From NCBI GenBank assembly GCA_030154185.1, contig JASKKK010000007.1, positions 1-64,000 on the forward strand: a stretch of 64,000 nt of DNA, in the 5' to 3' direction. A program made the translations under genes and the position numbers. The notes beneath the pieces are model-generated. The model was given only the letters and a program-made list of their open reading frames with translations. It ran no database searches and was not told the origin of the DNA. The DNA comes from Desulfuromonadales bacterium. Lineage in GTDB: Bacteria > Desulfobacterota > Desulfuromonadia > Desulfuromonadales > Syntrophotaleaceae. Below, piece after piece: positions 1 to 64,000 of the stretch (within the stretch, counting starts at the first letter, position 1; the number at the start of each line of letters is the position of its first letter).

Positions 1-98
1 CAAGTGACAAGTGACAAGTGACAAGTGACAAGTGACAAGTGACAAGTGACAAGTGACAAGTGACAAGTGACAAGTGACAAGTGACAAGTGACAAGTGA
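1..98 (+). repeat. Heptad tandem array, 14 copies of CAAGTGA
   Basis: Fourteen perfect head-to-tail copies of a 7-base unit begin at the window edge, so the array may extend further left. Read as TGACAAG, the unit fits the consensus TGAYWRG shared by two other arrays in this window (18021-18048 and 39385-39433). It ends about 30 bases before the folD start. There are no spacers, so it is not a CRISPR array. Function unknown. Confidence 0.97.
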
Positions 99-127
99 CG
101 CTGTCTCGATACAAATAAGGAGTTCGA

Positions 128-1000
128 ATGTCTGCGAAATTGCTTGAAGGAAAAGTCGTTGCCGCGGCTGTGCTGGAAGATGTGGCCAGGCGGGTGGAGG
201 TTCTCAAGGAAAAAGGCATCCAGCCCGGCCTTGGGACCATTCTGGTCGGAGAGGACGGTCCCAGTATCAGCTACGTCAACAAGAAGCGCGAAACCTGCAA
301 AGAGGTCGGCATTTGCTCTTTCCATAATGAAATTCCTGCTTCTGCGTCCCAGGCCGACCTTTTGGCCGCGGTACGGGACTTCAATGACAGCCCCGATGTG
401 GATGCTTTCATCATTCAGTATCCTCTGCCCAAAGGATTCGACTTCAATGAGGCTCTGAATCTGATGAACCCCGAAAAAGATGCCGACGGTCTGCATCCTG
501 TCAATCTCGGCCGCCTGGTGCTGCAGGAGCCGGGGCCGGTGCCCTGTACGCCGGCCGGTATTCGTGCCATGCTCCAACATTACGATATCGCCATTGAGGG
601 CAAAGAGGTCGTGGTCATCGGTCGCGGGCCGACTCTCGGTCGGCCGCTTTCGTTGCTTCTGACCCTCAAACAACCCTATGCCAATGCGGCGGTAACGGTC
701 GTGCATTCGGGCATCAAAGATCTCGGGGCTTATACCCGTCGTGCCGATATAGTGATTGCGGCTGCCGGATCCCCCGGTATCGTGCAACCCGATATGATTC
801 GCCCCGGCGCCGTTGTCATCAGCGGTGGCATCAGTTGGGAAGGGCGCAAGCTTCTGCCCGATGTTGATGAATCGGTGGGCGAAGTCGCCGGATGGATCAC
901 ACCGCGTCTTGGGGGGGTCGGTCCCACTACTGTCGCCATGTTGTTGCTGAATACCGTTCTGGCCGCTGAAGAGCGCGCACGTCGCGTCGGCAAACTGTAA
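128..1000 (+). CDS. folD: Bifunctional methylenetetrahydrofolate dehydrogenase/cyclohydrolase FolD
   Basis: Cytoplasmic one-carbon enzyme that interconverts 5,10-methylene-, methenyl- and 10-formyl-tetrahydrofolate, using NADP in the dehydrogenase step. The 290-residue length is normal for FolD. Visible signatures are the YVNKKR stretch carrying the catalytic lysine, DADGLHPVNLG, the PCTPAGI substrate loop, VVIGRGPTLGRP at the nucleotide-binding site and GGVGPTT near the C terminus. An AAGGAG ribosome-binding site lies 6-7 bases before the ATG. The gene stands alone between the heptad array and a strong terminator. Confidence 0.97.
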   Translation: MSAKLLEGKVVAAAVLEDVARRVEVLKEKGIQPGLGTILVGEDGPSISYVNKKRETCKEVGICSFHNEIPASASQADLLAAVRDFNDSPDVDAFIIQYPLPKGFDFNEALNLMNPEKDADGLHPVNLGRLVLQEPGPVPCTPAGIRAMLQHYDIAIEGKEVVVIGRGPTLGRPLSLLLTLKQPYANAAVTVVHSGIKDLGAYTRRADIVIAAAGSPGIVQPDMIRPGAVVISGGISWEGRKLLPDVDESVGEVAGWITPRLGGVGPTTVAMLLLNTVLAAEERARRVGKL

Positions 1001-1032
1001 CCTTCGGCATCTCTACGCCAAACGGTTAATTC

Positions 1033-1070
1033 AAGGGGCGTTCCCAGTATGGTGGGAACGCCCCTTTTTT
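1033..1070 (+). terminator. Rho-independent terminator after folD
   Basis: A GC-rich inverted repeat (arms AAGGGGCGTTCCCA and its complement around a short loop) is followed by six T residues. It begins about 30 bases after the folD stop codon. Confidence 0.95.
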
Positions 1071-1739
1071 AGGTAGGTATGATAAACGGTATTGGGGAGG
1101 GGAGCGATTCGGGATATCCTTTGTTTTGTTTCGTCAGGATGGATTGGATATTGCTTATGGATAAGTTGCTGCCTTTTTCGCATGAATACGCGTTAAGAGA
1201 CCGTGCCTCTCGCTCTTTTTTGTACAAGAATCTACTCATGCGGTTTCGTATATGGCAAAAAACACATGAGGAACAGGTAATCCCTGGCGAAGACTTATGG
1301 GCAAAAGATAATAAAACAGCCGTTTTTCCTGATCAGGATTGAGTCCTTTTAATTTTTCGCGCATTGATGCAATAGAAAATGTGCCGGCGCTAACTTTTTT
1401 GCGATTGGACCATGTTTGGGATGAGGTTTGTTTAATCTTGTGGTTTTTTTTCGCAAAGACATTATCTCTTGCCAATTTTGCGGAGGGGGACCCGTTCTCC
1501 GGCTTTTTTCGATCGGGCGTCTCAGCCGTTTTCAGCTTGTCTGGTGATATACTATGCGATGTTGGGTCAGGGCGGTTGGGTTGTATTTATCCGGAGTGTT
1601 CCTGTCGGTGCCCGTTTCCGGCTGGTTTCTTTGTTGTGGTCGAAGTTAATGTCCGTGTCCATCGAGGGGGGCGGATGGTTACGAGGTCGTTCTTCGGGTA
1701 AAGAAGCGCCGAAGTATTGTCCTTGGCTAGGGAGAGAAA
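1071..1739. other. 669-base intergenic region without a convincing gene
   Basis: This stretch is AT-richer than its neighbours. Short reading frames exist (for example from 1079 and 1339), but they lack a good ribosome-binding site, neighbour-like codon use and any recognisable motif. It probably contains the promoter of the oxidoreductase starting at 1740. I see no RNA gene. Confidence 0.5.
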
Positions 1740-2981
1740 ATGACCGACAAAGAGAAATCCTCGAATCGGATTGTTATCGTAGGGGCTGGCATCTCGGGTG
1801 TCAGCGCTGCGGAATCCGCGCGGAAAACAGATCAAAAGGCCAGGATCACCATTGTCAGTCGGGAACCGGAACTGCCTTATTATCGCATCAGTCTGACGCG
1901 GTTTCTCGCAGGGGAACTGAGTGAAGAGCAGTTGCCGCTCCATCCGCAACAATGGTATGACGAACGGCGCTTGCAACTGCTTCGCGGTGTCGAGGTGACC
2001 GCCATCGATGTTGCAAACAAGATTCTAAGCCTCGGCAATCAGGATACCCTGCCTTACGACCGGCTGGTTTTATCCATGGGGGCGCACGCGTTTATTCCTC
2101 CCCTCCAGGGGGGCGGCAAGAAGAATATCGAGGTTCTGCGCACGCGAAAGGATGCCGAAGCCATACTGGAAAAAGCTTATACGAACAGACACTGCCTTAT
2201 TATCGGAGGCGGTGTGCTTGGATTGGAGACGGCTGCGGCACTGGTTCGTCGCGGGATGGACGTCACCGTCGTCGAGGCTTTTGCCTGGTTGCTGCCGCGA
2301 CAGTTGAACCGGCCCGCCGGCGAAAGACTGTCCGGATATGTCGAGTCGCTGGGGATCCGTCTGATTTGCGGCGCGCGGATCGAAATGTTTGCAGGAGAGG
2401 AAGCCGTAACCGCCGTTGTTCTGGAATCGGGCGAAACATTGTCCGCGGATATGGTGATTGTAACCGCCGGGATTCGCTGCAACAGTTCTCTGGCACGTCA
2501 GGCTGACCTGAAAGTCAATAAGGGAATTGTGGTAGATAGCAGGATGGGCACTTGCGATGCCGATATTTATGCTGCCGGTGATGTGGCCGAGCATCGGGGG
2601 ATAGTCTATGGTGCGTGGATGCCGGCTTTGCAACAAGGCAGGGTTGCCGGTATCAATGCGGCGGGAGGGACGGCCGATTTTCCCGGTGTCGCACCATCCT
2701 ACATCATCAAGGTGCTCGACATCGATCTGTTCAGCATCGGGGAAATTCATCCGGCCGATGGCAGTTGCCAGGTTTTCGAAGAACACGACGAAGACCGGTA
2801 TGCCTGTTTTGTGTTTCAGAACTTCCACCTGGTCGGCGCCATCCTGATGGGAGATACGAGCTTATCGCCACGAATCAGGGCATTGATAGAAAATCGCGTC
2901 CGTTGTCGCGAGATTCTGATCGAAGCCGGGTCGGGCAGGGATATCCGCGAGCGCCTGCAGGCGGGAGTTGGAGGCAAATAG
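1740..2981 (+). CDS. FAD/NAD(P)-dependent oxidoreductase, rubredoxin-reductase/NirB-N type
   Basis: A 413-residue flavoprotein of the pyridine nucleotide-disulfide oxidoreductase superfamily. An N-terminal FAD dinucleotide fold (IVIVGAGISGVSAAE) is followed by the YYRISLTR stretch, a central NAD(P) fold (IIGGGVLGLETAAAL) and the second FAD contact (IYAAGDVAE). This matches the family that includes NADH:rubredoxin reductase and the N-terminal half of nitrite reductase NirB. No redox-active CxxC and no iron-sulfur domain are visible, so a separate protein acceptor such as rubredoxin is likely, but none is encoded nearby. The start follows an AGGGAGA ribosome-binding site. The physiological partner is unknown. 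Confidence 0.85.
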   Translation: MTDKEKSSNRIVIVGAGISGVSAAESARKTDQKARITIVSREPELPYYRISLTRFLAGELSEEQLPLHPQQWYDERRLQLLRGVEVTAIDVANKILSLGNQDTLPYDRLVLSMGAHAFIPPLQGGGKKNIEVLRTRKDAEAILEKAYTNRHCLIIGGGVLGLETAAALVRRGMDVTVVEAFAWLLPRQLNRPAGERLSGYVESLGIRLICGARIEMFAGEEAVTAVVLESGETLSADMVIVTAGIRCNSSLARQADLKVNKGIVVDSRMGTCDADIYAAGDVAEHRGIVYGAWMPALQQGRVAGINAAGGTADFPGVAPSYIIKVLDIDLFSIGEIHPADGSCQVFEEHDEDRYACFVFQNFHLVGAILMGDTSLSPRIRALIENRVRCREILIEAGSGRDIRERLQAGVGGK

Positions 2982-2989
2982 GATGGCGT

Positions 2990-3098
2990 CGCAGAAATTC
3001 GCCAAGCGCTGCGTTGCTGCAAAGGCCTCGCTGCTTCGACGTACGCAGGTACGCCTCATAGTTCGACATTTGCGTGCCCTGCATTGGGCGTTTTTTGC
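2990..3098. repeat. Intergenic palindrome-rich element (candidate dispersed repeat)
   Basis: The stretch begins a few bases after the oxidoreductase stop. It contains interrupted inverted repeats such as GACGTACG...GGTACGCCTC and a GCCC/GGGC hairpin followed by six T residues (3076-3096), which may terminate the upstream gene. The layout resembles dispersed palindromic intergenic elements common in Desulfuromonadales genomes, but only one copy is visible here. Confidence 0.4.
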
Positions 3099-3161
3099 TT
3101 AGCCGTCCCATTTGATGCTTTATGCGAAAGAAACAACCAGGATCTCGAAAAGGATTAATGC

Positions 3162-4526
3162 ATGCAGCGCTTCATTCTGAAGCTGATAGCTATTTTGATG
3201 CTGGTGCTGTTACCGGGCGGTTGCGGTAAACCTTCCGGATACCCTGAATTGCGCGATCTGCAGCGGTTGCCCCAGGATCTCACGGCTTACATATCACCGG
3301 GCAGGCAAAAAACGCGATTGTTGCCGGCCGCTCGTCAGCAACGGTTATCCAATGATTTCAGGCGTCGGTTCCTGGCTCCCTGGCAGCCGACCTGGAACGG
3401 GCGCCCGGCTGAGGAATTGTTCGGCAACCGAACCTGGTTGCTTGAAGAAACCTTATACGGAGGCAACCGACGAATTCTGCCCATGCGGGTTCGTCGCCGG
3501 TGGCTGGCCCGGTGTGCGATGGATTCTTTCCCCAACGCCGATTATCCCGCCATCACCCTGCGTTCGGGCAATCTACGAGGCTTGCCGACTCGGCAGCCGG
3601 CGTTTCGCGATTTCAGCCTGCCGGGGGAGGGGTATCCTTTCGATTATATGCAGCATTCTTCCATTTCGGCCGGTACGCCGGTGAGGGTACGTCAGCGTTC
3701 CTCAGGCGGGTGCTGGTTGCTGGTGGAAACCGATGGCATGTTCGGCTGGCTGCCTGCCACGGATGTCGCAGCCGTCGATCCCCGGACGGTGGACCGCTTT
3801 GCCACATCCAAATGGTGCGTGTCGGTCAAGGACGACGTGCCGCTGGTCGATGGCAACGGCGCAGTGCTGGCGATCGCCGGTCTCGGCAGTGTCTGGGCGC
3901 AGGCGGAGTTTGGCAAAGTATTGGTGCCTGTGCGAGGAGACGGCGGATATGCCCGCTTGCGAGCCGCTTTGGTTGCGGCTCCGGCCATTCGCGATTTCCC
4001 TCTGGCTCTCACGCCCGCGAACATGGCGGAAACGGGTAATCGTCTTCTCGGTACCCCCTATGACTGGGGCGGGCAACTGGGCGAACGGGATTGTTCAGCT
4101 ACCCTACGTGATCTGTTCGCATGTTTCGGAATTTATCTGCCGCGCAACTCCGCCGCCCAGGCCGCCTCCGGGAAAAGCGTGGATTTGCTTGCCCTTAGGG
4201 CCAAAGAGCGAAAAACGGCCATTGTGAAGCAGGCGCGGCCCTGGTTGACAATGGCTTATATGCCCGGGCATATTATGCTGTATGTTGGACAGTTTAATGG
4301 ACAGCCCGTATTCCTGCATACTTTGTGGGGGCTTAAGACCGAAGATCTGTTTGGCAGGGAGGGACGTTACCTGGTTGGACGGACCGTGCTTACGGGGTTG
4401 CGTGCCGGTGATGAATTGAGGAATGTAAAACGGCCGGAAGGCTTGCTCGTCGAACGAATCGAAAAACTGGTACAGCTTGGCAATCCGGAGGGAGGGGATC
4501 GGCTACCGACCGGATTGAATAAATGA
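3162..4526 (+). CDS. SH3-domain NlpC/P60 cell-wall peptidase, predicted lipoprotein
   Basis: A 454-residue exported peptidase predicted to cleave D-Glu-diamino acid bonds in peptidoglycan stems. Residues 1-21 look like a lipoprotein signal (hydrophobic core, then LLPGGC), although the residues before the cysteine are not an ideal lipobox. The middle part (about 150-280) looks like paired bacterial SH3-type modules. The C-terminal NlpC/P60 domain shows Cys311 in RDCSATLRDLF, His370 in MPGHIMLYVG and His386 in FLHTLW, a plausible Cys-His-His triad. This order of SH3 domains before the catalytic domain is known from delta-proteobacterial YkfC-like enzymes. A weak AAAGGA lies upstream of the start. 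Confidence 0.85.
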   Translation: MQRFILKLIAILMLVLLPGGCGKPSGYPELRDLQRLPQDLTAYISPGRQKTRLLPAARQQRLSNDFRRRFLAPWQPTWNGRPAEELFGNRTWLLEETLYGGNRRILPMRVRRRWLARCAMDSFPNADYPAITLRSGNLRGLPTRQPAFRDFSLPGEGYPFDYMQHSSISAGTPVRVRQRSSGGCWLLVETDGMFGWLPATDVAAVDPRTVDRFATSKWCVSVKDDVPLVDGNGAVLAIAGLGSVWAQAEFGKVLVPVRGDGGYARLRAALVAAPAIRDFPLALTPANMAETGNRLLGTPYDWGGQLGERDCSATLRDLFACFGIYLPRNSAAQAASGKSVDLLALRAKERKTAIVKQARPWLTMAYMPGHIMLYVGQFNGQPVFLHTLWGLKTEDLFGREGRYLVGRTVLTGLRAGDELRNVKRPEGLLVERIEKLVQLGNPEGGDRLPTGLNK

Positions 4527-4564
4527 AGGCAAGACAATGATGTGTTATGGAGGGAGTTGTTTTT

Positions 4565-5353
4565 ATGAAGACGAAGATAATGCAAAAGCTGGGAATGAGT
4601 TGGCTGATCCTGTTGTTTTTGTCTCTGCCGGCCCTGGCTCAGCGGGATACCCTGGTGCAGGTGTCGACCATCGATGCCCTGCTGGGAGGATTGTACGACG
4701 GTTCCATGTCCATAGGGGAGCTGTGTCGCCATGGTGATTTCGGCATAGGTACATTTGACAAGCTGAACGGTGAGATGCTGGTTGTCGAGGGTACCGTTTA
4801 CAGGGTGCGCAGCGATGGTGGAGTAGATATCGTCGCCGATAGCGAAACCACCCCGTTTGCCGCCGTGACCTTTTTTGATGCGGAACTCCAGAAACAGATT
4901 CCGGCAGGGACTGATTACCAATCATTTAAGCAATGGCTCGATAACTTGCTGCCCAGTCCCAATCTGTTTTATGCCGTGCGGATCGAGGGACGCTTCCGCT
5001 TCATGAAGACGCGCAGCGTGCCTCCACAGCACAAACCCTATCCGGCGTTGGCCGAAGTCGCACGACACCAGCCGGAGTTTGCATTCGAGGACGTTGCAGG
5101 CGTGATCGTCGGCTACCGCAGTCCGGCTTTCGTCAAGGGGATCGGGGTGCCGGGTTATCACCTGCATTTTCTCACCCGCGATCGGCTCGCCGGTGGGCAC
5201 ATCCTCGGTTTCACCGTGGATCGGGCCCGTGTGACTGTCGACCAGACTGCCGATTTGCTGTTGCGTCTGCCGGAGACTTCGGGTTTTTCCGGGATGGATC
5301 TGGGCAAGGATCGCAGCACCGAACTCAAACAGGTCGAGCAGGAGCATCGCTGA
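4565..5353 (+). CDS. budA: Alpha-acetolactate decarboxylase, predicted exported
   Basis: Converts 2-acetolactate to acetoin and CO2 in the acetoin/2,3-butanediol pathway. The body matches the family: LLGGLYDGSM, HGDFGIGTFD, the VVEGTVYRV stretch and the metal-binding HLHF...GGH histidines near residue 200. The first 24 residues form a signal peptide (Lys-rich start, hydrophobic core, LPALAQ), so the enzyme should act in the periplasm. I chose the ATG at 4565 because GGAGGGAG lies 8 bases before it; an in-frame ATG at 4547 would place that site inside the gene. No acetolactate synthase or butanediol dehydrogenase lies nearby. Confidence 0.9.
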   Translation: MKTKIMQKLGMSWLILLFLSLPALAQRDTLVQVSTIDALLGGLYDGSMSIGELCRHGDFGIGTFDKLNGEMLVVEGTVYRVRSDGGVDIVADSETTPFAAVTFFDAELQKQIPAGTDYQSFKQWLDNLLPSPNLFYAVRIEGRFRFMKTRSVPPQHKPYPALAEVARHQPEFAFEDVAGVIVGYRSPAFVKGIGVPGYHLHFLTRDRLAGGHILGFTVDRARVTVDQTADLLLRLPETSGFSGMDLGKDRSTELKQVEQEHR

Positions 5354-5401
5354 TCCTGGAAACGGCTGAGTCCCGGATGATGCCAAAATGATTGTGTCCC
5401 G

Positions 5402-5443
5402 AAAACGACGACGGCCCTGCCGCTTAATGGCAGGGCCGTCGTC
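5402..5443 (-). terminator. Terminator of the mrp operon (convergent with budA)
   Basis: A perfect 15-base-pair stem (5407-5421 with 5429-5443) has a 7-base loop. Read on the minus strand it is followed by a short T run, so it suits the mrp operon ending at 5497. Lying between convergent genes, it may also stop budA transcription. Confidence 0.85.
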
Positions 5444-5496
5444 TAAGATACGAAAGATGCCAGCCCGTAATCGAGCGCTGTGTAAAAGCAGTCGCG

Positions 5497-5871
5497 TCAA
5501 CTCCGTTGATCGTTTTCCTCCTCTGCGGAAGCAAGCATCCGCTTCTGGTCGTAGTGACCCTGCAATTCGTCGAGAAACGTTCCCTTCCATAGCCGAATAC
5601 CGTCGATGTAAGCAACCCGGGCGATGCGATGCGATGCGACAGGGCTGGTCAACAGCAGAAAGAAAACCGTTGCAAGCGCCCTGCTGGTAATATCGAGTTC
5701 ACCGAAATGCCAGGCCAGGGCAACCAGCAGCAGGCCGACGCCTACCGTGGCCGATTTGGCGGTGCAAGCCAGTCGCATGAACAGGTCCGGCAGGCGCAGC
5801 AGCCCGCAAGCGGCGATGAAGATGAACAGCGTGCCGCAAATCATCAAGGTGCATATAAGAAGTTCCTTCAT
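5497..5871 (-). CDS. mrpG: Mrp Na+/H+ antiporter subunit G
   Basis: Last gene of a seven-gene Mrp operon; 124 residues with three predicted membrane helices. The N-terminal ICTLMICGTLFIFIAACGLLRLPDLFMRLACTAKSATVG matches in pieces the MnhG/PhaG family, especially GLLRLPDLFMRL. It is a small membrane subunit needed for assembly of the hetero-oligomeric antiporter. Its ATG overlaps the TGA of mrpF by four bases. The C-terminal 40 residues are hydrophilic and longer than in many relatives. Confidence 0.92.
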   Translation of the reverse strand: MKELLICTLMICGTLFIFIAACGLLRLPDLFMRLACTAKSATVGVGLLLVALAWHFGELDITSRALATVFFLLLTSPVASHRIARVAYIDGIRLWKGTFLDELQGHYDQKRMLASAEEENDQRS

Positions 5872-6137
5872 ATTCCCCCGCGGCGTTCAATATAGTAGGC
5901 GAAACCGATGACGCTGAGAAAAGCGATGACGGCCCAGACGGCTGTCACGTCGACGAGTACCGGGCGGTTTTCGTTGATGCCGGTCACGACGATGATGCCC
6001 GCCACCGAAGCTGCAATCAGATCAAAGGCGACAATTCTGTCGGCCAGCGTCGGCCCTCGCACCAGGCGGATAAAGGACAGGCCCATGGCTCCGTACAGCA
6101 GGGGGAACAATATCCAGACGGAAATTTGGCTGATCAA
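5868..6137 (-). CDS. mrpF: Mrp Na+/H+ antiporter subunit F
   Basis: An 89-residue membrane subunit with three helices and the family stretch RLVRGPTLADRIVAFDLIA, which contains the conserved aspartate-arginine region of MnhF/PhaF proteins. The start codon is TTG and overlaps the mrpE stop as TTGA, the only non-ATG overlap in the operon. The mrpG start overlaps its own stop. Confidence 0.93.
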   Translation of the reverse strand: MISQISVWILFPLLYGAMGLSFIRLVRGPTLADRIVAFDLIAASVAGIIVVTGINENRPVLVDVTAVWAVIAFLSVIGFAYYIERRGGI

Positions 6138-6616
6138 CGTAAAAGCTCCATGATGCGTCGTTCGAGTCTGTTTTTAAGATTTTTTTTGAACTGTTGCACG
6201 TCGTCGATGTACATGGCATGGATGTAAAGGGTCTTGCGGTCGCTTGAAACATCCAGGCTCAGGGTGCCGGGTGTCAGGGTAATGATATTGGCAAAAAAGG
6301 TGATTTCCAGATCTCCTTCAAGGTCGAGAGGGATGCCGAGAACCGCCGGGCGCATATGATGGCGGGGCGTAAGAACATCATACGCAACCCGCAGGCTCGC
6401 CAGAATAAGCTCGACCAAAAAAAATCCGAGGAATTTTGTCCAGAGTATGATTTTTTTCAGGTAAAAGATCAGTGGCACGCTTTCTCCACCTGGATGGGAG
6501 ATCCACAGAGCCAGAGAGCTGATCACAAACCCGAGCAGAAAGTTGCCTGCGGAAAAATCGCCGGTCAGGGCCATCCAAATCAACGGTAATATAAAAATTC
6601 CCCAGAAGCGTTTCAT
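6134..6616 (-). CDS. mrpE: Mrp Na+/H+ antiporter subunit E
   Basis: A 160-residue subunit with two N-terminal membrane helices and a cytoplasmic C-terminal domain. LLGFVISSLALW, the LASLRVAYDVLTPR region and ITLTPGTLSLDVSSDRKTLYIH are typical of the MnhE/PhaE family. It belongs to the peripheral half of the Mrp complex. Its ATG overlaps the mrpD stop by four bases. Confidence 0.94.
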   Translation of the reverse strand: MKRFWGIFILPLIWMALTGDFSAGNFLLGFVISSLALWISHPGGESVPLIFYLKKIILWTKFLGFFLVELILASLRVAYDVLTPRHHMRPAVLGIPLDLEGDLEITFFANIITLTPGTLSLDVSSDRKTLYIHAMYIDDVQQFKKNLKNRLERRIMELLR

Positions 6617-8124
6617 AACGTCACCCCCAGGACGGCCTGGATGTATCGGTTCGGATCGAGGAGCTGAGACGCTGCCTGTTGAGCCAGTTCAAACAACAGG
6701 CCGGGCCACAGGCCGATGGTCAAGGTCAGCAGAGCCAGCGAAATCATGGGCAGGTAGAACAGGGCGGTTTTTCCCGGCGGCAGTTTTTTCTGGTGTGCGT
6801 GCCGCTCGGGATGGGCGGCTGGCACGGTGCCCCAGAATGCCTTGAGCCAGATTTTTGTCATCGATATCAATGTCAATGCGCCAACCAGAAGACCCAACGC
6901 GCCGATAAGGTACCTTTTTTCTTCGAAACTGGCCCAGATCAGAAAAAACTTGGCCCAGAACCCCGATAATGGCGGCAAACCCGCCAGGGACAGTGCGGGG
7001 ATCAGAAACAGTATCGAGAGGAAGGGGGCGGTGCTGAGAAAACCTCCGAGCCGGTTCAGGTCTTCGGTGCTGCGCAGCTTGTGTGCAACGCCGCTGACCA
7101 GGAAAAGGTTGGTTTTTACGATGATGTGATGAACGATGTAAAAGACCGTGCCGGCCAGAGCCAGAGGCGTAAAAATTCCCAGCCCCATGATCATGTAGCC
7201 AACCTGACTGATAATATGAAAGGACAGGATGCGTCGAAAACCGTCCTGGCAGACGGCGCCGAGTACTCCCGTCAGCATGGTCATGGCAGCCAGAACCAGG
7301 ATCAGTTCATGAGTAAATGAGATATCCCGGATGAAAAGAAGGGTAAAGGCTCGCACCAGGGCATAGACCCCGACCTTGGTCAACAACCCGGCAAAAACGG
7401 CGGAAACCGCTACCGGTGGGGTGTGGTAGGAGGCGGGTAACCAGGAAAAAAGGGGGAACAGGGCCGCCTTGATACCGAACGCCACCAGAAAGAGCATGGC
7501 GAGTGCGGAGACCAGCCCCGATTGCTCTGCGGTTTGCAGATGACGAGCGATGTCGGCCATATTGAGGGTTCCGACAAGCCCATAGAGAATTCCCAGGGCG
7601 GTCAAAAAAAACGCCGATGCCACCAGGTTCAAAATCACATACTTGACCCCTCCTTCAAGCTGTCCCCTTTCGCCGCCCAGGGCCAAAAGGATGAAAGAAG
7701 CCATCAGCATGACCTCGAACCAGACATAAAGATTGAACAGATCGCCGGCCAGGAAACAGCCGCAAACGCCCATCAGAAGCAGATGCAGAAAAGGATAGAA
7801 ACCGAAGCTTTCCCGTCCGGAGTCTATTCCGGCCAGGGCGTAAAAGGTTATGGCTGTTCCGGTTATCGCCGCCAGGGTGATCATGAGGGAACTGAACAGA
7901 TCGGCAACCAGGCTGATTCCGAACGGCGCCGGCCAGTCTCCCGCCTGCAGGACCAGATATCCCTGCCGGCAGGTTGCGGTCAGCAATGCCAGAGCACAAA
8001 TCAAATGGGCAACGGCTCCCAGGACCGCCGCGAGCCGTTGCAGCCTCGGTCTTTTAAGACTTATCAGGCACAAGGAGGCCGTACCGAACGGTATCAGGAT
8101 AGGCAGGGCGGGTAGAGAAATCAT
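6613..8124 (-). CDS. mrpD: Mrp Na+/H+ antiporter subunit D (NuoN/ND-like)
   Basis: A 503-residue polytopic protein homologous to the antiporter-like subunits of complex I. Features include about 14 hydrophobic segments, LFNLYVWFEVMLMASFILLALGG with its conserved glutamate, and the KAALFPLFSWLPASYHTPPVAVSAVFAGLLTKVGVYAL region (cited in parts) carrying the conserved lysines. It should form one of the two ion-translocating modules with MrpA. ATGA overlap with mrpC couples translation. Confidence 0.95.
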   Translation of the reverse strand: MISLPALPILIPFGTASLCLISLKRPRLQRLAAVLGAVAHLICALALLTATCRQGYLVLQAGDWPAPFGISLVADLFSSLMITLAAITGTAITFYALAGIDSGRESFGFYPFLHLLLMGVCGCFLAGDLFNLYVWFEVMLMASFILLALGGERGQLEGGVKYVILNLVASAFFLTALGILYGLVGTLNMADIARHLQTAEQSGLVSALAMLFLVAFGIKAALFPLFSWLPASYHTPPVAVSAVFAGLLTKVGVYALVRAFTLLFIRDISFTHELILVLAAMTMLTGVLGAVCQDGFRRILSFHIISQVGYMIMGLGIFTPLALAGTVFYIVHHIIVKTNLFLVSGVAHKLRSTEDLNRLGGFLSTAPFLSILFLIPALSLAGLPPLSGFWAKFFLIWASFEEKRYLIGALGLLVGALTLISMTKIWLKAFWGTVPAAHPERHAHQKKLPPGKTALFYLPMISLALLTLTIGLWPGLLFELAQQAASQLLDPNRYIQAVLGVTL

Positions 8125-8468
8125 GTGTCGGTCGTCCTCATTTCATCGAGATTATCCGCCTCGGTGGTTTCTGCCGCCCGGCGGAAAAGGACCAGTGTAA
8201 AAGCCAGCACGCCGAAAGCGATGACGATGGCCGTCAACACCAGTGCCTGGGGGACGGGATCGGCGATGGGATAACTGGGACGGCCGAGAGTCTCTTCGAC
8301 AATCGGAGGGTGCCCTCTCGTCAGTCTCGCAGCGGTAAAAATCAACAGATTGACGGCATTGGTCAAAATTGCAAGTCCGATAATTACCTTGACGGGGGTG
8401 GGGCGCAGCAGGAGGTACACGCCGGTTCCGTAGAGGCCGCCCACCACCAGGGCCATGAGAATCTCCAT
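8121..8468 (-). CDS. mrpC: Mrp Na+/H+ antiporter subunit C (NuoK-like)
   Basis: A 115-residue, three-helix protein related to NuoK. LLRPTPVKVIIGLAILTNAVNL and DPVPQALVLTAIVI (cited in parts) are hallmarks of the MnhC family. The reading frame is open further upstream, but the ATG at 8468 overlaps the mrpB stop as ATGA and gives the normal family length, so I use it. It links the A and D modules in the complex. Confidence 0.94.
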   Translation of the reverse strand: MEILMALVVGGLYGTGVYLLLRPTPVKVIIGLAILTNAVNLLIFTAARLTRGHPPIVEETLGRPSYPIADPVPQALVLTAIVIAFGVLAFTLVLFRRAAETTEADNLDEMRTTDT

Positions 8469-8884
8469 CAGTCTTCCTCCGCCAGGGCCAGAAGCATGGT
8501 CATTGCGGATCCCAATACTACCAGATAGATGCCGGCATCGAATATCAGGGGCGTGCCGATTTCGATGTGCAAAAAGCCGGTCAAGCGATAACGTCCCCAC
8601 AAGGCCGTCAGGAAGGGCTTTCCCTTGAACCATCCGGTCAGGCCTGATCCCAGCACCACCAGTAACCCCAGACCGACCAGGGTTCGCGGGTCGATGCGTA
8701 ACAGACGCCGGGTTTCCTGGACATCAAAAGCCAGAAGATACAGGCCGAAGGCCGCTGCGGCAATCAGTCCGCCAACAAAGCCGCCGCCAGGCAGGTTGTG
8801 TCCGCGCAGCAGCAAAAAAGCCGAAAAAAGAAGAATCATCGGCATCAGAAATCGTGCGGCGGTGGATAGAATAATCGATCTCAT
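8468..8884 (-). CDS. mrpB: Mrp Na+/H+ antiporter subunit B
   Basis: A 138-residue MnhB-family membrane subunit. The [16 protein letters not shown] stretch is diagnostic, and four hydrophobic helices follow. The frame is open further upstream, but the ATG at 8884 overlaps the mrpA stop as ATGA, as everywhere else in this operon. The family corresponds to the C-terminal part of the larger fused MrpA/B proteins found in some bacteria. Confidence 0.94.
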
Positions 8885-11184
8885 GGCTTTCTTCTTTCCT
8901 TTGGCCACAGTTTCAAAAGGGCCCACACTCCGACTCCGGCCATACCCAAAACGGCTATTTCCCCCAGTGTATCAAGGGCGCGGAAATCGACCAGAATCGT
9001 GTTGACGATGTTTCTCCCGTGGGCAGCCGGCACGCTCTGTTTCGCGAAAAAGTCGGCCAGGCGTTTATCTGTGGGGCCGGATACCGCGGCCAGGGTCAGT
9101 GCCGTCATGAGCAATCCGGCTGCAGTGGCAACCACGGCATCGAATCGCATGGCCCGGCGGGGCGCAAGGCGGCTGAAAAGCGGCAGCCTGTGAAAAATCA
9201 GGATAAACAGCAAAACGGTCATGGTTTCAATGCTGAACTGGGTCATGGCCAGATCCGGGGCGCCCAACTGGGCGAAAATGAGAGCGATGCCATAGCCGAT
9301 GACTCCCATCGCCACGATGGCCACCAGCCTGTGGCCAACCCGGGATGTCACATAGGCTGCAGCCAGGATAATGCCCGCCAGGATCAGGTCGCCGAAATTC
9401 ACCGAGGTCCAGACGGTTGGAAAACGGATCCCTCCATTCCACAGCAGGGTGGAGCTCACCAGGACCGTTGCCGAAATGAATACCGTCAGCAGGTAGTTGC
9501 GCAGCCGTCCGTTTTGTATGATGAGGGTTAAGCGGGACGCGATGGTGAACAACCCGGAATAGAGACGTTCATAGCATGTTTCGGCCCCGTAATGATGCCG
9601 TCTGCTCCAGTTTTCCGTCCAGGCGCGGTACCAGTCGCATCTGAAATAAACAGCGATACCGCTGGCCAGGGTTAGGATGCTGAAGGCCAGTACCGGTGTA
9701 AAGCCATGCCACAATGCCAGAGGTTTCACCGAATGTCCCGGCTGAACAGCGGAAACGGCCGGCGCCAATAGTGACTTGTCGATAATTCCTATGAAAACCC
9801 CTGCCAGAGTTCCAGCTCCAGCAAGCAGCAACGGTCCAAGCCATAGGTTTGTCGCGACAGGGCCATGAGGCAGACGATCAGAACGCGCCGGGCCGAAAAA
9901 AGGTCGCACGGTAAGCAATGCGGCGGAGGTCACCATGAAGATGCTGGTCAGCAACGCCGCCAGGATGCTCAGCGGAGCGGCCCGTGGAGCCATCAGAACT
10001 ACTTCGTAAAAAAGTTCCTTGCCGACAAAACCAAGAAAGGGTGCCGCCCCGGCCATGGAGAGGGCCGCCAGTATGGCCACAAGACCAATAACCGGCATTT
10101 TTCCAAAAAGCCCGCCCAATGCCGAAAGATCACGGGAGCCGGTCGCGTGATCTATAATCCCTGTGATCAGGAAAAGGCTTGCTTTGTAGAGAACGTGAGC
10201 CAGCATATAGGATATGGCCGCAGCGATGGAAAGAGGGATGTCGAGACCGATGAGAAAAACCATGGTTCCCAGGGAGCTGATGGTCGTGTAGGCCAGCAAC
10301 CGTTTCATGTCGGTCTGTCGGATGGCCATAAGGATGCTGCCCAGCATGGTGACTCCGCCAACAGTTTCCAGCATGCCGTGCCAGAGCGCTGTCTGCCCTA
10401 AAATCGGACTCAGTCGCAGAAGCAGATAGATGCCCGCCTTGACCATGGTTGCGGAATGCAGGTATGCGCTCACCGGGGTTGGAGCTTCCATGGCATTGGG
10501 GAGCCAGAAATGGAATGGAAACTGGGCAGACTTGGCAAAGGCCCCTGTTGCCACCAGCAGAACGATGGGTACATACCAGGCATGCTGGCGAATGAGATCG
10601 CCGCTTTGCAGCAATTCGGAAAGTTCCAGGGTCCCGGCTGCTTCACCAACCAGAATCAGCCCGGCGAGCAGTGCCAGCCCTCCCACTCCGGTGACCAGCA
10701 GGGCCTGCAGGGCGGAAGATCGTGCTTTGTCGCGATCATGATCAAAGCCGATGAGAAAAAAGGATGTCAGGGAGGTCAGTTCCCAGAAGACGAAAAGGGT
10801 GATCAGGTTGTCGGCCAAAACCAGACCCAGCATGGAAGCCATGAAAAGATTCAAAAACAGGAAAAAGGATCCGAGGCATTTGTGGTCCGCCAGGTAGTCT
10901 GCGCTGTAGATCATGATAACCGCTCCGACCCCGCAGACCAGAACGGCAAAAAGCAGACTGAGGCCGTCGAGGAAGAAGCTCAGGCGGATGCCGAGATCGG
11001 GCAGCCACGGCCATGTTACCTGAAGAGTCAGGCCGCCGGCCGTCGCATCCAGCATGGACAGGAAATAGACACAGAGAGTAAGCGGCAACGCCGCCATCAG
11101 CCATCCTGAAACAGGCTTGGCGATGCGGGTGAGTCCGGGGGCAAGCAAGGCAAGCAGAAAGACGGAGCAGATTGCGTATCCCAT
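8881..11184 (-). CDS. mrpA: Mrp Na+/H+ antiporter subunit A (NuoL/ND5-like)
   Basis: First and largest gene of the operon, 767 residues with about 20 membrane helices. The N-terminal two thirds are NuoL-like ([53 protein letters not shown] cited in parts) and carry conserved ion-path Glu, Lys and His residues. The last ~170 residues are the MbhD/MbhE-like extension ([36 protein letters not shown]). The frame opens with an earlier TTG at 11244, but the ATG at 11184 with GAGG upstream gives the expected N terminus. The complex exports Na+ in exchange for H+. Confidence 0.94.
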
Positions 11185-11663
11185 GAAAAAAGGAGCCTCT
11201 TCAATAAGTGGAAAACTGTCCCGGGCCGGAGTTGGAAAAGCCAACCTTTTGTAACTCTAATGGATGCGTCATCCAATGTAAATTAACATGTAGAGAAATT
11301 ATTTTGGAGTCCTCTTGCCGGTGATCCGGGGGCAGATCTTTTGCCGCCTCTGAGGTCGGCCGGAAAGACAGTCCTGCCTGAGCCGTCTGCGTCTGAGAAA
11401 AAAGGAGTATCGGTGGAGAAAAGTTTGTTGCGCTACGTGTCTGTCTGTCCTCTTTTGGATCACTTCTCTCAAGCCCGGTGACATGTGGCTTTTTGGTTGG
11501 TCTGCATAAGTTGTTGAAATGTCGAGAAAACATCTTATGTGAAAAAAAATCCAAAAATGGCAGGCCCTTTGCAATCGTGTATACAATATCGATCACGATC
11601 TTTGCATGGTACCGATGATTTTTTCGTTTGCTATGTGTTTGGGACTCACAAAGGAGACACAAA
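11185..11663. other. Divergent intergenic region between mrpA and a small RHH gene
   Basis: About 480 bases separate two divergently transcribed genes and are AT-richer than the genes around them. They should contain both promoters. No convincing coding region is present; long minus-strand frames here lack ribosome-binding sites and recognisable sequence. Confidence 0.5.
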
Positions 11664-11822
11664 ATGGGTAAAAGCGTAGAAAATCCGAAAAAAAACATTA
11701 TTTCCTGCCGGGTTAACGATCGCGAAATGCAGGCATTGCAGGAACTGGCCAAAAAAGCCGGCACCAATATCTCAGGCCTGATGCGCAAGAGTCTTTTGTC
11801 CATGGCTCAGAGTCACAGCTGA
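11664..11822 (+). CDS. Small ribbon-helix-helix-like protein
   Basis: A 52-residue protein with the pattern of an Arc/CopG-type ribbon-helix-helix DNA-binding domain. A short polar N terminus is followed by a strand with alternating residues (NIISCRVND), helix REMQALQELAKKAG, then TNISGLMRKSLLSM. AAGGAG lies 7 bases before the ATG, supporting translation. Such proteins bind DNA as dimers and often act as autorepressors or antitoxins, but no toxin gene is adjacent. The frame is open further upstream, but the ribosome-binding site selects this start. It is divergent from the mrp operon, so a regulatory link is possible but unproven. Confidence 0.75.
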   Translation: MGKSVENPKKNIISCRVNDREMQALQELAKKAGTNISGLMRKSLLSMAQSHS

Positions 11823-11909
11823 TTTTATCCGATTCCGGGCCTTAAGATTTAAGGTCGTCTTTCGTACTTGAATCAGATCTTTCCGAAATCTTTCCGGGCT
11901 GAGGATAAA

Positions 11910-11953
11910 GGGCTGCCCGTCGCGTGTCGAGGCGCGACGAGCAGCCCTTTGTT
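11910..11953 (+). terminator. Terminator after the small RHH gene
   Basis: A long stem-loop (GGGCTGC...GCAGCCC arms with an inner GTCGCG/CGCGAC stem) ends in a short T-rich run. It sits between the RHH gene and ileS. Confidence 0.8.
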
Positions 11954-11975
11954 GATTGGCAACCCCCCTTTTTAC

Positions 11976-12003
11976 TTGACTTATATGGGGGTTTTGCTAC
12001 TTT
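11976..12003 (+). promoter_or_regulatory. Candidate sigma-70 promoter for ileS-lspA
   Basis: TTGACT is followed after 16 bases by TACTTT, about 45 bases before the ileS start. The -35 is good and the -10 is weak. No T-box or other tRNA-sensing leader is visible. Confidence 0.4.
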
Positions 12004-12049
12004 ATCAGACTTGATTTTTCCCACCCAGCAGACCTTCGGGAGGAGTGCG

Positions 12050-14833
12050 ATGGACTATAAAAAGACTCTTAATCTGCCAGCTACCGAGTTTCCCATGCGC
12101 GGCAACCTGCCCAAGCGGGAACCCCAGATGCTCGAAAAATGGCAGACTATGGGACTGTATGAAAAAATGGAGCAGGCTGGTCTCAACCGGCCCAATTTCA
12201 CTCTGCATGACGGCCCGCCCTACGCCAACGGGCATATCCATATCGGCCATGCCCTGAATAAGATTCTCAAGGACATCGTTCTCAAAAGTCGCCGTATGCA
12301 AGGCTATTACGCTCCTTACGTACCGGGTTGGGACTGTCACGGCCTGCCCATCGAACTGATGGTGGACAAACAGCTCGGCAAAAAGAAGCGGGATATGAGC
12401 AAGGCCCAGATCCGTAAGGAGTGCCGTGTCTATGCCGACAAGTGGGTCAAGATTCAGAGCGAGGAGTTCGAGCGGCTGGGCGTACTGGGCGAATGGGACG
12501 ACCCTTATCTGACCATGACCCATCACTACGAGGCGGTTACCGCTCGCGAGCTGGCGCGATTTGTGGAAAAGGGCGGTTTGTTCAAGGGCAAGAAACCGAT
12601 CCACTGGTGCTCTTCCTGCGTGACGGCCCTGGCGGAAGCGGAGGTGGAATACGCCGAACATACCTCGCCCTCCATTTTTGTCAAATTTGCCTTTGACGGT
12701 GAGTTGCCTGGGGAACTGAAAGATATTGCCGGACGCAAGCTGTCCTTCGTCATCTGGACGACCACCCCCTGGACCATCCCGGCCAACCTGGGTATCTGCC
12801 TGAATCCGAACCTGCCTTATGCCGTGGTCGAAACCGAGGGCGAGCTGCTGGTGGTGGCCGAAGGTCTGGTATCCGAGGTCATGCGGCAACTGGAAAGGGA
12901 GGAATACCGGGTAGTCAAGACTTTCGATGCGCATATATTCGAGCGCAAGACCTGCCGGCATCCGTTTTACGATCGGCCTTCGATGATCGTTCTTGGCGAT
13001 CACGTTACTCTGGAAGCAGGTACCGGTTGCGTACATACCGCACCCGGCCACGGTCAGGATGACTATATTGTGGGTCTGGCTTACGGTCTCGAGGTTTACA
13101 ATCCCGTCGACGATTACGGCCGCTATTACGAGAATGTCGAATTTTTCGGCGGCATGAAGATCAGCGAGGCCAACGAGGCGGTGAACGCCAAGCTGACCGA
13201 GGTCGGTGCACTGCTCAAGGAAAGCAAGGTCAGCCACAGCTATCCCCATTGCTGGCGCTGCAAAAAGCCGATCGTATTTCGCGCCACCGAGCAGTGGTTT
13301 GTCTCCATGGAGGCCAACGACCTGCGCAAAAAAGCCCTGGAGCATATCAACGATGTGACCTGGATCCCCCGCTGGGGTCGCGATCGCATCTACAATATGG
13401 TCGAAAACCGCCCCGACTGGTGTATCAGCCGCCAGCGCAGCTGGGGGGTTCCCATCACCATCTTTTATTGTGCCAAGTGCGGAGAAGCCGTCGAAGACAG
13501 CAAGGTCATGTATCATGTGGCCGACCTGTTCGAAGAGGGGGGCAGCGACATCTGGTTTGAAAAAGAGGCACGGGAATTGATGCCGGAGGGTACGCTCTGC
13601 CCATCCTGCGGCCATGACGATTTCACCAAGGAGACCGACATCCTCGATGTCTGGTTCGATTCCGGTGTCTCTCATGCCGCCGTGTTGGATCATCGCGATT
13701 ATCTCAACTGGCCTGCGGAGTTGTATCTGGAAGGCAGCGATCAGCATCGCGGCTGGTTTCATTCGAGTCTGCTGGCTTCTGTCGGGACCCGGGGACTCAC
13801 TCCTTATAAGTCGGTTCTGACCCACGGTTTCGTGGTGGACGGCAAGGGCAAGAAGATGTCCAAGTCGGTAGGTAACGTCGTCGCCCCTGAAGAGGTCATC
13901 AAGAAGTACGGCGCGGAAATTTTGCGCCTGTGGGTGGCGGCTCAGGATTATCGGGATGATGTCCGCATCAGCAATGAAATCCTGCAGCGCCTGTCCGACG
14001 CCTATCGTCGGATTCGGAATACCGCCCGTTATATCCTGGGTAACCTCAGCGGCTTCGATCCGGCGCGGGATATGGTGGCGGACGACGCGTTGCTTGAACT
14101 TGATCGCTGGGCTTTGGCCAAACTCGAGGACCTGGCCGGACGGGTGGAAAAGGCGTACGAAAATTACGAATTCCACGTCATCTACCACGCCGTACACAAT
14201 TTCTGCAGTATCGAAATGAGTTCCTTCTACCTCGATGTGCTGAAGGACCGCCTGTATGTTTCCGGAGACGGAAGTATCGGACGGCGCAGCGCTCAGACTG
14301 CCATGTATCGGATTATCGATTGCATCACGCGGTTGATTGCGCCCGTATTGTCCTTTACCGCCGACGAGATCTGGAATTTTATGCCGGGGGAACGTCCGGA
14401 GAGCGTTCATCTGTCCGACTTTATCCGTTTCCCGGGCAGTTGCAGGGATGCCGCCCTGGAAGAGCGCTACGACAATCTCCTCGAAATTCGTGCGGAAGTG
14501 TCCAAAGCACTGGAACTGGCACGTAACGACAAGACTATCGGTCATTCCCTCGATGCCAGGGTATTGCTGAACGCTCCCGCAGGATCCGTCCTGGAGTTGC
14601 TGGAAAAATATCGGGATCAGCTGGCTGCACTGTTCATTGTCTCCCAGGTCGAACTGGTCGATGACCTGGATAACGGTCTTCAGGCAGAGCATCTCCCCGA
14701 TCTGAAGATCAAGGTCGAAAAAGCTTTGGGAGAAAAATGTCAACGATGCTGGAATTACGCAACCTCCGTCGGAGAAAGCGCCGAACATCCGGCTCTTTGC
14801 CGGCGTTGCGTGGCTGTGCTCGGCGAGCAATGA
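12050..14833 (+). CDS. ileS: Isoleucyl-tRNA synthetase
   Basis: Class I synthetase that charges tRNA-Ile and edits misactivated valine; 927 residues, a usual bacterial length. The catalytic core shows the HIGH-type motif in [10 protein letters not shown] and KMSKS in [10 protein letters not shown]. The CP1 editing domain lies between them, with a [11 protein letters not shown] stretch. The C terminus carries the zinc-binding pattern CQRCWNY...CRRC. The frame is open further upstream, but the ATG at 12050 follows GGAGGAG and begins the canonical N terminus. lspA overlaps its end, as in many bacteria. Confidence 0.98.
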
Positions 14834-15315
14834 GACTCCGCGGGTATCGTCTGTTGCTGGCGGTTTCCGCCCTGGTGGCGGTGGCCGATCAGTTTACCAA
14901 GTGGCTGGTCGTCCGGAGCTTTCATCTGCATGAGGCCCTGCCGCTGGTACCGAATTTTTTCGACCTGGTCTATGTGCGCAATAAGGGCGCCGCATTCGGA
15001 ATTCTGGCCGATACCCGGTTTCGTGTGCCTTTTTTGCTGACCACCACCTTGATTGCGGTGGGGTTTCTGATCTGGTTTTATCGCCAGTACCGGCCCGACC
15101 AGGTGTTGGGGCGATCTGCGGTGAGCCTGGTCCTCGGCGGAGCGGTGGGGAACCTCGTTGACCGGTTGCGGCTGGGAGAGGTGATCGACTTTCTCGACGT
15201 GCACTGGTATCACTATCACTGGCCCGCCTTCAACATCGCCGATTCGGCCATCTGTGTCGGGGTGGGGATGCTGCTGCTGGCCCAGTGGCGGGACAGTCGT
15301 CGTCGCAAAGCCTGA
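14830..15315 (+). CDS. lspA: Lipoprotein signal peptidase (signal peptidase II)
   Basis: Inner-membrane aspartyl protease that removes signal peptides from diacylglyceryl-modified prolipoproteins. The 161 residues contain four membrane helices and the family boxes [38 protein letters not shown] and FNIADSAI, with the catalytic aspartates in the last two. The ATG overlaps the ileS stop as ATGA, so the two genes are translationally coupled. The many lipoproteins in this window are its likely substrates. Confidence 0.97.
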
Positions 15316-15340
15316 GGGTGATCTGAAAATAAAGAACGGA

Positions 15341-15376
15341 AACCGGCTCGATGGCTTTGTCGAGCCGGTTTTTTTC
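15341..15376 (+). terminator. Terminator after ileS-lspA
   Basis: AACCGGCTCG pairs with CGAGCCGGTT across a short loop and is followed by seven T residues, about 25 bases after the lspA stop. Confidence 0.95.
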
Positions 15377-15512
15377 GTACAATTTACAATCGCCGCGATC
15401 AGGCAGAATGCTGATATGTCTTTACGACCGTAATGTCGATGAAAAGGCTTTTTCGATTGCTCTGCGTTCTCGGCGTGCTCCGCGGTAAAAACCTATATGG
15501 TGTGAAACAGCT

Positions 15513-16445
15513 TTATCCCGACCCATGCAGGGCCAGCCACCACGCCAGTACGATGGTTCCAACCGTCGCCAGTCCCATCCAGCGATTGAGGCGGGGACCG
15601 GCCTGCGGCAGCGGGGCGATGAACCAGCCTGCCGCCAGTCCGCACAAAAAGCCGAACAGGTGGGCCAGCAGGTCGGTGCGTTCCTCTCCGGTGCCGAGCA
15701 ATGCCAACAGAGCCAGGCCGGCCGCTAGAGGCAGGGACCATTTTCTGAACTGCCGCAGTCGGTGCCGTCGTGCGTTCAATGACGCCAGAATACCGATGGC
15801 GCCGAAGATGGCCGTCGAGGCGCCCACAGCCTGGTGATAAGAGGGCTGGATCAGGCTGTTGACATAGTTCCCGGCCACTCCGACCAGCAGCAACATGCAC
15901 CAGCCGGCGCCCGAGCCGACCTCGCGGCAAAGGCGGATGACGAACACGCCGCCGATAAGGATATTGGCCGCAAGGTGGGTGGTGCCGGTGTGCATGGTCA
16001 GGGCAGTGGCCAGACGCCACCATTGACCGTCCCGGATGGCTGCGACATGGGCGGCGCCCGCATTCATCCAATCCCGGGGAAACAGGCCGAAGAGACCGTC
16101 TGGCAGATGCGTGATATTGTGAAATAGTGCCAGGGTCGCCAGAATGCAGGCGCTGACCCAGGCGTTGTCCAGGCCGGAGTCGGCCGGAGGAGCGGGCGGC
16201 CAGTTCCGGTTCTCCACCATATAGAGACGCAATTCCCGAACCGCGTTTTCCAGTTCGGGGCCAGGAACCGCCAGTTCCCATCCGCCGGGAATCCGTTGCA
16301 GGCGCGCATCGATGCCGCGCGCCGTCAGGACCAGGTGCCAGTCCCGGGCGAGTTCGTCCTCCAGGATCCGGGATAGAGAACCCTCGACGCGGGCCGGATC
16401 GATGGTGCGCCAGAGGGTGGGGGCCTGATCGACAGTGGGGGGCAT
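15513..16445 (-). CDS. Rhomboid-family intramembrane serine protease
   Basis: A 310-residue protein with a ~95-residue soluble N-terminal domain and a six- to seven-helix rhomboid core. The catalytic dyad is Ser210 in VGASTAIFG and His262 in DLLAHLFGFLCG; the HLAANILIGG helix (His157, Asn161) supplies the oxyanion residues. It should cleave membrane-spanning substrates in the inner membrane; substrates cannot be predicted. The ATG has only a weak ribosome-binding site. It converges with lspA and diverges from the DUF4911 gene. Confidence 0.92.
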   Translation of the reverse strand: MPPTVDQAPTLWRTIDPARVEGSLSRILEDELARDWHLVLTARGIDARLQRIPGGWELAVPGPELENAVRELRLYMVENRNWPPAPPADSGLDNAWVSACILATLALFHNITHLPDGLFGLFPRDWMNAGAAHVAAIRDGQWWRLATALTMHTGTTHLAANILIGGVFVIRLCREVGSGAGWCMLLLVGVAGNYVNSLIQPSYHQAVGASTAIFGAIGILASLNARRHRLRQFRKWSLPLAAGLALLALLGTGEERTDLLAHLFGFLCGLAAGWFIAPLPQAGPRLNRWMGLATVGTIVLAWWLALHGSG

Positions 16446-16500
16446 GGTGATTCCGTTTCAAAGATGCAATCGATTATCCTTTTATTACACGGGGCAGATC

Positions 16501-16737
16501 ATGCTGGAAAAGCGTTATTATATCCTATCGCGCAAAGATATCGGTTACCTGCGGTTTATTCTCGAGAGCTACGACGGACTCCTCTTCATGCGCACCATCG
16601 ACGCGAAGGCAGGGCTGGTCGAAGTCGGATATCACCCTTCACGCCGTGACGACGCTTTGCGACTTCTGCAATCTCTCGCCGAGGAAGTCGGCCTTGAGCA
16701 GACCGATCCTCCGGAAAATTTAGAGACATTAGCCTGA
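16501..16737 (+). CDS. DUF4911-type small protein
   Basis: A 78-residue protein of unknown function. RRKDIGYLRFILESYDGL-like sequence (here SRKDIGYLRFILESYDGL) and the RTIDAKAGLVEV stretch resemble DUF4911 proteins found in Geobacter relatives. It is predicted to be soluble with mixed alpha-beta structure. The ATG at 16501 has a weak GGGG upstream; an earlier in-frame start at 16435 would add a non-conserved leader. It converges with the MscS gene. Confidence 0.7.
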   Translation: MLEKRYYILSRKDIGYLRFILESYDGLLFMRTIDAKAGLVEVGYHPSRRDDALRLLQSLAEEVGLEQTDPPENLETLA

Positions 16738-16758
16738 CCGCCTTTCGTCTTCGCCCAT

Positions 16759-17898
16759 TCAGGCAGACGGCGTCGCGGAAACCGTCGGTAAGGCCTCCTT
16801 CTGCTCTTGTTCCCCCCGCAGATACACCGATCGGCTGGGAAAAGCGATTTCCAGTCCGAGATCTTCAAGGATATCCATGATTTTCAGGCAAACGTCTTCG
16901 CGGGTATCGAGGTATTCCCCCCACACGGTTGTGGTGGTGAAGCAATAGACCATGATATCGAGGGAGGAAGCGCCGAAATCGGTGAAATTGACCAGGAAAA
17001 AGTCCTGCTGGATGGCAGGGTGGTTGGTCAGCATCTCGCGGATCAGCGATACGGCCCGGCGCATTTGCGCCGGGCTCGTTTCATAGGTGACCCCTACGTT
17101 GAGTTTGATGCGCCGCTTGGGCATGCGGCTGAAATTGTCGATGGGCAGGTTGGCGATAATGTTGTTGGGAACGGTGATCTGGGTTTTGGCGAAGGTGCGG
17201 ATCTTGGTCGAGCGGAAGCCGACTTCCTCGACAACCCCTTCCATATCTCCGGCTTTGACCCAGTCCCCGATGTAAAACGGCCGGTCGAGAATGATCATGA
17301 ACGACCCGAAAATGTTCGACAGGGTATCCTTGGCAGCCAGCGCCACGGCCAGTCCTCCTATGCCCAGGGAAGCCAGCAAACCGGAGATGGAATAGCCGAG
17401 GTTCTGGATGGTCATGATGACGGCGAGGAAAATGATGAAAGCTCGCAGACTCTTGCGTATGAACGGCAGCAGGTGGTCGTCGAGGGTCGATTCGGTTTTG
17501 TCGACCCAACCGGACAAAAAGAGCTCAAGGAGACTGACGAGGTTGAACAGGGCCCAGGCGATATCGAAGGTCACCAGCACCTTGAGCAGGGCATGAGCAC
17601 CGCGCCGCATGTCGACAGGTTCGGTCGGCAGTTGCAGAACCTGCACGGCGATGAAAAGGCCGATGATAATTACCAGAAATTCCGCCGGCTTGCGGATGGA
17701 ATTCAGAAATTCATCATCATAGCGGCTTTGTGTGCGACCGGCCAGCGGAAAGATGACATTGACGAAGAGATGTCCGAACACCTTTTTCAGGATAAGGGCG
17801 GCGATGATAGTGCCGAAGGCGGCGGCAAAACGGCCGGCGCTGATACCGAGGAAGGTTTCGTGAAGAATGGCATCGAGGTTCGCCAGAAAGTCGCTCAT
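16759..17898 (-). CDS. MscS-family mechanosensitive channel
   Basis: A 379-residue small-conductance mechanosensitive channel homologue. Four or five N-terminal helices precede the pore helix LASLGIGGLAVALAAKDTLSNIFGS (Gly/Ala-rich, cited here only as LGIGGLAVALAAKD). The beta domain DRPFYIGDW...GVVEEVGFRSTKIRT and an alpha-beta C-terminal domain follow. It probably opens under membrane tension to release solutes during osmotic downshock. It is longer than E. coli MscS at the N terminus, so it is closer to the MscM/YbdG-like group. Confidence 0.9.
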   Translation of the reverse strand: MSDFLANLDAILHETFLGISAGRFAAAFGTIIAALILKKVFGHLFVNVIFPLAGRTQSRYDDEFLNSIRKPAEFLVIIIGLFIAVQVLQLPTEPVDMRRGAHALLKVLVTFDIAWALFNLVSLLELFLSGWVDKTESTLDDHLLPFIRKSLRAFIIFLAVIMTIQNLGYSISGLLASLGIGGLAVALAAKDTLSNIFGSFMIILDRPFYIGDWVKAGDMEGVVEEVGFRSTKIRTFAKTQITVPNNIIANLPIDNFSRMPKRRIKLNVGVTYETSPAQMRRAVSLIREMLTNHPAIQQDFFLVNFTDFGASSLDIMVYCFTTTTVWGEYLDTREDVCLKIMDILEDLGLEIAFPSRSVYLRGEQEQKEALPTVSATPSA

Positions 17899-18020
17899 GT
17901 CGGTTTCTCCTTGGAAATTGTATGCATGATTCTTAGCAGAAGGTATTTTCTATTGCAAGAGCGGTTCGTCCGGGGAGACGATATGCTTAATCTTTGATAA
18001 ATTAAGAACTGAAAAACCGG

Positions 18021-18048
18021 TCATTGGTGATGAGTGATTGGTGATTGG
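18021..18048 (+). repeat. Heptad tandem array, four copies near TGATTGG
   Basis: Four contiguous 7-base units (TCATTGG, TGATGAG, TGATTGG, TGATTGG) lie in the gap between the MscS gene and the aconitase gene. They fit the TGAYWRG consensus of the arrays at 1-98 and 39385-39433, with two diverged copies. Confidence 0.75.
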
Positions 18049-18174
18049 GTAAAACAGGTAATGCGTCGCATACGTCTTGTCGTCCGATATCGGCTGAATT
18101 CCGGCGGAGAAAACGCTAGGATATGTTTTATCGGTATCGCGTCTTTTCTTGTTCCCGTCCGTGAGGAGAACTCC

Positions 18175-20118
18175 ATGGCTGCCAATGTCACACGTAAGGT
18201 TCTGGAATGTCATCTCGTCGAAGGTCGACTCGTTCCTGGCGAGGAGATCGCCATCCGCATCGATCATACCCTGTTGCAGGACGCAACCGGCACCATGGCC
18301 ATGTTGGAGTTCGAGGCTCTGGGACTGGAGCGGGTCAAGGTCGAACTGGCGGCTCAATATGTCGACCACAACCTGTTGCAGACCGATTTTAAAAATGCCG
18401 ACGATCACCGCTACCTGCAATCGGCCTGTGCCCGCTACGGCATCCATTTCAGCCGTCCTGGCAACGGTATTTCCCACCAGGTGCATCTGGAGAATTTCGG
18501 CCGCCCTGGCCTGACCATGCTCGGCGCAGACAGTCACACGCCTGCCGCCGCCGGCCTTTCCATGTTGGCCATGGGGGCGGGGGGGCTCGATGTGGCACTG
18601 GCCATGGCCGGGCGTCCCTATTATCTGCCCTGTCCGAAAGTGCTGGGGGTGAAGCTGACCGGCAAGTTGCCCGACTGGGTCAGCGCCAAGGACATCATTC
18701 TGGAAATGTTGCGTCGTTACGACGTCAAGGGGTGTCTGGGCAAGGTGGTCGAATACTATGGCCCCGGCGTCGCCACTTTGTCGGTGGAAGACCGGGCCGT
18801 GATCGGCAACATGGGTACCGAGCTCGGTGCCACCAGCACCATTTTCCCCTCCGACGAACGGACTCGCGGCTATCTGCAGGCGCAGGGGCGCGGCGCTGCC
18901 TGGAAAGCCCTGGAGGCCGATGCCGACGCGGAATACGACGAATACGCCGAAGTCGATCTGTCGGTACTCGAACCGCTGATCGCCTGTCCCTCGTCGCCGG
19001 GCAAGGTGGTGACCGTGCGGGAGGTGGCCGGCATCCCCGTCGACCAGGTCATTGTCGGCTCGAGCGCCAACAGCGGACTCAAGGATCTGTTACGGGTGGT
19101 GCGTATCGTCGAAGGGCGCCACAGTGCACCGCATACCGATTTTCATATCAACCCCGGCAGCCGTCAGGTACTCGAAAATGTGGCCGAAGCCGACGGCATC
19201 CTGCCGCTGATGATGGCCGGAGCCAAGATCCATCAGTCCGGCTGTCTCGGTTGCATCGGCATGGGACAGGCACCGGGAACCGGCCAGGTCAGCCTGCGCA
19301 CCTTTCCGCGCAATTTCCCCGGACGATCCGGTACCAAGGACGATCAGGTCTATCTCTGTTCCCCGGAGACCGCCGCCGCAGCCGCTCTGCGCGGGGTGAT
19401 CACCGATCCCCGCGATCTCGCCGAGGAAATCGCCTATCCACAGATCGAAGCCCCCCGGGAGCGTCTGGTCGACCGTTCCTCCATTGTTTTTCCCGAGGAA
19501 GCGGGGCTTGCAACGGAGGTGTTGCGCGGCCCCAACATCAAACCGTTTCCGCAGTTGGATCCCCTGCCGGAGACCCTCCGCGTTGCCGTGGCCATTAAAG
19601 TCGGCGACAACATCTCCACCGACGCCATCATGCCTGCCGGTAACAGGGTATTGCCGTTGCGCTCCAATATCGAGGCCATAAGCGAGTACGTTTTTTACCA
19701 ACTTTGCCCAGATTTTTCCGATCGCTGCCGCGCCTTGGGACAGGTCGCCGTCGTCGGTGGCGACAATTATGGACAGGGGTCGAGCAGGGAACACGCCGCG
19801 CTGGCACCGCGCTTTCTGGGTGTGCGGTTAAAGCTGGCCAGGAGTTTTGCCCGGATTCACAAGGCCAATCTTTGCAACTTTGGAATCCTGCCTTTGGTAT
19901 TTAAAGATCCTGCAGACTACGAAAAAATGGAAGAGGGTATGACGCTGGAAATGCCTGATATCTTCAGGCGCATTCAGAGAGGGGATATCGAGTTGCCCGT
20001 AAGCCTTGAGGGGAGGAAGATCATGGCTGTGCTTGAAGTGTCGGAGCGGCAACGCAAGAGTCTTCTGGCCGGAGGGACTTTGAACTATGTGCGGCAGGAA
20101 CTGGGGAACCGTTCTTAA
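18175..20118 (+). CDS. Aconitate hydratase (Aquifex-type), one cluster cysteine replaced
   Basis: TCA-cycle enzyme that isomerises citrate and isocitrate through a [4Fe-4S] cluster. The 647-residue single chain fits the shorter Aquifex-type aconitases, with a large-subunit-like part (LGADSHTPAAAG, NINPGSRQV) and a C-terminal swivel domain (GDNISTDAIMPAG, NYGQGSSREHAA). Two cluster cysteines are present, Cys357 and Cys360 (GCLGCIG). At the position of the third, the usual GSCTNS motif reads GSSANS, so residue 297 is serine (codon AGC). This may be normal for the subfamily or may alter the cluster. The ATG at 18175 follows TGAGGAG. Confidence 0.88.
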   Translation: MAANVTRKVLECHLVEGRLVPGEEIAIRIDHTLLQDATGTMAMLEFEALGLERVKVELAAQYVDHNLLQTDFKNADDHRYLQSACARYGIHFSRPGNGISHQVHLENFGRPGLTMLGADSHTPAAAGLSMLAMGAGGLDVALAMAGRPYYLPCPKVLGVKLTGKLPDWVSAKDIILEMLRRYDVKGCLGKVVEYYGPGVATLSVEDRAVIGNMGTELGATSTIFPSDERTRGYLQAQGRGAAWKALEADADAEYDEYAEVDLSVLEPLIACPSSPGKVVTVREVAGIPVDQVIVGSSANSGLKDLLRVVRIVEGRHSAPHTDFHINPGSRQVLENVAEADGILPLMMAGAKIHQSGCLGCIGMGQAPGTGQVSLRTFPRNFPGRSGTKDDQVYLCSPETAAAAALRGVITDPRDLAEEIAYPQIEAPRERLVDRSSIVFPEEAGLATEVLRGPNIKPFPQLDPLPETLRVAVAIKVGDNISTDAIMPAGNRVLPLRSNIEAISEYVFYQLCPDFSDRCRALGQVAVVGGDNYGQGSSREHAALAPRFLGVRLKLARSFARIHKANLCNFGILPLVFKDPADYEKMEEGMTLEMPDIFRRIQRGDIELPVSLEGRKIMAVLEVSERQRKSLLAGGTLNYVRQELGNRS

Positions 20119-20204
20119 TTTGCTTGGCTGTTTTTTTTAAAAGTGATAGGAATACATTGTTTTTATGATGTGCGGTATCTTTTGCCGGACTGGAGAGAGC
20201 ATAC

Positions 20205-21692
20205 ATGCGGCGGTTATCCCTCAAAACCAGACTCCTTTTGTCCGTAAGCATCATCCTTGTGTTCGGTTTTGCACTGACCAATTTCAACAACTACCGGGTT
20301 TCGACCCGGTCGGTGCGCAAGAACATCATCGAGCACGCTCTTCCGCTGACCCGCGACAACATTTATTCGGAGATACAGGCCGATTTGATGCGGCCTGTTT
20401 TTATTTCCTCGCTGATGGCCAACGATACCTTTCTCAAGGACTGGGCCATCGACGGCGAGAAGGGTGTGGAAAAGATCACCCGCTACCTGCAGGAAATCCG
20501 CGAAAAATACGGTTTTTTTTCCACTTTTTTCGTTTCGGAACGGACCGGCAACTATTACCATTTCAACGGTATTCTTAAACGGATCAGTTTGGAGGATGCC
20601 CACGATGTCTGGTATTACGATTTCAAGGCCATGAACAAGCCTTATGATCTTGTTGTCGATACCAACGAAGCCGCGGAAAACAGCCTGACCATCTTTATCA
20701 ACCATCGTCTCAACGACTACGACGGCAAAATGCTGGGCGTGACCGGCGTCGGCCTGAATATGGAAATGGTCGCCGACATGCTTAAATCCTACCGGCAGCG
20801 CTACGGGCGGGAAATCTACCTGGTCGACTCCGAGGGGCTTATCAAGGTGCACAACGATCAGACTCTCGTCGATCGGGTGAACATTACCGATCAGGAAGGC
20901 CTCAAGGACATAGCGCAACAGGTTCTGGCGAAACAGACGGACAGCGGTGTGTTCGAATACTGGCGCGATGGCCGGCATATTCTGCTGACCACGCGGTATC
21001 TTCCCGAATTTGAATGGTACCTGTTGGTTGAGCAGGATGAGACCCGGGCCTTGGCCGCCATCCGGAAAAATTTTCTGGATAACCTGGCCCTCGATCTGGT
21101 GATCATTCTGGCTATTCTCGGGATTACCATTTATACGGTCAACCGCTTCCAAAGCACACTCGAGGAAATGGCCACGACCGACAAGCTTACAGGGGCCTGC
21201 AACCGGCGCGAATTTGACAGGTTGTTCGAAATGGCCGCATATCTTCACAAGCGTGAAGGGACGCCGTTTTCCGTTATTCTGTTCGATATTGATAATTTCA
21301 AAACCGTTAACGACGAGATCGGACATATGGCCGGCGATCATGTTTTGCAGGAGGTTGTCAGAATTGCAAACGGATGTGTCCGCCAGAACGATCTGGTTGT
21401 GCGCTGGGGGGGCGACGAGTTCGTCCTGCTGATTCACGATGATCTGTCCCGAGCTTATCAGGTGGCGGAGCGGTTGCGGAAACAGGTGTGCAGACGAAAT
21501 CTTCTGGCCGAATTCAACGGTGACGGGCCGGTGACCATCAGTTGCGGGGTGGTGGGGTATCTGGAGGGCGAAAGTCTCGATCATCTCATGATGCGGGTCG
21601 ATGCCGCCCTTTATGAATCCAAGAAACGCGGCAAGGACCAGACCGTGTCTCTGCCCGCTGTGACTGCAACAAGTGCTTCGGGAGCGGTCTGA
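20205..21692 (+). CDS. Diguanylate cyclase with periplasmic Cache-type sensor
   Basis: A 495-residue membrane enzyme predicted to make cyclic di-GMP. A helix at residues 10-28, a ~260-residue periplasmic region typical of double Cache sensors and a second helix near 290-310 precede the catalytic domain. The active-site GGDEF motif is intact at 402-406, and an RxxD inhibitory site (Arg393-Asp396) lies five residues upstream, so product inhibition is likely. The ligand sensed is unknown. CTGGAGAG lies upstream of the ATG. It follows the aconitase gene by 86 bases and may be cotranscribed. Confidence 0.93.
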   Translation: MRRLSLKTRLLLSVSIILVFGFALTNFNNYRVSTRSVRKNIIEHALPLTRDNIYSEIQADLMRPVFISSLMANDTFLKDWAIDGEKGVEKITRYLQEIREKYGFFSTFFVSERTGNYYHFNGILKRISLEDAHDVWYYDFKAMNKPYDLVVDTNEAAENSLTIFINHRLNDYDGKMLGVTGVGLNMEMVADMLKSYRQRYGREIYLVDSEGLIKVHNDQTLVDRVNITDQEGLKDIAQQVLAKQTDSGVFEYWRDGRHILLTTRYLPEFEWYLLVEQDETRALAAIRKNFLDNLALDLVIILAILGITIYTVNRFQSTLEEMATTDKLTGACNRREFDRLFEMAAYLHKREGTPFSVILFDIDNFKTVNDEIGHMAGDHVLQEVVRIANGCVRQNDLVVRWGGDEFVLLIHDDLSRAYQVAERLRKQVCRRNLLAEFNGDGPVTISCGVVGYLEGESLDHLMMRVDAALYESKKRGKDQTVSLPAVTATSASGAV

Positions 21693-21700
21693 AAGGAGGG

Positions 21701-22066
21701 TTAATCCATGTGTCGGGACCGTTCGGTTGATTTCGGAGTCTTCGGCGGTAACTTGCAGGCAGTATCGACACCCTTTCGGACCCAGAAAGCCAAAGAATCG
21801 TCCGTATCGGTTCCCCCCGGATCGATCTGAACCCAGCCGGTCATGGGACGGCCTGTAAAATCGAACATACGCGCATGTTGCTGCCGTAATGCGTCGGCGT
21901 ATTTCTCAGTGCCGACACGCACGATGAGCAGGTCGTGGACGATTCCGCAGGCCGTGTTGCCGTGCAGCATGAAACAGACGCCGCCGAACATCTTGCGTTC
22001 GCTGAAACCTTCCAGGGGGAGCAGCAGAATGCGAACCCTGTCGGCAAGTCGTGCGTCATACGGCAT
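21701..22066 (-). CDS. TfoX N-terminal-domain protein
   Basis: A 121-residue cytoplasmic protein with the TfoX/Sxy N-terminal fold: SERKMFGGVCFMLHGNTACGI followed by LLIVRVG (cited in parts) is diagnostic. Stand-alone domains like this are common and their role is unclear; a role in competence should not be assumed. The ATG at 22066 follows GAGGA by 6-7 bases; an ATG at 22081 is also in frame. It converges with the diguanylate cyclase, ending 9 bases from it. Confidence 0.82.
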   Translation of the reverse strand: MPYDARLADRVRILLLPLEGFSERKMFGGVCFMLHGNTACGIVHDLLIVRVGTEKYADALRQQHARMFDFTGRPMTGWVQIDPGGTDTDDSLAFWVRKGVDTACKLPPKTPKSTERSRHMD

Positions 22067-22366
22067 ATTTTCCTCACACATCGCCTGCAGAATGTCCGAA
22101 ATGGGGACGGTATGTTTTCCCTTTCTGTCGTCCGCTTGTCATTCCCGATTCTCTTCGCGGTTCAGCTCGAATCGTCACAGGTCTTGAGAACTTCCGGTCC
22201 GCGTAGATTCACCGGTCAACAATACAGCTTCTCTATCCACAGCTTCTGTGTAAAACTACCGGAAGAAGTCTGGAAACAGGCATGCTGACCCTTGATTTTT
22301 CGAGGGAAATTCCTCTTTGCCTATTCTTTATACAGCTACCGTTAAGGTAAATGTTCCCCATCCCCG
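22067..22366. other. 300-base gap, no gene seen
   Basis: Contains the promoter side of the TfoX gene and the downstream end of the electron-transfer operon. A short TACC/GGTA stem lies near 22337-22349. No coding region or clear terminator is visible. Confidence 0.45.
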
Positions 22367-24388
22367 TCAGAAAGTCATACTGCAGGTAGCTCCGATGAGA
22401 TGAGCAGTGTAGTTGTCGGAACCGTCGCTGGTTTCGTCATCGTAGCTGTAAAAACCGTAACGCAGTTTGACGGAAAGATTGTCCGTGAGTTGCCGGGTCA
22501 GGTCGGCCAGAACGGCATGGCGCTGGTTTTCAACGCCGAGAGGCAACCCGTCGCTGGAAATATCCTCGAAATTTTCCGTCAGGCTGTATACGTATTGGAT
22601 ATCCAGACTGGTCCGGGAGTCGATGGCCCATCCGGCATTGGCCGCCAGCGACAGGACGTCCCCGACATAACTGATGATGGCACCCGTGTTTCCGTCGAGG
22701 GTCTTCAGGCGGACGTCCTGGTAAGAGGCCAGCCCCGTAAGGAACAGCCTGGCCACCGGCGTCGCGGTGATGCTGGCGGTATAAATATGCGCGTCGTAAT
22801 TGCAGGAATGTTTTGAGCTGGGCGGATCGGTATCCTCGTCGGTATCGATGTCCATGGTCTTGAACTGGTACTGCAGGCCGGTGCGAATTCGGGGGAGGGG
22901 CCTGAAAGAGAGCTTGATCATCACCTCGTCGGTTTTTATGTCCTGATCGGTGATAAAGGCGGAATAGACATTGTTCGGATCATTGCCTTCCACGTTGTCC
23001 ACCCGGTGATCATAGTCGTTCGATCGATAGCTGCGACGGTACCGGGCGGCGACCATGGTGCGGGCCCACGGCGAGCTGTTGAAGCCGATGCTGTACCGCT
23101 GGCGCCTTACCCGTGTGTCGGTATCCCGATCGAGTTCCAGGACCGCGTCTTCCAGTTCGGTTTCCGAGAGATCGATGTCCTGCTGGGTCCACCGACCTTC
23201 CGCATACAGAGTGGTGCGGGGCAGGCCGGTATAACGGATTCCGAGCGTTTCTTCGATGCCCCAACGGTCTTCATCGCTATCGATCAGCGCTTCCGGAGAG
23301 GATTCCGTGCCGGTAAAGCCGATCTCGGTAAGTATGGCATCGGTATCGCCTTCCCTGTCCAGTCGTTCTCCCTCGAGACCGGCATAGATGGTGACGTCTC
23401 GATACGGCCCGAAGACGGCGTTGAAGTTGACGATATGGGTGTCCTGGCTCAGGTCGATGGCATTGGAAAACCAGTTTTTGTCGAACGATTCCGGTCCGAA
23501 AGGTACGGTCACCATGCGGAAGGAAGCTTCGCCGTCCAGGGTTGTGAAGAGATAGCCCAGGGATAAAAAGGTCTTATCGTTCAAATGGGTTTCCGCATGG
23601 AAGGTATTGAAAAACGCATCGTGCCGGTAGTCTTCGTCGACCGTTACCGTTTCGCTTGCGCCGGCACTGCTTTCCTGTTCGTGGCGCTTGGTGTCGATGC
23701 TGTAGTGTTCGTAGCGAAATTCATCCCCCACACGGACATTGGCGATATCGTGACTGACTTCCAGCCTGATCACATCCAGCTTTTCATCGATTTCCTTGAA
23801 GGAGGGGAATATCTTTCTCGTGACGCCCCCTTCGGTGACGCTCCCCCATTCGAGGAGAGATTTTTCCCCATCCTTGAAGCGGTGTTCGTAACCTACAACC
23901 AGTTTCGGTTTATGCGGTAGGGTCAGGGCCGCTTCGATGAAAACCCGGCCGATATCCAGATGCAGGTCCTTATCGAGGTCGTAGGAAGAACCGCTGAAGT
24001 TCTGAAAGAAGCCGCCCGTATCGTCGAAATACTTACGGTATTCCCGATATCCGGCGCGAACGTAGCCGACATCCTTTTTGCTGACGCGTAACCCTAGACG
24101 ATAGTCTTCTTCGGGGACGATGGCTCGGCCTCGCGCCTCCAGGGTGGTACCATCCCCGGTTTCCCGATGCAGGGTGAATTCGTCCAGGCCTCCCTTCAGG
24201 CCGTCTCCAGTCCACCAATCCTCCCGGAACTTGTTGTCGTCGCCGTCAACGATGATGCCGCTGACCCCGGGGGTGATGTTGATGACTCCGGTCAAGGTGT
24301 CATTGTCTTCCTCGGCCCTGCATACAGTATCCAACATGACCAGGGAAGAAATCAGAACCAGTGCAATTCCCAACAGTCCGGATTTCAT
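22367..24388 (-). CDS. Outer-membrane beta-barrel, MtrB/PioB-like partner of the adjacent cytochrome
   Basis: A 673-residue secreted protein with a cleavable signal peptide (ending near VCRAEE). Long stretches of alternating hydrophobic and polar residues follow, typical of a large outer-membrane barrel. It ends in Met-Thr-Phe, and a C-terminal aromatic is the usual assembly signal. The start of the mature protein (DDNKFREDW...GGLDEF) and the many Tyr-rich strands resemble barrels of porin-cytochrome complexes. It starts 16 bases after the stop of the octaheme cytochrome and has a GGAGGA ribosome-binding site. The inferred job is an insulating sheath that lets the cytochrome pass electrons across the outer membrane. 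The family assignment is by pattern and context. Confidence 0.72.
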   Translation of the reverse strand: MKSGLLGIALVLISSLVMLDTVCRAEEDNDTLTGVINITPGVSGIIVDGDDNKFREDWWTGDGLKGGLDEFTLHRETGDGTTLEARGRAIVPEEDYRLGLRVSKKDVGYVRAGYREYRKYFDDTGGFFQNFSGSSYDLDKDLHLDIGRVFIEAALTLPHKPKLVVGYEHRFKDGEKSLLEWGSVTEGGVTRKIFPSFKEIDEKLDVIRLEVSHDIANVRVGDEFRYEHYSIDTKRHEQESSAGASETVTVDEDYRHDAFFNTFHAETHLNDKTFLSLGYLFTTLDGEASFRMVTVPFGPESFDKNWFSNAIDLSQDTHIVNFNAVFGPYRDVTIYAGLEGERLDREGDTDAILTEIGFTGTESSPEALIDSDEDRWGIEETLGIRYTGLPRTTLYAEGRWTQQDIDLSETELEDAVLELDRDTDTRVRRQRYSIGFNSSPWARTMVAARYRRSYRSNDYDHRVDNVEGNDPNNVYSAFITDQDIKTDEVMIKLSFRPLPRIRTGLQYQFKTMDIDTDEDTDPPSSKHSCNYDAHIYTASITATPVARLFLTGLASYQDVRLKTLDGNTGAIISYVGDVLSLAANAGWAIDSRTSLDIQYVYSLTENFEDISSDGLPLGVENQRHAVLADLTRQLTDNLSVKLRYGFYSYDDETSDGSDNYTAHLIGATCSMTF

Positions 24389-24404
24389 GGCCGGTCCTCC
24401 TCTG

Positions 24405-25190
24405 TTAATAGCGCAGGTGGGCGTTCATGTTGGATCCATGAACGGCGGTGTGGCATCCGGCAGCCCAACAGGGGCCCTGGGCCAGTCGTGAAGCGTGATT
24501 CTGGTCCCCCAACTCGATGCTGCCTTCCGCCGAAATCTGGGCATGGCATCGCAGGCACAGGTTGGCGTCACTGGCGACGAGCATCTTGTCGTTGATGGAA
24601 CCGTGATGGTTGTGACAGGTGGTGCAGTCTTCCCGTAGCGCCTCATGTTCGAAGACAAAAGGCCGGCCCTGGTCCTGGTGACACTGTACACAGGGAGCGT
24701 TGTGCCGGCCGACCATTTTATTTTCGGGCAGCATGATGTCCTGACCGTGAGGGCTGTGACAGGCGTTGCAGGAAACCCCTTGTTCCTGCAGAGGGTGGTG
24801 ATATTGGAGGTTGAAAAACGCCTGGACTTCCGGATGACACTGGTAGCAGGTTTGCGGATTTTTGCCGGGGTTGATGATGTGCTTGCCCCGTCCTCCTCCA
24901 GCGGCCATATGCAGGCTGCCGGCACCGTGACAGGCTTCGCAGCCGAGTATCTCCTTGCCGTCGGGCAGCGGGACGGAAAGTTTGGCATGCCTGGCATATT
25001 TGAAATTCTTTACCGTTTCCGGGTGGCACAAGGCACAGCTGTCAATGCCGATGTAGTCGGCGCCCGGTATCGTGGCCGGAGGACGAACCGTTGCCTGTTT
25101 CATGGCGGGACAGGCTAGCAACAGCAAAGCTGCCAGTGCGGCGAAGGCCAGGCCGTACCATTTTTTGGATAAGATTCTGTTTTTTTTCAC
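24405..25190 (-). CDS. Octaheme c-type cytochrome, DmsE/MtrA-like lipoprotein
   Basis: A 261-residue periplasmic-side cytochrome with seven CXXCH motifs (CALCH, CEACH, CYQCH, CNACH, CVQCH, CTTCH, CLRCH) and one CX4CH motif (CWAAGCH, coded at 24450-24470), giving eight probable c hemes. The C-terminal CWAAGCH...AVHGSN resembles the DmsE family of decaheme cytochromes, which work with MtrB-type barrels. The N terminus has a lipoprotein signal ending LLLLAC. I use the GTG at 25190, preceded by GGGGAGG; the frame is open to a TTG at 25232 that has no such site. It is the third gene of the electron-transfer operon. Confidence 0.87.
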   Translation of the reverse strand: MKKNRILSKKWYGLAFAALAALLLLACPAMKQATVRPPATIPGADYIGIDSCALCHPETVKNFKYARHAKLSVPLPDGKEILGCEACHGAGSLHMAAGGGRGKHIINPGKNPQTCYQCHPEVQAFFNLQYHHPLQEQGVSCNACHSPHGQDIMLPENKMVGRHNAPCVQCHQDQGRPFVFEHEALREDCTTCHNHHGSINDKMLVASDANLCLRCHAQISAEGSIELGDQNHASRLAQGPCWAAGCHTAVHGSNMNAHLRY

Positions 25191-25337
25191 ACTCTGCCTC
25201 CCCGATAAAACGAACCGATAGATGCGGTTCAAAATAATTCTTCATGCGGTGGATGTCGTGCCGTTTCATGCAACCTTTTATATCGGAACACCCGGCGTTC
25301 GACTTCCGTTGTCGTGGTATCCCTTTCGTTGTGCCCG

Positions 25338-26834
25338 TTAGAGCGCACCGTTATGGCAAAAGGTGCAGGCGATGCCTGGCGGAATCTCGCCGCCGGGATG
25401 AGCGAACGGCAAGCCGTCCAGGCTGCTGGAGGCCGGCTCCTTGCCGCGGGCCTGCGAAATGATGATGTGGCAGGCGTTGCAGTCGGTGGCGATGGCCTGT
25501 CCCGTGGAGTTGACGTGCTCCCCGTCGTGACAGCGGAAACATCCCGGCCAGTTGAGGTGGCCGATGTTGTCGGGACGAACCTGCCAGTTGGTTTTCATCT
25601 CCGGAAAAAAATTGTTGCGATAGATGTTCTGGGTTTCCGCAATCGCCTGCTCGATTTTCGTTTGCTCCTTATATTCCGGGTACCGGCCTGCAATATGGGC
25701 GGCAATCTGCTGCAAGCCTTCAGCCCGGGATTCGGCGCCGGCGCTTTGCATCAGGGCCTCGGTCGCATGGTGCTTGATGGAAGGGATGGATGCGTCGACA
25801 CGGTTGAGCCAGAGAGCTACATTCAGAGCTTTGCTGGGGGATTGAAAGATATGGGTCGGACGGTTGTGGCAGTCGATACAATCCATGAGCCGTACGTCTT
25901 TTTGTTCCGGTGCCGAAAGAGGGCCTTTATCGGTTGTTCGGTATATGGTGACTTTGCCGGTAGACCGGTTCGTAACCTTTACCCAGGGTATGGTTTGCCG
26001 GCTTTTGTCGGCGGGAAGGTATTCGATGTCGTTGCTCACGGCCATATGCCAGTGAATGCCCCCGATCGGTCCATGCAGGGGATTGGCCCCTCCAACCTTG
26101 ATCATCATCCGGATTTCGAAGGGCGTATTATCCGTATCGGAGAGGTAGTGCCGGTGCAGCAGTTCCGTGGAACCATAGAACTTTTCCGGCCAGTGGCACT
26201 GTTCGCAGGTTTCCCTGGCCGGACGCAGATTTTCGACGGGAACAGGAATGGGGCGGGGGTAAGAATCGGTGAGAACGGCATAGACCTGTCGCAATCCCGA
26301 AATCTTGGCCCGTACGTACCAGGAAGCTCCGGGTCCTATGTGGCATTTTGTGCAGGCGACCCGGGCATGAGGCGAATTCAGATAGGTTGTGTGGACCGGC
26401 TCCATGACCTGGTGGCATAAAAGGCCGCAGAAAGCCACCGATTCCGTGACCTGATAGGCGCGATAGCTGCCAAAGGCGGAAAAAAGCAGGAATACGAAAC
26501 CGATACAGGCTGTCAGAATCAGATTCCGCCGGTGACGGGGATTGTTCAGGTCGATGTGGGGCAGGCGTGGTTTGAACCCCGGTTTTCTTTGCAGGCGACG
26601 TTGGTACAGAATGCCTGCAAAGATGAGAATCAGACCGACGAATACTGCTCCGGGCAGAATGATATAGACCAGTACCCCGAGATAGGGGCGGTTAAACCCG
26701 AGGAAAATATCGAAGCCGATCAGAATCAACAGGGTCAGCAGCGAACAGGACGCAAGGATGATACCTGCGAGGCCGAGCCAGTTCCCGGCATATGACAGAG
26801 GTCCCTTTGGGGACTGTGGGGAAAAATCGGACAT
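25338..26834 (-). CDS. ImcH-like NapC/NirT heptaheme inner-membrane cytochrome
   Basis: A 498-residue protein with three membrane helices (about residues 16-40, 51-77 and 104-125) and a NapC/NirT domain. It has six CXXCH motifs (CTKCH, CEQCH, CIDCH, CFRCH, CNACH, CTFCH) plus one CX3CH (CGLLCH), hence seven likely hemes. This matches the layout of Geobacter ImcH, a menaquinol-oxidising cytochrome needed for high-potential extracellular acceptors; paralogues with the same layout exist, so I give no symbol. GAGGGGG precedes the ATG. It lies 47 bases after the monoheme cytochrome gene and upstream of the octaheme and barrel genes, which fits a quinol-to-outside path. Confidence 0.85.
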   Translation of the reverse strand: MSDFSPQSPKGPLSYAGNWLGLAGIILASCSLLTLLILIGFDIFLGFNRPYLGVLVYIILPGAVFVGLILIFAGILYQRRLQRKPGFKPRLPHIDLNNPRHRRNLILTACIGFVFLLFSAFGSYRAYQVTESVAFCGLLCHQVMEPVHTTYLNSPHARVACTKCHIGPGASWYVRAKISGLRQVYAVLTDSYPRPIPVPVENLRPARETCEQCHWPEKFYGSTELLHRHYLSDTDNTPFEIRMMIKVGGANPLHGPIGGIHWHMAVSNDIEYLPADKSRQTIPWVKVTNRSTGKVTIYRTTDKGPLSAPEQKDVRLMDCIDCHNRPTHIFQSPSKALNVALWLNRVDASIPSIKHHATEALMQSAGAESRAEGLQQIAAHIAGRYPEYKEQTKIEQAIAETQNIYRNNFFPEMKTNWQVRPDNIGHLNWPGCFRCHDGEHVNSTGQAIATDCNACHIIISQARGKEPASSSLDGLPFAHPGGEIPPGIACTFCHNGAL

Positions 26835-26881
26835 GGTTCCCCCTCGTTATGGGGTCCAGGTGTGCGCTGCTGTCATAAGGT

Positions 26882-27193
26882 CTACGGCCTTGAAGCGGAG
26901 CGAAGATAATGAAGCATGGCCTTCATCTCTTCATCGCTGAATTTATAGGCGGGCATGCGTGTGCCGGCACCCAGGGTCTGTTTGGGATTAAGTATCGACT
27001 GCTTGAGAAATTCGTCGGTTTTACCTTCAGCAATTCCGGCCAGAGGCTGAGCCATTCCTCCGTCTTTGTGGCAGATGGCACAGTGGTTTTTTTCGGCGAG
27101 GGCTTTGCCCGTCTGTGTCATATCGCAATCCGCTGCTGCCGGGACGGCAAATCCGGCGAAAACCAAAGCGATGCATAAGGATCGGTAATTCAT
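26882..27193 (-). CDS. Monoheme class I c-type cytochrome
   Basis: A 103-residue periplasmic cytochrome: signal peptide to about residue 21 (VPAAADC), one CAICH heme site, and a distal-ligand methionine in TRMPAYKFSDEEM. The C-terminal helix MLHYLRSAS is typical of small class I cytochromes. A GGGAG site precedes the ATG at 27193. It is the first gene of the electron-transfer operon and may shuttle electrons between the ImcH-like protein and the octaheme cytochrome; the direction is inferred. Confidence 0.9.
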   Translation of the reverse strand: MNYRSLCIALVFAGFAVPAAADCDMTQTGKALAEKNHCAICHKDGGMAQPLAGIAEGKTDEFLKQSILNPKQTLGAGTRMPAYKFSDEEMKAMLHYLRSASRP

Positions 27194-27260
27194 GGTTAGC
27201 TCCCTTACAGGATAAGCATACGTGAAGACAGTTTGCGAAAAAAAGCTTTTATAATTCTTA

Positions 27261-27288
27261 TACATATCCTGATATGACGGAATGTCAA
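27261..27288 (-). promoter_or_regulatory. Candidate promoter of the electron-transfer operon
   Basis: On the minus strand TTGACA is followed after 16 bases by TATGTA, about 70 bases before the first gene. The -35 is perfect and the -10 is moderate. No operator palindrome stands out. Confidence 0.45.
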
Positions 27289-27879
27289 CGGCTGAAACCC
27301 GCCGATGGTTTTTAAGAATATTCCGTTCACCTCGTTAATCGGACCAAGGTGTAGAGATTATTGGTAATTCGAGTAAATGGCTGAAAACGCTGCCATACTA
27401 AAAAAATAACACCTTATTTCGAGTTATCCCGACCGCCCATCATCGATCACCCCGCTTCTCGCGATTATGAATTGCCTGCACACGTATCCCCCGAGATATG
27501 AGGTTCACAAAAGGACACGGGAATGGCCCCGTAAGGTGGGGCCGGTCGGACTTCTGAAGTTCGTTTCAAAGAATTCCTCCTGTTCATCCCTAGGATGCGG
27601 GACAAAATTCCATATTTCAGGCGATGGATGGATCCGGATTTTCGCGACGATCTGATCCGTGAGGCGGAGAAGAGGAAGATATGGCGCAACAGCAACCATC
27701 TCCGGTGATGCTTTGCCTTGTTGCGCTTAGGGAGCAAAGGATCGTTTTGGTCATATGGATCTTTTCCGTGCATGTTGTAGTGTTGTGTTACCCTGGCATT
27801 GAAGGTTCGATGTATGTTTTCTCAAAAAAATTCACACACGAACGGCGAAATGTGGGATAACTACCAGGAGGTATACACT
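27289..27879. other. ~590-base intergenic stretch without a convincing gene
   Basis: Divergent spacer between the electron-transfer operon and a small plus-strand gene. It holds a perfect GGCCCC...GGGGCC hairpin near 27526-27544. Short reading frames on both strands have no ribosome-binding site or familiar sequence. Confidence 0.45.
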
Positions 27880-28014
27880 ATGTCGGCAAGCATTCTCATC
27901 GACGGTGCCATCAGGGACGGGAATCTTGTCACGGACCCCGCATGGCCGGCCCATCCCGCCTGGCTGAAGGAGTTCGCCGCGATGCTGGAGGACCAGGTGC
28001 GGATGACTGGATAA
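27880..28014 (+). CDS. Small hypothetical protein (44 residues) with a strong ribosome-binding site
   Basis: The ATG at 27880 follows AGGAGGT by 7 bases, the best ribosome-binding site in this stretch, so a short product is likely. The sequence begins SASILIDGAIRDG and contains a Pro/Trp-rich middle (DPAWPAHPAWL) and an acidic C-terminal helix. I recognise no family. It lies 89 bases before the ABM-domain gene and may share its transcript. Confidence 0.5.
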   Translation: MSASILIDGAIRDGNLVTDPAWPAHPAWLKEFAAMLEDQVRMTG

Positions 28015-28103
28015 ACGATGGAAAATATTCGGGAGCCGGATCGGAAAAAGGGTGCGTGTATCCGGCATGTTCTGTTACTTCGACTCTGTTAAGGAGGCAT
28101 TTC

Positions 28104-28394
28104 ATGGCACTGACTGTTATCGCGAAATTTGTTGCAAAAGCAGGCAAGGAAGAGCAGTTGCGCAAAGAACTTCTGGAACGTATCGAGCCGACAAGAGCCG
28201 AAGCCGGTTGTATTGCCTACGACCTGCATCAGGATATCGATAATCCCGCCGTGCTGGTTTTCCTGGAGAGCTGGAAGAGCAAAGAAGACCTGGAGAAGCA
28301 TCTGCAGATGCCTTATCTGCAGTCACTGCTGGCATTGGTCGACGATATATGCGTCGAACCACCCGAAATACGCCTGGCCAACCAGATCGGCTGA
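28104..28394 (+). CDS. ABM-domain monooxygenase-like protein (YgiN type)
   Basis: A 96-residue protein of the antibiotic-biosynthesis-monooxygenase fold, a dimeric ferredoxin-like alpha-beta barrel. Signature positions are AKFVAKAGKEEQLRKELL, EAGCIAYDLHQD and LVFLESWKSKEDLEKHL (each cited in part). Relatives include quinol monooxygenase YgiN, heme-degrading enzymes and many proteins of unknown role, so the reaction is open. AAGGAGG precedes the ATG. A terminator follows. Confidence 0.87.
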   Translation: MALTVIAKFVAKAGKEEQLRKELLERIEPTRAEAGCIAYDLHQDIDNPAVLVFLESWKSKEDLEKHLQMPYLQSLLALVDDICVEPPEIRLANQIG

Positions 28395-28423
28395 ACATCG
28401 AATTTTTTCGGCCCTCTGACCAG

Positions 28424-28462
28424 AAATCCCCCGGCAGCTAAAAGCGGTCGGGGGATTTTTTT
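28424..28462 (+). terminator. Terminator after the ABM-domain gene
   Basis: An 8-base-pair stem (ATCCCCCG with CGGGGGAT) is followed by seven T residues. The remaining ~245 bases before the next gene show no other feature. Confidence 0.9.
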
Positions 28463-28708
28463 GCGCCCCTTGCCGCCATCCTGGACGCTGCCGGTGTCGG
28501 CCGCAATTGTTCCTTCTGGCGGGTGTCATGCCCGAAGGCACAACCCGACAGCCGCATGCCGGTCGTTGCTCAAACGCACCTCGCTGATAAACTTGATAGC
28601 AAAACCGAACGAAACCGACATACGGTCCGCGTCGCATGCAGACTGCCGGTTTTGTTTGACGATCTGGCCGGGATGTTTGACGGGGTAAATCGCCCATGGG
28701 AGGTGCCC

Positions 28709-30070
28709 TTGATTCGACCGCAGGATGTAAAAAGGAAATTAGCCCGCCATCTTCTGACCGAGGGGCTCGATATCGTATTCGATCTGGACCGTTCCCAGGG
28801 GAGCTGGTTCGTCGATCAGCGTACGGCAGACCGCTATCTCGATTTTTTCAGCATGTTCGCCTCGATGGCCATCGGTTATAACCACCCCCGCTTGTTGCAG
28901 GAACGTGATCGTCTGGGAAGGCTGGCGGTCAACAAGCCCTCCAACTCCGATGTCTATACCGCCGCCATGGCAGAGTTCGTCGACACCTTCTCCCGTATCG
29001 CCATGCCGCCGGATATGCCGCATATGTTTCTCATCGACGGCGGCGCCCTTGCCGTTGAAAATGCTCTCAAAGCCGCCTTCGACTGGAAGGTTCGGAAAAA
29101 CCTGATGGCGGGCAGGGGCGACAACATAGGCAGTCAGGTGATCCATTTCCGGCAGGCCTTCCACGGTCGCTCGGGTTACACCTTATCGTTGACCAACACC
29201 TTCGATCCGCGTAAAACCCGGTTTTTCCCCAAGTTCGATTGGCCGCGCATCGTCAACCCGAAACTCTCATTTCCTCTCGATGCGGACACCCTGAAACGGG
29301 TCTGTGATCTGGAACGGGAGGCGCTGGAGACCATCGGTCGTGTCATCGATGGAGAGGGTGAGGACATTGCCGCCCTGATCATCGAACCGATTCAGGGAGA
29401 GGGCGGCGACAACCATTTCCGTGCGGAGTTTTTGCAGGCGCTGAGGCAGTTGTGCGACCGTCACGATATCATGCTGATCTTCGACGAGGTTCAGACCGGC
29501 GTCGGGCTGACCGGTCGCTTCTGGGCCTTCGAGCATTTCGGCGTGCGACCAGACCTTCTCGCCTTCGGCAAAAAAACCCAGGTATGCGGCATGCTCGCCT
29601 CGCGACGTATCGAGGAGGTCAGCTGTCATGTCTTCCAGGAACGCAGTCGCATCAACTCGACCTTCGGCGGCAATCTCGTCGACATGGTGCGTTGTACCCA
29701 TATCCTGCAAATCATCGAACAGGAAAAGCTGGTGGAGAACGCCGGGGAGCAGGGGGCGCTGCTGCTGTCCGAGTTAAGAAAACTCGCTGCCGATTTTCCG
29801 GATATCGTCTCCAACCCGCGAGGGAGGGGATTGATGTGTGCGTTCGATGCGGCCGACAGCCACATGCGGGATCAGCTGGTGCAGGCGTTTTTTCAGGAGA
29901 AACTGTTGCTTATCGGCTGCGGGGGGCGAAGTATCCGTTTCCGTCCGCATCTGATCGTGTCGGCCGGGGAGATTCGCCTTGCCATGGATATGATTCGCAC
30001 AGTGCTGCGCAAGGGGGATTTCCGGCATCTGCAAATAACCAGGGATCCCTGTCTGTGGAGCGGCACATGA
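28709..30070 (+). CDS. lat: L-lysine 6-transaminase
   Basis: PLP-dependent class III aminotransferase predicted to move the epsilon-amino group of L-lysine to 2-oxoglutarate, giving 2-aminoadipate 6-semialdehyde and glutamate. Supporting motifs are IFDEVQTG (cofactor aspartate) and the Lat-specific FGKKTQVCG, where one of Lys288/289 binds PLP, plus STFGGN. I chose the TTG at 28709: GGGAGG lies 5 bases before it, and the resulting 453 residues begin as Lat proteins usually do. The frame is open to an ATG at 28523. The next gene overlaps its stop as ATGA, so they are coupled. Confidence 0.85.
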   Translation: MIRPQDVKRKLARHLLTEGLDIVFDLDRSQGSWFVDQRTADRYLDFFSMFASMAIGYNHPRLLQERDRLGRLAVNKPSNSDVYTAAMAEFVDTFSRIAMPPDMPHMFLIDGGALAVENALKAAFDWKVRKNLMAGRGDNIGSQVIHFRQAFHGRSGYTLSLTNTFDPRKTRFFPKFDWPRIVNPKLSFPLDADTLKRVCDLEREALETIGRVIDGEGEDIAALIIEPIQGEGGDNHFRAEFLQALRQLCDRHDIMLIFDEVQTGVGLTGRFWAFEHFGVRPDLLAFGKKTQVCGMLASRRIEEVSCHVFQERSRINSTFGGNLVDMVRCTHILQIIEQEKLVENAGEQGALLLSELRKLAADFPDIVSNPRGRGLMCAFDAADSHMRDQLVQAFFQEKLLLIGCGGRSIRFRPHLIVSAGEIRLAMDMIRTVLRKGDFRHLQITRDPCLWSGT

Positions 30071-31647
30071 CCTTCGATTATCGCAAAAGCCTGGCCGACA
30101 AGCTGGGCCATCTGATTAGAGGCGGGGTTGTGGCGGATGAAGTGAAGTTGCGCCCTTTTACCCGTGATCAGAGTATTTACCAGATCGAGCCTTTGGTGGC
30201 TGCTTTGCCCGAGAACCAGGCGGATGTGCTGAAGCTTGTACAGTTCGCAGCCGAGGAAGGGGTGCCCATTACCGCTCGCGGCGGTGGGTCGGGAACCGCC
30301 GGCAGCGCCCTGGGCACAGGTATCGTCATGGCGTTGCCGGAAAACGGTTTCTGGGCACAGATGGACGATTTCAACGTCAGTGGCCCCGAGTGTAAAGTGC
30401 GTTGCGGGGCCGGTGTGCTGCATAACGATCTGCAAACCTTCCTCAAACAGCGCGGATATTATCTGCCTGCGGACGTCTCCAGTGCGAGTATCAGCCGTAT
30501 CGGCGGCAATATCGCCACCAAGGCGAGCGGGCCCCATGCCTTGAAGTACGGATCCATAGACCGTTTTCTCGATCAGGCGGTGTTTGTTTCCGACCGTGGA
30601 GAGCTGGTCGATACCGCCGAGGCGGCAACCATCCCCCTGCGTCTGGTGCGCCAACTGGCCGACCTGCAGAGTCGTCTGCGCAATGATGCGAAGGCGGTGA
30701 ATATCTTGCGGCAACGTCAAAGGTTCAAGATCTCCAGCGGCTATAATCTGTTCGCTTTTTTGCGCGACATCTCTTTGGGCCAACTGATCGCACAACTGCT
30801 GGTCGGCAGCGTCGGCAGCCTCGGGCTGCTGGTCTCCGCCACATTGCGGGGGGAAATTTTCGAACGGCAGCGGGCGGCTGTGCTGGGATGTTTTCCCGGC
30901 ATGGTCGAGGCGGGCCGGGCGGTAAACGCCTTACGGCATTTGAAGGTGGCGGCCATCGAAATGATCAGCCGCGAAACGATGCAGGTCCTTAAGCAGCACG
31001 TCAGCCTGCCGAACGGTCTGGACATGGATGCCCACCTGCTTTTGGTGGAGGTGAGCGGACCGGGTTGCCTGGAACAGGTCGACAGGATCAAGACCCTGTT
31101 GCAAAGTGGTGGCTTTCGTATGACGGCGCCATTGCAGGTGGCTCGTGCCGAGGCCGGCATCGACGAACTCTGGTCACTGCGCAAACGCATCCTGTGGGTG
31201 ATCCGGCATCCGCAGCCGCACCTGCGGGCCCTGTCCGTGGTCAACGATGTGGGGGTGCCGCCCCAGTTGCTGGCGGAATTCATCCATGATGTGCAGCAGG
31301 TCTTCGCCCGGTTGAAAATCGAGGTTCTGATTTACGGGCATGCCGGCAGCGGCAACCTGCATCTGCGTCCGCTGTTCGACGTGACGCTGCCCGATCTTGC
31401 GGGCCGCATCCGCAAGGTGGCCGATGCCGTGTACGAGGTGGTTTTCAGATATGGCGGTACCGTCTCCGCCGAGCACGGCATGGGTCGGCTGCGGGCTCCT
31501 TATCTGCGACGGGAGTGGGGGGACAGACTTTACGAATACATGCGCGAGGTTAAAGCCATCTTCGATCCACGCGGCGTATTCAACCCGGACGTGGTGTTCA
31601 GCGACCGCCCCATTACCGAACACATGCGCGATGATCTGTCGATATGA
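30067..31647 (+). CDS. FAD-linked oxidase of the D-2-hydroxyglutarate/D-lactate dehydrogenase family
   Basis: A 526-residue flavoprotein with an N-terminal PCMH-type FAD domain (ITARGGGSGTAGSALGTGI and SRIGGNIATKASG cited in parts). The C-terminal FAD-oxidase domain contains the metal-site histidines of YGHAGSGNLHLRP and the SAEHGMG signature. This set fits GlcD/D2HGDH-like dehydrogenases of D-2-hydroxyacids. Coupling to lysine 6-transaminase (ATGA overlap) suggests a D-2-hydroxyacid from lysine breakdown as substrate, which is inference. No separate iron-sulfur subunit is encoded beside it. Confidence 0.85.
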   Translation: MTFDYRKSLADKLGHLIRGGVVADEVKLRPFTRDQSIYQIEPLVAALPENQADVLKLVQFAAEEGVPITARGGGSGTAGSALGTGIVMALPENGFWAQMDDFNVSGPECKVRCGAGVLHNDLQTFLKQRGYYLPADVSSASISRIGGNIATKASGPHALKYGSIDRFLDQAVFVSDRGELVDTAEAATIPLRLVRQLADLQSRLRNDAKAVNILRQRQRFKISSGYNLFAFLRDISLGQLIAQLLVGSVGSLGLLVSATLRGEIFERQRAAVLGCFPGMVEAGRAVNALRHLKVAAIEMISRETMQVLKQHVSLPNGLDMDAHLLLVEVSGPGCLEQVDRIKTLLQSGGFRMTAPLQVARAEAGIDELWSLRKRILWVIRHPQPHLRALSVVNDVGVPPQLLAEFIHDVQQVFARLKIEVLIYGHAGSGNLHLRPLFDVTLPDLAGRIRKVADAVYEVVFRYGGTVSAEHGMGRLRAPYLRREWGDRLYEYMREVKAIFDPRGVFNPDVVFSDRPITEHMRDDLSI

Positions 31648-31785
31648 TCGAATGAAAAGATTTCCTTTGGCTTTAATCTGACTGGACGCGCCAGAGCTCA
31701 ACTATGGCAAAAGAGCAACGTTGATATCAGACATTTATTCCGTGATCTTCGTTTTTTTGTACGAGAGTATTTTCGGAGGCAGTAA

Positions 31786-33123
31786 ATGCCAAAAGAAGAG
31801 GTTTTTTTCTGGCAGCGGCATGCCGTGGCGGAGCGGTTGACGCAGGATATCCTTGCAGACTGTATCCTTCGGTGCGAACCTCTGGCTCGCCTGCAGCAGC
31901 GCATGCTCATCGAAGCCAGCTGCCGTTTGTTCGACTGGGTCGATTATCTGCAGGTGCCGGGCTCTACGTTGCTGAGGCAAAAGTTGCAGTTTTGCGGTTT
32001 CGTTCCCCGGGCCGCTGCCGGAGAGGATGCTTTTTTCCATCCCGGCGCCGTGTTGCCGGCGGTTGTTCCGAATGCCGCCGTCCGTGCCGTCGCGCTGCGG
32101 GTCGACAATGTTGCAAATTTTCTTCAGGCCAACAACCTGGTCGCGATCATCGAGGGTAGCCCCTTCAGTCCCATGCGTCGGGCCCGGATCACATTCAACG
32201 GAAAAACCGAACTGCTGGTAATGGAGCGGCGAGGCTATGCGGGCTACGTTCCCCAAATGCGGTCGCATCCGTATTTGCAGGATTACTTCACCGCCCTAGA
32301 GCTCTGGCAGGGACGGCCCCGTACCGGCGACGACGAAGAGCTTTTATGGCAGGAGACCTTCCGCCTTGCCGACCTGCTGGTAGAGCGCCTGGGAGCCGAT
32401 TGCGCCGCGCAGGTCGTGTGTCTTGCCGAGCGGCTATACTGGCAGAGGCGCAACCGGGCCGGACAGCTTCAGAAAAGCCGGCAGGATGTACTGGGGCTGG
32501 GCTGGGGCAATCACGACCACCATACCTTCCGCAGCTCGCGGCGACATTTCGCCCGGCTCGTTTCCCTGTTTTCCACATTGGGATTTGAATCGCGAGAGCG
32601 GTTTTATGCCGGAGACGAGGCCGGATGGGGAGCCCAGGTCATGGAGAACCGCGCCGCAGGCCTGAGCCTGTTTCTCGACGTCGATCTGGCACCGCAGGAG
32701 GTGCAAACCGATTTTTCCAGGGAGAGGTTGCCGGAGCGGGATTTTCTCGGCACGGTGGGATTGTGGTGCGCCCTGCACGGCGATTCCATTTTCGGTGCGG
32801 GGATGCATCATCTCGCCGCGCGGTGCGATTTCACTCGTCTGATTGCCGATCTTGCTCCCAGGGGGGTGGCGTACATGGCTCCGTTCAGCGATTTCACCTG
32901 GCTCAGGCAGGCCTTCAGCAAGGCCGAGCGCTGGTCGGTGGATGAAGCCCGGTTGGAAAAATTGCTGGCCGCCAAACTGGTGACCCGCCGACAGGCGGAT
33001 AAGTTTCAGGCCGAAGGTGCGGTCGGCAGCCATCTGGAGAACATCCAGAGAGGAGAAGGCTACAAGGGATTCAACAAGAAGAATGTCAGTGCCATCATAC
33101 GCAAAACCGATCCGCGCATGTGA
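31786..33123 (+). CDS. Unrecognised VOC-like protein, faint resemblance to DUF1338/HglS
   Basis: A 445-residue soluble protein I cannot assign. Several segments have the look of vicinal-oxygen-chelate modules: residues 105-150, 243-300 (HDHHTFR...LGFESRERFYAG...VMEN...LFLDVD) and 341-365 (HHLAARCDFTRLIADL). The pattern His245-xxx-Arg249 and a second His-rich turn at 341-342 recall metal-binding residues of DUF1338 2-oxoadipate dioxygenase/decarboxylase (HglS), but the match is weak. GGAGG lies 7 bases before the ATG. It follows the lysine transaminase and D-2-hydroxyacid dehydrogenase genes by 138 bases. Confidence 0.6.
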   Translation: MPKEEVFFWQRHAVAERLTQDILADCILRCEPLARLQQRMLIEASCRLFDWVDYLQVPGSTLLRQKLQFCGFVPRAAAGEDAFFHPGAVLPAVVPNAAVRAVALRVDNVANFLQANNLVAIIEGSPFSPMRRARITFNGKTELLVMERRGYAGYVPQMRSHPYLQDYFTALELWQGRPRTGDDEELLWQETFRLADLLVERLGADCAAQVVCLAERLYWQRRNRAGQLQKSRQDVLGLGWGNHDHHTFRSSRRHFARLVSLFSTLGFESRERFYAGDEAGWGAQVMENRAAGLSLFLDVDLAPQEVQTDFSRERLPERDFLGTVGLWCALHGDSIFGAGMHHLAARCDFTRLIADLAPRGVAYMAPFSDFTWLRQAFSKAERWSVDEARLEKLLAAKLVTRRQADKFQAEGAVGSHLENIQRGEGYKGFNKKNVSAIIRKTDPRM

Positions 33124-33263
33124 CAAGAGCGCAGCGTCTTTTTGGGCAGACGCAGGACGCGGAATATGCTATGGTTTGCCCGTGTCGCAAAGTCGTTAAG
33201 TTTTTCTTAGTCACTTTGATAACCTTTCTTTGCTTAATGATTAACCAGAGACACTCCCCTGCC

Positions 33264-34052
33264 ATGCGCGAGATCCTCAAAACTGCCGAAAACGCCGCCC
33301 GTATAGCCGGTGCCCGCATCATCGAAGCCATGTCCAACCTGCGCCAGGTCGATTATAAGGGGCGCGCGGATATGGTCACCAACGTCGATCGCGAATCCGA
33401 AGCCATCATCCTCGAATGCATCCGCCAGGCCTGGCCGGAGCATGCCGTCCTTGCCGAAGAAACGGGGGACAATCGGCTGAGCAGCGATTGGCGCTGGGTG
33501 ATCGACCCCATCGACGGGACCACCAATTTCGTGCACGGTTATCCGTTTTTCTGCGTTTCCATCGCCGTACAATATCGGCTCCAGACGGAAGTGGCGGTCG
33601 TGTACGATCCGGTGCATGACGAAATGTTTACCGCTTTGCGGGGCCAGGGAGCCTTCCTTAACGGTTCTCCCCTGCGGGTGTCGCAAACCACCGAGCTTTC
33701 CGAAACCCTGCTGGCGACGGGATTCCCCTACGAACTCGGCGACCGCTGGCATCGATCCATGGATTATTTCAAACTGTTTTATTACCGGACCCACGGCGTG
33801 CGCCGGGATGGCGCCGCGGCACTCGATCTGTGCTATGTGGCGGCGGGCCGGTTCGACGGTTTCTGGGAATTCGATCTGAAACCCTGGGATGTCGCCGCCG
33901 GTATGCTGCTGGTGACCGAAGCGGGCGGCACGGTGACCGATTTTGCAGGCAACGTTGCGGCTATCGAAGGCAGCGAGATCGTAGCCAGCAATGGTGCCGT
34001 TCATACCCGCATGCTCGAGGTTCTGGATACCCTTGTGCCCGGGTCCGTCTGA
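33264..34052 (+). CDS. suhB: Inositol monophosphatase family protein (SuhB-like)
   Basis: A 262-residue Mg2+-dependent phosphatase of the IMPase family. Metal-binding residues are seen in LAEETGD (Glu65/66), WVIDPIDGTTNFVHG (Asp81, Asp84) and WDVAAGMLLVTEAGG. Family members act on inositol phosphates, NADP or 3'-phosphoadenosine phosphate; some also modulate rRNA transcription. The ATG at 33264 gives the family-standard N terminus but has a poor ribosome-binding site. It precedes ppsR by 27 bases, so the two may be cotranscribed. Confidence 0.9.
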   Translation: MREILKTAENAARIAGARIIEAMSNLRQVDYKGRADMVTNVDRESEAIILECIRQAWPEHAVLAEETGDNRLSSDWRWVIDPIDGTTNFVHGYPFFCVSIAVQYRLQTEVAVVYDPVHDEMFTALRGQGAFLNGSPLRVSQTTELSETLLATGFPYELGDRWHRSMDYFKLFYYRTHGVRRDGAAALDLCYVAAGRFDGFWEFDLKPWDVAAGMLLVTEAGGTVTDFAGNVAAIEGSEIVASNGAVHTRMLEVLDTLVPGSV

Positions 34053-34079
34053 ATTGTCCACACCGAATCCGGAGGTGAA

Positions 34080-34886
34080 ATGACCACCCCTCAGATCATT
34101 TACGTGATGTCCGATGCTACCGGCGAGACCGCCGAGAAGATCGTCAATGCGGTTCTCACCCAGTTCCGGGACAAGCCGGTGCGGCTGCGTCGCATCAGCA
34201 ATGTGCGAAACAAGGCCGCCGTGCTGAGAGGGCTTGAGGAGATTCAGCGGCATAAGGGCATGGTGGTCTATACGGTCGTCAACCGGGATCTGGCCCAGTT
34301 CGTACAGGACGAGAGCGAAACCCGGGGCATCATGGCCTTCGACCTGGTCACCCCGTTGCTTTCGCAGTTTTCCAAATTTTTCGGACGAACTCCGGGGCAG
34401 GAGCCGGGGCTGTTGCACGATATGGACGAGGAATATTTCCGTCGGATCGAAGCGGTGGAATTCACCGTCAAACACGACGACGGTCAGGAGGTGCATCACC
34501 TGGTACATGCCGACATCGTACTGGTCGGGGTCTCCCGTACCAGCAAGACCCCGTTGTCGACTTACCTGGCGCATCTCGGCTGGAAAGTTGCCAACGTGCC
34601 GCTGGTGCTGGGGATCGATCCCCCAAGGGAACTGTTTCAGGTCGATTCGAAACGCATCGTCGGACTCTATATCGATCCACAGCGCCTGGTGGAATTGCGA
34701 CTGGCCCGCTTGAGGCATCTCGGCCAGGATCCGCGCGCGGCCTATGCCGATATCGAAGAGATCGAAGAGGAGCTGCGCTACGCCAAAGTCCTTTTCCGGC
34801 GTCACGGCTGGGTTACGGTCAATGTTTCCGGCAAGGCGGTGGAGGAAACCGCCAACGAGGTGCTGGTCAAGATGAATCTGAAATAA
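34080..34886 (+). CDS. ppsR: PEP synthase regulatory kinase/pyrophosphorylase
   Basis: A 268-residue member of the DUF299 family of ADP-dependent kinases and Pi-dependent pyrophosphorylases. These switch PEP synthase or PPDK off and on by threonine phosphorylation next to the catalytic histidine. The N-terminal [14 protein letters not shown] and the P-loop-like [11 protein letters not shown] (150-160) are diagnostic. The PEP synthase gene lies 1.3 kb downstream and carries the Thr-Cys-His target. GGAGGTG precedes the ATG. Confidence 0.93.
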
Positions 34887-34922
34887 GTCGCCGGTTTGAG
34901 CCGGTCCGGGCATTGCGTGTGG

Positions 34923-35990
34923 TTATTCGGCCACCGAATTTTGCGCCGCTGCCGTGCGCAGGGCATCCTCGAAACGATCCGCCAGGTGTCCGACGGCCAG
35001 GGCGAAGGCGAGGGAACGGTTCCAGCGCATCAACACCCGTAAGTTGTCGGTTACCAGAAACGCCTGGCCCTCGGGGCCGTCGGGCAGGATCAGGGATGTT
35101 TTCAGGTTTCCCGCCCCGGATTCCTGCGGCAGCCCCAGTCTGCGCCAGTCGCGCAGACGCTTTTTTCTATCCAGTCCGGCAAGGGACAGGTCGAAATCGC
35201 CGGGAATCTCGGTCCGCCATCCCCAGCCCAGGTTTTTTCGCCATCCCGCCCGGGCCAGATAGCTGGCGGCGGAGGCCAGAGCATCCTCCACATCCGTCCA
35301 GATATTGCGATGCCCGTCATGGTTGAAGTCGACGGCATAGTCGAGATAGGTGGTCGGAATAAATTGAAATTGCCCCATGGCTCCCGCCCAGGAGCCGCGC
35401 AGTTCGTCGCTGCGCATTTCTTCCTTGTCGAGGATGGTCAGGGCGGCCAGCAGCTGCTTGCGGAAAAATTCCTGCCTCTGACTCTGCCATGCCTGGGTGA
35501 CCAGGGCTTCGATGACCGGATGGCGTCCGCCGCCCTGGCCGAAATCGCTTTCGATGGCCCACAAGGCGAGAAGATATCCTTCCGGTACCCCGTAGACGCC
35601 CGAAACCTTGCGCAGCAATGCCCGATGCTGCGCCATTTTCTTCATCCCATCCCGGAAACGTCTTTCGGACGCAAGCCGCTGCACGTACTCGGCTTTGCTC
35701 AATGAAAATTCAGCCTGCCGGTGTCGTGGTTTGATGACAGCCGGGGTCGGTTGCACGCCCTCAAGGGCTTCCTGCAAAACCTCCCGGCGGATACCCCGGT
35801 CAAGGGCCTCTTTTTTCAATGCCGCCAGCCACTGCTCGAAATTCGATGCTTTTTTGTCCGCCGTGGTCTCGGTATCCCGTTTTTCCGCAGGCGCCGTCGG
35901 TTTCGCAACTCCCGTAGCGGGAGCGCATGCTGTGATGATGAGAAACGACGTTGCGCAAAGCGCTAAAACTGTGTGGTTTTTTTTAATCAT
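34923..35990 (-). CDS. mltB: Membrane-bound lytic murein transglycosylase B, lipoprotein
   Basis: A 355-residue outer-membrane lipoprotein predicted to cleave the MurNAc-GlcNAc bond with formation of 1,6-anhydro-MurNAc. The lipobox is ITAC after a short signal. The catalytic glutamate is in LWAIESDFGQGGG, and GSWAGAMGQFQFIPTTYL and YAVDFNHDGHRNIW (cited in parts) are MltB-specific. The ATG at 35990 follows GGAG by 6 bases. It lies on the opposite strand between ppsR and ppsA. Confidence 0.93.
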   Translation of the reverse strand: MIKKNHTVLALCATSFLIITACAPATGVAKPTAPAEKRDTETTADKKASNFEQWLAALKKEALDRGIRREVLQEALEGVQPTPAVIKPRHRQAEFSLSKAEYVQRLASERRFRDGMKKMAQHRALLRKVSGVYGVPEGYLLALWAIESDFGQGGGRHPVIEALVTQAWQSQRQEFFRKQLLAALTILDKEEMRSDELRGSWAGAMGQFQFIPTTYLDYAVDFNHDGHRNIWTDVEDALASAASYLARAGWRKNLGWGWRTEIPGDFDLSLAGLDRKKRLRDWRRLGLPQESGAGNLKTSLILPDGPEGQAFLVTDNLRVLMRWNRSLAFALAVGHLADRFEDALRTAAAQNSVAE

Positions 35991-36223
35991 GGTTATCTCC
36001 TCTGCTTTTTCATAAAGCAGATCCCGTACCATTTTTCAGGATTTCAGCTTTTTAAATCCTCAAGCAGCTTTAAGGGCATTGCGGATATCTTTGCAAAAAT
36101 GTGTATGGCTGTATACCCGTTTCCGCCTGAAAATCTGCTAAAATATATCAATGAACCGTGCGCGGCAAAGACGCCGTGGCGGATTTCAATATCCAACATT
36201 CCGGTTTGGAAAGGGAGGCGCCG

Positions 36224-38632
36224 ATGACAGAGTTGACGCATATCATGTGGCTGAAGGATATCGGTCTTAACGATCTGCAGCTGGTGGGGGGTAAAAACGC
36301 TTCGCTTGGCGAGATGATCGGTCATCTGACCGATCTGGGGATCAAGGTTCCCGGCGGGTTTGCCGTGACGTCCGAGGCTTATCGGTATTTTTTGCGTGAA
36401 ACGGGACTGGATAAGGAAATCACGGAACTGCTGGCCGATCTCGATGCCAACGATATCGACAGCCTGACTTCGATCGGACATCAGGTGCGTCGAGCCATCC
36501 GGCGTACCGAATTGCCCAACGGACTGGAGCAGGCTATCCGCGATGCCTATGCCCAGATGGAACAGCAGTACGGCACGGACTGTGACGTGGCGGTAAGATC
36601 CAGTGCTACGGCGGAAGACCTGCCCGATGCCTCTTTTGCGGGGCAGCAGGAAACCTATCTGAATATCCGCGGCGCCGAGGATCTTCTCGGGGCCTGTCGC
36701 AACTGTATCGCTTCCCTGTTTACCAATCGGGCGATTTCCTACCGCGAACATCACGGGTTTGATCACCTGTCGGTGGCCCTGTCCGTCGGGGTGCAGAAAA
36801 TGGTGCGTTCCGATCTGGCCAGCGCCGGCGTCATGTTTACCATTTCGACGGAGACCGGTTTTCGTGATGTGGTCCTGATCAACGGTGCCTGGGGCCTGGG
36901 GGAAAACGTGGTGCGCGGAGCGGTCAATCCCGACGAATTTTTTGTTTTCAAGCCGACCCTCAAAGAGGGGTATCGTCCCATCATCAGCAAGCATCTGGGC
37001 AGCAAGGAGAAAAAGATCATCTACAGTCTGAACAACGGCCCCCAGGCGACGCGCGAGGTGGCGGTCGCTCAGGAGGACCGGCAACGGCTCTGCCTCGAGG
37101 ATGACGAGGTTCTTGCTCTGGCCCGCATGGCCTGTGTGATCGAGGATCATTACAAGCGCCCCATGGATATCGAGTGGGCCAAGGATGGCGAAACGGGTGA
37201 ACTGTTTATCGTACAGGCGCGTCCGGAAACCGTTCAATCTGCTCTGCAGGGGAATGTGCTGGAGGAATATCACCTGCAGGAGCGCGGCGAAATCATTTCC
37301 CGCGGCCGGGCGGTCGGCAGCAAGATCGGCTCCGGGAATGCCATGGTGATCAAGGATGCTTCCGAAATCAGCCGTTTCGCGGCCGGCGCCGTGCTGGTTA
37401 CGGACATGACGGACCCCGATTGGGAGCCGGTCATGAAAAAGGCCGCTGCCATCGTCACCAATCGCGGCGGGCGTACCTGTCATGCCGCTATCGTTAGTCG
37501 CGAACTCGGCATTCCCTGTGTGATCGGTACCGGTGACGGTACCACAGCCGTCGTCGACGGCGATGCGGTGACGGTAAGTTGCGCGGAAGGGGAAACCGGC
37601 TTTGTCTATCGCGGCGAACTGCCATTCAAGATCGAAAAGACCGATCTTGCGGATTTGCGCCGACCGCGCACCAAAATCATGATGAATATCGGCAATCCGG
37701 CGCAGGCTTACGGGCTCCGGCGCATACCCAACGACGGGATCGGTCTGGCGCGCCTGGAGTTCATCATAAATACCGCCATTCAGGCCCATCCCATCGCCCT
37801 GCTGCACCCCGACCGGGTGACGGAGCCTGAGGAGCGGGAAAAGATTGACCAGCTGATCGTCGGATATCCCGACGGTGGCGAATTCTTTGTCGATCAGCTC
37901 GCCCAGGGAGTCGCCACTTTGGCCGCGACATTTTATCCCAACGACGTCATTGTGCGGATGAGCGATTTCAAGAGCAACGAATACGCCAACCTGCTCGGCG
38001 GCCGGGCTTTCGAACCGGAGGAATCCAACCCCATGATCGGTTTCCGTGGCGCGTCCCGCTACTACGACGATCGCTATCGCGAAGGGTTCCTGCTGGAATG
38101 TCGTGCCATGAAACGGGTACGGGAGGAGATGGGGCTTAAAAACGTCAAGTTGATGATTCCCTTCTGCCGTACGGTCGAGGAAGGTCGCCGGGTGATCGAG
38201 GTCATGGCCGAGGCCGGTCTGGAACGAGGTAAGGATGGGCTGGAACTGTACGTCATGTGCGAAATTCCCTCCAACGTGGTCCTGGCCGAGGAGTTCGCGG
38301 AAATTTTCGACGGTTTTTCCATCGGCTCCAATGATCTTACCCAATTGTTGCTGGGATTGGACCGGGATTCGGAGATCGTCGCCCATCTCTACGACGAGCG
38401 CAACCGGGCGGTAATGCGCATGATCGCCGACGTCATTCGACGCGTCAAGGCGACCGGTCGCAAGATCGGCATCTGCGGCCAGGCCCCGAGCGATTATCCG
38501 GAATTTGCCGAATTTCTCGTCGAGTGCGGTATCGACAGCATTTCGCTTAATCCGGATACGGTGCTGGCCACGACCCTGAATATTCTTGAACTGGAAGATA
38601 AACTGGAGAAACGGAGCGAAGCAGAAGGCTGA
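36224..38632 (+). CDS. ppsA: Phosphoenolpyruvate synthase
   Basis: Gluconeogenic enzyme that makes PEP from pyruvate and ATP with release of AMP and phosphate; 802 residues. The N-terminal ATP-grasp part begins QLVGGKNASLGEMI, the central phosphohistidine domain has GGRTCHAAIVS with His420, and the C-terminal PEP/pyruvate barrel ends ICGQAPSDYP...GIDSISLNPD. Thr418, two residues before the catalytic His, is the predicted PpsR phosphorylation site. AAGGGAGG precedes the ATG at 36224. It is distinguished from PPDK by GGKNASLGEM and by length. Confidence 0.96.
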   Translation: MTELTHIMWLKDIGLNDLQLVGGKNASLGEMIGHLTDLGIKVPGGFAVTSEAYRYFLRETGLDKEITELLADLDANDIDSLTSIGHQVRRAIRRTELPNGLEQAIRDAYAQMEQQYGTDCDVAVRSSATAEDLPDASFAGQQETYLNIRGAEDLLGACRNCIASLFTNRAISYREHHGFDHLSVALSVGVQKMVRSDLASAGVMFTISTETGFRDVVLINGAWGLGENVVRGAVNPDEFFVFKPTLKEGYRPIISKHLGSKEKKIIYSLNNGPQATREVAVAQEDRQRLCLEDDEVLALARMACVIEDHYKRPMDIEWAKDGETGELFIVQARPETVQSALQGNVLEEYHLQERGEIISRGRAVGSKIGSGNAMVIKDASEISRFAAGAVLVTDMTDPDWEPVMKKAAAIVTNRGGRTCHAAIVSRELGIPCVIGTGDGTTAVVDGDAVTVSCAEGETGFVYRGELPFKIEKTDLADLRRPRTKIMMNIGNPAQAYGLRRIPNDGIGLARLEFIINTAIQAHPIALLHPDRVTEPEEREKIDQLIVGYPDGGEFFVDQLAQGVATLAATFYPNDVIVRMSDFKSNEYANLLGGRAFEPEESNPMIGFRGASRYYDDRYREGFLLECRAMKRVREEMGLKNVKLMIPFCRTVEEGRRVIEVMAEAGLERGKDGLELYVMCEIPSNVVLAEEFAEIFDGFSIGSNDLTQLLLGLDRDSEIVAHLYDERNRAVMRMIADVIRRVKATGRKIGICGQAPSDYPEFAEFLVECGIDSISLNPDTVLATTLNILELEDKLEKRSEAEG

Positions 38633-38652
38633 AAAAGGAAATCAAAATCCTG

Positions 38653-38708
38653 CTCCCGCCCGTTCGCCAAGCTGCAACGGGAAGGAACGGGCGGGAGAGG
38701 GGATTTTA
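38653..38708 (+). terminator. Terminator after ppsA
   Basis: A perfect 13-base-pair stem (CTCCCGCCCGTTC with its complement) has a 19-base loop and is followed shortly by a four-T run. Confidence 0.75.
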
Positions 38709-38775
38709 CTGTTTTCGATTCGTCGGAGACCGTGTATAACTCGGTATTCACTGTCTTGAACAACGGAGTCGATTC

Positions 38776-39363
38776 GTGAATTTCGCTTTGCCCGATAGCG
38801 GCACCTTCAGCCTGTTGTTGTTACCGCTACTGGTGTTTGTCGCCCGCATTATCGATGTTAGCATCGGGACTTTGCGCATCATTTTCGTTTCCCGATCCCT
38901 CAAGGGGTGGGCGGCCGTGCTGGGTTTTTTCGAGTCGTTGATCTGGGTGCTCGCCATCGGCCAGGTTATGCAGAACCTGACCAATGTGATGACTTATATC
39001 GCCTTCGCGCTGGGGTTTGCCACCGGCAATTATATCGGAGTATTGATCGAAGAACGCATCGCTCTCGGCAACCTGATCGTGCGCATCATCACCCGCAAGG
39101 ATGCTGTGGCGCTGAGCGAACACCTCTGGAAGGCGGGGTACGGGGTAACCAATCTGCGGGCCCGCGGGGAAAAGGGTCCGGTGCAGGTTATCTTTACGGT
39201 TTGCCGTCGCCGCAATGTGCAGGACGTGTTGAAAATGGTTAAACACTTCAACCCCCGCGCTTTTTACACCATCGAGGATGTCCGCTTCGTGCAGGACAAC
39301 CTGCCGGTCAACGTGCGCCGCCGCGGAATCGTGTCGCGCCTGGCGCTGCGTAACAGAAAATAG
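38776..39363 (+). CDS. UPF0316 family membrane protein
   Basis: A 195-residue protein with three N-terminal membrane helices and a soluble C-terminal domain (DUF2179-like). Signature stretches are RIIDVSIGTLRIIFVSR, GYGVTNLRARGEKGPVQ and RAFYTIEDVRFV. The role is not established for the family. The start is GTG, with ACGGAG upstream. Confidence 0.85.
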   Translation: MNFALPDSGTFSLLLLPLLVFVARIIDVSIGTLRIIFVSRSLKGWAAVLGFFESLIWVLAIGQVMQNLTNVMTYIAFALGFATGNYIGVLIEERIALGNLIVRIITRKDAVALSEHLWKAGYGVTNLRARGEKGPVQVIFTVCRRRNVQDVLKMVKHFNPRAFYTIEDVRFVQDNLPVNVRRRGIVSRLALRNRK

Positions 39364-39384
39364 TCGAATGGAATGCCGAGTGCG

Positions 39385-39433
39385 CCAGTCACCAGTCACC
39401 AGTCACCAGTCACCAGTCACCAGTCACCAGTCA
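39385..39433 (-). repeat. Heptad tandem array, seven copies of TGACTGG (minus strand)
   Basis: Seven perfect CCAGTCA units on the plus strand (TGACTGG on the minus strand) fit the TGAYWRG consensus of the arrays at 1-98 and 18021-18048. The right-hand copies overlap the last codons and stop codon of the thermonuclease gene. Confidence 0.95.
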
Positions 39434-39938
39434 CCCACATCCCTCGCCTCGCTCGGCGAGCCTCCTGCTCCGTCGCGAGGAATTCCTTTTTCAAGTCAAA
39501 GTCGAAACGCCGATAAACCACGGCCAGCCCCTGCTTCAGAAGCAGTCTGTTGAGCAGCCGGCCGTCCGGCAGGGTGACGTAGGCGAGCAGCCGGCCATAG
39601 GCATCGTAGGCCGGTTTTTCGGTCCGCAGGGAGACGCTCCGTCCGAGAATCTGCTCCCGGACAAAGACGTTGGCGCGGTTGTGGATGTTGCGCAGCCTCG
39701 CCTGAGCAATACCTCGGCGCAGGAAAAAGCGGTCTCGCCGGGACGCTTCCTTTTCCGGCACATCGATGCCGAGCATCCGGACCTTGCCGATGCCGGCGAC
39801 CCGGATGGTGTCGCCGTCGTAGACCCAGCTGACGCGTCCCCGCAATTCGGCTGCGGCCAGGGCCTGGGAAACGCTCCAGCAGAGCAGCAAAAGTAGGACC
39901 GGGACGATGATGCGTCTGCGCATAAGTCCGACTCTCAT
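39417..39938 (-). CDS. Thermonuclease (SNase) family protein, exported
   Basis: A 173-residue secreted nuclease-like protein: signal peptide (LLLLLCWSVSQALA), then a staphylococcal-nuclease OB fold. VYDGDTIRV, RMLGIDVPE (catalytic Arg and Glu) and YDAYGRLLAYV (second catalytic Arg) are all intact. It should cut DNA or RNA in the periplasm or outside. The ATG at 39938 overlaps the upstream stop as ATGA; an ATG at 39923 is also possible. The final residues Val-Thr-Gly-Asp-Trp and the stop are written by the heptad array. Confidence 0.88.
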   Translation of the reverse strand: MRVGLMRRRIIVPVLLLLLCWSVSQALAAAELRGRVSWVYDGDTIRVAGIGKVRMLGIDVPEKEASRRDRFFLRRGIAQARLRNIHNRANVFVREQILGRSVSLRTEKPAYDAYGRLLAYVTLPDGRLLNRLLLKQGLAVVYRRFDFDLKKEFLATEQEARRARRGMWVTGDW

Positions 39939-40363
39939 CGGCTGCGACCATGGAAGGCACGGGCAAAGACGCCGGTGGCAGCTCCCCATATCAGGTTGTA
40001 TAAAATGACAAACAGGGGGGTGAGGATGCCCAGCCCAAGTCCGAGCGCTCCGTAGGTTGTCTGCTGGGGGAAGACATACAGTAGCAGCCAGGCGCTGGGG
40101 AGCAGACTGACCCACATGCCTTTGCGCACCCACTGGTTGCGACTGCGCGGAGAACTGACCGTAAACAGAAACAGCAGCCCCCACAGACCGCCCCACACCA
40201 GCCGCGGATAAATCCATTCCGCAGTCCATTGGGGAACGAGGTCGACGCCGCACCATTGAGGCAGTCCCATGGCTGCCGCCACCCAGGCAACGCCGCTGCT
40301 GGCGAGGGCTCCAAGCAGGCCGGCGCAGAAGCAGATAGTCAACAGGCTTCGAGAGTTTTTCAT
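39935..40363 (-). CDS. Hypothetical four-helix membrane protein
   Basis: A 142-residue protein with about four hydrophobic segments (residues ~7-32, 54-73, 83-103 and 112-135). I recognise no family or motif. GGGAG lies 6 bases before the ATG at 40363. Its stop overlaps the thermonuclease start, so the two are cotranslated. Confidence 0.7.
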   Translation of the reverse strand: MKNSRSLLTICFCAGLLGALASSGVAWVAAAMGLPQWCGVDLVPQWTAEWIYPRLVWGGLWGLLFLFTVSSPRSRNQWVRKGMWVSLLPSAWLLLYVFPQQTTYGALGLGLGILTPLFVILYNLIWGAATGVFARAFHGRSR

Positions 40364-40563
40364 GACATCTCCCATCTCGTGACAGGATATAAATATGGTC
40401 GGGCTCGAAAAGTCCTTGTCAGCCCCGCGTCATCGAAGCAAAACCTTCCTGGGGAGCCTTCCGGGTTTTTGTTCGGATCAAGGGAACGAGACCGTTAGAG
40501 AATGCCGTGCCGTCGCGCGATTGTGGCAGAGCGATGTTGCGTTTCCGGGAACCGATGCCGAAA

Positions 40564-41379
40564 CTATCGGGGTGGCAGCGTTTCGTTGAGGCTGCCGGTG
40601 CGATAACCTTCAAGGTCGAGGGAGACGAAAGTGAATCCGGCGCTCTTGGCTCCCTCGATGACGGCGAGGCGCGTTGTTTCTTCGAGCATGGTGGAAAAGG
40701 AGCTCGGGGCGATCTCGATGCGGACGGTGTCGCCATGGTAACGGGCCCGCGCACCACCGAAACCGAGGGACCGTAAAACCCTTTCGCACTGCTCCACCTG
40801 GGCCAGCATTCGGGCATCGATGGCGGTGCCGTAGGGGATTCTCGAAGCCAGGCAGGCGAAGGCCGGGCGGTTCCAGGTCGGCAGGGCCAGTTGCCGGCTG
40901 AGAGAGCGGATGGTTTCTTTATTCAGACCGGCATCGGCCAGCGGGGACCGCACGTTCAGTTCGAGGGCGGCCTGTCGGCCCGGGCGATAGTCGCGACTGT
41001 CATCGAGGTTGGTTCCATCCAGCAGTACCTTGAAGCCGTGCTGCCGGGTCGCCTCCATGCACAGGCCGAACAGGGCCTTTTTGCAATGATAACAGCGCAG
41101 CGCATCGTTGCGGACGACGTCCGCAAGACGCAAAAGATCACATGACACTACCACCTGACGTATGCCCATCTGTCGCGCCAGATTCCGGCTGTCCTGCTGC
41201 TCCCAGTCCGGAAAGAACGGCGAGGCGGCGGTTACTGCCAGGACCTTGTCGCGGCCGAGGGCCTCCAGGGCGGCACGCAGCAAGAGGGTGGAATCGACCC
41301 CTCCGGAAAAAGCCACGGCAGCGGGTCCCAGCTCTGCCAGCCGATGGAGAAGCTTTTGATAGCGGGGATCAGAGTTCAT
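40564..41379 (-). CDS. larE: ATP-dependent sacrificial sulfur transferase LarE
   Basis: A 271-residue PP-loop enzyme that adenylates a nicotinate-derived substrate and donates sulfur for the nickel-pincer cofactor of lactate racemase and related enzymes. SGGVDS is the PP-loop. RCYHCKK adds two cysteines, and Cys176 in PAFACLASRIPYG sits at the position of the sacrificial cysteine. larB, larC and a LarA homologue are not in the window. The ATG at 41379 is used; the frame also has a TTG two codons earlier. Confidence 0.9.
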   Translation of the reverse strand: MNSDPRYQKLLHRLAELGPAAVAFSGGVDSTLLLRAALEALGRDKVLAVTAASPFFPDWEQQDSRNLARQMGIRQVVVSCDLLRLADVVRNDALRCYHCKKALFGLCMEATRQHGFKVLLDGTNLDDSRDYRPGRQAALELNVRSPLADAGLNKETIRSLSRQLALPTWNRPAFACLASRIPYGTAIDARMLAQVEQCERVLRSLGFGGARARYHGDTVRIEIAPSSFSTMLEETTRLAVIEGAKSAGFTFVSLDLEGYRTGSLNETLPPR

Positions 41380-41418
41380 GGACAAAGCCTTCGCGGGCAG
41401 CTGTCCCGGCGGGCATGA

Positions 41419-42339
<921 letters not shown>

Positions 42340-42556
42340 GACATCCTCCGGAAATCCGTTGAGGTTATGAAAACGTAGCGGCAGCGATCCATCCCCGGGC
42401 TGAACCGGCGACTGCCCTGCCCGAGACGAGATGAATATTCTCAAACCTCGATCATATCAGCCATTCGGGACGATTAAAAGGATTCTTTTGTCCGCTCGGG
42501 CGACTTGCGCCTGTACGGAAAGATGCTTAACTTGAAACACATGCAAAGGGGGGACG

Positions 42557-42955
42557 ATGGAGCGGAACCAAACAGATCAGTTGCAGCCCAGGACCCTGGC
42601 CTGGATCGAGTCGGCGGAAGGGGAAAGGAGGCTGCCCGTGGTGTGGTTCGGTTGTCTGCACGGTGAACCGGGACAGCTGATGGTGGGATTGCGAGCCGGA
42701 TTGTCGTTTTCCGACGATGCGGTTCAACCCCGTCGCTTTACCCTGTGCTGGACCCCGACGGGCAGCGGTCCCGGGAACTTGGGGCAAAACGCCATGATGC
42801 GTCTGCACTGCCGCAACGGCCGGATCTGCGACGAATATGGCATTGTTACGCTGCTCGGCCAACTGGAAGGCGTCACGGTCGGCAAGCGCGCCTTTTCCGC
42901 GGGGCAGGTCGATTTTTACCGGCTGCTCGCCGTTCCCGTCGGAGCGGATGCCTGA
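42557..42955 (+). CDS. Hypothetical protein (132 residues)
   Basis: Codon use matches neighbouring genes and GGGGGG lies about 4 bases before the ATG, so it is likely real. The sequence is soluble, rich in Gly and Arg, with CWTPTGSGPGN and MMRLHCRNGRI segments. No family is recognised; a flavin-reductase-like barrel is conceivable but unsupported. It converges with the ArsP-like gene. Confidence 0.6.
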   Translation: MERNQTDQLQPRTLAWIESAEGERRLPVVWFGCLHGEPGQLMVGLRAGLSFSDDAVQPRRFTLCWTPTGSGPGNLGQNAMMRLHCRNGRICDEYGIVTLLGQLEGVTVGKRAFSAGQVDFYRLLAVPVGADA

Positions 42956-42978
42956 CATCCGCTCGTTTGACAACGTAT

Positions 42979-44052
42979 TTAAATGACGATGTTGAAAAGA
43001 TAGCCGACCAGCAGAATCCCCATCCCGACGACCCCGATGAAGGTGCCTATAAGTCGCGGCTTCAAAACCTTGCGCAAGATAACCATCTCCGGAAACGACA
43101 ACGCGATAACGCTCATCATGAATGCCAGCACGGTGCCGAGGGCGGCGCCTTTGCCCAGCAACGCCTCGACGACGGGGATCATGCCTGCGGCATTGGTGTA
43201 CATGGGTATGCCGATCACAACGGACAGCGGTACCGACCACCATGCGCTTTTGCCCATGATCCCGGCCATGAAGTTTTCCGGAACGAAGCCGTGAATGGCA
43301 GCCCCGGCCAGAATCCCCAGTACCACGAATTTCCAGACTCTGCCGACGATGTCCCGTACCGCCTCGACCCCGAACTCGATGCGTTCTTCCCAACTCATGC
43401 TGGTGTCCGGCATGGCGACCTGCTGAGCCTGCATCTCCCGAACCCACTCTTCCACGTGGTTTTCCAATTTAAGCCGGCCGATGACCCATCCGGCCACCAC
43501 GGCGATCGCGACGCCGGTGATGAAATATAGCGCTGCGACCTTCCATCCGAGCAGCCCGAAAAGCAGCGCGAGGGCGATTTCGTTGACCATCGGCGCGGAA
43601 ATCAGAAAGGAAAAGGTCACCCCCAGGGGGATACCCGCGGTAACGAATCCGATAAACAAGGGGACCGCTGAACAGGAACAGAATGGAGTCACGACCCCGA
43701 GAAGAGCCGCCAGAACGTTGCCCGCCGATTCCCTGCGGCCGGCCAGTATTTTGCGGGTCAGTTCGGGTGTAATAAAGCTGCGCAGCATGCCGACCCCGAA
43801 AACCACAAGGGTCAGCAGCATCATGACCTTGGGGGTATCGTAGAGAAAAAACTCTACCGCCGAACCGAGATGCGAACCGGCGTCCAGCCTCAACACATCG
43901 TAGGTGAGAAAGCGGGAAAAAGCGGCCAGGTAGTGGTAGAGGACGAACCATGCGGCCAGCAGAACGGCGATGGCGGCAAATAATTTGTTTCGACGCGCTT
44001 TTCCTTCCATGCAGGAATCGTCGGTCTCGCATCGATGCTCCTGGGAATCCAT
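42979..44052 (-). CDS. ArsP-like permease (DUF318/UPF0718)
   Basis: A 357-residue membrane protein with about eight to ten helices and the family hallmark TPFCSCSAVPLF, plus IPMYTNAAGMIPVVEALL in the second half. Members include ArsP, which exports trivalent organoarsenicals, and YraQ-type permeases of unknown cargo. Position downstream of arsR and acr3 on the same strand supports an arsenic role. The N-terminal ~22 residues are His/Cys-rich and hydrophilic. AAGGAG lies about 10 bases before the ATG. Confidence 0.85.
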   Translation of the reverse strand: MDSQEHRCETDDSCMEGKARRNKLFAAIAVLLAAWFVLYHYLAAFSRFLTYDVLRLDAGSHLGSAVEFFLYDTPKVMMLLTLVVFGVGMLRSFITPELTRKILAGRRESAGNVLAALLGVVTPFCSCSAVPLFIGFVTAGIPLGVTFSFLISAPMVNEIALALLFGLLGWKVAALYFITGVAIAVVAGWVIGRLKLENHVEEWVREMQAQQVAMPDTSMSWEERIEFGVEAVRDIVGRVWKFVVLGILAGAAIHGFVPENFMAGIMGKSAWWSVPLSVVIGIPMYTNAAGMIPVVEALLGKGAALGTVLAFMMSVIALSFPEMVILRKVLKPRLIGTFIGVVGMGILLVGYLFNIVI

Positions 44053-44154
44053 CTTGGATGTGCTCCTTAACTTTTGAAAACGTGCTGCGGATATGCTGCA
44101 AAATTCTTATGTCAAAAACAGTCCCCGGGGGATCGATCGCCTGTTCGGCCTCGC

Positions 44155-45237
44155 TTATTTCAGGACATCGACAGTATCCACCCGACAGGCGGTACGCCCG
44201 GCGAAATATTTTTTCTGGAAATAAAAAGCCAGGTTTACCAGGCTGATAAGTACGGGCACTTCGACCAGCGGGCCGATGACCGCGGCAAAGGCTTCGCCGG
44301 AGTTGATGCCGAAAACCGAGATGGCAACGGCGATGGCCAGTTCAAAGTTATTGCTGGCCGCGGTGAAGGAAAGGGTGGCGCTGCGTTCGTAATCGGCGCC
44401 GACCTTGTAGCTCATGAAGAAGGAGACGATAAACATGATGACGAAATAGAGCAGCAGCGGAATGGCTATACGTACCACGTCAAGGGGGAGCCGGACGATG
44501 TAATCGCCTTTAAGGGCGAACATCACCACGATGGTGAACAGCAGAAAAATCAGGGTAAGAGGGCTGATTTTCGGAACAAATACCTTTTCATACCATTCCT
44601 TGCTGCGGGCTCGGATAAGACCGAAGCGGGTCAATATGCCGGCCGCAAAAGGGATGCCCAGGTAAATCAGTACGCTTTGCGCGATTTCGCCCATGGTAAA
44701 GCTGACGGCTGCTCCTTTCAGTCCGAACCAGGCGGGCATCACGGTAAGGAAAAGGTAGGCATAAAAAGAAAAGAAAAGAATCTGAAATACCGAGTTGAAG
44801 GCCACCAGGCCCGCAGCATATTCACGGTCGCCACAGGCCAGATCGTTCCAGACGATAACCATGGCGATGCAGCGCGCCAGGCCGATAAGTATCAAGCCGA
44901 CCATATAAGCGGGGAGGTCGTTCAGCAGGATGATGGCGAGGAAAAACATCAACAGCGGGCCGACAATCCAATTCTGAACAAGGGATACCAGCAGAATCTT
45001 CTTGTCTTTGAAAACGCGAGGCATTTCTTCGTAGCGGACCTTGGCCAGAGGCGGATACATCATCAGGATCAGGCCGATGGCGATGGGGATATTGGTGGTG
45101 CCGACCTGGGAGCTGAAAATCAGTTGTTTGACGCCTGGTAAAAAATATCCGGCCCCGATGCCAAGGATCATGGCGGCGAAAATCCAGAGGGTAAGAAAGC
45201 GATCGAGGAAAGACAGCCGTGTGTTTTTTGGGCTCAT
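44155..45237 (-). CDS. acr3: Arsenite efflux carrier ACR3
   Basis: A 360-residue, ten-helix member of the bile-acid/arsenite carrier superfamily that exports arsenite. The hallmark [18 protein letters not shown] includes the cysteine needed for transport; YVRLPLDV and [16 protein letters not shown] (cited in part) are also typical. It lies 58 bases downstream of arsR, with an operator-like palindrome in the gap. GGAG lies 10 bases before the ATG at 45237. Confidence 0.94.
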
Positions 45238-45260
45238 TGAAATGAATCTCCTTTTCCGAG

Positions 45261-45278
45261 TATCCGGAATAGCGGATA
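45261..45278. promoter_or_regulatory. Operator-like palindrome before acr3
   Basis: TATCCG-N6-CGGATA, perfect six-base arms, lies between the arsR stop and the acr3 start. It matches the palindrome inside the arsR promoter at 11 of 12 arm positions, so it is a second probable ArsR site. Confidence 0.6.
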
Positions 45279-45295
45279 CATTGGTCTCAAAAATA

Positions 45296-45637
45296 TCAGC
45301 CGCAGAGTTTTTGTTGTCCCCGCGTTTTCGGCAGGCGCTCTCGCTCGTGCCGGCATTCGTCGATGCTGCCCAGATGTGACTCGAGAACATCGAGGATCTG
45401 ACGCGCAACCGTTGTCTGTTCCTGCGCCAGGGAATAATGCACCCAGATCCCTTCGCGACGGTCCTCGACCAGGCCGGCGTTTTTCAGTATGCCCAGATGA
45501 CGCGAGGCGGTCGACTGAGGCAATTCCAGAATCTCCATGATACGGCAGACGCAGACCTCGCCGTCGAAGAGCAGGTTGAGGATTTTCAGACGGGTATCAT
45601 GCGCCAGGGCTTTGAAAAGGGCGGTTGTTTTTTTCAT
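45296..45637 (-). CDS. arsR: ArsR-family arsenite-responsive repressor
   Basis: A 113-residue winged-helix repressor. The As(III)-binding pair Cys29 and Cys31 is in [12 protein letters not shown], followed by the recognition helix [19 protein letters not shown] (cited as one helix) and [11 protein letters not shown] wing. C-terminal residues include another Cys pair region ([12 protein letters not shown]) that may add a ligand. The ATG at 45637 has only a weak AGGG upstream. It is the first gene of the arsenic cluster and probably autoregulates. Confidence 0.93.
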
Positions 45638-45644
45638 AGGCCCT

Positions 45645-45673
45645 AATCTAATCCGGTTTTCCGGATATGTCAA
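45645..45673 (-). promoter_or_regulatory. arsR promoter with embedded operator
   Basis: On the minus strand TTGACA (45668-45673) and TAGATT (45645-45650) are 17 bases apart. The spacer contains the palindrome AATCCG-N6-CGGATA (45650-45667). A repressor bound there would cover the RNA polymerase site, the usual ArsR design. Confidence 0.75.
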
Positions 45674-45792
45674 GGCGGAAATCCATTCCGGAACATTCCC
45701 CGGGATTGGAAAAATGTTTGTCGAAGCTGATGTCCAGCCGCAAACTCCGGATGGACACAGCGTGATTTCCCTCAGCGAGGAGGAAAGGTTTT

Positions 45793-46452
45793 TTACGCCG
45801 AATAGAAGTCCTTCAAAAACAGGTAGTCTTGCCTGGTGTAGTCTCCAACGAAAGACTGAACGTCGCTGGGGAGCTCGTCATATAAGACTTTTGGGCCGCC
45901 AACCTGCTCTCTGGGAAGTACAATGTCAAGGCCGGTGCGCTCACTCAGGTCCTTTTCCAGCTCCCCAATAGCTTCCAGTCTGTAAACCTTGTCAAAAAAG
46001 GATAAATCTTCACCAACAAATGTTTTAACAGAAACGGTATGGTGCCAGATGGAATAATTCGCTTTCTGATAGGATTCCAGGTTTCGGAAAAAATATTCTG
46101 CCGAAGGTTTTGTTTTATAAAATCTGTTCTTCAGAAAAAAGCGCAATCGTTTATCCAGGCGTTTGGGGAGATATTTGAGCAAATCCTCGTGTTCAAAAAT
46201 TCTATTGCCCCAGGAAGACAGAAGTCGTTTAACAGGATCTCTGACAATTGTAAATTTAAAATAATCATCAAGACCTTCGAAATCACAGGCTTTGACCGGG
46301 TAAGTTTTAAAGTGTGGATGCACGTCGTCCGGCTTGCCCTCAAAGGGTGCCCCATGTTCCAGCTTATATAAGCAAAGCTTCATCGAGGTTGATCCGGATT
46401 TCGGGATGCTGAAGAACGCCAACTTGCGTTTATGAGAAAGTGCGGCAGGCAT
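45793..46452 (-). CDS. Sulfotransferase family 2-type protein
   Basis: A 219-residue PAPS-dependent sulfotransferase candidate. The 5'-phosphosulfate loop is FFSIPKSGSTSMK and the 3'-phosphate site is TIVRDPVKRLLSSW. Relatives sulfate carbohydrates, often surface glycans. Codon use is AT-richer than in the neighbouring core genes, suggesting transfer. It lies 4 bases after the glycosyltransferase stop, with GGGAG before its ATG. Confidence 0.83.
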   Translation of the reverse strand: MPAALSHKRKLAFFSIPKSGSTSMKLCLYKLEHGAPFEGKPDDVHPHFKTYPVKACDFEGLDDYFKFTIVRDPVKRLLSSWGNRIFEHEDLLKYLPKRLDKRLRFFLKNRFYKTKPSAEYFFRNLESYQKANYSIWHHTVSVKTFVGEDLSFFDKVYRLEAIGELEKDLSERTGLDIVLPREQVGGPKVLYDELPSDVQSFVGDYTRQDYLFLKDFYSA

Positions 46453-46456
46453 TTTG

Positions 46457-47281
46457 TCAATCTCCCATCGCTTGCAGGTGGTCGACAAGGCGTCTGTCGA
46501 TAATTAAGTCGTTGCTTTTTAGAAAACGATCGATTTCATCCATGGTGAACGCATTTTCGGTTACATACTTGAGTGAGCCGTTATTCATCAATTCTTCGTA
46601 TTGTCTGCGCCACGTATTACCTACCTTGGAAGGGAGGTTTTTATTGTTCATATAGGCTTTACCACCATTCCTGATCTTGTTTTCGTACTGCTCTCTGGAA
46701 CGTAGGGGGTAATGCAGAATTTCCAGCTTGCCGGGGACTGCCCGCTGCCAACGAAACCCGGAAACCTCGTGATTGCCCTGCGCCACATGGATTTTCGTAT
46801 GGGCCCTGTGCGCGACCTTGGGTGGTAAAGGTTTGCCTACGGGATTTAGTGAATTTGTTTTTCTGTAGATCATGTTTTCATAGAATGGGCCGTGGCTTTT
46901 ATCCAAACAGACGAAATCGTGTCTTTGTGCGATCGCCACATTGTATAAGATCAATCGACGTAAACATTTTTTCAAATCAGCTGCGTTAAGGGGGTACCAG
47001 AATTCGTCTGCGTCTGCATTGATCACCCAATCGGCACCTTTTTCGGCCGCCAAAACAGCCATGCGAGTGACCCATTTCGACTGACTGTAATCGTTTTCAT
47101 CTTCATAGATATAGGTGATCAATCCATCTTTTTCGAATTTTCGTAAAATGTCCCGCGTATTATCCACACTTTTGTTGTCCGTGACGATGAAATGATCAAC
47201 CCCCTGACTCAGGTGATAGGTTATATTTTCTTCAATAATGTCCTCTTCATCCCTGACCAACAACGTCATAAACAGTGTCAT
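46457..47281 (-). CDS. Family 2-like glycosyltransferase
   Basis: A 274-residue glycosyltransferase of the GT-A fold, probably cytoplasmic. The N terminus LLVRDEEDIIEENITYHLSQG and IVTDNKSVDNT, then the metal-binding NADADEFW, are typical of the Glyco_tranf_2_4 group. The sugar and acceptor are unknown; the adjacent sulfotransferase suggests a sulfated surface glycan. I use the ATG at 47281 (GGAG 6 bases upstream) rather than the open upstream frame. It is AT-richer than core genes. Confidence 0.83.
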   Translation of the reverse strand: MTLFMTLLVRDEEDIIEENITYHLSQGVDHFIVTDNKSVDNTRDILRKFEKDGLITYIYEDENDYSQSKWVTRMAVLAAEKGADWVINADADEFWYPLNAADLKKCLRRLILYNVAIAQRHDFVCLDKSHGPFYENMIYRKTNSLNPVGKPLPPKVAHRAHTKIHVAQGNHEVSGFRWQRAVPGKLEILHYPLRSREQYENKIRNGGKAYMNNKNLPSKVGNTWRRQYEELMNNGSLKYVTENAFTMDEIDRFLKSNDLIIDRRLVDHLQAMGD

Positions 47282-47634
47282 CATCGACTCCACTTGAAAA
47301 AGTGCCAGTTTTCTTACCGTGAGACCAGAAGTTGCAGGTTTTGACCGTATTCTCAAACTGCAAAGGAGAGTTTCAAGATGCGGAAAATCCGAGTTGAAGA
47401 AACGCAATCTGCCAAAGTATCCAAAAGAAATAAATCGGGGTCTGCAGTCTGGTGGTATGGTGGCAGCGGACCAGGGTGACCCTTTAATAGATTGAAGAAA
47501 AAGGTTCTCTCTAAAGCCTGCGCTAAGTGCTGTGGAGTTTTTTAACTCGGACTATGAGTCGTTTCGGGAATTCTTTTGCAAAAAAAGAACCAAATTTCAA
47601 TGATTTGATTTTGGTCTGATTGTAATGTTTCCAT
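47282..47634. other. 353-base AT-rich gap, no gene seen
   Basis: Upstream region of the glycosyltransferase. No convincing coding sequence, repeat or terminator is visible. Confidence 0.4.
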
Positions 47635-47805
47635 TTATAGCAAACCGGACCCAAACCAGCCTCCCTTTTCACTGGCTTTCTCTATGGATCTGGCAACCTC
47701 CAATCCGTTTCTATATATATGGATGAAGCGGGCATCGGCTTCGGTGAGAAAGAGCTTGCCGTTGCGCGCATGGGCTTTAGCAGTCCAGATATCGGTTTCG
47801 GGCAT
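47635..47805 (-). pseudogene. Sulfotransferase remnant (56 residues)
   Basis: Begins at an ATG that shares one base with the stop of the DUF3089 gene (TGATG) and ends at TAA. The middle reads LFLTEADARFIHIYRNGLEVARSIEK (cited in part as ARFIHIYRNGLEVARS), the 3'-phosphate-binding motif of sulfotransferases, but the N-terminal PAPS loop and the rest are missing. It is most likely a degraded fragment of a larger gene that may still be translated by coupling. Confidence 0.6.
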
Positions 47806-48824
47806 CAGTTTTTCTCTTGTTTTCCGAATTCGTTTTCGGACAGATAGTTGCTTATGCGGCGCGCCACATTGTCCTGTAGATTACGGTACCAGAACGCATA
47901 ATCGAATTTATGCAGCACCCCTTCCGGGAAATGCCCCAGATTCAGGCTGTCGTAGTCTGGAGGCATGGTTTCCAGCGCACCGGTTTCCGTGTTTATTATG
48001 GCCCCGGTATAATGCGGCACTTCCTTTTTCAGCGTGCCGGTGAAATCGTCAAAGAAGACAGCGCCTTTATTCATCTCCGGGCCTGCCGGAGTGTCATCCG
48101 TTTTCCAGTTTAAGGGGTTGATGCAAAAAGCCTTCTCAACCAGAACCGGAGATCCCGTGGCCCCCGGCGCCTGAGTGTTATACGAAATGATGACCCCGGT
48201 ATCATCGGCTGAGGTTGCCGGTTTCATCCACGGATATTCCCTGAAATCCGCAGGCAGTACAGAGTAACCGATCAGGTAGGCGGCAACCAGTTTCTTCTGC
48301 AGCTCTGGGTCACCTAACTTCTTTCGAATCAAGTCAATCATGACCAGGGAGCCCTGACTGTGACTTGCCAGAATAAACGGTCGTCCCTGATTCAAGTACT
48401 CCAGGTAATAATCGAATGCGGCGGCGACATCGTGGGCGCCGACCCTGAAGTACTTATTTTTGTACATGTCCTCATCAGGATTCAGAGCGGCAAAACTTGT
48501 CTGCCGGTAATAGGGCGCGAAGAGGTTTGCTGATTTCGAATATACCCCGGCCTGGGCCACCAGCAATCCCTGGACCTTGGCCTGTAAATCTGGGCGCTGC
48601 ATGATGTTCATATTCAACGGCTTTTTCTCAGAGTAGATGGTCGGATATATATAAAAGACATCAACCGGATGGGGGGTGAGGTCGGGCCTTCTGGCCCAGC
48701 TTTGTTGTTGGGAGTAATCAGGTTTTTGCGTGGTGTCTTCCGTGTCCATGGTATTCTCTATACAGGAACATAGGGTTAACGTAACAAGACAACCAAGCAA
48801 TAGCGACGTTGCTTTTTTTTGCAT
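47805..48824 (-). CDS. DUF3089-type alpha/beta-hydrolase lipoprotein
   Basis: A 339-residue predicted lipoprotein (signal ending LTLCSC) with an alpha/beta-hydrolase core. PVDVFYIYPTIY near residue 53 and the nucleophile elbow ILASHSQGSLVMIDLI are typical of DUF3089. The catalytic Ser is in SHSQG. Substrate unknown, probably an ester. GGGGGTGAG precedes the ATG at 48824. It lies in the island-like stretch, and its stop is coupled to the sulfotransferase remnant. Confidence 0.82.
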   Translation of the reverse strand: MQKKATSLLLGCLVTLTLCSCIENTMDTEDTTQKPDYSQQQSWARRPDLTPHPVDVFYIYPTIYSEKKPLNMNIMQRPDLQAKVQGLLVAQAGVYSKSANLFAPYYRQTSFAALNPDEDMYKNKYFRVGAHDVAAAFDYYLEYLNQGRPFILASHSQGSLVMIDLIRKKLGDPELQKKLVAAYLIGYSVLPADFREYPWMKPATSADDTGVIISYNTQAPGATGSPVLVEKAFCINPLNWKTDDTPAGPEMNKGAVFFDDFTGTLKKEVPHYTGAIINTETGALETMPPDYDSLNLGHFPEGVLHKFDYAFWYRNLQDNVARRISNYLSENEFGKQEKN

Positions 48825-48958
48825 ACTCACCCCCGTGTGTTTGGTAAACAACGCGTAAAATTCTGACAACAACCTGCAAAGCTTTCGTCCATACCCGTCA
48901 AAGTAATTCAGTGTGCTCGATCCTGCGCACGATGACATGCTGTAGCAAACCAAGAATG

Positions 48959-49102
48959 CCTAGTGTCCCGTGCGGTTAATCCTGTCTTCTCATTCTGGCC
49001 CTTTCGGCCTTGTCTGTGTTCCAGGCCTGCATTGGCGACGTCTTGGCAAAACCAAGAAAGTCTCGAAATTCTTTGGCACGACTTTCCGCACGGGACACTA
49101 GG
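48959..49102. mobile_element. MITE-like element with 17-base perfect inverted ends
   Basis: CCTAGTGTCCCGTGCGG (48959-48975) is exactly repeated in inverted orientation at 49086-49102. If CTAG at each end is a target duplication (48960-48963 and 49098-49101), the element is 134 bases with 12-base TGTCCCGTGCGG termini. It has no transposase, so it would need one in trans. A four-base CTAG target suits IS5-type elements, but the family is not identified. Confidence 0.75.
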
Positions 49103-49264
49103 TGCGGTTGGCATGTTGTGAATATAACCAACAACCCAAGTTAATGCAATATGTCTAATGGTGTAGCGTTAGGGCGTTTCGGGGTCCTAACATGGCTGGT
49201 CCGCAGGTCGGCGGCGATCGGGGGGGGGGTGGAGTCGTTACCTTTTTACTGATAGTCTTTTTCC

Positions 49265-49341
49265 CGGGGCGTCGGAGACGCGGCTTTTAAGCCAACGGTC
49301 GCGTCTTACGATCCGGTGCCGGTTCGAATCCGGCGCCCTCA
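49265..49341 (+). other. tRNA-like sequence: intact T-arm and 3' half only
   Basis: GCCGG-TTCGAAT-CCGGC (49318-49334) is a canonical T-arm, followed by GCCCTCA as a potential acceptor strand. Upstream GCGGCTTTTAAGCC resembles the anticodon arm of tRNA-Lys(TTT) with one base missing. No matching 5' acceptor strand or D-arm is found and CCA is not encoded. A tRNA pseudogene or an integration-site remnant is likely. Confidence 0.45.
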
Positions 49342-49398
49342 TGGTTGGGTTTGCAATGACATCTCGCCAAAGAGGCGGGCAGGGTGGAGGAATCAGAT

Positions 49399-50895
49399 AT
49401 GGCAACCAAGCGGGTATGGTACGTGCTGTTCGGACTAACTGTTATCTCGGGTCTTGCCGGGCTGTACATTTTGGGGAGCTTTCCCGCGCGGGAAGTAGAG
49501 GTGACCAAAGAGGAGGAGACTGCGCGAGAGGATAGGCTGCCGCTGGATGCCCATTTTTCCGATTCCTACATGAACGACCTGCCGGGGCTGGTCGAAAAAA
49601 AATACATTCGGGTTCTGACAACCCTGAACCGGACCAATTTTTATGTCGCCGGTGGCCGGCTGGTCGGGTTCGAGTACGACCTGCTCAAGGGGTACGAAAA
49701 GTTTCTGAATGCCGATATCCCCGATAAAAAGCTGCAGGTCGTTGTCGAGTTCATTCCGGTAACCAGGGATGAACTCATTCCGAAGCTGATCGGTGGGTAT
49801 GGTGATGTCGCGGCCGCAAGCCTGACCATTACGCCCCAGCGAAAGGCGCAGGTCGATTTCACCGACCCGTACCTGAGCGGGGTGGCCGAAGTCGTGGTGG
49901 CCCGAAAACATCACGAGCCGCTTGAGACTGTTTCCGATTTAAGCGGCAGAAAGGTCGCCGTGCGCAAAAGCAGCAGTTACTTTCAAAGCTTGGAGCGGCT
50001 CAACGGCCGATTCCTTCGCCAGGGCCGGCCTCCGGTGAACATCGTCACCTTGAGCGAGGAGCTGGAAACCGAGGATATCCTCGAAATGGTCAACGCCGGA
50101 TCCCTGCCTCTGACCATTGCCGATAACTATCTCGCCTCGGCCTGGCAAGCGGTGCTGCCCGACCTCGTTGTTTATGAAGATATCAAACTCAGGGAAGGCC
50201 GACGCATCGCCTGGATGGTGCGCAAAAACAATCCGCAACTTAAAAAAAGCCTGAACAGGTTTTTGCGCACGCACAAGAAAGGCACATTGCTGGGCAATAT
50301 CTATTTTCGGCGCTATTATGAAAACGCCCGGCAGTTGAAAGATCCGACCACCTCGGAGCACCGAAAAAAGGTTCGCACCTACGAATCGATGATCCGCAAA
50401 TATGCCGACCGGTACGGGTTCGACTGGCTGCTTATCCTGGCCCTGGCCTTTCAGGAGTCCGGACTGAATCCTTCCCGCGTCAGTCGTGCCGGCGCCGTGG
50501 GCATTATGCAGATTCGCCCCGCCACGGCGAAGGACCCGCATGTCGGTATCACCGATGTGCGCGACGTAGAAAACAATATCCATGCCGGTGTGAAATATCT
50601 GGCTTTTCTGCGGGACCGTTACTTCAGCGCAGAAGAAATCCGTCCGCGGGACAGAATCCGCCTGGCCCTGGCAGCCTACAATGCCGGACCCGCCAGAATC
50701 CGCAAGGTCCGGCTGCGGGCGAAGAGGATGGGGCTGGACCCCGACAAGTGGTTTCGCAACGTGGAGTTGGCGGCTTTGCGGTCGATAGGGCAGGAGACGG
50801 TGCGCTACGTGAGCAACATCAACAAGTATTACGTGCTGTATCAGGCCCTGGCGCAGCAGCAGGACGGCGGAACGCTTCTGGCCGCCTGTCGCTGA
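49399..50895 (+). CDS. mltF: Membrane-bound lytic transglycosylase F
   Basis: A 498-residue enzyme with one N-terminal anchor helix (residues 6-27) and a solute-binding-type (SBP_bac_3) domain at about 65-310 that likely senses muropeptides. A C-terminal lytic transglycosylase domain follows. The catalytic glutamate is in LAFQESGLNPS, followed by GAVGIMQIRP and LALAAYNAGPARI. It cleaves peptidoglycan to 1,6-anhydro products. The ATG at 49399 has GGAGG 10 bases upstream; an ATG at 49384 overlaps that site. Confidence 0.94.
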   Translation: MATKRVWYVLFGLTVISGLAGLYILGSFPAREVEVTKEEETAREDRLPLDAHFSDSYMNDLPGLVEKKYIRVLTTLNRTNFYVAGGRLVGFEYDLLKGYEKFLNADIPDKKLQVVVEFIPVTRDELIPKLIGGYGDVAAASLTITPQRKAQVDFTDPYLSGVAEVVVARKHHEPLETVSDLSGRKVAVRKSSSYFQSLERLNGRFLRQGRPPVNIVTLSEELETEDILEMVNAGSLPLTIADNYLASAWQAVLPDLVVYEDIKLREGRRIAWMVRKNNPQLKKSLNRFLRTHKKGTLLGNIYFRRYYENARQLKDPTTSEHRKKVRTYESMIRKYADRYGFDWLLILALAFQESGLNPSRVSRAGAVGIMQIRPATAKDPHVGITDVRDVENNIHAGVKYLAFLRDRYFSAEEIRPRDRIRLALAAYNAGPARIRKVRLRAKRMGLDPDKWFRNVELAALRSIGQETVRYVSNINKYYVLYQALAQQQDGGTLLAACR

Positions 50896-50970
50896 GACGG
50901 GAGCCGCTGTCTACCGCACGGGGCGTTGGCCGCCGTCATTCCATTTTTAAAGTCGCAGGAGACTTGTCTG

Positions 50971-51015
50971 GGGGCGGACCAAGCCCATTTTTAAAGGGTT
51001 GGTTTGGTCCGCCCC
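50971..51015. terminator. Strong hairpin between convergent mltF and autotransporter
   Basis: GGGGCGGACCAA pairs with TTGGTCCGCCCC (12 perfect pairs), with an inner AGCCC/GGGTT stem. There is no T run outside the stem on either strand. It may act as a transcription barrier for both genes or be a palindromic repeat. Confidence 0.55.
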
Positions 51016-51065
51016 GGTTCACTTGGCCCATCTCGCCAATTTCCTGAGTCAGATCGGCCGGAAAA

Positions 51066-53960
51066 TCAGAACATGTAACGGAACCTCAGCCAAGCGGAAT
51101 GCATGGTTTTGTCGTCTCCGAATTCTCCGCCGTAGGCGAGTTCCGCGGCCATCTGTTCTTTTTGAAAGCGCACCGAAGCGGAGAGTGAGCCGGTAATTTC
51201 ATCCTGATCGGATCTAACCGTCACCGGAGCACTGCCGGCAACCGATTGCGCCGCGTCCAGCTCATCGTCGGTCAGAAGCAGGCGCATCCCCGCCGCCAGG
51301 GACGGGGTGATCTCCACTTCATTGGCTTGCAGGCGGGTGAGCCACCGCAGCGACGCCAGCGCGCTCGCCTGATGTTCATCGACAGAGGAGCCGTGCTGGT
51401 CCCAAACGGAGTTTGCGGCGTCGGTGGTGACACTTTCGCTATGCAGCCACAGATATTCCACGCCGACTTCCGGCAGCAGCATCTGCGCGCCGCGGCTGAA
51501 CGTGTGTCCGGCCATGACGGTGGTCCGGACGCCGTAGCTGTCGTAGTCGGCTTTTTCGGGTATTTCGAGCGCCGCTCCGGTGCGGCCTTCATAATCATGC
51601 CAGCCATAGAAGCCGGTCACCTGGCCGCGCCAGGTCCAATTGCCTCGACCGCCCATCAGATGTACACCGCCGGAGAGCAGCTCCTGATCCTCTTTATTGT
51701 CAATGTGGCCCCGGCCGGTGAAATCGAGTCCGGCATGACCGAATCCCAGGTGAAAGCCGTACAGATGGCCCCGCGCGCGACGTTCGAGTCCGGTGACGAA
51801 TCCGACCAGGTCGGCATCATATCCGGCCGGTTCCGCATCCTTTTCGATGCTGGCATAATAAGGCGTGAAGAAAAACCCTCCGGCCGATGCCATACCCGCC
51901 TGCGGCCCGGCATCGCTGACAACCGTTCGGGCCTGCGCATACCTTTTCAGCGTGCCCGCGGATAACCGGGACTGCATGAAGCCGGTCACAAGACGTTGCC
52001 CGACCAGATCGGCACTCAGGGTGACCGCCTGTCGCGCGAAATCCACCGCCTCCAGACGGGGCGAAGAAAGGGGCCGATAGGTGAGGGAGACGGTATCATC
52101 GAGGCTGTCCGGAGTGGCCTGATCGTGATAAACCGCGGCCAGATCGGGATTCGCCGCAAGGACGCCTCCGAAGGCGCCGCTTACCTCCCCGGTCCCCTCT
52201 TCCGTCGCGAAAATCCGGTATTCGGTATCCATGGCCGTAATATCCGGCAGGGAGGTCACTTGCAGGGTTGCATTGTTGAGAATGAGGGTGGCGCCGTCAT
52301 GAATGTAGAGAGAGCCGGTCGTCGGGTCCCCGTCCAGAGTCATGTTGTAGATCCCCTCGAGTCGGGCGGATCCGGACATGATCCCGATCTCGTACGCCCG
52401 GTCGCCGGACACCCGAATGATCCCGGAGTTGGTCAGGGCGCCGCCGCCGACAAGAAAAATGCCCCCCGCCGCGGTGCCCAAAGCATCGGGGGCGTCGGCG
52501 CTTACGACAATAGGGCCGCTGTTGTTGACGCTGCCGCCGAGGGAAAGGATGCCGCAGGCGCCGGCATGGGCATCGCCCAGTTCCGTGGAGAAAGGATCGG
52601 TACCGGTGCCGTTTCCGTAAGTCGCGTTGACGGTGATGCCGCCGGAGTTGACAATATCGCCCGAACTCTGCAGTCCGACAGCAAGGGCGTAAGGCTCCGC
52701 CGAATCGGCGGTGGCCGTTCCGCCGGTGGCGGAAACATTAATATCCCCGCTGTTGACAATACCTTCCCAGGCATATATCCCCCAGGCATCGGCATAAGCC
52801 ACGCCATCCTCGGAAGAAATGCCGCCATGGGATATTCCGCCCCGGGCAGCGGCGCTGATGGAGCCGTTATTGATCACGGTAGCGCCGGAATCGATGCCAT
52901 AGGCATAGGCATAAGCCAAGGCAGCCGACTGGCTGCTCGCGGCGGTTCCGCCCGTGGCCGTCACGTCGATGCCGCCACTGTTGTCGACGTCGCCATCCGC
53001 GTTGATGCCCTTCGCCCGGGCCTGGGAAGCGGTGCTGTATCGACTGCTGGTGGTGGTCCCGCCGGTTGCGGTGACGGTGATGTCACCGCTGTTGGTCGTG
53101 GTCTCGTCTTCGGCTTGCGAATAGATGCCGGCGGCATAAGCGTGCGCTCCGGCGGATGAATAATCGTGATCTCCGATGATTTCGGCGGTTCCGCCGATGG
53201 CGGTCACGGCAATGGTTCCGCTGTTGGTGAGACTCCCCACCGAGGATTCCGACTCGATGCCCACGGCATCCGCATGGGCCAAGGCGCTGCCGTAGTCAGC
53301 ACTGCCGCTGGCGGTTCCCCCCGAGGCCCGCAGAGTGATCGCGCCGCCATTGATCAGGGAGGACCCGTTGGATTCGATGCCAGTCGCGTCGACATAGGCG
53401 TAGGCATAGTGGGTTGCCGTGGCATCCCCTCCCGTCGCGTTTATGCCGATCTCCCCGCTGTTGTCCACCGGGCCATCGGTGTCGATACCGTAAACCCCGA
53501 GATTGGCATAAGCATGGGTTCCGGTATTGTCGACGGTGCCGCCGGTCGCGGTCAGAGTGAGGGCGCCGCGATTGTTCACCGTCTGATTTCCTGAAATGGC
53601 GAAAACGCTCATTTCGGCATAGGCGGAAAAAATTCCATCGGCGGTCGTTCCGCCGCGGGCGGTCAAGTCGATCTGCCCGGAATTGTCCAGATCCACCTCG
53701 CCTTCAGCATAAAGACCGTAGGCGTTAAACCGAACATTGGCATAGCTTTCCGTCTCATCCCCGCGGGCCAGGATGGAATAGTTGTCGGCATGGACGTAGG
53801 GGGATGATTCCAGCGAGGCGTCCACTCCGAAAACTTCCTCCCCGCCGTGCAATCCTGTGTAGGTTGGGGAAAAATCCGCCGCCCAGACAGAACAAGCCCC
53901 AAACAGAATCAGACCGGTGAAGCCAGCCTGACGCAATAACCCTCGCAATTTTTCCGTCAT
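51066..53960 (-). CDS. Type V autotransporter with twelve NSG-type passenger repeats
   Basis: A 964-residue surface protein: signal peptide (residues 1-27, ending VWAAD), a passenger of about 640 residues, and a C-terminal autotransporter barrel ending WLRFRYMF with the terminal Phe signal. The passenger has about twelve units of roughly 44 residues built around a NNSGxIxVxAxGGT-like core, each with an Ala/Tyr-rich segment, consistent with a beta-helix (coded at about 52405-53695). No protease or adhesin motif is recognised. GGAGG lies 7 bases before the ATG at 53960. The LuxR-type membrane regulator is just upstream on the same strand. Confidence 0.9.
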   Translation of the reverse strand: MTEKLRGLLRQAGFTGLILFGACSVWAADFSPTYTGLHGGEEVFGVDASLESSPYVHADNYSILARGDETESYANVRFNAYGLYAEGEVDLDNSGQIDLTARGGTTADGIFSAYAEMSVFAISGNQTVNNRGALTLTATGGTVDNTGTHAYANLGVYGIDTDGPVDNSGEIGINATGGDATATHYAYAYVDATGIESNGSSLINGGAITLRASGGTASGSADYGSALAHADAVGIESESSVGSLTNSGTIAVTAIGGTAEIIGDHDYSSAGAHAYAAGIYSQAEDETTTNSGDITVTATGGTTTSSRYSTASQARAKGINADGDVDNSGGIDVTATGGTAASSQSAALAYAYAYGIDSGATVINNGSISAAARGGISHGGISSEDGVAYADAWGIYAWEGIVNSGDINVSATGGTATADSAEPYALAVGLQSSGDIVNSGGITVNATYGNGTGTDPFSTELGDAHAGACGILSLGGSVNNSGPIVVSADAPDALGTAAGGIFLVGGGALTNSGIIRVSGDRAYEIGIMSGSARLEGIYNMTLDGDPTTGSLYIHDGATLILNNATLQVTSLPDITAMDTEYRIFATEEGTGEVSGAFGGVLAANPDLAAVYHDQATPDSLDDTVSLTYRPLSSPRLEAVDFARQAVTLSADLVGQRLVTGFMQSRLSAGTLKRYAQARTVVSDAGPQAGMASAGGFFFTPYYASIEKDAEPAGYDADLVGFVTGLERRARGHLYGFHLGFGHAGLDFTGRGHIDNKEDQELLSGGVHLMGGRGNWTWRGQVTGFYGWHDYEGRTGAALEIPEKADYDSYGVRTTVMAGHTFSRGAQMLLPEVGVEYLWLHSESVTTDAANSVWDQHGSSVDEHQASALASLRWLTRLQANEVEITPSLAAGMRLLLTDDELDAAQSVAGSAPVTVRSDQDEITGSLSASVRFQKEQMAAELAYGGEFGDDKTMHSAWLRFRYMF
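52405..53695 (-). repeat. Passenger-domain repeat region of the autotransporter
   Basis: Twelve diverged protein-level repeats, for example DNSGQIDLTARGGT, NSGDITVTATGGT and NSGGIDVTATGGT, recur every 40-50 residues. DNA copies are related but not identical, so the repeats are old and under protein-level constraint rather than recent slippage products. Confidence 0.8.
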
Positions 53961-54152
53961 TCCATTCCTCCTTGTGCAACATGCAGATGTGCCATGCTCC
54001 CGGGATTTGCAGGAGCTTCTCATCGCTTCAAAATAGCGGCCGGCCCGACAGTCTGTCATGTCGACTATTTGTAAACCTTTCGGTTTTTTCGCGCACTTTG
54101 AGGTGCTAAGGAGTGTCTGGGAACGAACGGATGGGGGAAAAGCAGAAAAAAG

Positions 54153-55421
54153 TTACTCCGATTCAACTTTCGAGAGACTGGCTTCTTCGTTCAGAAGTGC
54201 AAGCAACTCAACACGGTTGGCGGCACCCAATTTGTCGCAAACGCGCCTCATGTAGGTTTTCACCGATGATTCGGAAATGCCAAGCTCCGATGCTGCCTGG
54301 CGATAGCTTTTCCCCTGGTAGACCCTGGTCAGTACATTGCCCTCGCGTTCCGAGAGCTGACAGGAGATTTTCCCCGGAAGAACAGGAGTTGTAGCCGGAG
54401 GAGATTCTGGCGGCGACGACAGACGCTGCTGTTGACGGTGTTTATGGAGTACCAGAGCCAGAGCAGCGGCATTGAGCACCAGGCTGCCTGCCAACCCCGC
54501 GATGGTGGAGGCGGATCCCAGAGCGAGACTCAGCATCTGGCCGGCGGCGATGCCGCCGCAAAGCACGGCCAAACCATACCCGAAAGTGGCAAGGGAACGC
54601 CTGCTTGCCAGCATCAGGGAAAGGAGAAAAACATCGATGCAGCCCGCGGCAGCCTGCATCGCATAAAGACTGAAATTGATGGCCGAGGTCCCGCCGATTT
54701 GCAACAGTGCAAAAGCCACCATGGCCAGAGTCAGGCCGCTCGTCAGCACCAGATCGCGATCACGACGGTAAAAGGATACCGTCAAAAGCGCCGCTGCCAT
54801 ATAGAAGGGAAGTTCCAATCCGGGCATAAAGGCATGTTCGGCATAAGCCGGAAAAAGAACTGCATACATGAGGCCGCTGACAATTTGAAAAATGAAGACA
54901 AAGGCTAAATAGCCTTTCCTCAATGACGGGGCGTCGTAACGGCTGTCGTTGAAAGAAAAGGGCCCGGACAAAGTCAGCAAAGGCAATGCCATGGCCAGTA
55001 TGGGCCAGATCGGCAAATCCGGGGAGATCTGCATGAAGCCCAAAAAAATATTTGCTCCCACCAGGCTCCATGCTGCGGCGCGAACCGGATCAGGGTAAGA
55101 ATGCAGATCGTAGCAGGTTTTAACGGCCAGCGGGGCGGACGCGATGCCGAGAGCGACCAGGATCAGGCTGGCGGATCCCGTCGAGAGAAAAAGCGACAGC
55201 GTCAACAGGGTGGCAAGCAACGAGCCGGTGATGGCGGCGGGGCGCAGCCAGGTGGCTCTTCCGAAACGAGCTGTCAGCAACAATGTCACGACATGGGCAA
55301 CAATGAAAAATCGGCTGCAGCCAGCCACTGTGGTCTGCGCCAGCAGGGGACCTTCCATGGGAACGGCGAGAAGCCATAAAACATAAATGAAAAAAGTAGG
55401 CAGGACAAAGGTGAAACGCAT
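54153..55421 (-). CDS. Membrane-integral LuxR-type transcription regulator
   Basis: A 422-residue protein with about twelve membrane helices (residues 5-335) joined by a Pro-rich linker to a C-terminal LuxR/GerE DNA-binding domain. The latter shows LSEREGNVLTRVYQGKSYRQAASELGISESSVKTYMRRVCDKL (cited in parts). DNA binding at the membrane is implied. Such one-component sensors are known but poorly characterised. The stop lies 192 bases before the autotransporter start on the same strand, so that gene is a likely target. The ATG at 55421 has a weak ribosome-binding site. Confidence 0.85.
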   Translation of the reverse strand: MRFTFVLPTFFIYVLWLLAVPMEGPLLAQTTVAGCSRFFIVAHVVTLLLTARFGRATWLRPAAITGSLLATLLTLSLFLSTGSASLILVALGIASAPLAVKTCYDLHSYPDPVRAAAWSLVGANIFLGFMQISPDLPIWPILAMALPLLTLSGPFSFNDSRYDAPSLRKGYLAFVFIFQIVSGLMYAVLFPAYAEHAFMPGLELPFYMAAALLTVSFYRRDRDLVLTSGLTLAMVAFALLQIGGTSAINFSLYAMQAAAGCIDVFLLSLMLASRRSLATFGYGLAVLCGGIAAGQMLSLALGSASTIAGLAGSLVLNAAALALVLHKHRQQQRLSSPPESPPATTPVLPGKISCQLSEREGNVLTRVYQGKSYRQAASELGISESSVKTYMRRVCDKLGAANRVELLALLNEEASLSKVESE

Positions 55422-55865
55422 GCAGCACAGCTCTTTCCGGACAAACAAAGTGGGGCAGACTTTAATGCGAGGTAGAGATCCCCGTTTTCTGGACGGGGTC
55501 AGATAGCCCAAAGGGCTTATGGCAGAACATATTCAATTGTTGTTTCCGCAACGTTCTGAACAGAAAGGACTGCCATGCACTGTTTACGAAAGTTAACACA
55601 TGTCACCCGGCACTGCCAGTACCATGTTGTTTGGGTGCAAAGATGCCGGAATGTCTGGATTATCCGTAATATGGGCGGACCAAGGTAATCCAGTGATTCA
55701 TTTGTGAATTAATCTACGGCACTAGAGGCACGCGGTGGCATTCGTGAAGAATATAAATTCATTTGACAATCTCCGTTCATTCCCAGACAAGGTCGCATAG
55801 ATTTTCCTGGCCTCCTGCACCATGTCATCGGCAGAGGGATTGAATTCAGGAAGGCGACGGCTCCT
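55422..55865. other. 444-base gap, no gene seen
   Basis: Lies between the regulator start and the stop of the unknown membrane protein. Short frames are present but lack ribosome-binding sites and familiar sequence. The regulator promoter should be here. Confidence 0.4.
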
Positions 55866-57092
55866 TCAGATTTCTTCATCCACAAAGGTGATATGACGGA
55901 AATAGGGGTTGCCTTCAAAAGAGGCCCCCAGCGCTCCGATGAGGATACCCAGCGAGGCGACGAATCCGGCCAGTACCAGGTAGTCCGGCCAACCGACTGT
56001 TTGGGGCAGAGAAGCGGCCCACTCCTGAACCAGACGATGCGGAAAGATGCTGCCGCCGATTACGGCGGCCAGTCCAAACATCAGCAGATAGCTGGTCGTC
56101 ATGCCGATCAGAACCACCAGGGCGGTGGAAATATTGGTAAAAACGGTCTGTTCAGTAAGCCGGCGCCTGCCCCGGCGCAAGAACAGGTTCTGGCGTTTGA
56201 GCACGAACAGGCTGGTTCCCAGCAGGCTGGTCAGCGACAGAATGCCTACAAACAACACCGACTGGTTCATGCCCAGATCCCAGACCTCGGCAGTGATCAT
56301 CAGGATGAGAAGGGATGACAGTGCGGCCGTGGTGAGCCGGCTGAGGCGAAAGGGAAACTCCCAGGGTTTGGCCTGGATAATGGCGCTGAAAATGTCCCTC
56401 CGGCCGATCCAGGCCGCTTTTAGATAAAACCGCAGCGCGCCCGCCTGAACGGCGGCGGGTCTTTCTTCCAGACGAATGTCGGCAACTTGCAGCAGTTCGG
56501 CGGTCAACTGCCGGCGCCGGCTTTCGGAAAAGTCCGTCATGACCTCCAGGTCGTCCGCAGAGGCCGGCTCGAACATGTAATCCGTCTCCGTTGTACTGTG
56601 GGGCAGTCCGTTCAGATCGCCGAGCAGGTGCAACCCCAGCGAACAGAGGCGGCGGGCCATCCTCGTCTGCCTGTCAGTGCCGCCGGAACTATCGTCGTTA
56701 TCCAGTTCGGGCGACAGGCGAGCCAGAGAAAGGACCGCGACGCTCACCGCCCGTGAAGGAACGGCCATGGCAAAGGGCTTGTAATAGCTCTGCAGATCCG
56801 CTCGTGTTGTGACAAAGGCGAAATCCCAATGGCGAATGTCACGCTCTTCCACCCCTTCGATCAGCAGTTGACTTGGTTCGACAAAACGTTGGTGGAGCTC
56901 CTCGGCGCGCCGGACCACCGGCATGCGCCACTCGAACTGCGGAAACATCCTGGACAGATAGTCGGTCATGGCGTCGCGAGCCGCCAGGACGGCAGCCAGA
57001 TTGTGTTCGCTGAGGTGGTGGGCGATCACCCAGCCCAATTCGATTCGGTGGGAGCTGGCCGAGCTGTTCGGTGTTTGGGATTGGGGAGGCAT
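55866..57092 (-). CDS. Unknown membrane protein with large soluble N-terminal domain
   Basis: A 408-residue protein I do not recognise. Residues 1-240 are soluble and acidic, and about four membrane helices occupy residues 253-395 (AALSSLLILMITA, QSVLFVGILSLTSLLG, ALVVLIGMTTSYLLM, DYLVLAGFVASLGILIG). A short C-terminal tail follows. The helix arrangement may suggest a transmembrane signalling or adaptor protein; nothing in the sequence identifies an enzyme. The ATG at 57092 has a weak GGAT upstream. It stands alone between the regulator and the dap operon. Confidence 0.72.
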   Translation of the reverse strand: MPPQSQTPNSSASSHRIELGWVIAHHLSEHNLAAVLAARDAMTDYLSRMFPQFEWRMPVVRRAEELHQRFVEPSQLLIEGVEERDIRHWDFAFVTTRADLQSYYKPFAMAVPSRAVSVAVLSLARLSPELDNDDSSGGTDRQTRMARRLCSLGLHLLGDLNGLPHSTTETDYMFEPASADDLEVMTDFSESRRRQLTAELLQVADIRLEERPAAVQAGALRFYLKAAWIGRRDIFSAIIQAKPWEFPFRLSRLTTAALSSLLILMITAEVWDLGMNQSVLFVGILSLTSLLGTSLFVLKRQNLFLRRGRRRLTEQTVFTNISTALVVLIGMTTSYLLMFGLAAVIGGSIFPHRLVQEWAASLPQTVGWPDYLVLAGFVASLGILIGALGASFEGNPYFRHITFVDEEI

Positions 57093-57348
57093 AATTCACA
57101 TCCGAAATGAAGGCCCGGGCCCAATGGTTGCGGACCAACTGTGTTTCTCTGCGGGCCGACGGGCGGAAGGTTTATGATTTTGCCGGGAACAGATTCGTTC
57201 AAGCCGAAACGCACCAGCGCTTTGCAGGAGCGGTTGAAGAGCTCTATAACCTATATTATGCCCTCTATTCGCGAAGACGCACGGCCATCGTTCATTTATA
57301 ACTATTTTCCAGGGAAAGGTTGGCTTGGAAGTTCACAAGTCATAAAAC

Positions 57349-57382
57349 AAAAAATCCCCTCCGCAACGGGAGGGGATTTTTT
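57349..57382 (-). terminator. Terminator of the argH-lysA-dap operon
   Basis: ATCCCCTCC...GGAGGGGAT stem (a perfect nine-base stem with CGTTG-type loop) with T runs on both sides, so it can terminate in both directions. It lies 25 bases after the dapL stop. The rest of the 57093-57406 gap shows nothing else. Confidence 0.93.
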
Positions 57383-57406
57383 GTGTCGATCTATTTGCTA
57401 AAGCGA

Positions 57407-58639
57407 TCAGGCGAGGTTCTTCTTGATGCGGTCGATCGCTTCGAGGACGTTTTCCCGGCCGCCGAAGGCCGACAGGCGATAGAAGCCTTCGCCGCTGGGG
57501 CCGAATCCGCTGCCGGGGGTGCCGACCACGTGGCATTCGGAAAGCAGCTTGTCGAAGAAATCCCAGCTGCTCATGCCGTTCGGGGTCTTCAGCCAGATGT
57601 AGGGGGCGTTGACGCCGCCGTACACGGTCAATCCGGCCGCTTCAAGACCTTCGCGGATCAGGCGGGCGTTTTCCATGTAGTAGTCGATGGTTTCCTTGAC
57701 CTGGGTCCAGCCTTCTTCGGAGTAGACCGCGGCGGCGGCTTTCTGCACCGGGTAGGAAACGCCGTTGAACTTGGTCGACTGGCGGCGGTTCCACAATTTG
57801 TTGAGGGACGACTTCTCGCCGTTGCCGGTTTCGGCCATCAGCTCTTCGGGAATCACGGTAAGAGCGCAGCGCACCCCGGTGAAGCCGGCGGTCTTGGAGA
57901 AGCTGCGGAATTCGATGGCGCAGCGCTTGGCGCCCTCGATTTCGTAGATGGAGTGGGGGATGCCCGGCTCGGTGATGAAGGCTTCGTAGGCTGCGTCGAA
58001 GAAGATCACCGCATCGTTGGCCAGGGCGTAATCGACCCACTTTTTCAGGTCTTCCCGGGTGGCCACGGCGCCGGTGGGATTGTTGGGATAGCACAGATAG
58101 ACGATGTCGACCTTTTTGTCGGGAATGGCCGGAGTGAAGTGGTTGTCTTCGGTGCAGGCCAGATAGGTCAGGCCTTCGTAGTAGCCCTTGTCGTCCGCTT
58201 CGCCGGTGCGGCCGACCATGACGTTGGTGTCGTTGTAGACCGGGTAGACGGGGTCGCAGATGGCGACCTTGTTGTCCAGGGCGAAGATGTCCAGAATGTT
58301 GGCGCAGTCGCATTTGCTGCCGTCGGAGACGAAAATCTCGGACTTTTTCAGTTCCACGCCGAGGGGCTTGTAGGCTTTTTCGATCAGGGCATCGATAAGG
58401 AATTCGTAGCCCTGCTCGGGGCCGTAGCCCTTGAAGTCGTCCGTGTTGGCCAGATCGTCCACGCCGTCATGAAAAGCCTTGAGTACGGCGGGGGCCAGGG
58501 GCTGGGTCACATCGCCGATGCCCAGGCGGATGATTTTGGCCTCGGGATTGGCTTCGCTGAACACTTTGACCCGGCGCCCGATTTCGGGGAACAGGTAGCC
58601 GGCTTTGAGTTTCAGATAATTGTCGTTAAGTCGTGCCAC
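57407..58639 (-). CDS. dapL: LL-diaminopimelate aminotransferase
   Basis: PLP aminotransferase that converts tetrahydrodipicolinate directly to LL-diaminopimelate, bypassing the DapD-DapC-DapE steps of lysine and peptidoglycan synthesis; 410 residues. [22 protein letters not shown], the [10 protein letters not shown] turn and [15 protein letters not shown] with the PLP lysine are DapL-typical. The start is GTG after GGAGGAG. It is the last gene of the operon, 151 bases after dapB. Confidence 0.97.
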
Positions 58640-58790
58640 AGATTCTCCTCCAGTTGTATGGTTGGGTTTTTAGTTTATGGAATACGTTTATCTGTTTCAC
58701 CACAGAGTATTTTTTCCGCGTTCTCTGCCCTCTCGAGAGGGCCAGGCGAACGAGCGGTGAAAAGATGTCCGGGGTCCTGGTATGCCGAGC

Positions 58791-59594
58791 TTATTTCAGC
58801 CCCAGGATATCCTGCATGTCGTAGAGGCCGGGAGCCTTGCCCGCCAGCCAGGCCGCGGCGCGCACCGCACCCCGCGCGAACATGTCGCGGCTCATGGCCC
58901 GGTGGCTGATTTCGATGCGTTCGCCCATGCCGATGAAGTAGACGGTGTGCTCGCCGACGATGTCGCCGCCGCGCACGGTCTGCATGCCGATCTCCTCATG
59001 GGTGCGGGCCCCGCACATGCCTTCGCGGTGATAGACCGCGCATTCGTTGTAATCGCGCCCCAGGGCGTCGGCGACGATTTCACCCATGCGGACCGCGGTG
59101 CCGCTGGGGGAATCTTTTTTCTTGTTGTGATGCAGTTCGACGATTTCCACATCGAAATCGTCGCCCAGGATGCGAGCCGCTTCTTTCAGGAGTTTGAAGC
59201 AGGCGTTGACGCCGACACTCATGTTCGGGGCCAGAACCACCGGGATGGTCTGGGCCAGTTCGTCGACTCGGGCCCGCTGCTCCGGAGTGAAACCGGTCGA
59301 GCCGATGACCAGGCCTTTGCCGAGACGTGCGCAGGCTTCGAGGTTGCGCAGGGAGACTTCGGGAAACGTGAAGTCGATGAGGATGTCGGTTGCCTGGAGT
59401 ACAGCGTCGAGATCGCTGCTGATGGGCACGTTCAGGGCGCCGCATCCGGCGGTTGTCCCTGCGTCCTCTCCGAGCATGGGGCTTTCGACATGCTCGAGAG
59501 CGCCGGTCAGCTGCAGGCCTTCGGTTTCCTTGATCGCGGTGATAAGCCGTCCGCCCATTCGTCCGGCGGCGCCGTTGACTGCTACTTTGATCAT
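58791..59594 (-). CDS. dapB: 4-hydroxy-tetrahydrodipicolinate reductase
   Basis: Reduces the DapA product to tetrahydrodipicolinate with NAD(P)H; 267 residues. The nucleotide fold is VAVNGAAGRMGGRL, and the substrate motif is VELHHNKKKDSPSGTA with the catalytic His-Lys pair. GGGAGG precedes the ATG. It lies 24 bases after dapA. Confidence 0.97.
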   Translation of the reverse strand: MIKVAVNGAAGRMGGRLITAIKETEGLQLTGALEHVESPMLGEDAGTTAGCGALNVPISSDLDAVLQATDILIDFTFPEVSLRNLEACARLGKGLVIGSTGFTPEQRARVDELAQTIPVVLAPNMSVGVNACFKLLKEAARILGDDFDVEIVELHHNKKKDSPSGTAVRMGEIVADALGRDYNECAVYHREGMCGARTHEEIGMQTVRGGDIVGEHTVYFIGMGERIEISHRAMSRDMFARGAVRAAAWLAGKAPGLYDMQDILGLK

Positions 59595-59618
59595 GGTCCC
59601 TCCCTCGGGAAAATTGGC

Positions 59619-60500
59619 TCAGGCCTGGGTCAGGCCGTAGCGAACCAGGACTTTTTTCAATTTAGCCAGGTTGTCGGGTTGCAGTTCGACCAGCGGCAGT
59701 CGCAGATGATCTCCGCACAGCCCCATGAGTGAGGCGGCGATTTTGACCGGCACCGGGTTGGTTTCGACGAACATGGACTGGTGCAGCTCGAGAAGATCGA
59801 GATGCATTTTGCGTGCGTCGTGATAGCGGTTTTCGTTCACCGCGGTGACCAGCGCCTTGACCTCCCCCGGCATGATGTTGGCCGTGACGGATATGACCCC
59901 TTTGCCGCCGCAGGCCATCATGGGCAGGGTGAGGAAATCGTCGCCGGAGATGACGTTGATCTTCTCGCCGGCCTCGGCGATGATCTGGCTGACCTGGGTC
60001 AGGTCGCCGGAAGCTTCCTTGATGCCGACCACATTGGGCTGCGTGGCCAGACGGATAGTGGTGTCGGCGGTCATGTTCATGCCGGTGCGTCCGGGAACAT
60101 TATACAACACCTGGGGAATGGCGACATTTTCGGCGATCGCCTTGAAGTGTCGGTATACGCCTTCCTGGGAAGGCTTGTTGTAATAAGGCGATATGAGCAG
60201 TACCCCGTCGGCGCCCATGGTTTTGGCATCCTGGCTCAGCTCGATGGCCTCGCTGGTGGCATTGGAGCCGGTTCCGGCCAGCACCGGGATGCGTTTGTTG
60301 ACCTGCTCGATGCAGCTCTTGATCACGCGTTTGTGCTCGGCGTGGTCGAGGGTGGCCGATTCGCCCGTGGTGCCGCAAGGGACGATGACGTCGGTACCGT
60401 TTTCAATCTGAAATTCGATAAGTTTTCTGAAGGTCTCTTCATCGAAACGCCCGTCGCGATCGAAAGGCGTGATGATGGCGACCATGGATCCTGTAAACAT
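59619..60500 (-). CDS. dapA: 4-hydroxy-tetrahydrodipicolinate synthase
   Basis: Condenses pyruvate with aspartate semialdehyde in the first step of the lysine branch; 293 residues. GTTGESATL, YYNKPSQEGVYRHF, YNVPGRTGMNM and GIKEASGD (the catalytic Schiff-base Lys) are all present. GGGAGG precedes the ATG. It lies 67 bases after lysA and is probably feedback-inhibited by lysine, as in the family. Confidence 0.97.
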   Translation of the reverse strand: MFTGSMVAIITPFDRDGRFDEETFRKLIEFQIENGTDVIVPCGTTGESATLDHAEHKRVIKSCIEQVNKRIPVLAGTGSNATSEAIELSQDAKTMGADGVLLISPYYNKPSQEGVYRHFKAIAENVAIPQVLYNVPGRTGMNMTADTTIRLATQPNVVGIKEASGDLTQVSQIIAEAGEKINVISGDDFLTLPMMACGGKGVISVTANIMPGEVKALVTAVNENRYHDARKMHLDLLELHQSMFVETNPVPVKIAASLMGLCGDHLRLPLVELQPDNLAKLKKVLVRYGLTQA

Positions 60501-60567
60501 GGGGGTCCTCCCTTGTTAGTGCATACAGTTGCGCTGGCCCGGGTGGCGGCTGCGACGCTTTCTGGCA

Positions 60568-61821
60568 TTAGATTCCTTCGGGAATCTTTTCGCCCTTGAT
60601 CAGATCTTCGTAGGTCTCGCGCTCCCGGACAACCATGACCTGATCGCCTTTAACCATGATTTCGGGCACCCGTCGGCGGCTGTTGTAGTTGGAACTCATG
60701 GTAAAGCCGTAGGCTCCGGCCGAGGCAACAGCCAGCAGGTCGCCCTGGGCAAAGGCCGGGATGTCGCGGTCCTGGGCAAGAAAGTCGCCGGATTCGCAGA
60801 TGGGGCCGACCACGTCGGCGGTGATGGTGTCGGATACCGAGTTGTCGACGGCCTGAATCCCCTGGTAGGAACCGTAAAGGGCGGGGCGGGTGAGGTCGTT
60901 CATGGCCGCGTCGACGATGACGAAATTCCTGGCTTCGCCGTGCTTGACATAAAGCACTTTGGAGACCAGCATGCCGGCGTTGCCGACCATGACGCGGCCC
61001 GGTTCGAAAATCAGGGTGACGCCGAGCCCCTTGGTCCCTTCAATGATGACTTTGGCGTAATCCGCCGGGCTGGGAGGCTCTTCTTCCTCGTAGGTGATGC
61101 CCAGACCGCCGCCGAGGTCGAGGTATTTGATGGCGAAGCCTTCCTTCTGCAGGGTTTCGACCAGTTCGCGAATCTTGGCGATAGCGTCGACGAAGGGCGA
61201 AAGTTTGGTCAACTGGCTGCCGATATGGCAGTCGACCCCGATGACCTCCAGGTTCGGCAGGGTGGCGGCGCGGCGATAGTCCTCCAGGGCCTGCGAGATG
61301 TTGATGCCGAACTTGGCCTTTTTCATGCCGGTGGAGATGTAGGGGTGGGTCTGCGGATCGACGTCGGGATTGACGCGGATGGCGATCCCCGCCTTTTTGC
61401 CGAGACGTCCTGCAACGGCGTTGATGGTGTCGAGCTCCTGGGCCGATTCGACGTTGAACATCAGAATTCCCGCCTCCAGTGCTTCGGCGATTTCCGTTTC
61501 GGTTTTGCCGACGCCGGAGTAGACGATTTTGGCGGGATCGCAATCGACCTGCTTGGCGCGGAACAGCTCGCCGCCGGAGACGATGTCGAAGCCGGCGTTG
61601 TGGCTGACGAAAGTTTTGAGTACGGCCAGGTTGCTGTTGGCTTTGATGGAATAGCAGATCAGGTGGGGCACCTCGGCAAAGGCGGAAGCGAAGGCTTCCA
61701 GGTGCCGGCTTAGAGTCGCGTGGGAATAGACGTAGAACGGGGTGCCGATCTGCTTGGCGATGTCCTTAAGCGCGACATCTTCGCAGAAAAGTTCGTTATC
61801 ACGGTATTGAAAGTAATTCAT
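60568..61821 (-). CDS. lysA: Diaminopimelate decarboxylase
   Basis: PLP enzyme that makes L-lysine from meso-diaminopimelate; 417 residues. The PLP lysine is in CYSIKANSNLAVL, GGLG phosphate loop in LDLGGGLGI, EPGRVMVGNAG and the C-terminal ESGDFLAQD with the active-site Cys (GPICESGD). The ATG at 61821 is about 10 bases after GGAG. It follows the FN3 lipoprotein gene by 94 bases. Confidence 0.97.
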   Translation of the reverse strand: MNYFQYRDNELFCEDVALKDIAKQIGTPFYVYSHATLSRHLEAFASAFAEVPHLICYSIKANSNLAVLKTFVSHNAGFDIVSGGELFRAKQVDCDPAKIVYSGVGKTETEIAEALEAGILMFNVESAQELDTINAVAGRLGKKAGIAIRVNPDVDPQTHPYISTGMKKAKFGINISQALEDYRRAATLPNLEVIGVDCHIGSQLTKLSPFVDAIAKIRELVETLQKEGFAIKYLDLGGGLGITYEEEEPPSPADYAKVIIEGTKGLGVTLIFEPGRVMVGNAGMLVSKVLYVKHGEARNFVIVDAAMNDLTRPALYGSYQGIQAVDNSVSDTITADVVGPICESGDFLAQDRDIPAFAQGDLLAVASAGAYGFTMSSNYNSRRRVPEIMVKGDQVMVVRERETYEDLIKGEKIPEGI

Positions 61822-61915
61822 ATGAATGATGCTCCTCAAAGTAATGGACAGGTTTCAAGAACACACTAAAGTGATATGAACAAAGATAAAACCGTAACAT
61901 AGCCGTTCTTTGATG

Positions 61916-62704
61916 TCAAAAGGGAGCCCTGGAGCTGGTCCAGGGGGTGGCGACCACGGCCTTGGAAAGGCGGCTTTCGACCTCCCGATGATGGAGCAGA
62001 ACCACAGCGCGGACAGCATACAGGTAGGTGCTCCCGCTTTTGAATCTGCGATCCTCGAAAAGGGGTGCCGACAACGGTTGCCGGTTAAGCGGTGCAACGG
62101 CAAACGGACGTCCCGGACGGCGCCGATAGACGTTGTAGCCGAGCAGCTGCATATCGGTTCCCATATCCTGAGGGGCCCGCCAGGTGAGGGTCAGAACCCC
62201 GTCGGCGGTCTCGGCCCGAATGTTTTCCGGAGCCGGGGGGATGACGCTGATCACTTCGCGGCCCGTGACCGGTGTTCCGTCCTGCCCCCAGCGATTGTAG
62301 GGGATGATGCGGTACTGATAGCCCCGCCTTTCTTCGAGGTCGGGATCTGCCAGATAAAAACGCCCGTCCACGCTCTGCACATCCCGAAGGTATTCGAGTT
62401 CAATCTGGCGCAGCAGGATGGAGGTATCCCGGCAATCGGGACAATCCTCGGTCGGATCGTAATCCATGCGCATGACCTTGAATCCGGCAAGGTCGGTCAG
62501 TTCGGTTCCGTCCTGATTGCGTTGCGGCATGGACCAGGACAGCAGCATCTGGGTGCCCTGCTGGCGCAGGACCAGTTGTTCCGGCGCCGCCGGCAGGGGC
62601 TGGCGCACCGGACGTACCGGTCCTCTGCGGCCGCATCCGGCGAGCAGGCCGAGCATGAGCAGCAGAACGAACAGCGGCATCGCTTGAGGTCGGCGGCGCA
62701 TCAT
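61916..62704 (-). CDS. Predicted lipoprotein: LptM-like N terminus joined to FN3 domains
   Basis: A 262-residue lipoprotein with lipobox LAGC. The first mature residues, CGRRGPVRP, resemble the short LptM (YifL) lipoprotein, which is also usually encoded next to lysA or dapF. Two fibronectin type III-like modules follow (about residues 45-145 and 150-245), with LSWSMPQ, GFKVMRMD, LTWRAPQDMG and YNVYRR strands. I use the ATG at 62704, eight bases after AGAGG; a GTG at 62710 overlaps the argH stop. The outer-membrane location is inferred. Confidence 0.75.
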   Translation of the reverse strand: MMRRRPQAMPLFVLLLMLGLLAGCGRRGPVRPVRQPLPAAPEQLVLRQQGTQMLLSWSMPQRNQDGTELTDLAGFKVMRMDYDPTEDCPDCRDTSILLRQIELEYLRDVQSVDGRFYLADPDLEERRGYQYRIIPYNRWGQDGTPVTGREVISVIPPAPENIRAETADGVLTLTWRAPQDMGTDMQLLGYNVYRRRPGRPFAVAPLNRQPLSAPLFEDRRFKSGSTYLYAVRAVVLLHHREVESRLSKAVVATPWTSSRAPF

Positions 62705-62706
62705 GA

Positions 62707-64000
62707 TCACATCCTCTGCAGGCGTTCCTGGCGCGCTCTGGAGATTTCCCGCGCTACCGCTTCGCGGGCGGTGCCGCCGGTGGCGCGACGGGAATCGACG
62801 GAGGCTTCCAGGGTGATGAATTCGTAGATGTCGGCTTCGATATCTTCAGAAAAGTTTTTGAATTCCTCCAGCGTCAATTCCTCGATCTGCTTGTCATGCT
62901 CGATACAGTAACGCACTGTTTTGCCGACGATTTCGTGAGCGTCGCGGAACGGAATGCCCTTGCGCACCACGTAGTCGGCTACGTCGGTGGCGGTGGAAAA
63001 GCCCCGGGCGGCGGCCCGGCGCATGTTTTCGGCCTGAATGTTCATCTGGGCGATCATGTCGGCGAAGATCTTCAGGCTGCCCTTGACCGTGTCGATGGTG
63101 TCGAACAGCGGTTCCTTGTCTTCCTGCATGTCCTTGTTATAGGCCAGCGGCAAGGCCTTCATCACCGTCAGCAGGCTGATGAAGTTGCCGTACACCCGGC
63201 CGGTTTTACCGCGAACCAGCTCGGGCACGTCGGGGTTCTTTTTCTGCGGCATGATGGAGCTGCCGGTGCAGAAGGCGTCGGACAGATCGATGAAATGAAA
63301 ATCGGCGCTCGACCAGAGGATCAGCTCTTCGGCCAGGCGCGACAGGTGCATCATCACGATGCTCGCGGCGCTGCAGAATTCCAGTGCGAAATCCCGGTCC
63401 GAGACCGAATCGAGACTGTTGCGCGTGACCCCGTCGAAACCGAGTTGCTCGGCGACGAACTCCCGGTCGATGGGGAACGTGGTACCGGCCAGGGCCCCGG
63501 CCCCGAGGGGCAGCAGGTTGATGCGCTTGTACATGTCGGCCATGCGCCATGAATCGCGGCGGAACATCTCGTAATAGGCCAGCATGTGGTGAGAGAAAAG
63601 GATCGGTTGGGCGGTCTGCAGATGGGTATAGCCGGGCATGATGACACCCAGGTTGCGTTCCGCCTGCTCCAGCAGGGATTCCTGTACCTGTTCGAGATAA
63701 GAACGAACCTCCTTGACCTCGTCGCGCAGGTAGAGACGTATGTCGAGGGCGACCTGGTCGTTGCGCGAGCGGGCCGTATGCAGTTTGCCGCCGACCGGGC
63801 CGATGCGTTCGATGAGACGCGCCTCGATATTCATGTGGATATCTTCGAGGGCCACGGAAAACTCGAAACGCTCCTGCTCGATGTCGTCCAGAATACTTTC
63901 CAGGCCGGAGATGATGGTCCGGGCCTCGGTTTCGGCGATGATGCCCTGGCGGGCCAGCATGCGGGCGTGGGCTATGGATCCCTGGATGTCGTAGCGGTAC
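62707..64000 (-). CDS. argH: Argininosuccinate lyase, 5' end beyond the window
   Basis: Cleaves argininosuccinate to arginine and fumarate in the last step of arginine synthesis. The gene runs off the right edge: the open frame continues past 63960 into a [13 protein letters not shown] sequence typical of the argH N terminus. Visible motifs are [13 protein letters not shown], the [11 protein letters not shown] stretch and [16 protein letters not shown], the fumarase/lyase superfamily signature with the catalytic Ser loop. It heads the visible part of the operon leading to dapL. Confidence 0.95.

Follow-up and report, generated by a model that had tools for sequence, protein, structure and literature searches.

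A duplicated DUF1338-like protein encoded beside lysine 6-transaminase, probably a second family of 2-oxoadipate dioxygenase/decarboxylases

A stretch of 64,000 nucleotides from a Desulfuromonadales bacterium was analyzed (hereafter the window). It harbors a three-gene operon which we consider likely to degrade L-lysine to 2-oxoglutarate; the reaction of the hydroxyglutarate synthase HglS would be carried out by an unnamed protein of 445 residues, termed VOCL here. VOCL probably represents a second, divergent and duplicated family of 2-oxoadipate dioxygenase/decarboxylases, overlooked in bacteria and tiny archaea. A route from lysine to 2-oxoglutarate with an HglS-like step had already been proposed in the initial annotation; it is now supported by the fold, the sequence motifs, a conserved gene neighborhood and the exchange of HglS for VOCL between operons.

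The following elements of the three-gene set were identified:

28698-28703, forward strand: Shine-Dalgarno-like GGGAGG, read directly from the sequence, five bases 5' of the LAT start codon
28709-30070, forward strand: L-lysine 6-transaminase (LAT), 453 residues, TTG start; TIGR03251 equivalog, PF00202
30067-31647, forward strand: FAD-dependent D-2-hydroxyacid dehydrogenase, probably D-2-hydroxyglutarate dehydrogenase, 526 residues; PF01565 and PF02913
31786-33123, forward strand: VOCL, 445 residues, predicted Fe(II)-dependent 2-oxoadipate dioxygenase/decarboxylase with two DUF1338-like domains, from an AlphaFold2 model and structure alignment

All three open reading frames were found where they had been annotated initially, and the translational coupling described for the first two was confirmed. 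LAT scored 730.3 bits on TIGR03251, above the equivalog cut-off of 520.8, and is joined to the flavoprotein by an ATGA overlap, with the ATG at 30067 and the LAT stop codon TGA at 30068-30070. The flavoprotein consists of a FAD_binding_4 domain (PF01565) and a FAD-oxidase_C domain (PF02913). Relatives of VOCL are encoded by at least 138 stretches in other genomes, as revealed by a scan with one genome per species, and the order FAD dehydrogenase-VOCL or LAT-FAD dehydrogenase-VOCL recurs in sister genomes; the three-gene set is therefore real and due neither to chance nor to a spurious open reading frame.

Just upstream of LAT, a short protein with an ABM (antibiotic biosynthesis monooxygenase) domain is encoded at 28104-28394, separated from LAT by a hairpin near 28425-28466 that resembles a terminator and carries a T run. 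Further upstream, on the reverse strand (25341-27265), a membrane NapC/NirT-like multihaem cytochrome lies beside a small monohaem cytochrome c. Elsewhere in the window, an open frame of 941 residues (12005-14830, reverse strand) runs antisense to the isoleucyl-tRNA synthetase gene (11924-14833) and is probably a by-product of codon usage.

In the proposed pathway, LAT would transfer the 6-amino group of lysine to 2-oxoglutarate, yielding 2-aminoadipate 6-semialdehyde (piperideine-6-carboxylate). An aldehyde dehydrogenase encoded elsewhere would convert this to 2-aminoadipate, and an aminotransferase would produce 2-oxoadipate. VOCL, as a putative Fe(II) VOC dioxygenase using H245, H342 and E418 as its HHE site, would bind 2-oxoadipate and O2, with R249 holding the far carboxylate, and would both decarboxylate and hydroxylate the same molecule to give D-2-hydroxyglutarate, as HglS does. 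Finally, the flavoprotein would oxidize D-2-hydroxyglutarate to 2-oxoglutarate and deliver the electrons to the respiratory chain. The analysis itself establishes the gene identities, the modeled fold, the motifs, the conserved neighborhood, the HglS/VOCL exchange and the presence of terminal oxidases; what we infer is the metal, the substrate, the use of O2, the product and the electron acceptor, along with the two steps encoded away from VOCL.

Searches with VOCL against Pfam and NCBIfam returned no meaningful match, and a sequence search of the PDB, with VOCL or a VOCL profile, returned nothing useful. Among the PMC papers searched, those on HglS and FLO7 were found, with no description of the VOCL family. 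Its structure was modeled with AlphaFold2 on an alignment (A1) of 65 VOCL sequences containing more than 50 invariant columns, which resulted in a pLDDT of 92.7 and a pTM of 0.91. The model suggests the following layout:

31786-32400, forward strand: N-terminal domain, residues 1-205, degenerate DUF1338-like VOC domain (model pLDDT 93.4)
32377-33120, forward strand: predicted C-terminal catalytic domain, about residues 198-445, from VIA-align of the AlphaFold2 model
32518-32532, forward strand: H245-x3-R249, predicted first metal His and substrate Arg (HglS H70/R74), on strand 243-249; invariant in 65 of 65 sequences
32809-32811, forward strand: H342, predicted second metal His (HglS H226); invariant in 65 of 65
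33037-33051, forward strand: E418-x3-R422, predicted metal Glu and conserved Arg (HglS E294-I-E-Q-R; FLO7 E-F-A-E-R), on strand 416-422; invariant in 65 of 65

The best VIA-align matches of the C-terminal half were 3iuz (Z 15.7), the hydroxyglutarate synthase FLO7 of rice (6w1k, Z 15.2) and 3lho (Z 15.1), with 193-219 residues aligned at an rmsd of 3.0-4.3; hydroxymandelate synthase (HMS, Z 13.2), P. putida HglS (6w1g, 12.1) and 4-hydroxyphenylpyruvate dioxygenase (HPPD, about 12) followed. The N-terminal half, folded alone, also matched DUF1338 proteins best (3iuz, Z 11.8; 3lho, 11.5; FLO7 6w1k, 10.8), with HPPD/HMS below them at Z <8. VOCL thus appears to have arisen by tandem duplication of a DUF1338 domain. 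Hence, both halves are predicted to adopt a DUF1338-type VOC fold, in line with the initial view of the third protein as VOC/HglS-like, for which a fold prediction had been suggested as a check. Judged by its residues, the metal site of the N-terminal copy is disrupted: Asp53 and Glu147-Arg148 are kept, Tyr stands where most relatives have His54, and the second His is absent.

P. putida HglS binds its metal through His70, His226 and Glu294 and its substrate through Arg74 (PMC7286885). We located these residues in the HglS sequence as H-G-A-I-R (H70/R74), N-H-L (H226) and E-I-E-Q-R (E294). The corresponding motifs of FLO7 and 3lho are D-H-x-A-[FL]-R, which reads D-H-F-A-F-R64 in FLO7, and E-F-A-[ER]-R; those of VOCL are D-H245-H-T-F-R249, H-H342-L and E418-N-I-Q-R422. 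All 65 VOCL sequences share H245, R249, H342, E418 and R422. In the model, the C-terminal domain comprises two VOC modules: H245 sits on the opening strand of the first, and the second has H342 on its opening and E418 on its final strand; thus, a predicted HHE triad lies on the expected strands. R249 follows the first His by four residues, the same spacing as in H70/R74. The equivalence of VOCL and HglS residues was assigned from motif spacing and strand position. The PF07063 (HGLS/DUF1338) profile matched neither the window VOCL nor any of the 65 relatives, and a profile-profile comparison of VOCL with 11 HGLS sequences was not significant. The homology is invisible to profile methods, and VOCL was not placed in PF07063; the kinship with HglS suggested here is based on the fold and the motifs.

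From the scan, 80 VOCL loci were kept, from Desulfuromonadales, Desulfobulbaceae, Verrucomicrobia, Planctomycetes including Brocadia, Micrarchaeota and a few others. One locus (L008) belongs to a cultured species, Desulfogranum marinum DSM 2058. The relatives share about 40-70% identity, with about 40% between Verrucomicrobia and Micrarchaeota. The distribution is sporadic (2 of 148 genomes in the phylum of the window, 5 of 195 in that of the Verrucomicrobia locus L014), and no relatives were found among PLSDB plasmids or in IMG/VR. Neighboring families were identified by clustering and family scans of the VOCL flanks. LAT, an SDH/LysDH-like gene, L-piperidine-6-carboxylate dehydrogenase (P6CDH, NF050084), an aminotransferase and a FAD or NAD 2-hydroxyacid dehydrogenase were counted as plausible pathway partners, and at least one of them lies within 4 kb at 58 of 81 VOCL loci. 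The remaining 23 loci, several of them with short flanks, showed no expected partner nearby. Among the recurrent neighbors are LAT, P6CDH, the FAD dehydrogenase and an SDH-like protein whose relatives include PH1688 (3abi) and the saccharopine dehydrogenase portion of AASS. In one genome of the same phylum as the window, rated 100% complete, P6CDH, LAT, the FAD dehydrogenase and VOCL stand in a row (L120). P6CDH exceeded its cut-off in 10 of 18 VOCL genomes as compared to 1 of 14 controls, and LAT was present in 6 of 18 versus none of 14. The cluster is thus kept across phyla and often includes P6CDH, a dehydrogenase step noted as absent from the window in the initial annotation, which had called for a co-occurrence analysis. 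Additionally, a frame of 1032 residues (L059, 3984-7079, reverse strand) appears to fuse an SDH/LysDH-like protein to P6CDH, and a similar frame of 1021 residues with a C-terminal aldehyde dehydrogenase was observed in L018.

The genome of the window itself is about 90% complete and its best P6CDH match reached 380 bits at a cut-off of 730; this aldehyde dehydrogenase (L082) was not accepted as P6CDH, as it is under the cut-off and stands in an unrelated setting. The sister genome had no P6CDH above the cut-off either. In both, either another aldehyde dehydrogenase must serve or the assemblies lack the P6CDH gene.

The strongest evidence for the proposed reaction of VOCL is the replacement of one protein by the other in the same place: HglS and VOCL occupy one operon slot. 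Verrucomicrobia with canonical HglS (L114, L115) show the order HglS-SDH-P6CDH, and VOCL genomes of the same phylum (L116, L118 and others) show VOCL-SDH-P6CDH, the SDH proteins of the two operon types being about 40% identical. A canonical HglS operon of Paracoccus is arranged HglS-FAD dehydrogenase-P6CDH-aminotransferase, with the companions known from VOCL, and PF07063 was found in none of the VOCL genomes searched.

In a quick tree of VOCL, whose deepest branches are weak, the groups partnered with LAT, SDH or P6CDH comprise Verrucomicrobia, some Planctomycetes and Desulfobacterota. Micrarchaeota, Brocadia and Nanoarchaeota form a supported group with mostly a dehydrogenase or an aminotransferase as partner. 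The lysine role is proposed for the former groups and is not extended to the latter. At six loci from reduced Micrarchaeota genomes (L012, L019, L033, L038, L041, L073), where VOCL occupies about 6100-8340, the next gene encodes a SerA-like NAD-dependent D-2-hydroxyacid dehydrogenase; at five others (L013, L027, L031, L065, L074), VOCL stands beside a GlcD-like FAD dehydrogenase. Two unrelated enzymes apparently serve the same step. In Planctomycetota including Brocadia/Loosdrechtia (L061, L063, L067, L072, L075), VOCL is preceded by a PRK06836-type aminotransferase, which may act as the 2-aminoadipate transaminase of these anammox-type bacteria, regarded as anaerobes. A wider reading is possible, which we put forward tentatively: VOCL may be a second hydroxyglutarate synthase family that arose by tandem duplication of DUF1338 and extends across several bacterial phyla and DPANN archaea, and its Micrarchaeota/Brocadia branch, where a 2-hydroxyacid dehydrogenase or an aminotransferase is the sole partner, may serve as a general module for removing one carbon from 2-oxo acids, perhaps with substrates other than 2-oxoadipate derived from lysine.

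Among the alternatives, VOCL could belong with the HPPD/HMS-type Fe(II) VOC dioxygenases and use another 2-oxo acid, its lysine-related neighbors reflecting a looser metabolic association. Foldseek ranked HPPD/HMS first for the whole two-domain model, with HPPD alignments spanning both halves at low TM-scores, and LAT and P6CDH are not neighbors in the Micrarchaeota/Brocadia part of the tree. We also take the C-terminal E-N-I-Q-R...G-F-N of VOCL to recall the C-terminus of HPPD. However, the alignment of single domains ranked DUF1338 structures first for both halves, the substrate Arg of HglS (R249) is invariant, and VOCL takes the place of HglS in an operon otherwise unchanged. Such an enzyme thus appears improbable, and it was dropped as first choice because both halves fit DUF1338 structures better.

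The host had initially been regarded as an apparent anaerobe, in which the O2 use of HglS would require a different chemistry or microaerobic use. This was not borne out: the genome encodes a COX1 homologue (cytochrome oxidase subunit I, 510 bits) and cytochrome bd (597 bits). A strict-anaerobe host was rejected since a haem-copper and a bd oxidase are both encoded; an O2-dependent chemistry of VOCL therefore needs no special excuse. A haem-copper or bd oxidase above its own cut-off was found in 16 of 18 VOCL genomes searched. The anammox-type genomes G150 and G156 gave only weak oxidase matches, which may be false positives, and neither oxidase type was found in the reduced genomes G155 and G159. 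An O2-free VOCL, for instance a metal-dependent lyase or decarboxylase allowing anaerobes to run the route, would suit the relatives in anammox Brocadia and in these two reduced genomes; it is nevertheless very improbable, because the HHE site and the Arg are those of an O2-dependent enzyme and terminal oxidases are encoded in the own genome and most VOCL genomes.

The closest solved relatives of the flavoprotein in the PDB are glycolate oxidase, human D-2-hydroxyglutarate dehydrogenase (D-2-HGDH) and D-lactate dehydrogenase (D-LDH). The flavoprotein retains the equivalents of human D-2-HGDH Arg386, His434, His441, Glu475 and His476; Thr390 and Lys401 have given way to other residues. Like E. 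coli YdiJ, it carries Arg at the site of the C5-carboxylate ligand Asn443, a position reported to be hydrophobic in GlcD and D-LDH (PMC7801405). According to one report, YdiJ constitutes a D-2-HGDH family (PMC9504171). On the YdiJ equivalog model NF049975, the flavoprotein scored 200.5 bits, far under the cut-off of 1350. Since the active-site residues are kept, the flavoprotein is read as working like D-2-HGDH; its residues support, without proving, a dicarboxylate substrate and argue against a D-lactate enzyme. We see very little chance that VOCL instead acts elsewhere in lysine degradation, on piperideine-6-carboxylate or aminoadipate, with the flavoprotein oxidizing a different 2-hydroxyacid: the product of VOCL is a prediction and the flavoprotein lacks two C5-carboxylate ligands of human D-2-HGDH, but the operon exchange with HglS, the pairing of VOCL with two unrelated 2-hydroxyacid dehydrogenases, one FAD-type and one NAD-dependent and SerA-like, and the reported formation of D-2-hydroxyglutarate from 2-oxoglutarate by SerA (PMC9504171) stand against it.

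The preferred reading, VOCL as a 2-oxoadipate dioxygenase/decarboxylase, assigns a specific, testable reaction to a family lacking a Pfam or NCBIfam model. If it is true, VOCL fills the gap from 2-oxoadipate to 2-oxoglutarate in genomes with P6CDH and without HglS, and a duplicated two-domain protein, which no profile ties to HglS, also performs the HglS reaction.

Compared with known systems, the flavoprotein shares the catalytic R/H/H/E/H residues with human D-2-HGDH and E. coli YdiJ (NF049975), and the Arg at the Asn443 site with YdiJ; it has 526 residues, in contrast to 1018 for the YdiJ model. HPPD and hydroxymandelate synthase resemble VOCL in having two tandem VOC halves, only one of which is active, and in their 2-His-1-Glu site. 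They differ by lower Z scores for each VOCL half and by other pathway neighbors, and they are not known to carry a substrate Arg of the HglS type at the H-x3-R position. HglS/YdcJ (PF07063, bacterial hydroxyglutarate synthase; PDB 6w1g, 6w1h and 2rjb) and VOCL have in common the VOC fold, the H-x3-R...H...E-x3-R motifs and the slot in lysine-catabolic operons with P6CDH, SDH-like or FAD dehydrogenase neighbors; sequence and profile similarity is not detectable, and two DUF1338-like domains in VOCL stand against one in HglS. The nearest structures to both VOCL halves are the FLO7-type DUF1338 proteins (rice 6w1k, Shewanella 3lho) and 3iuz; FLO7 also shares the D-H-x2-F-R motif. These proteins consist of a single domain of about 255-320 residues, whereas VOCL appears to be a tandem duplication with a degenerate N-terminal copy.
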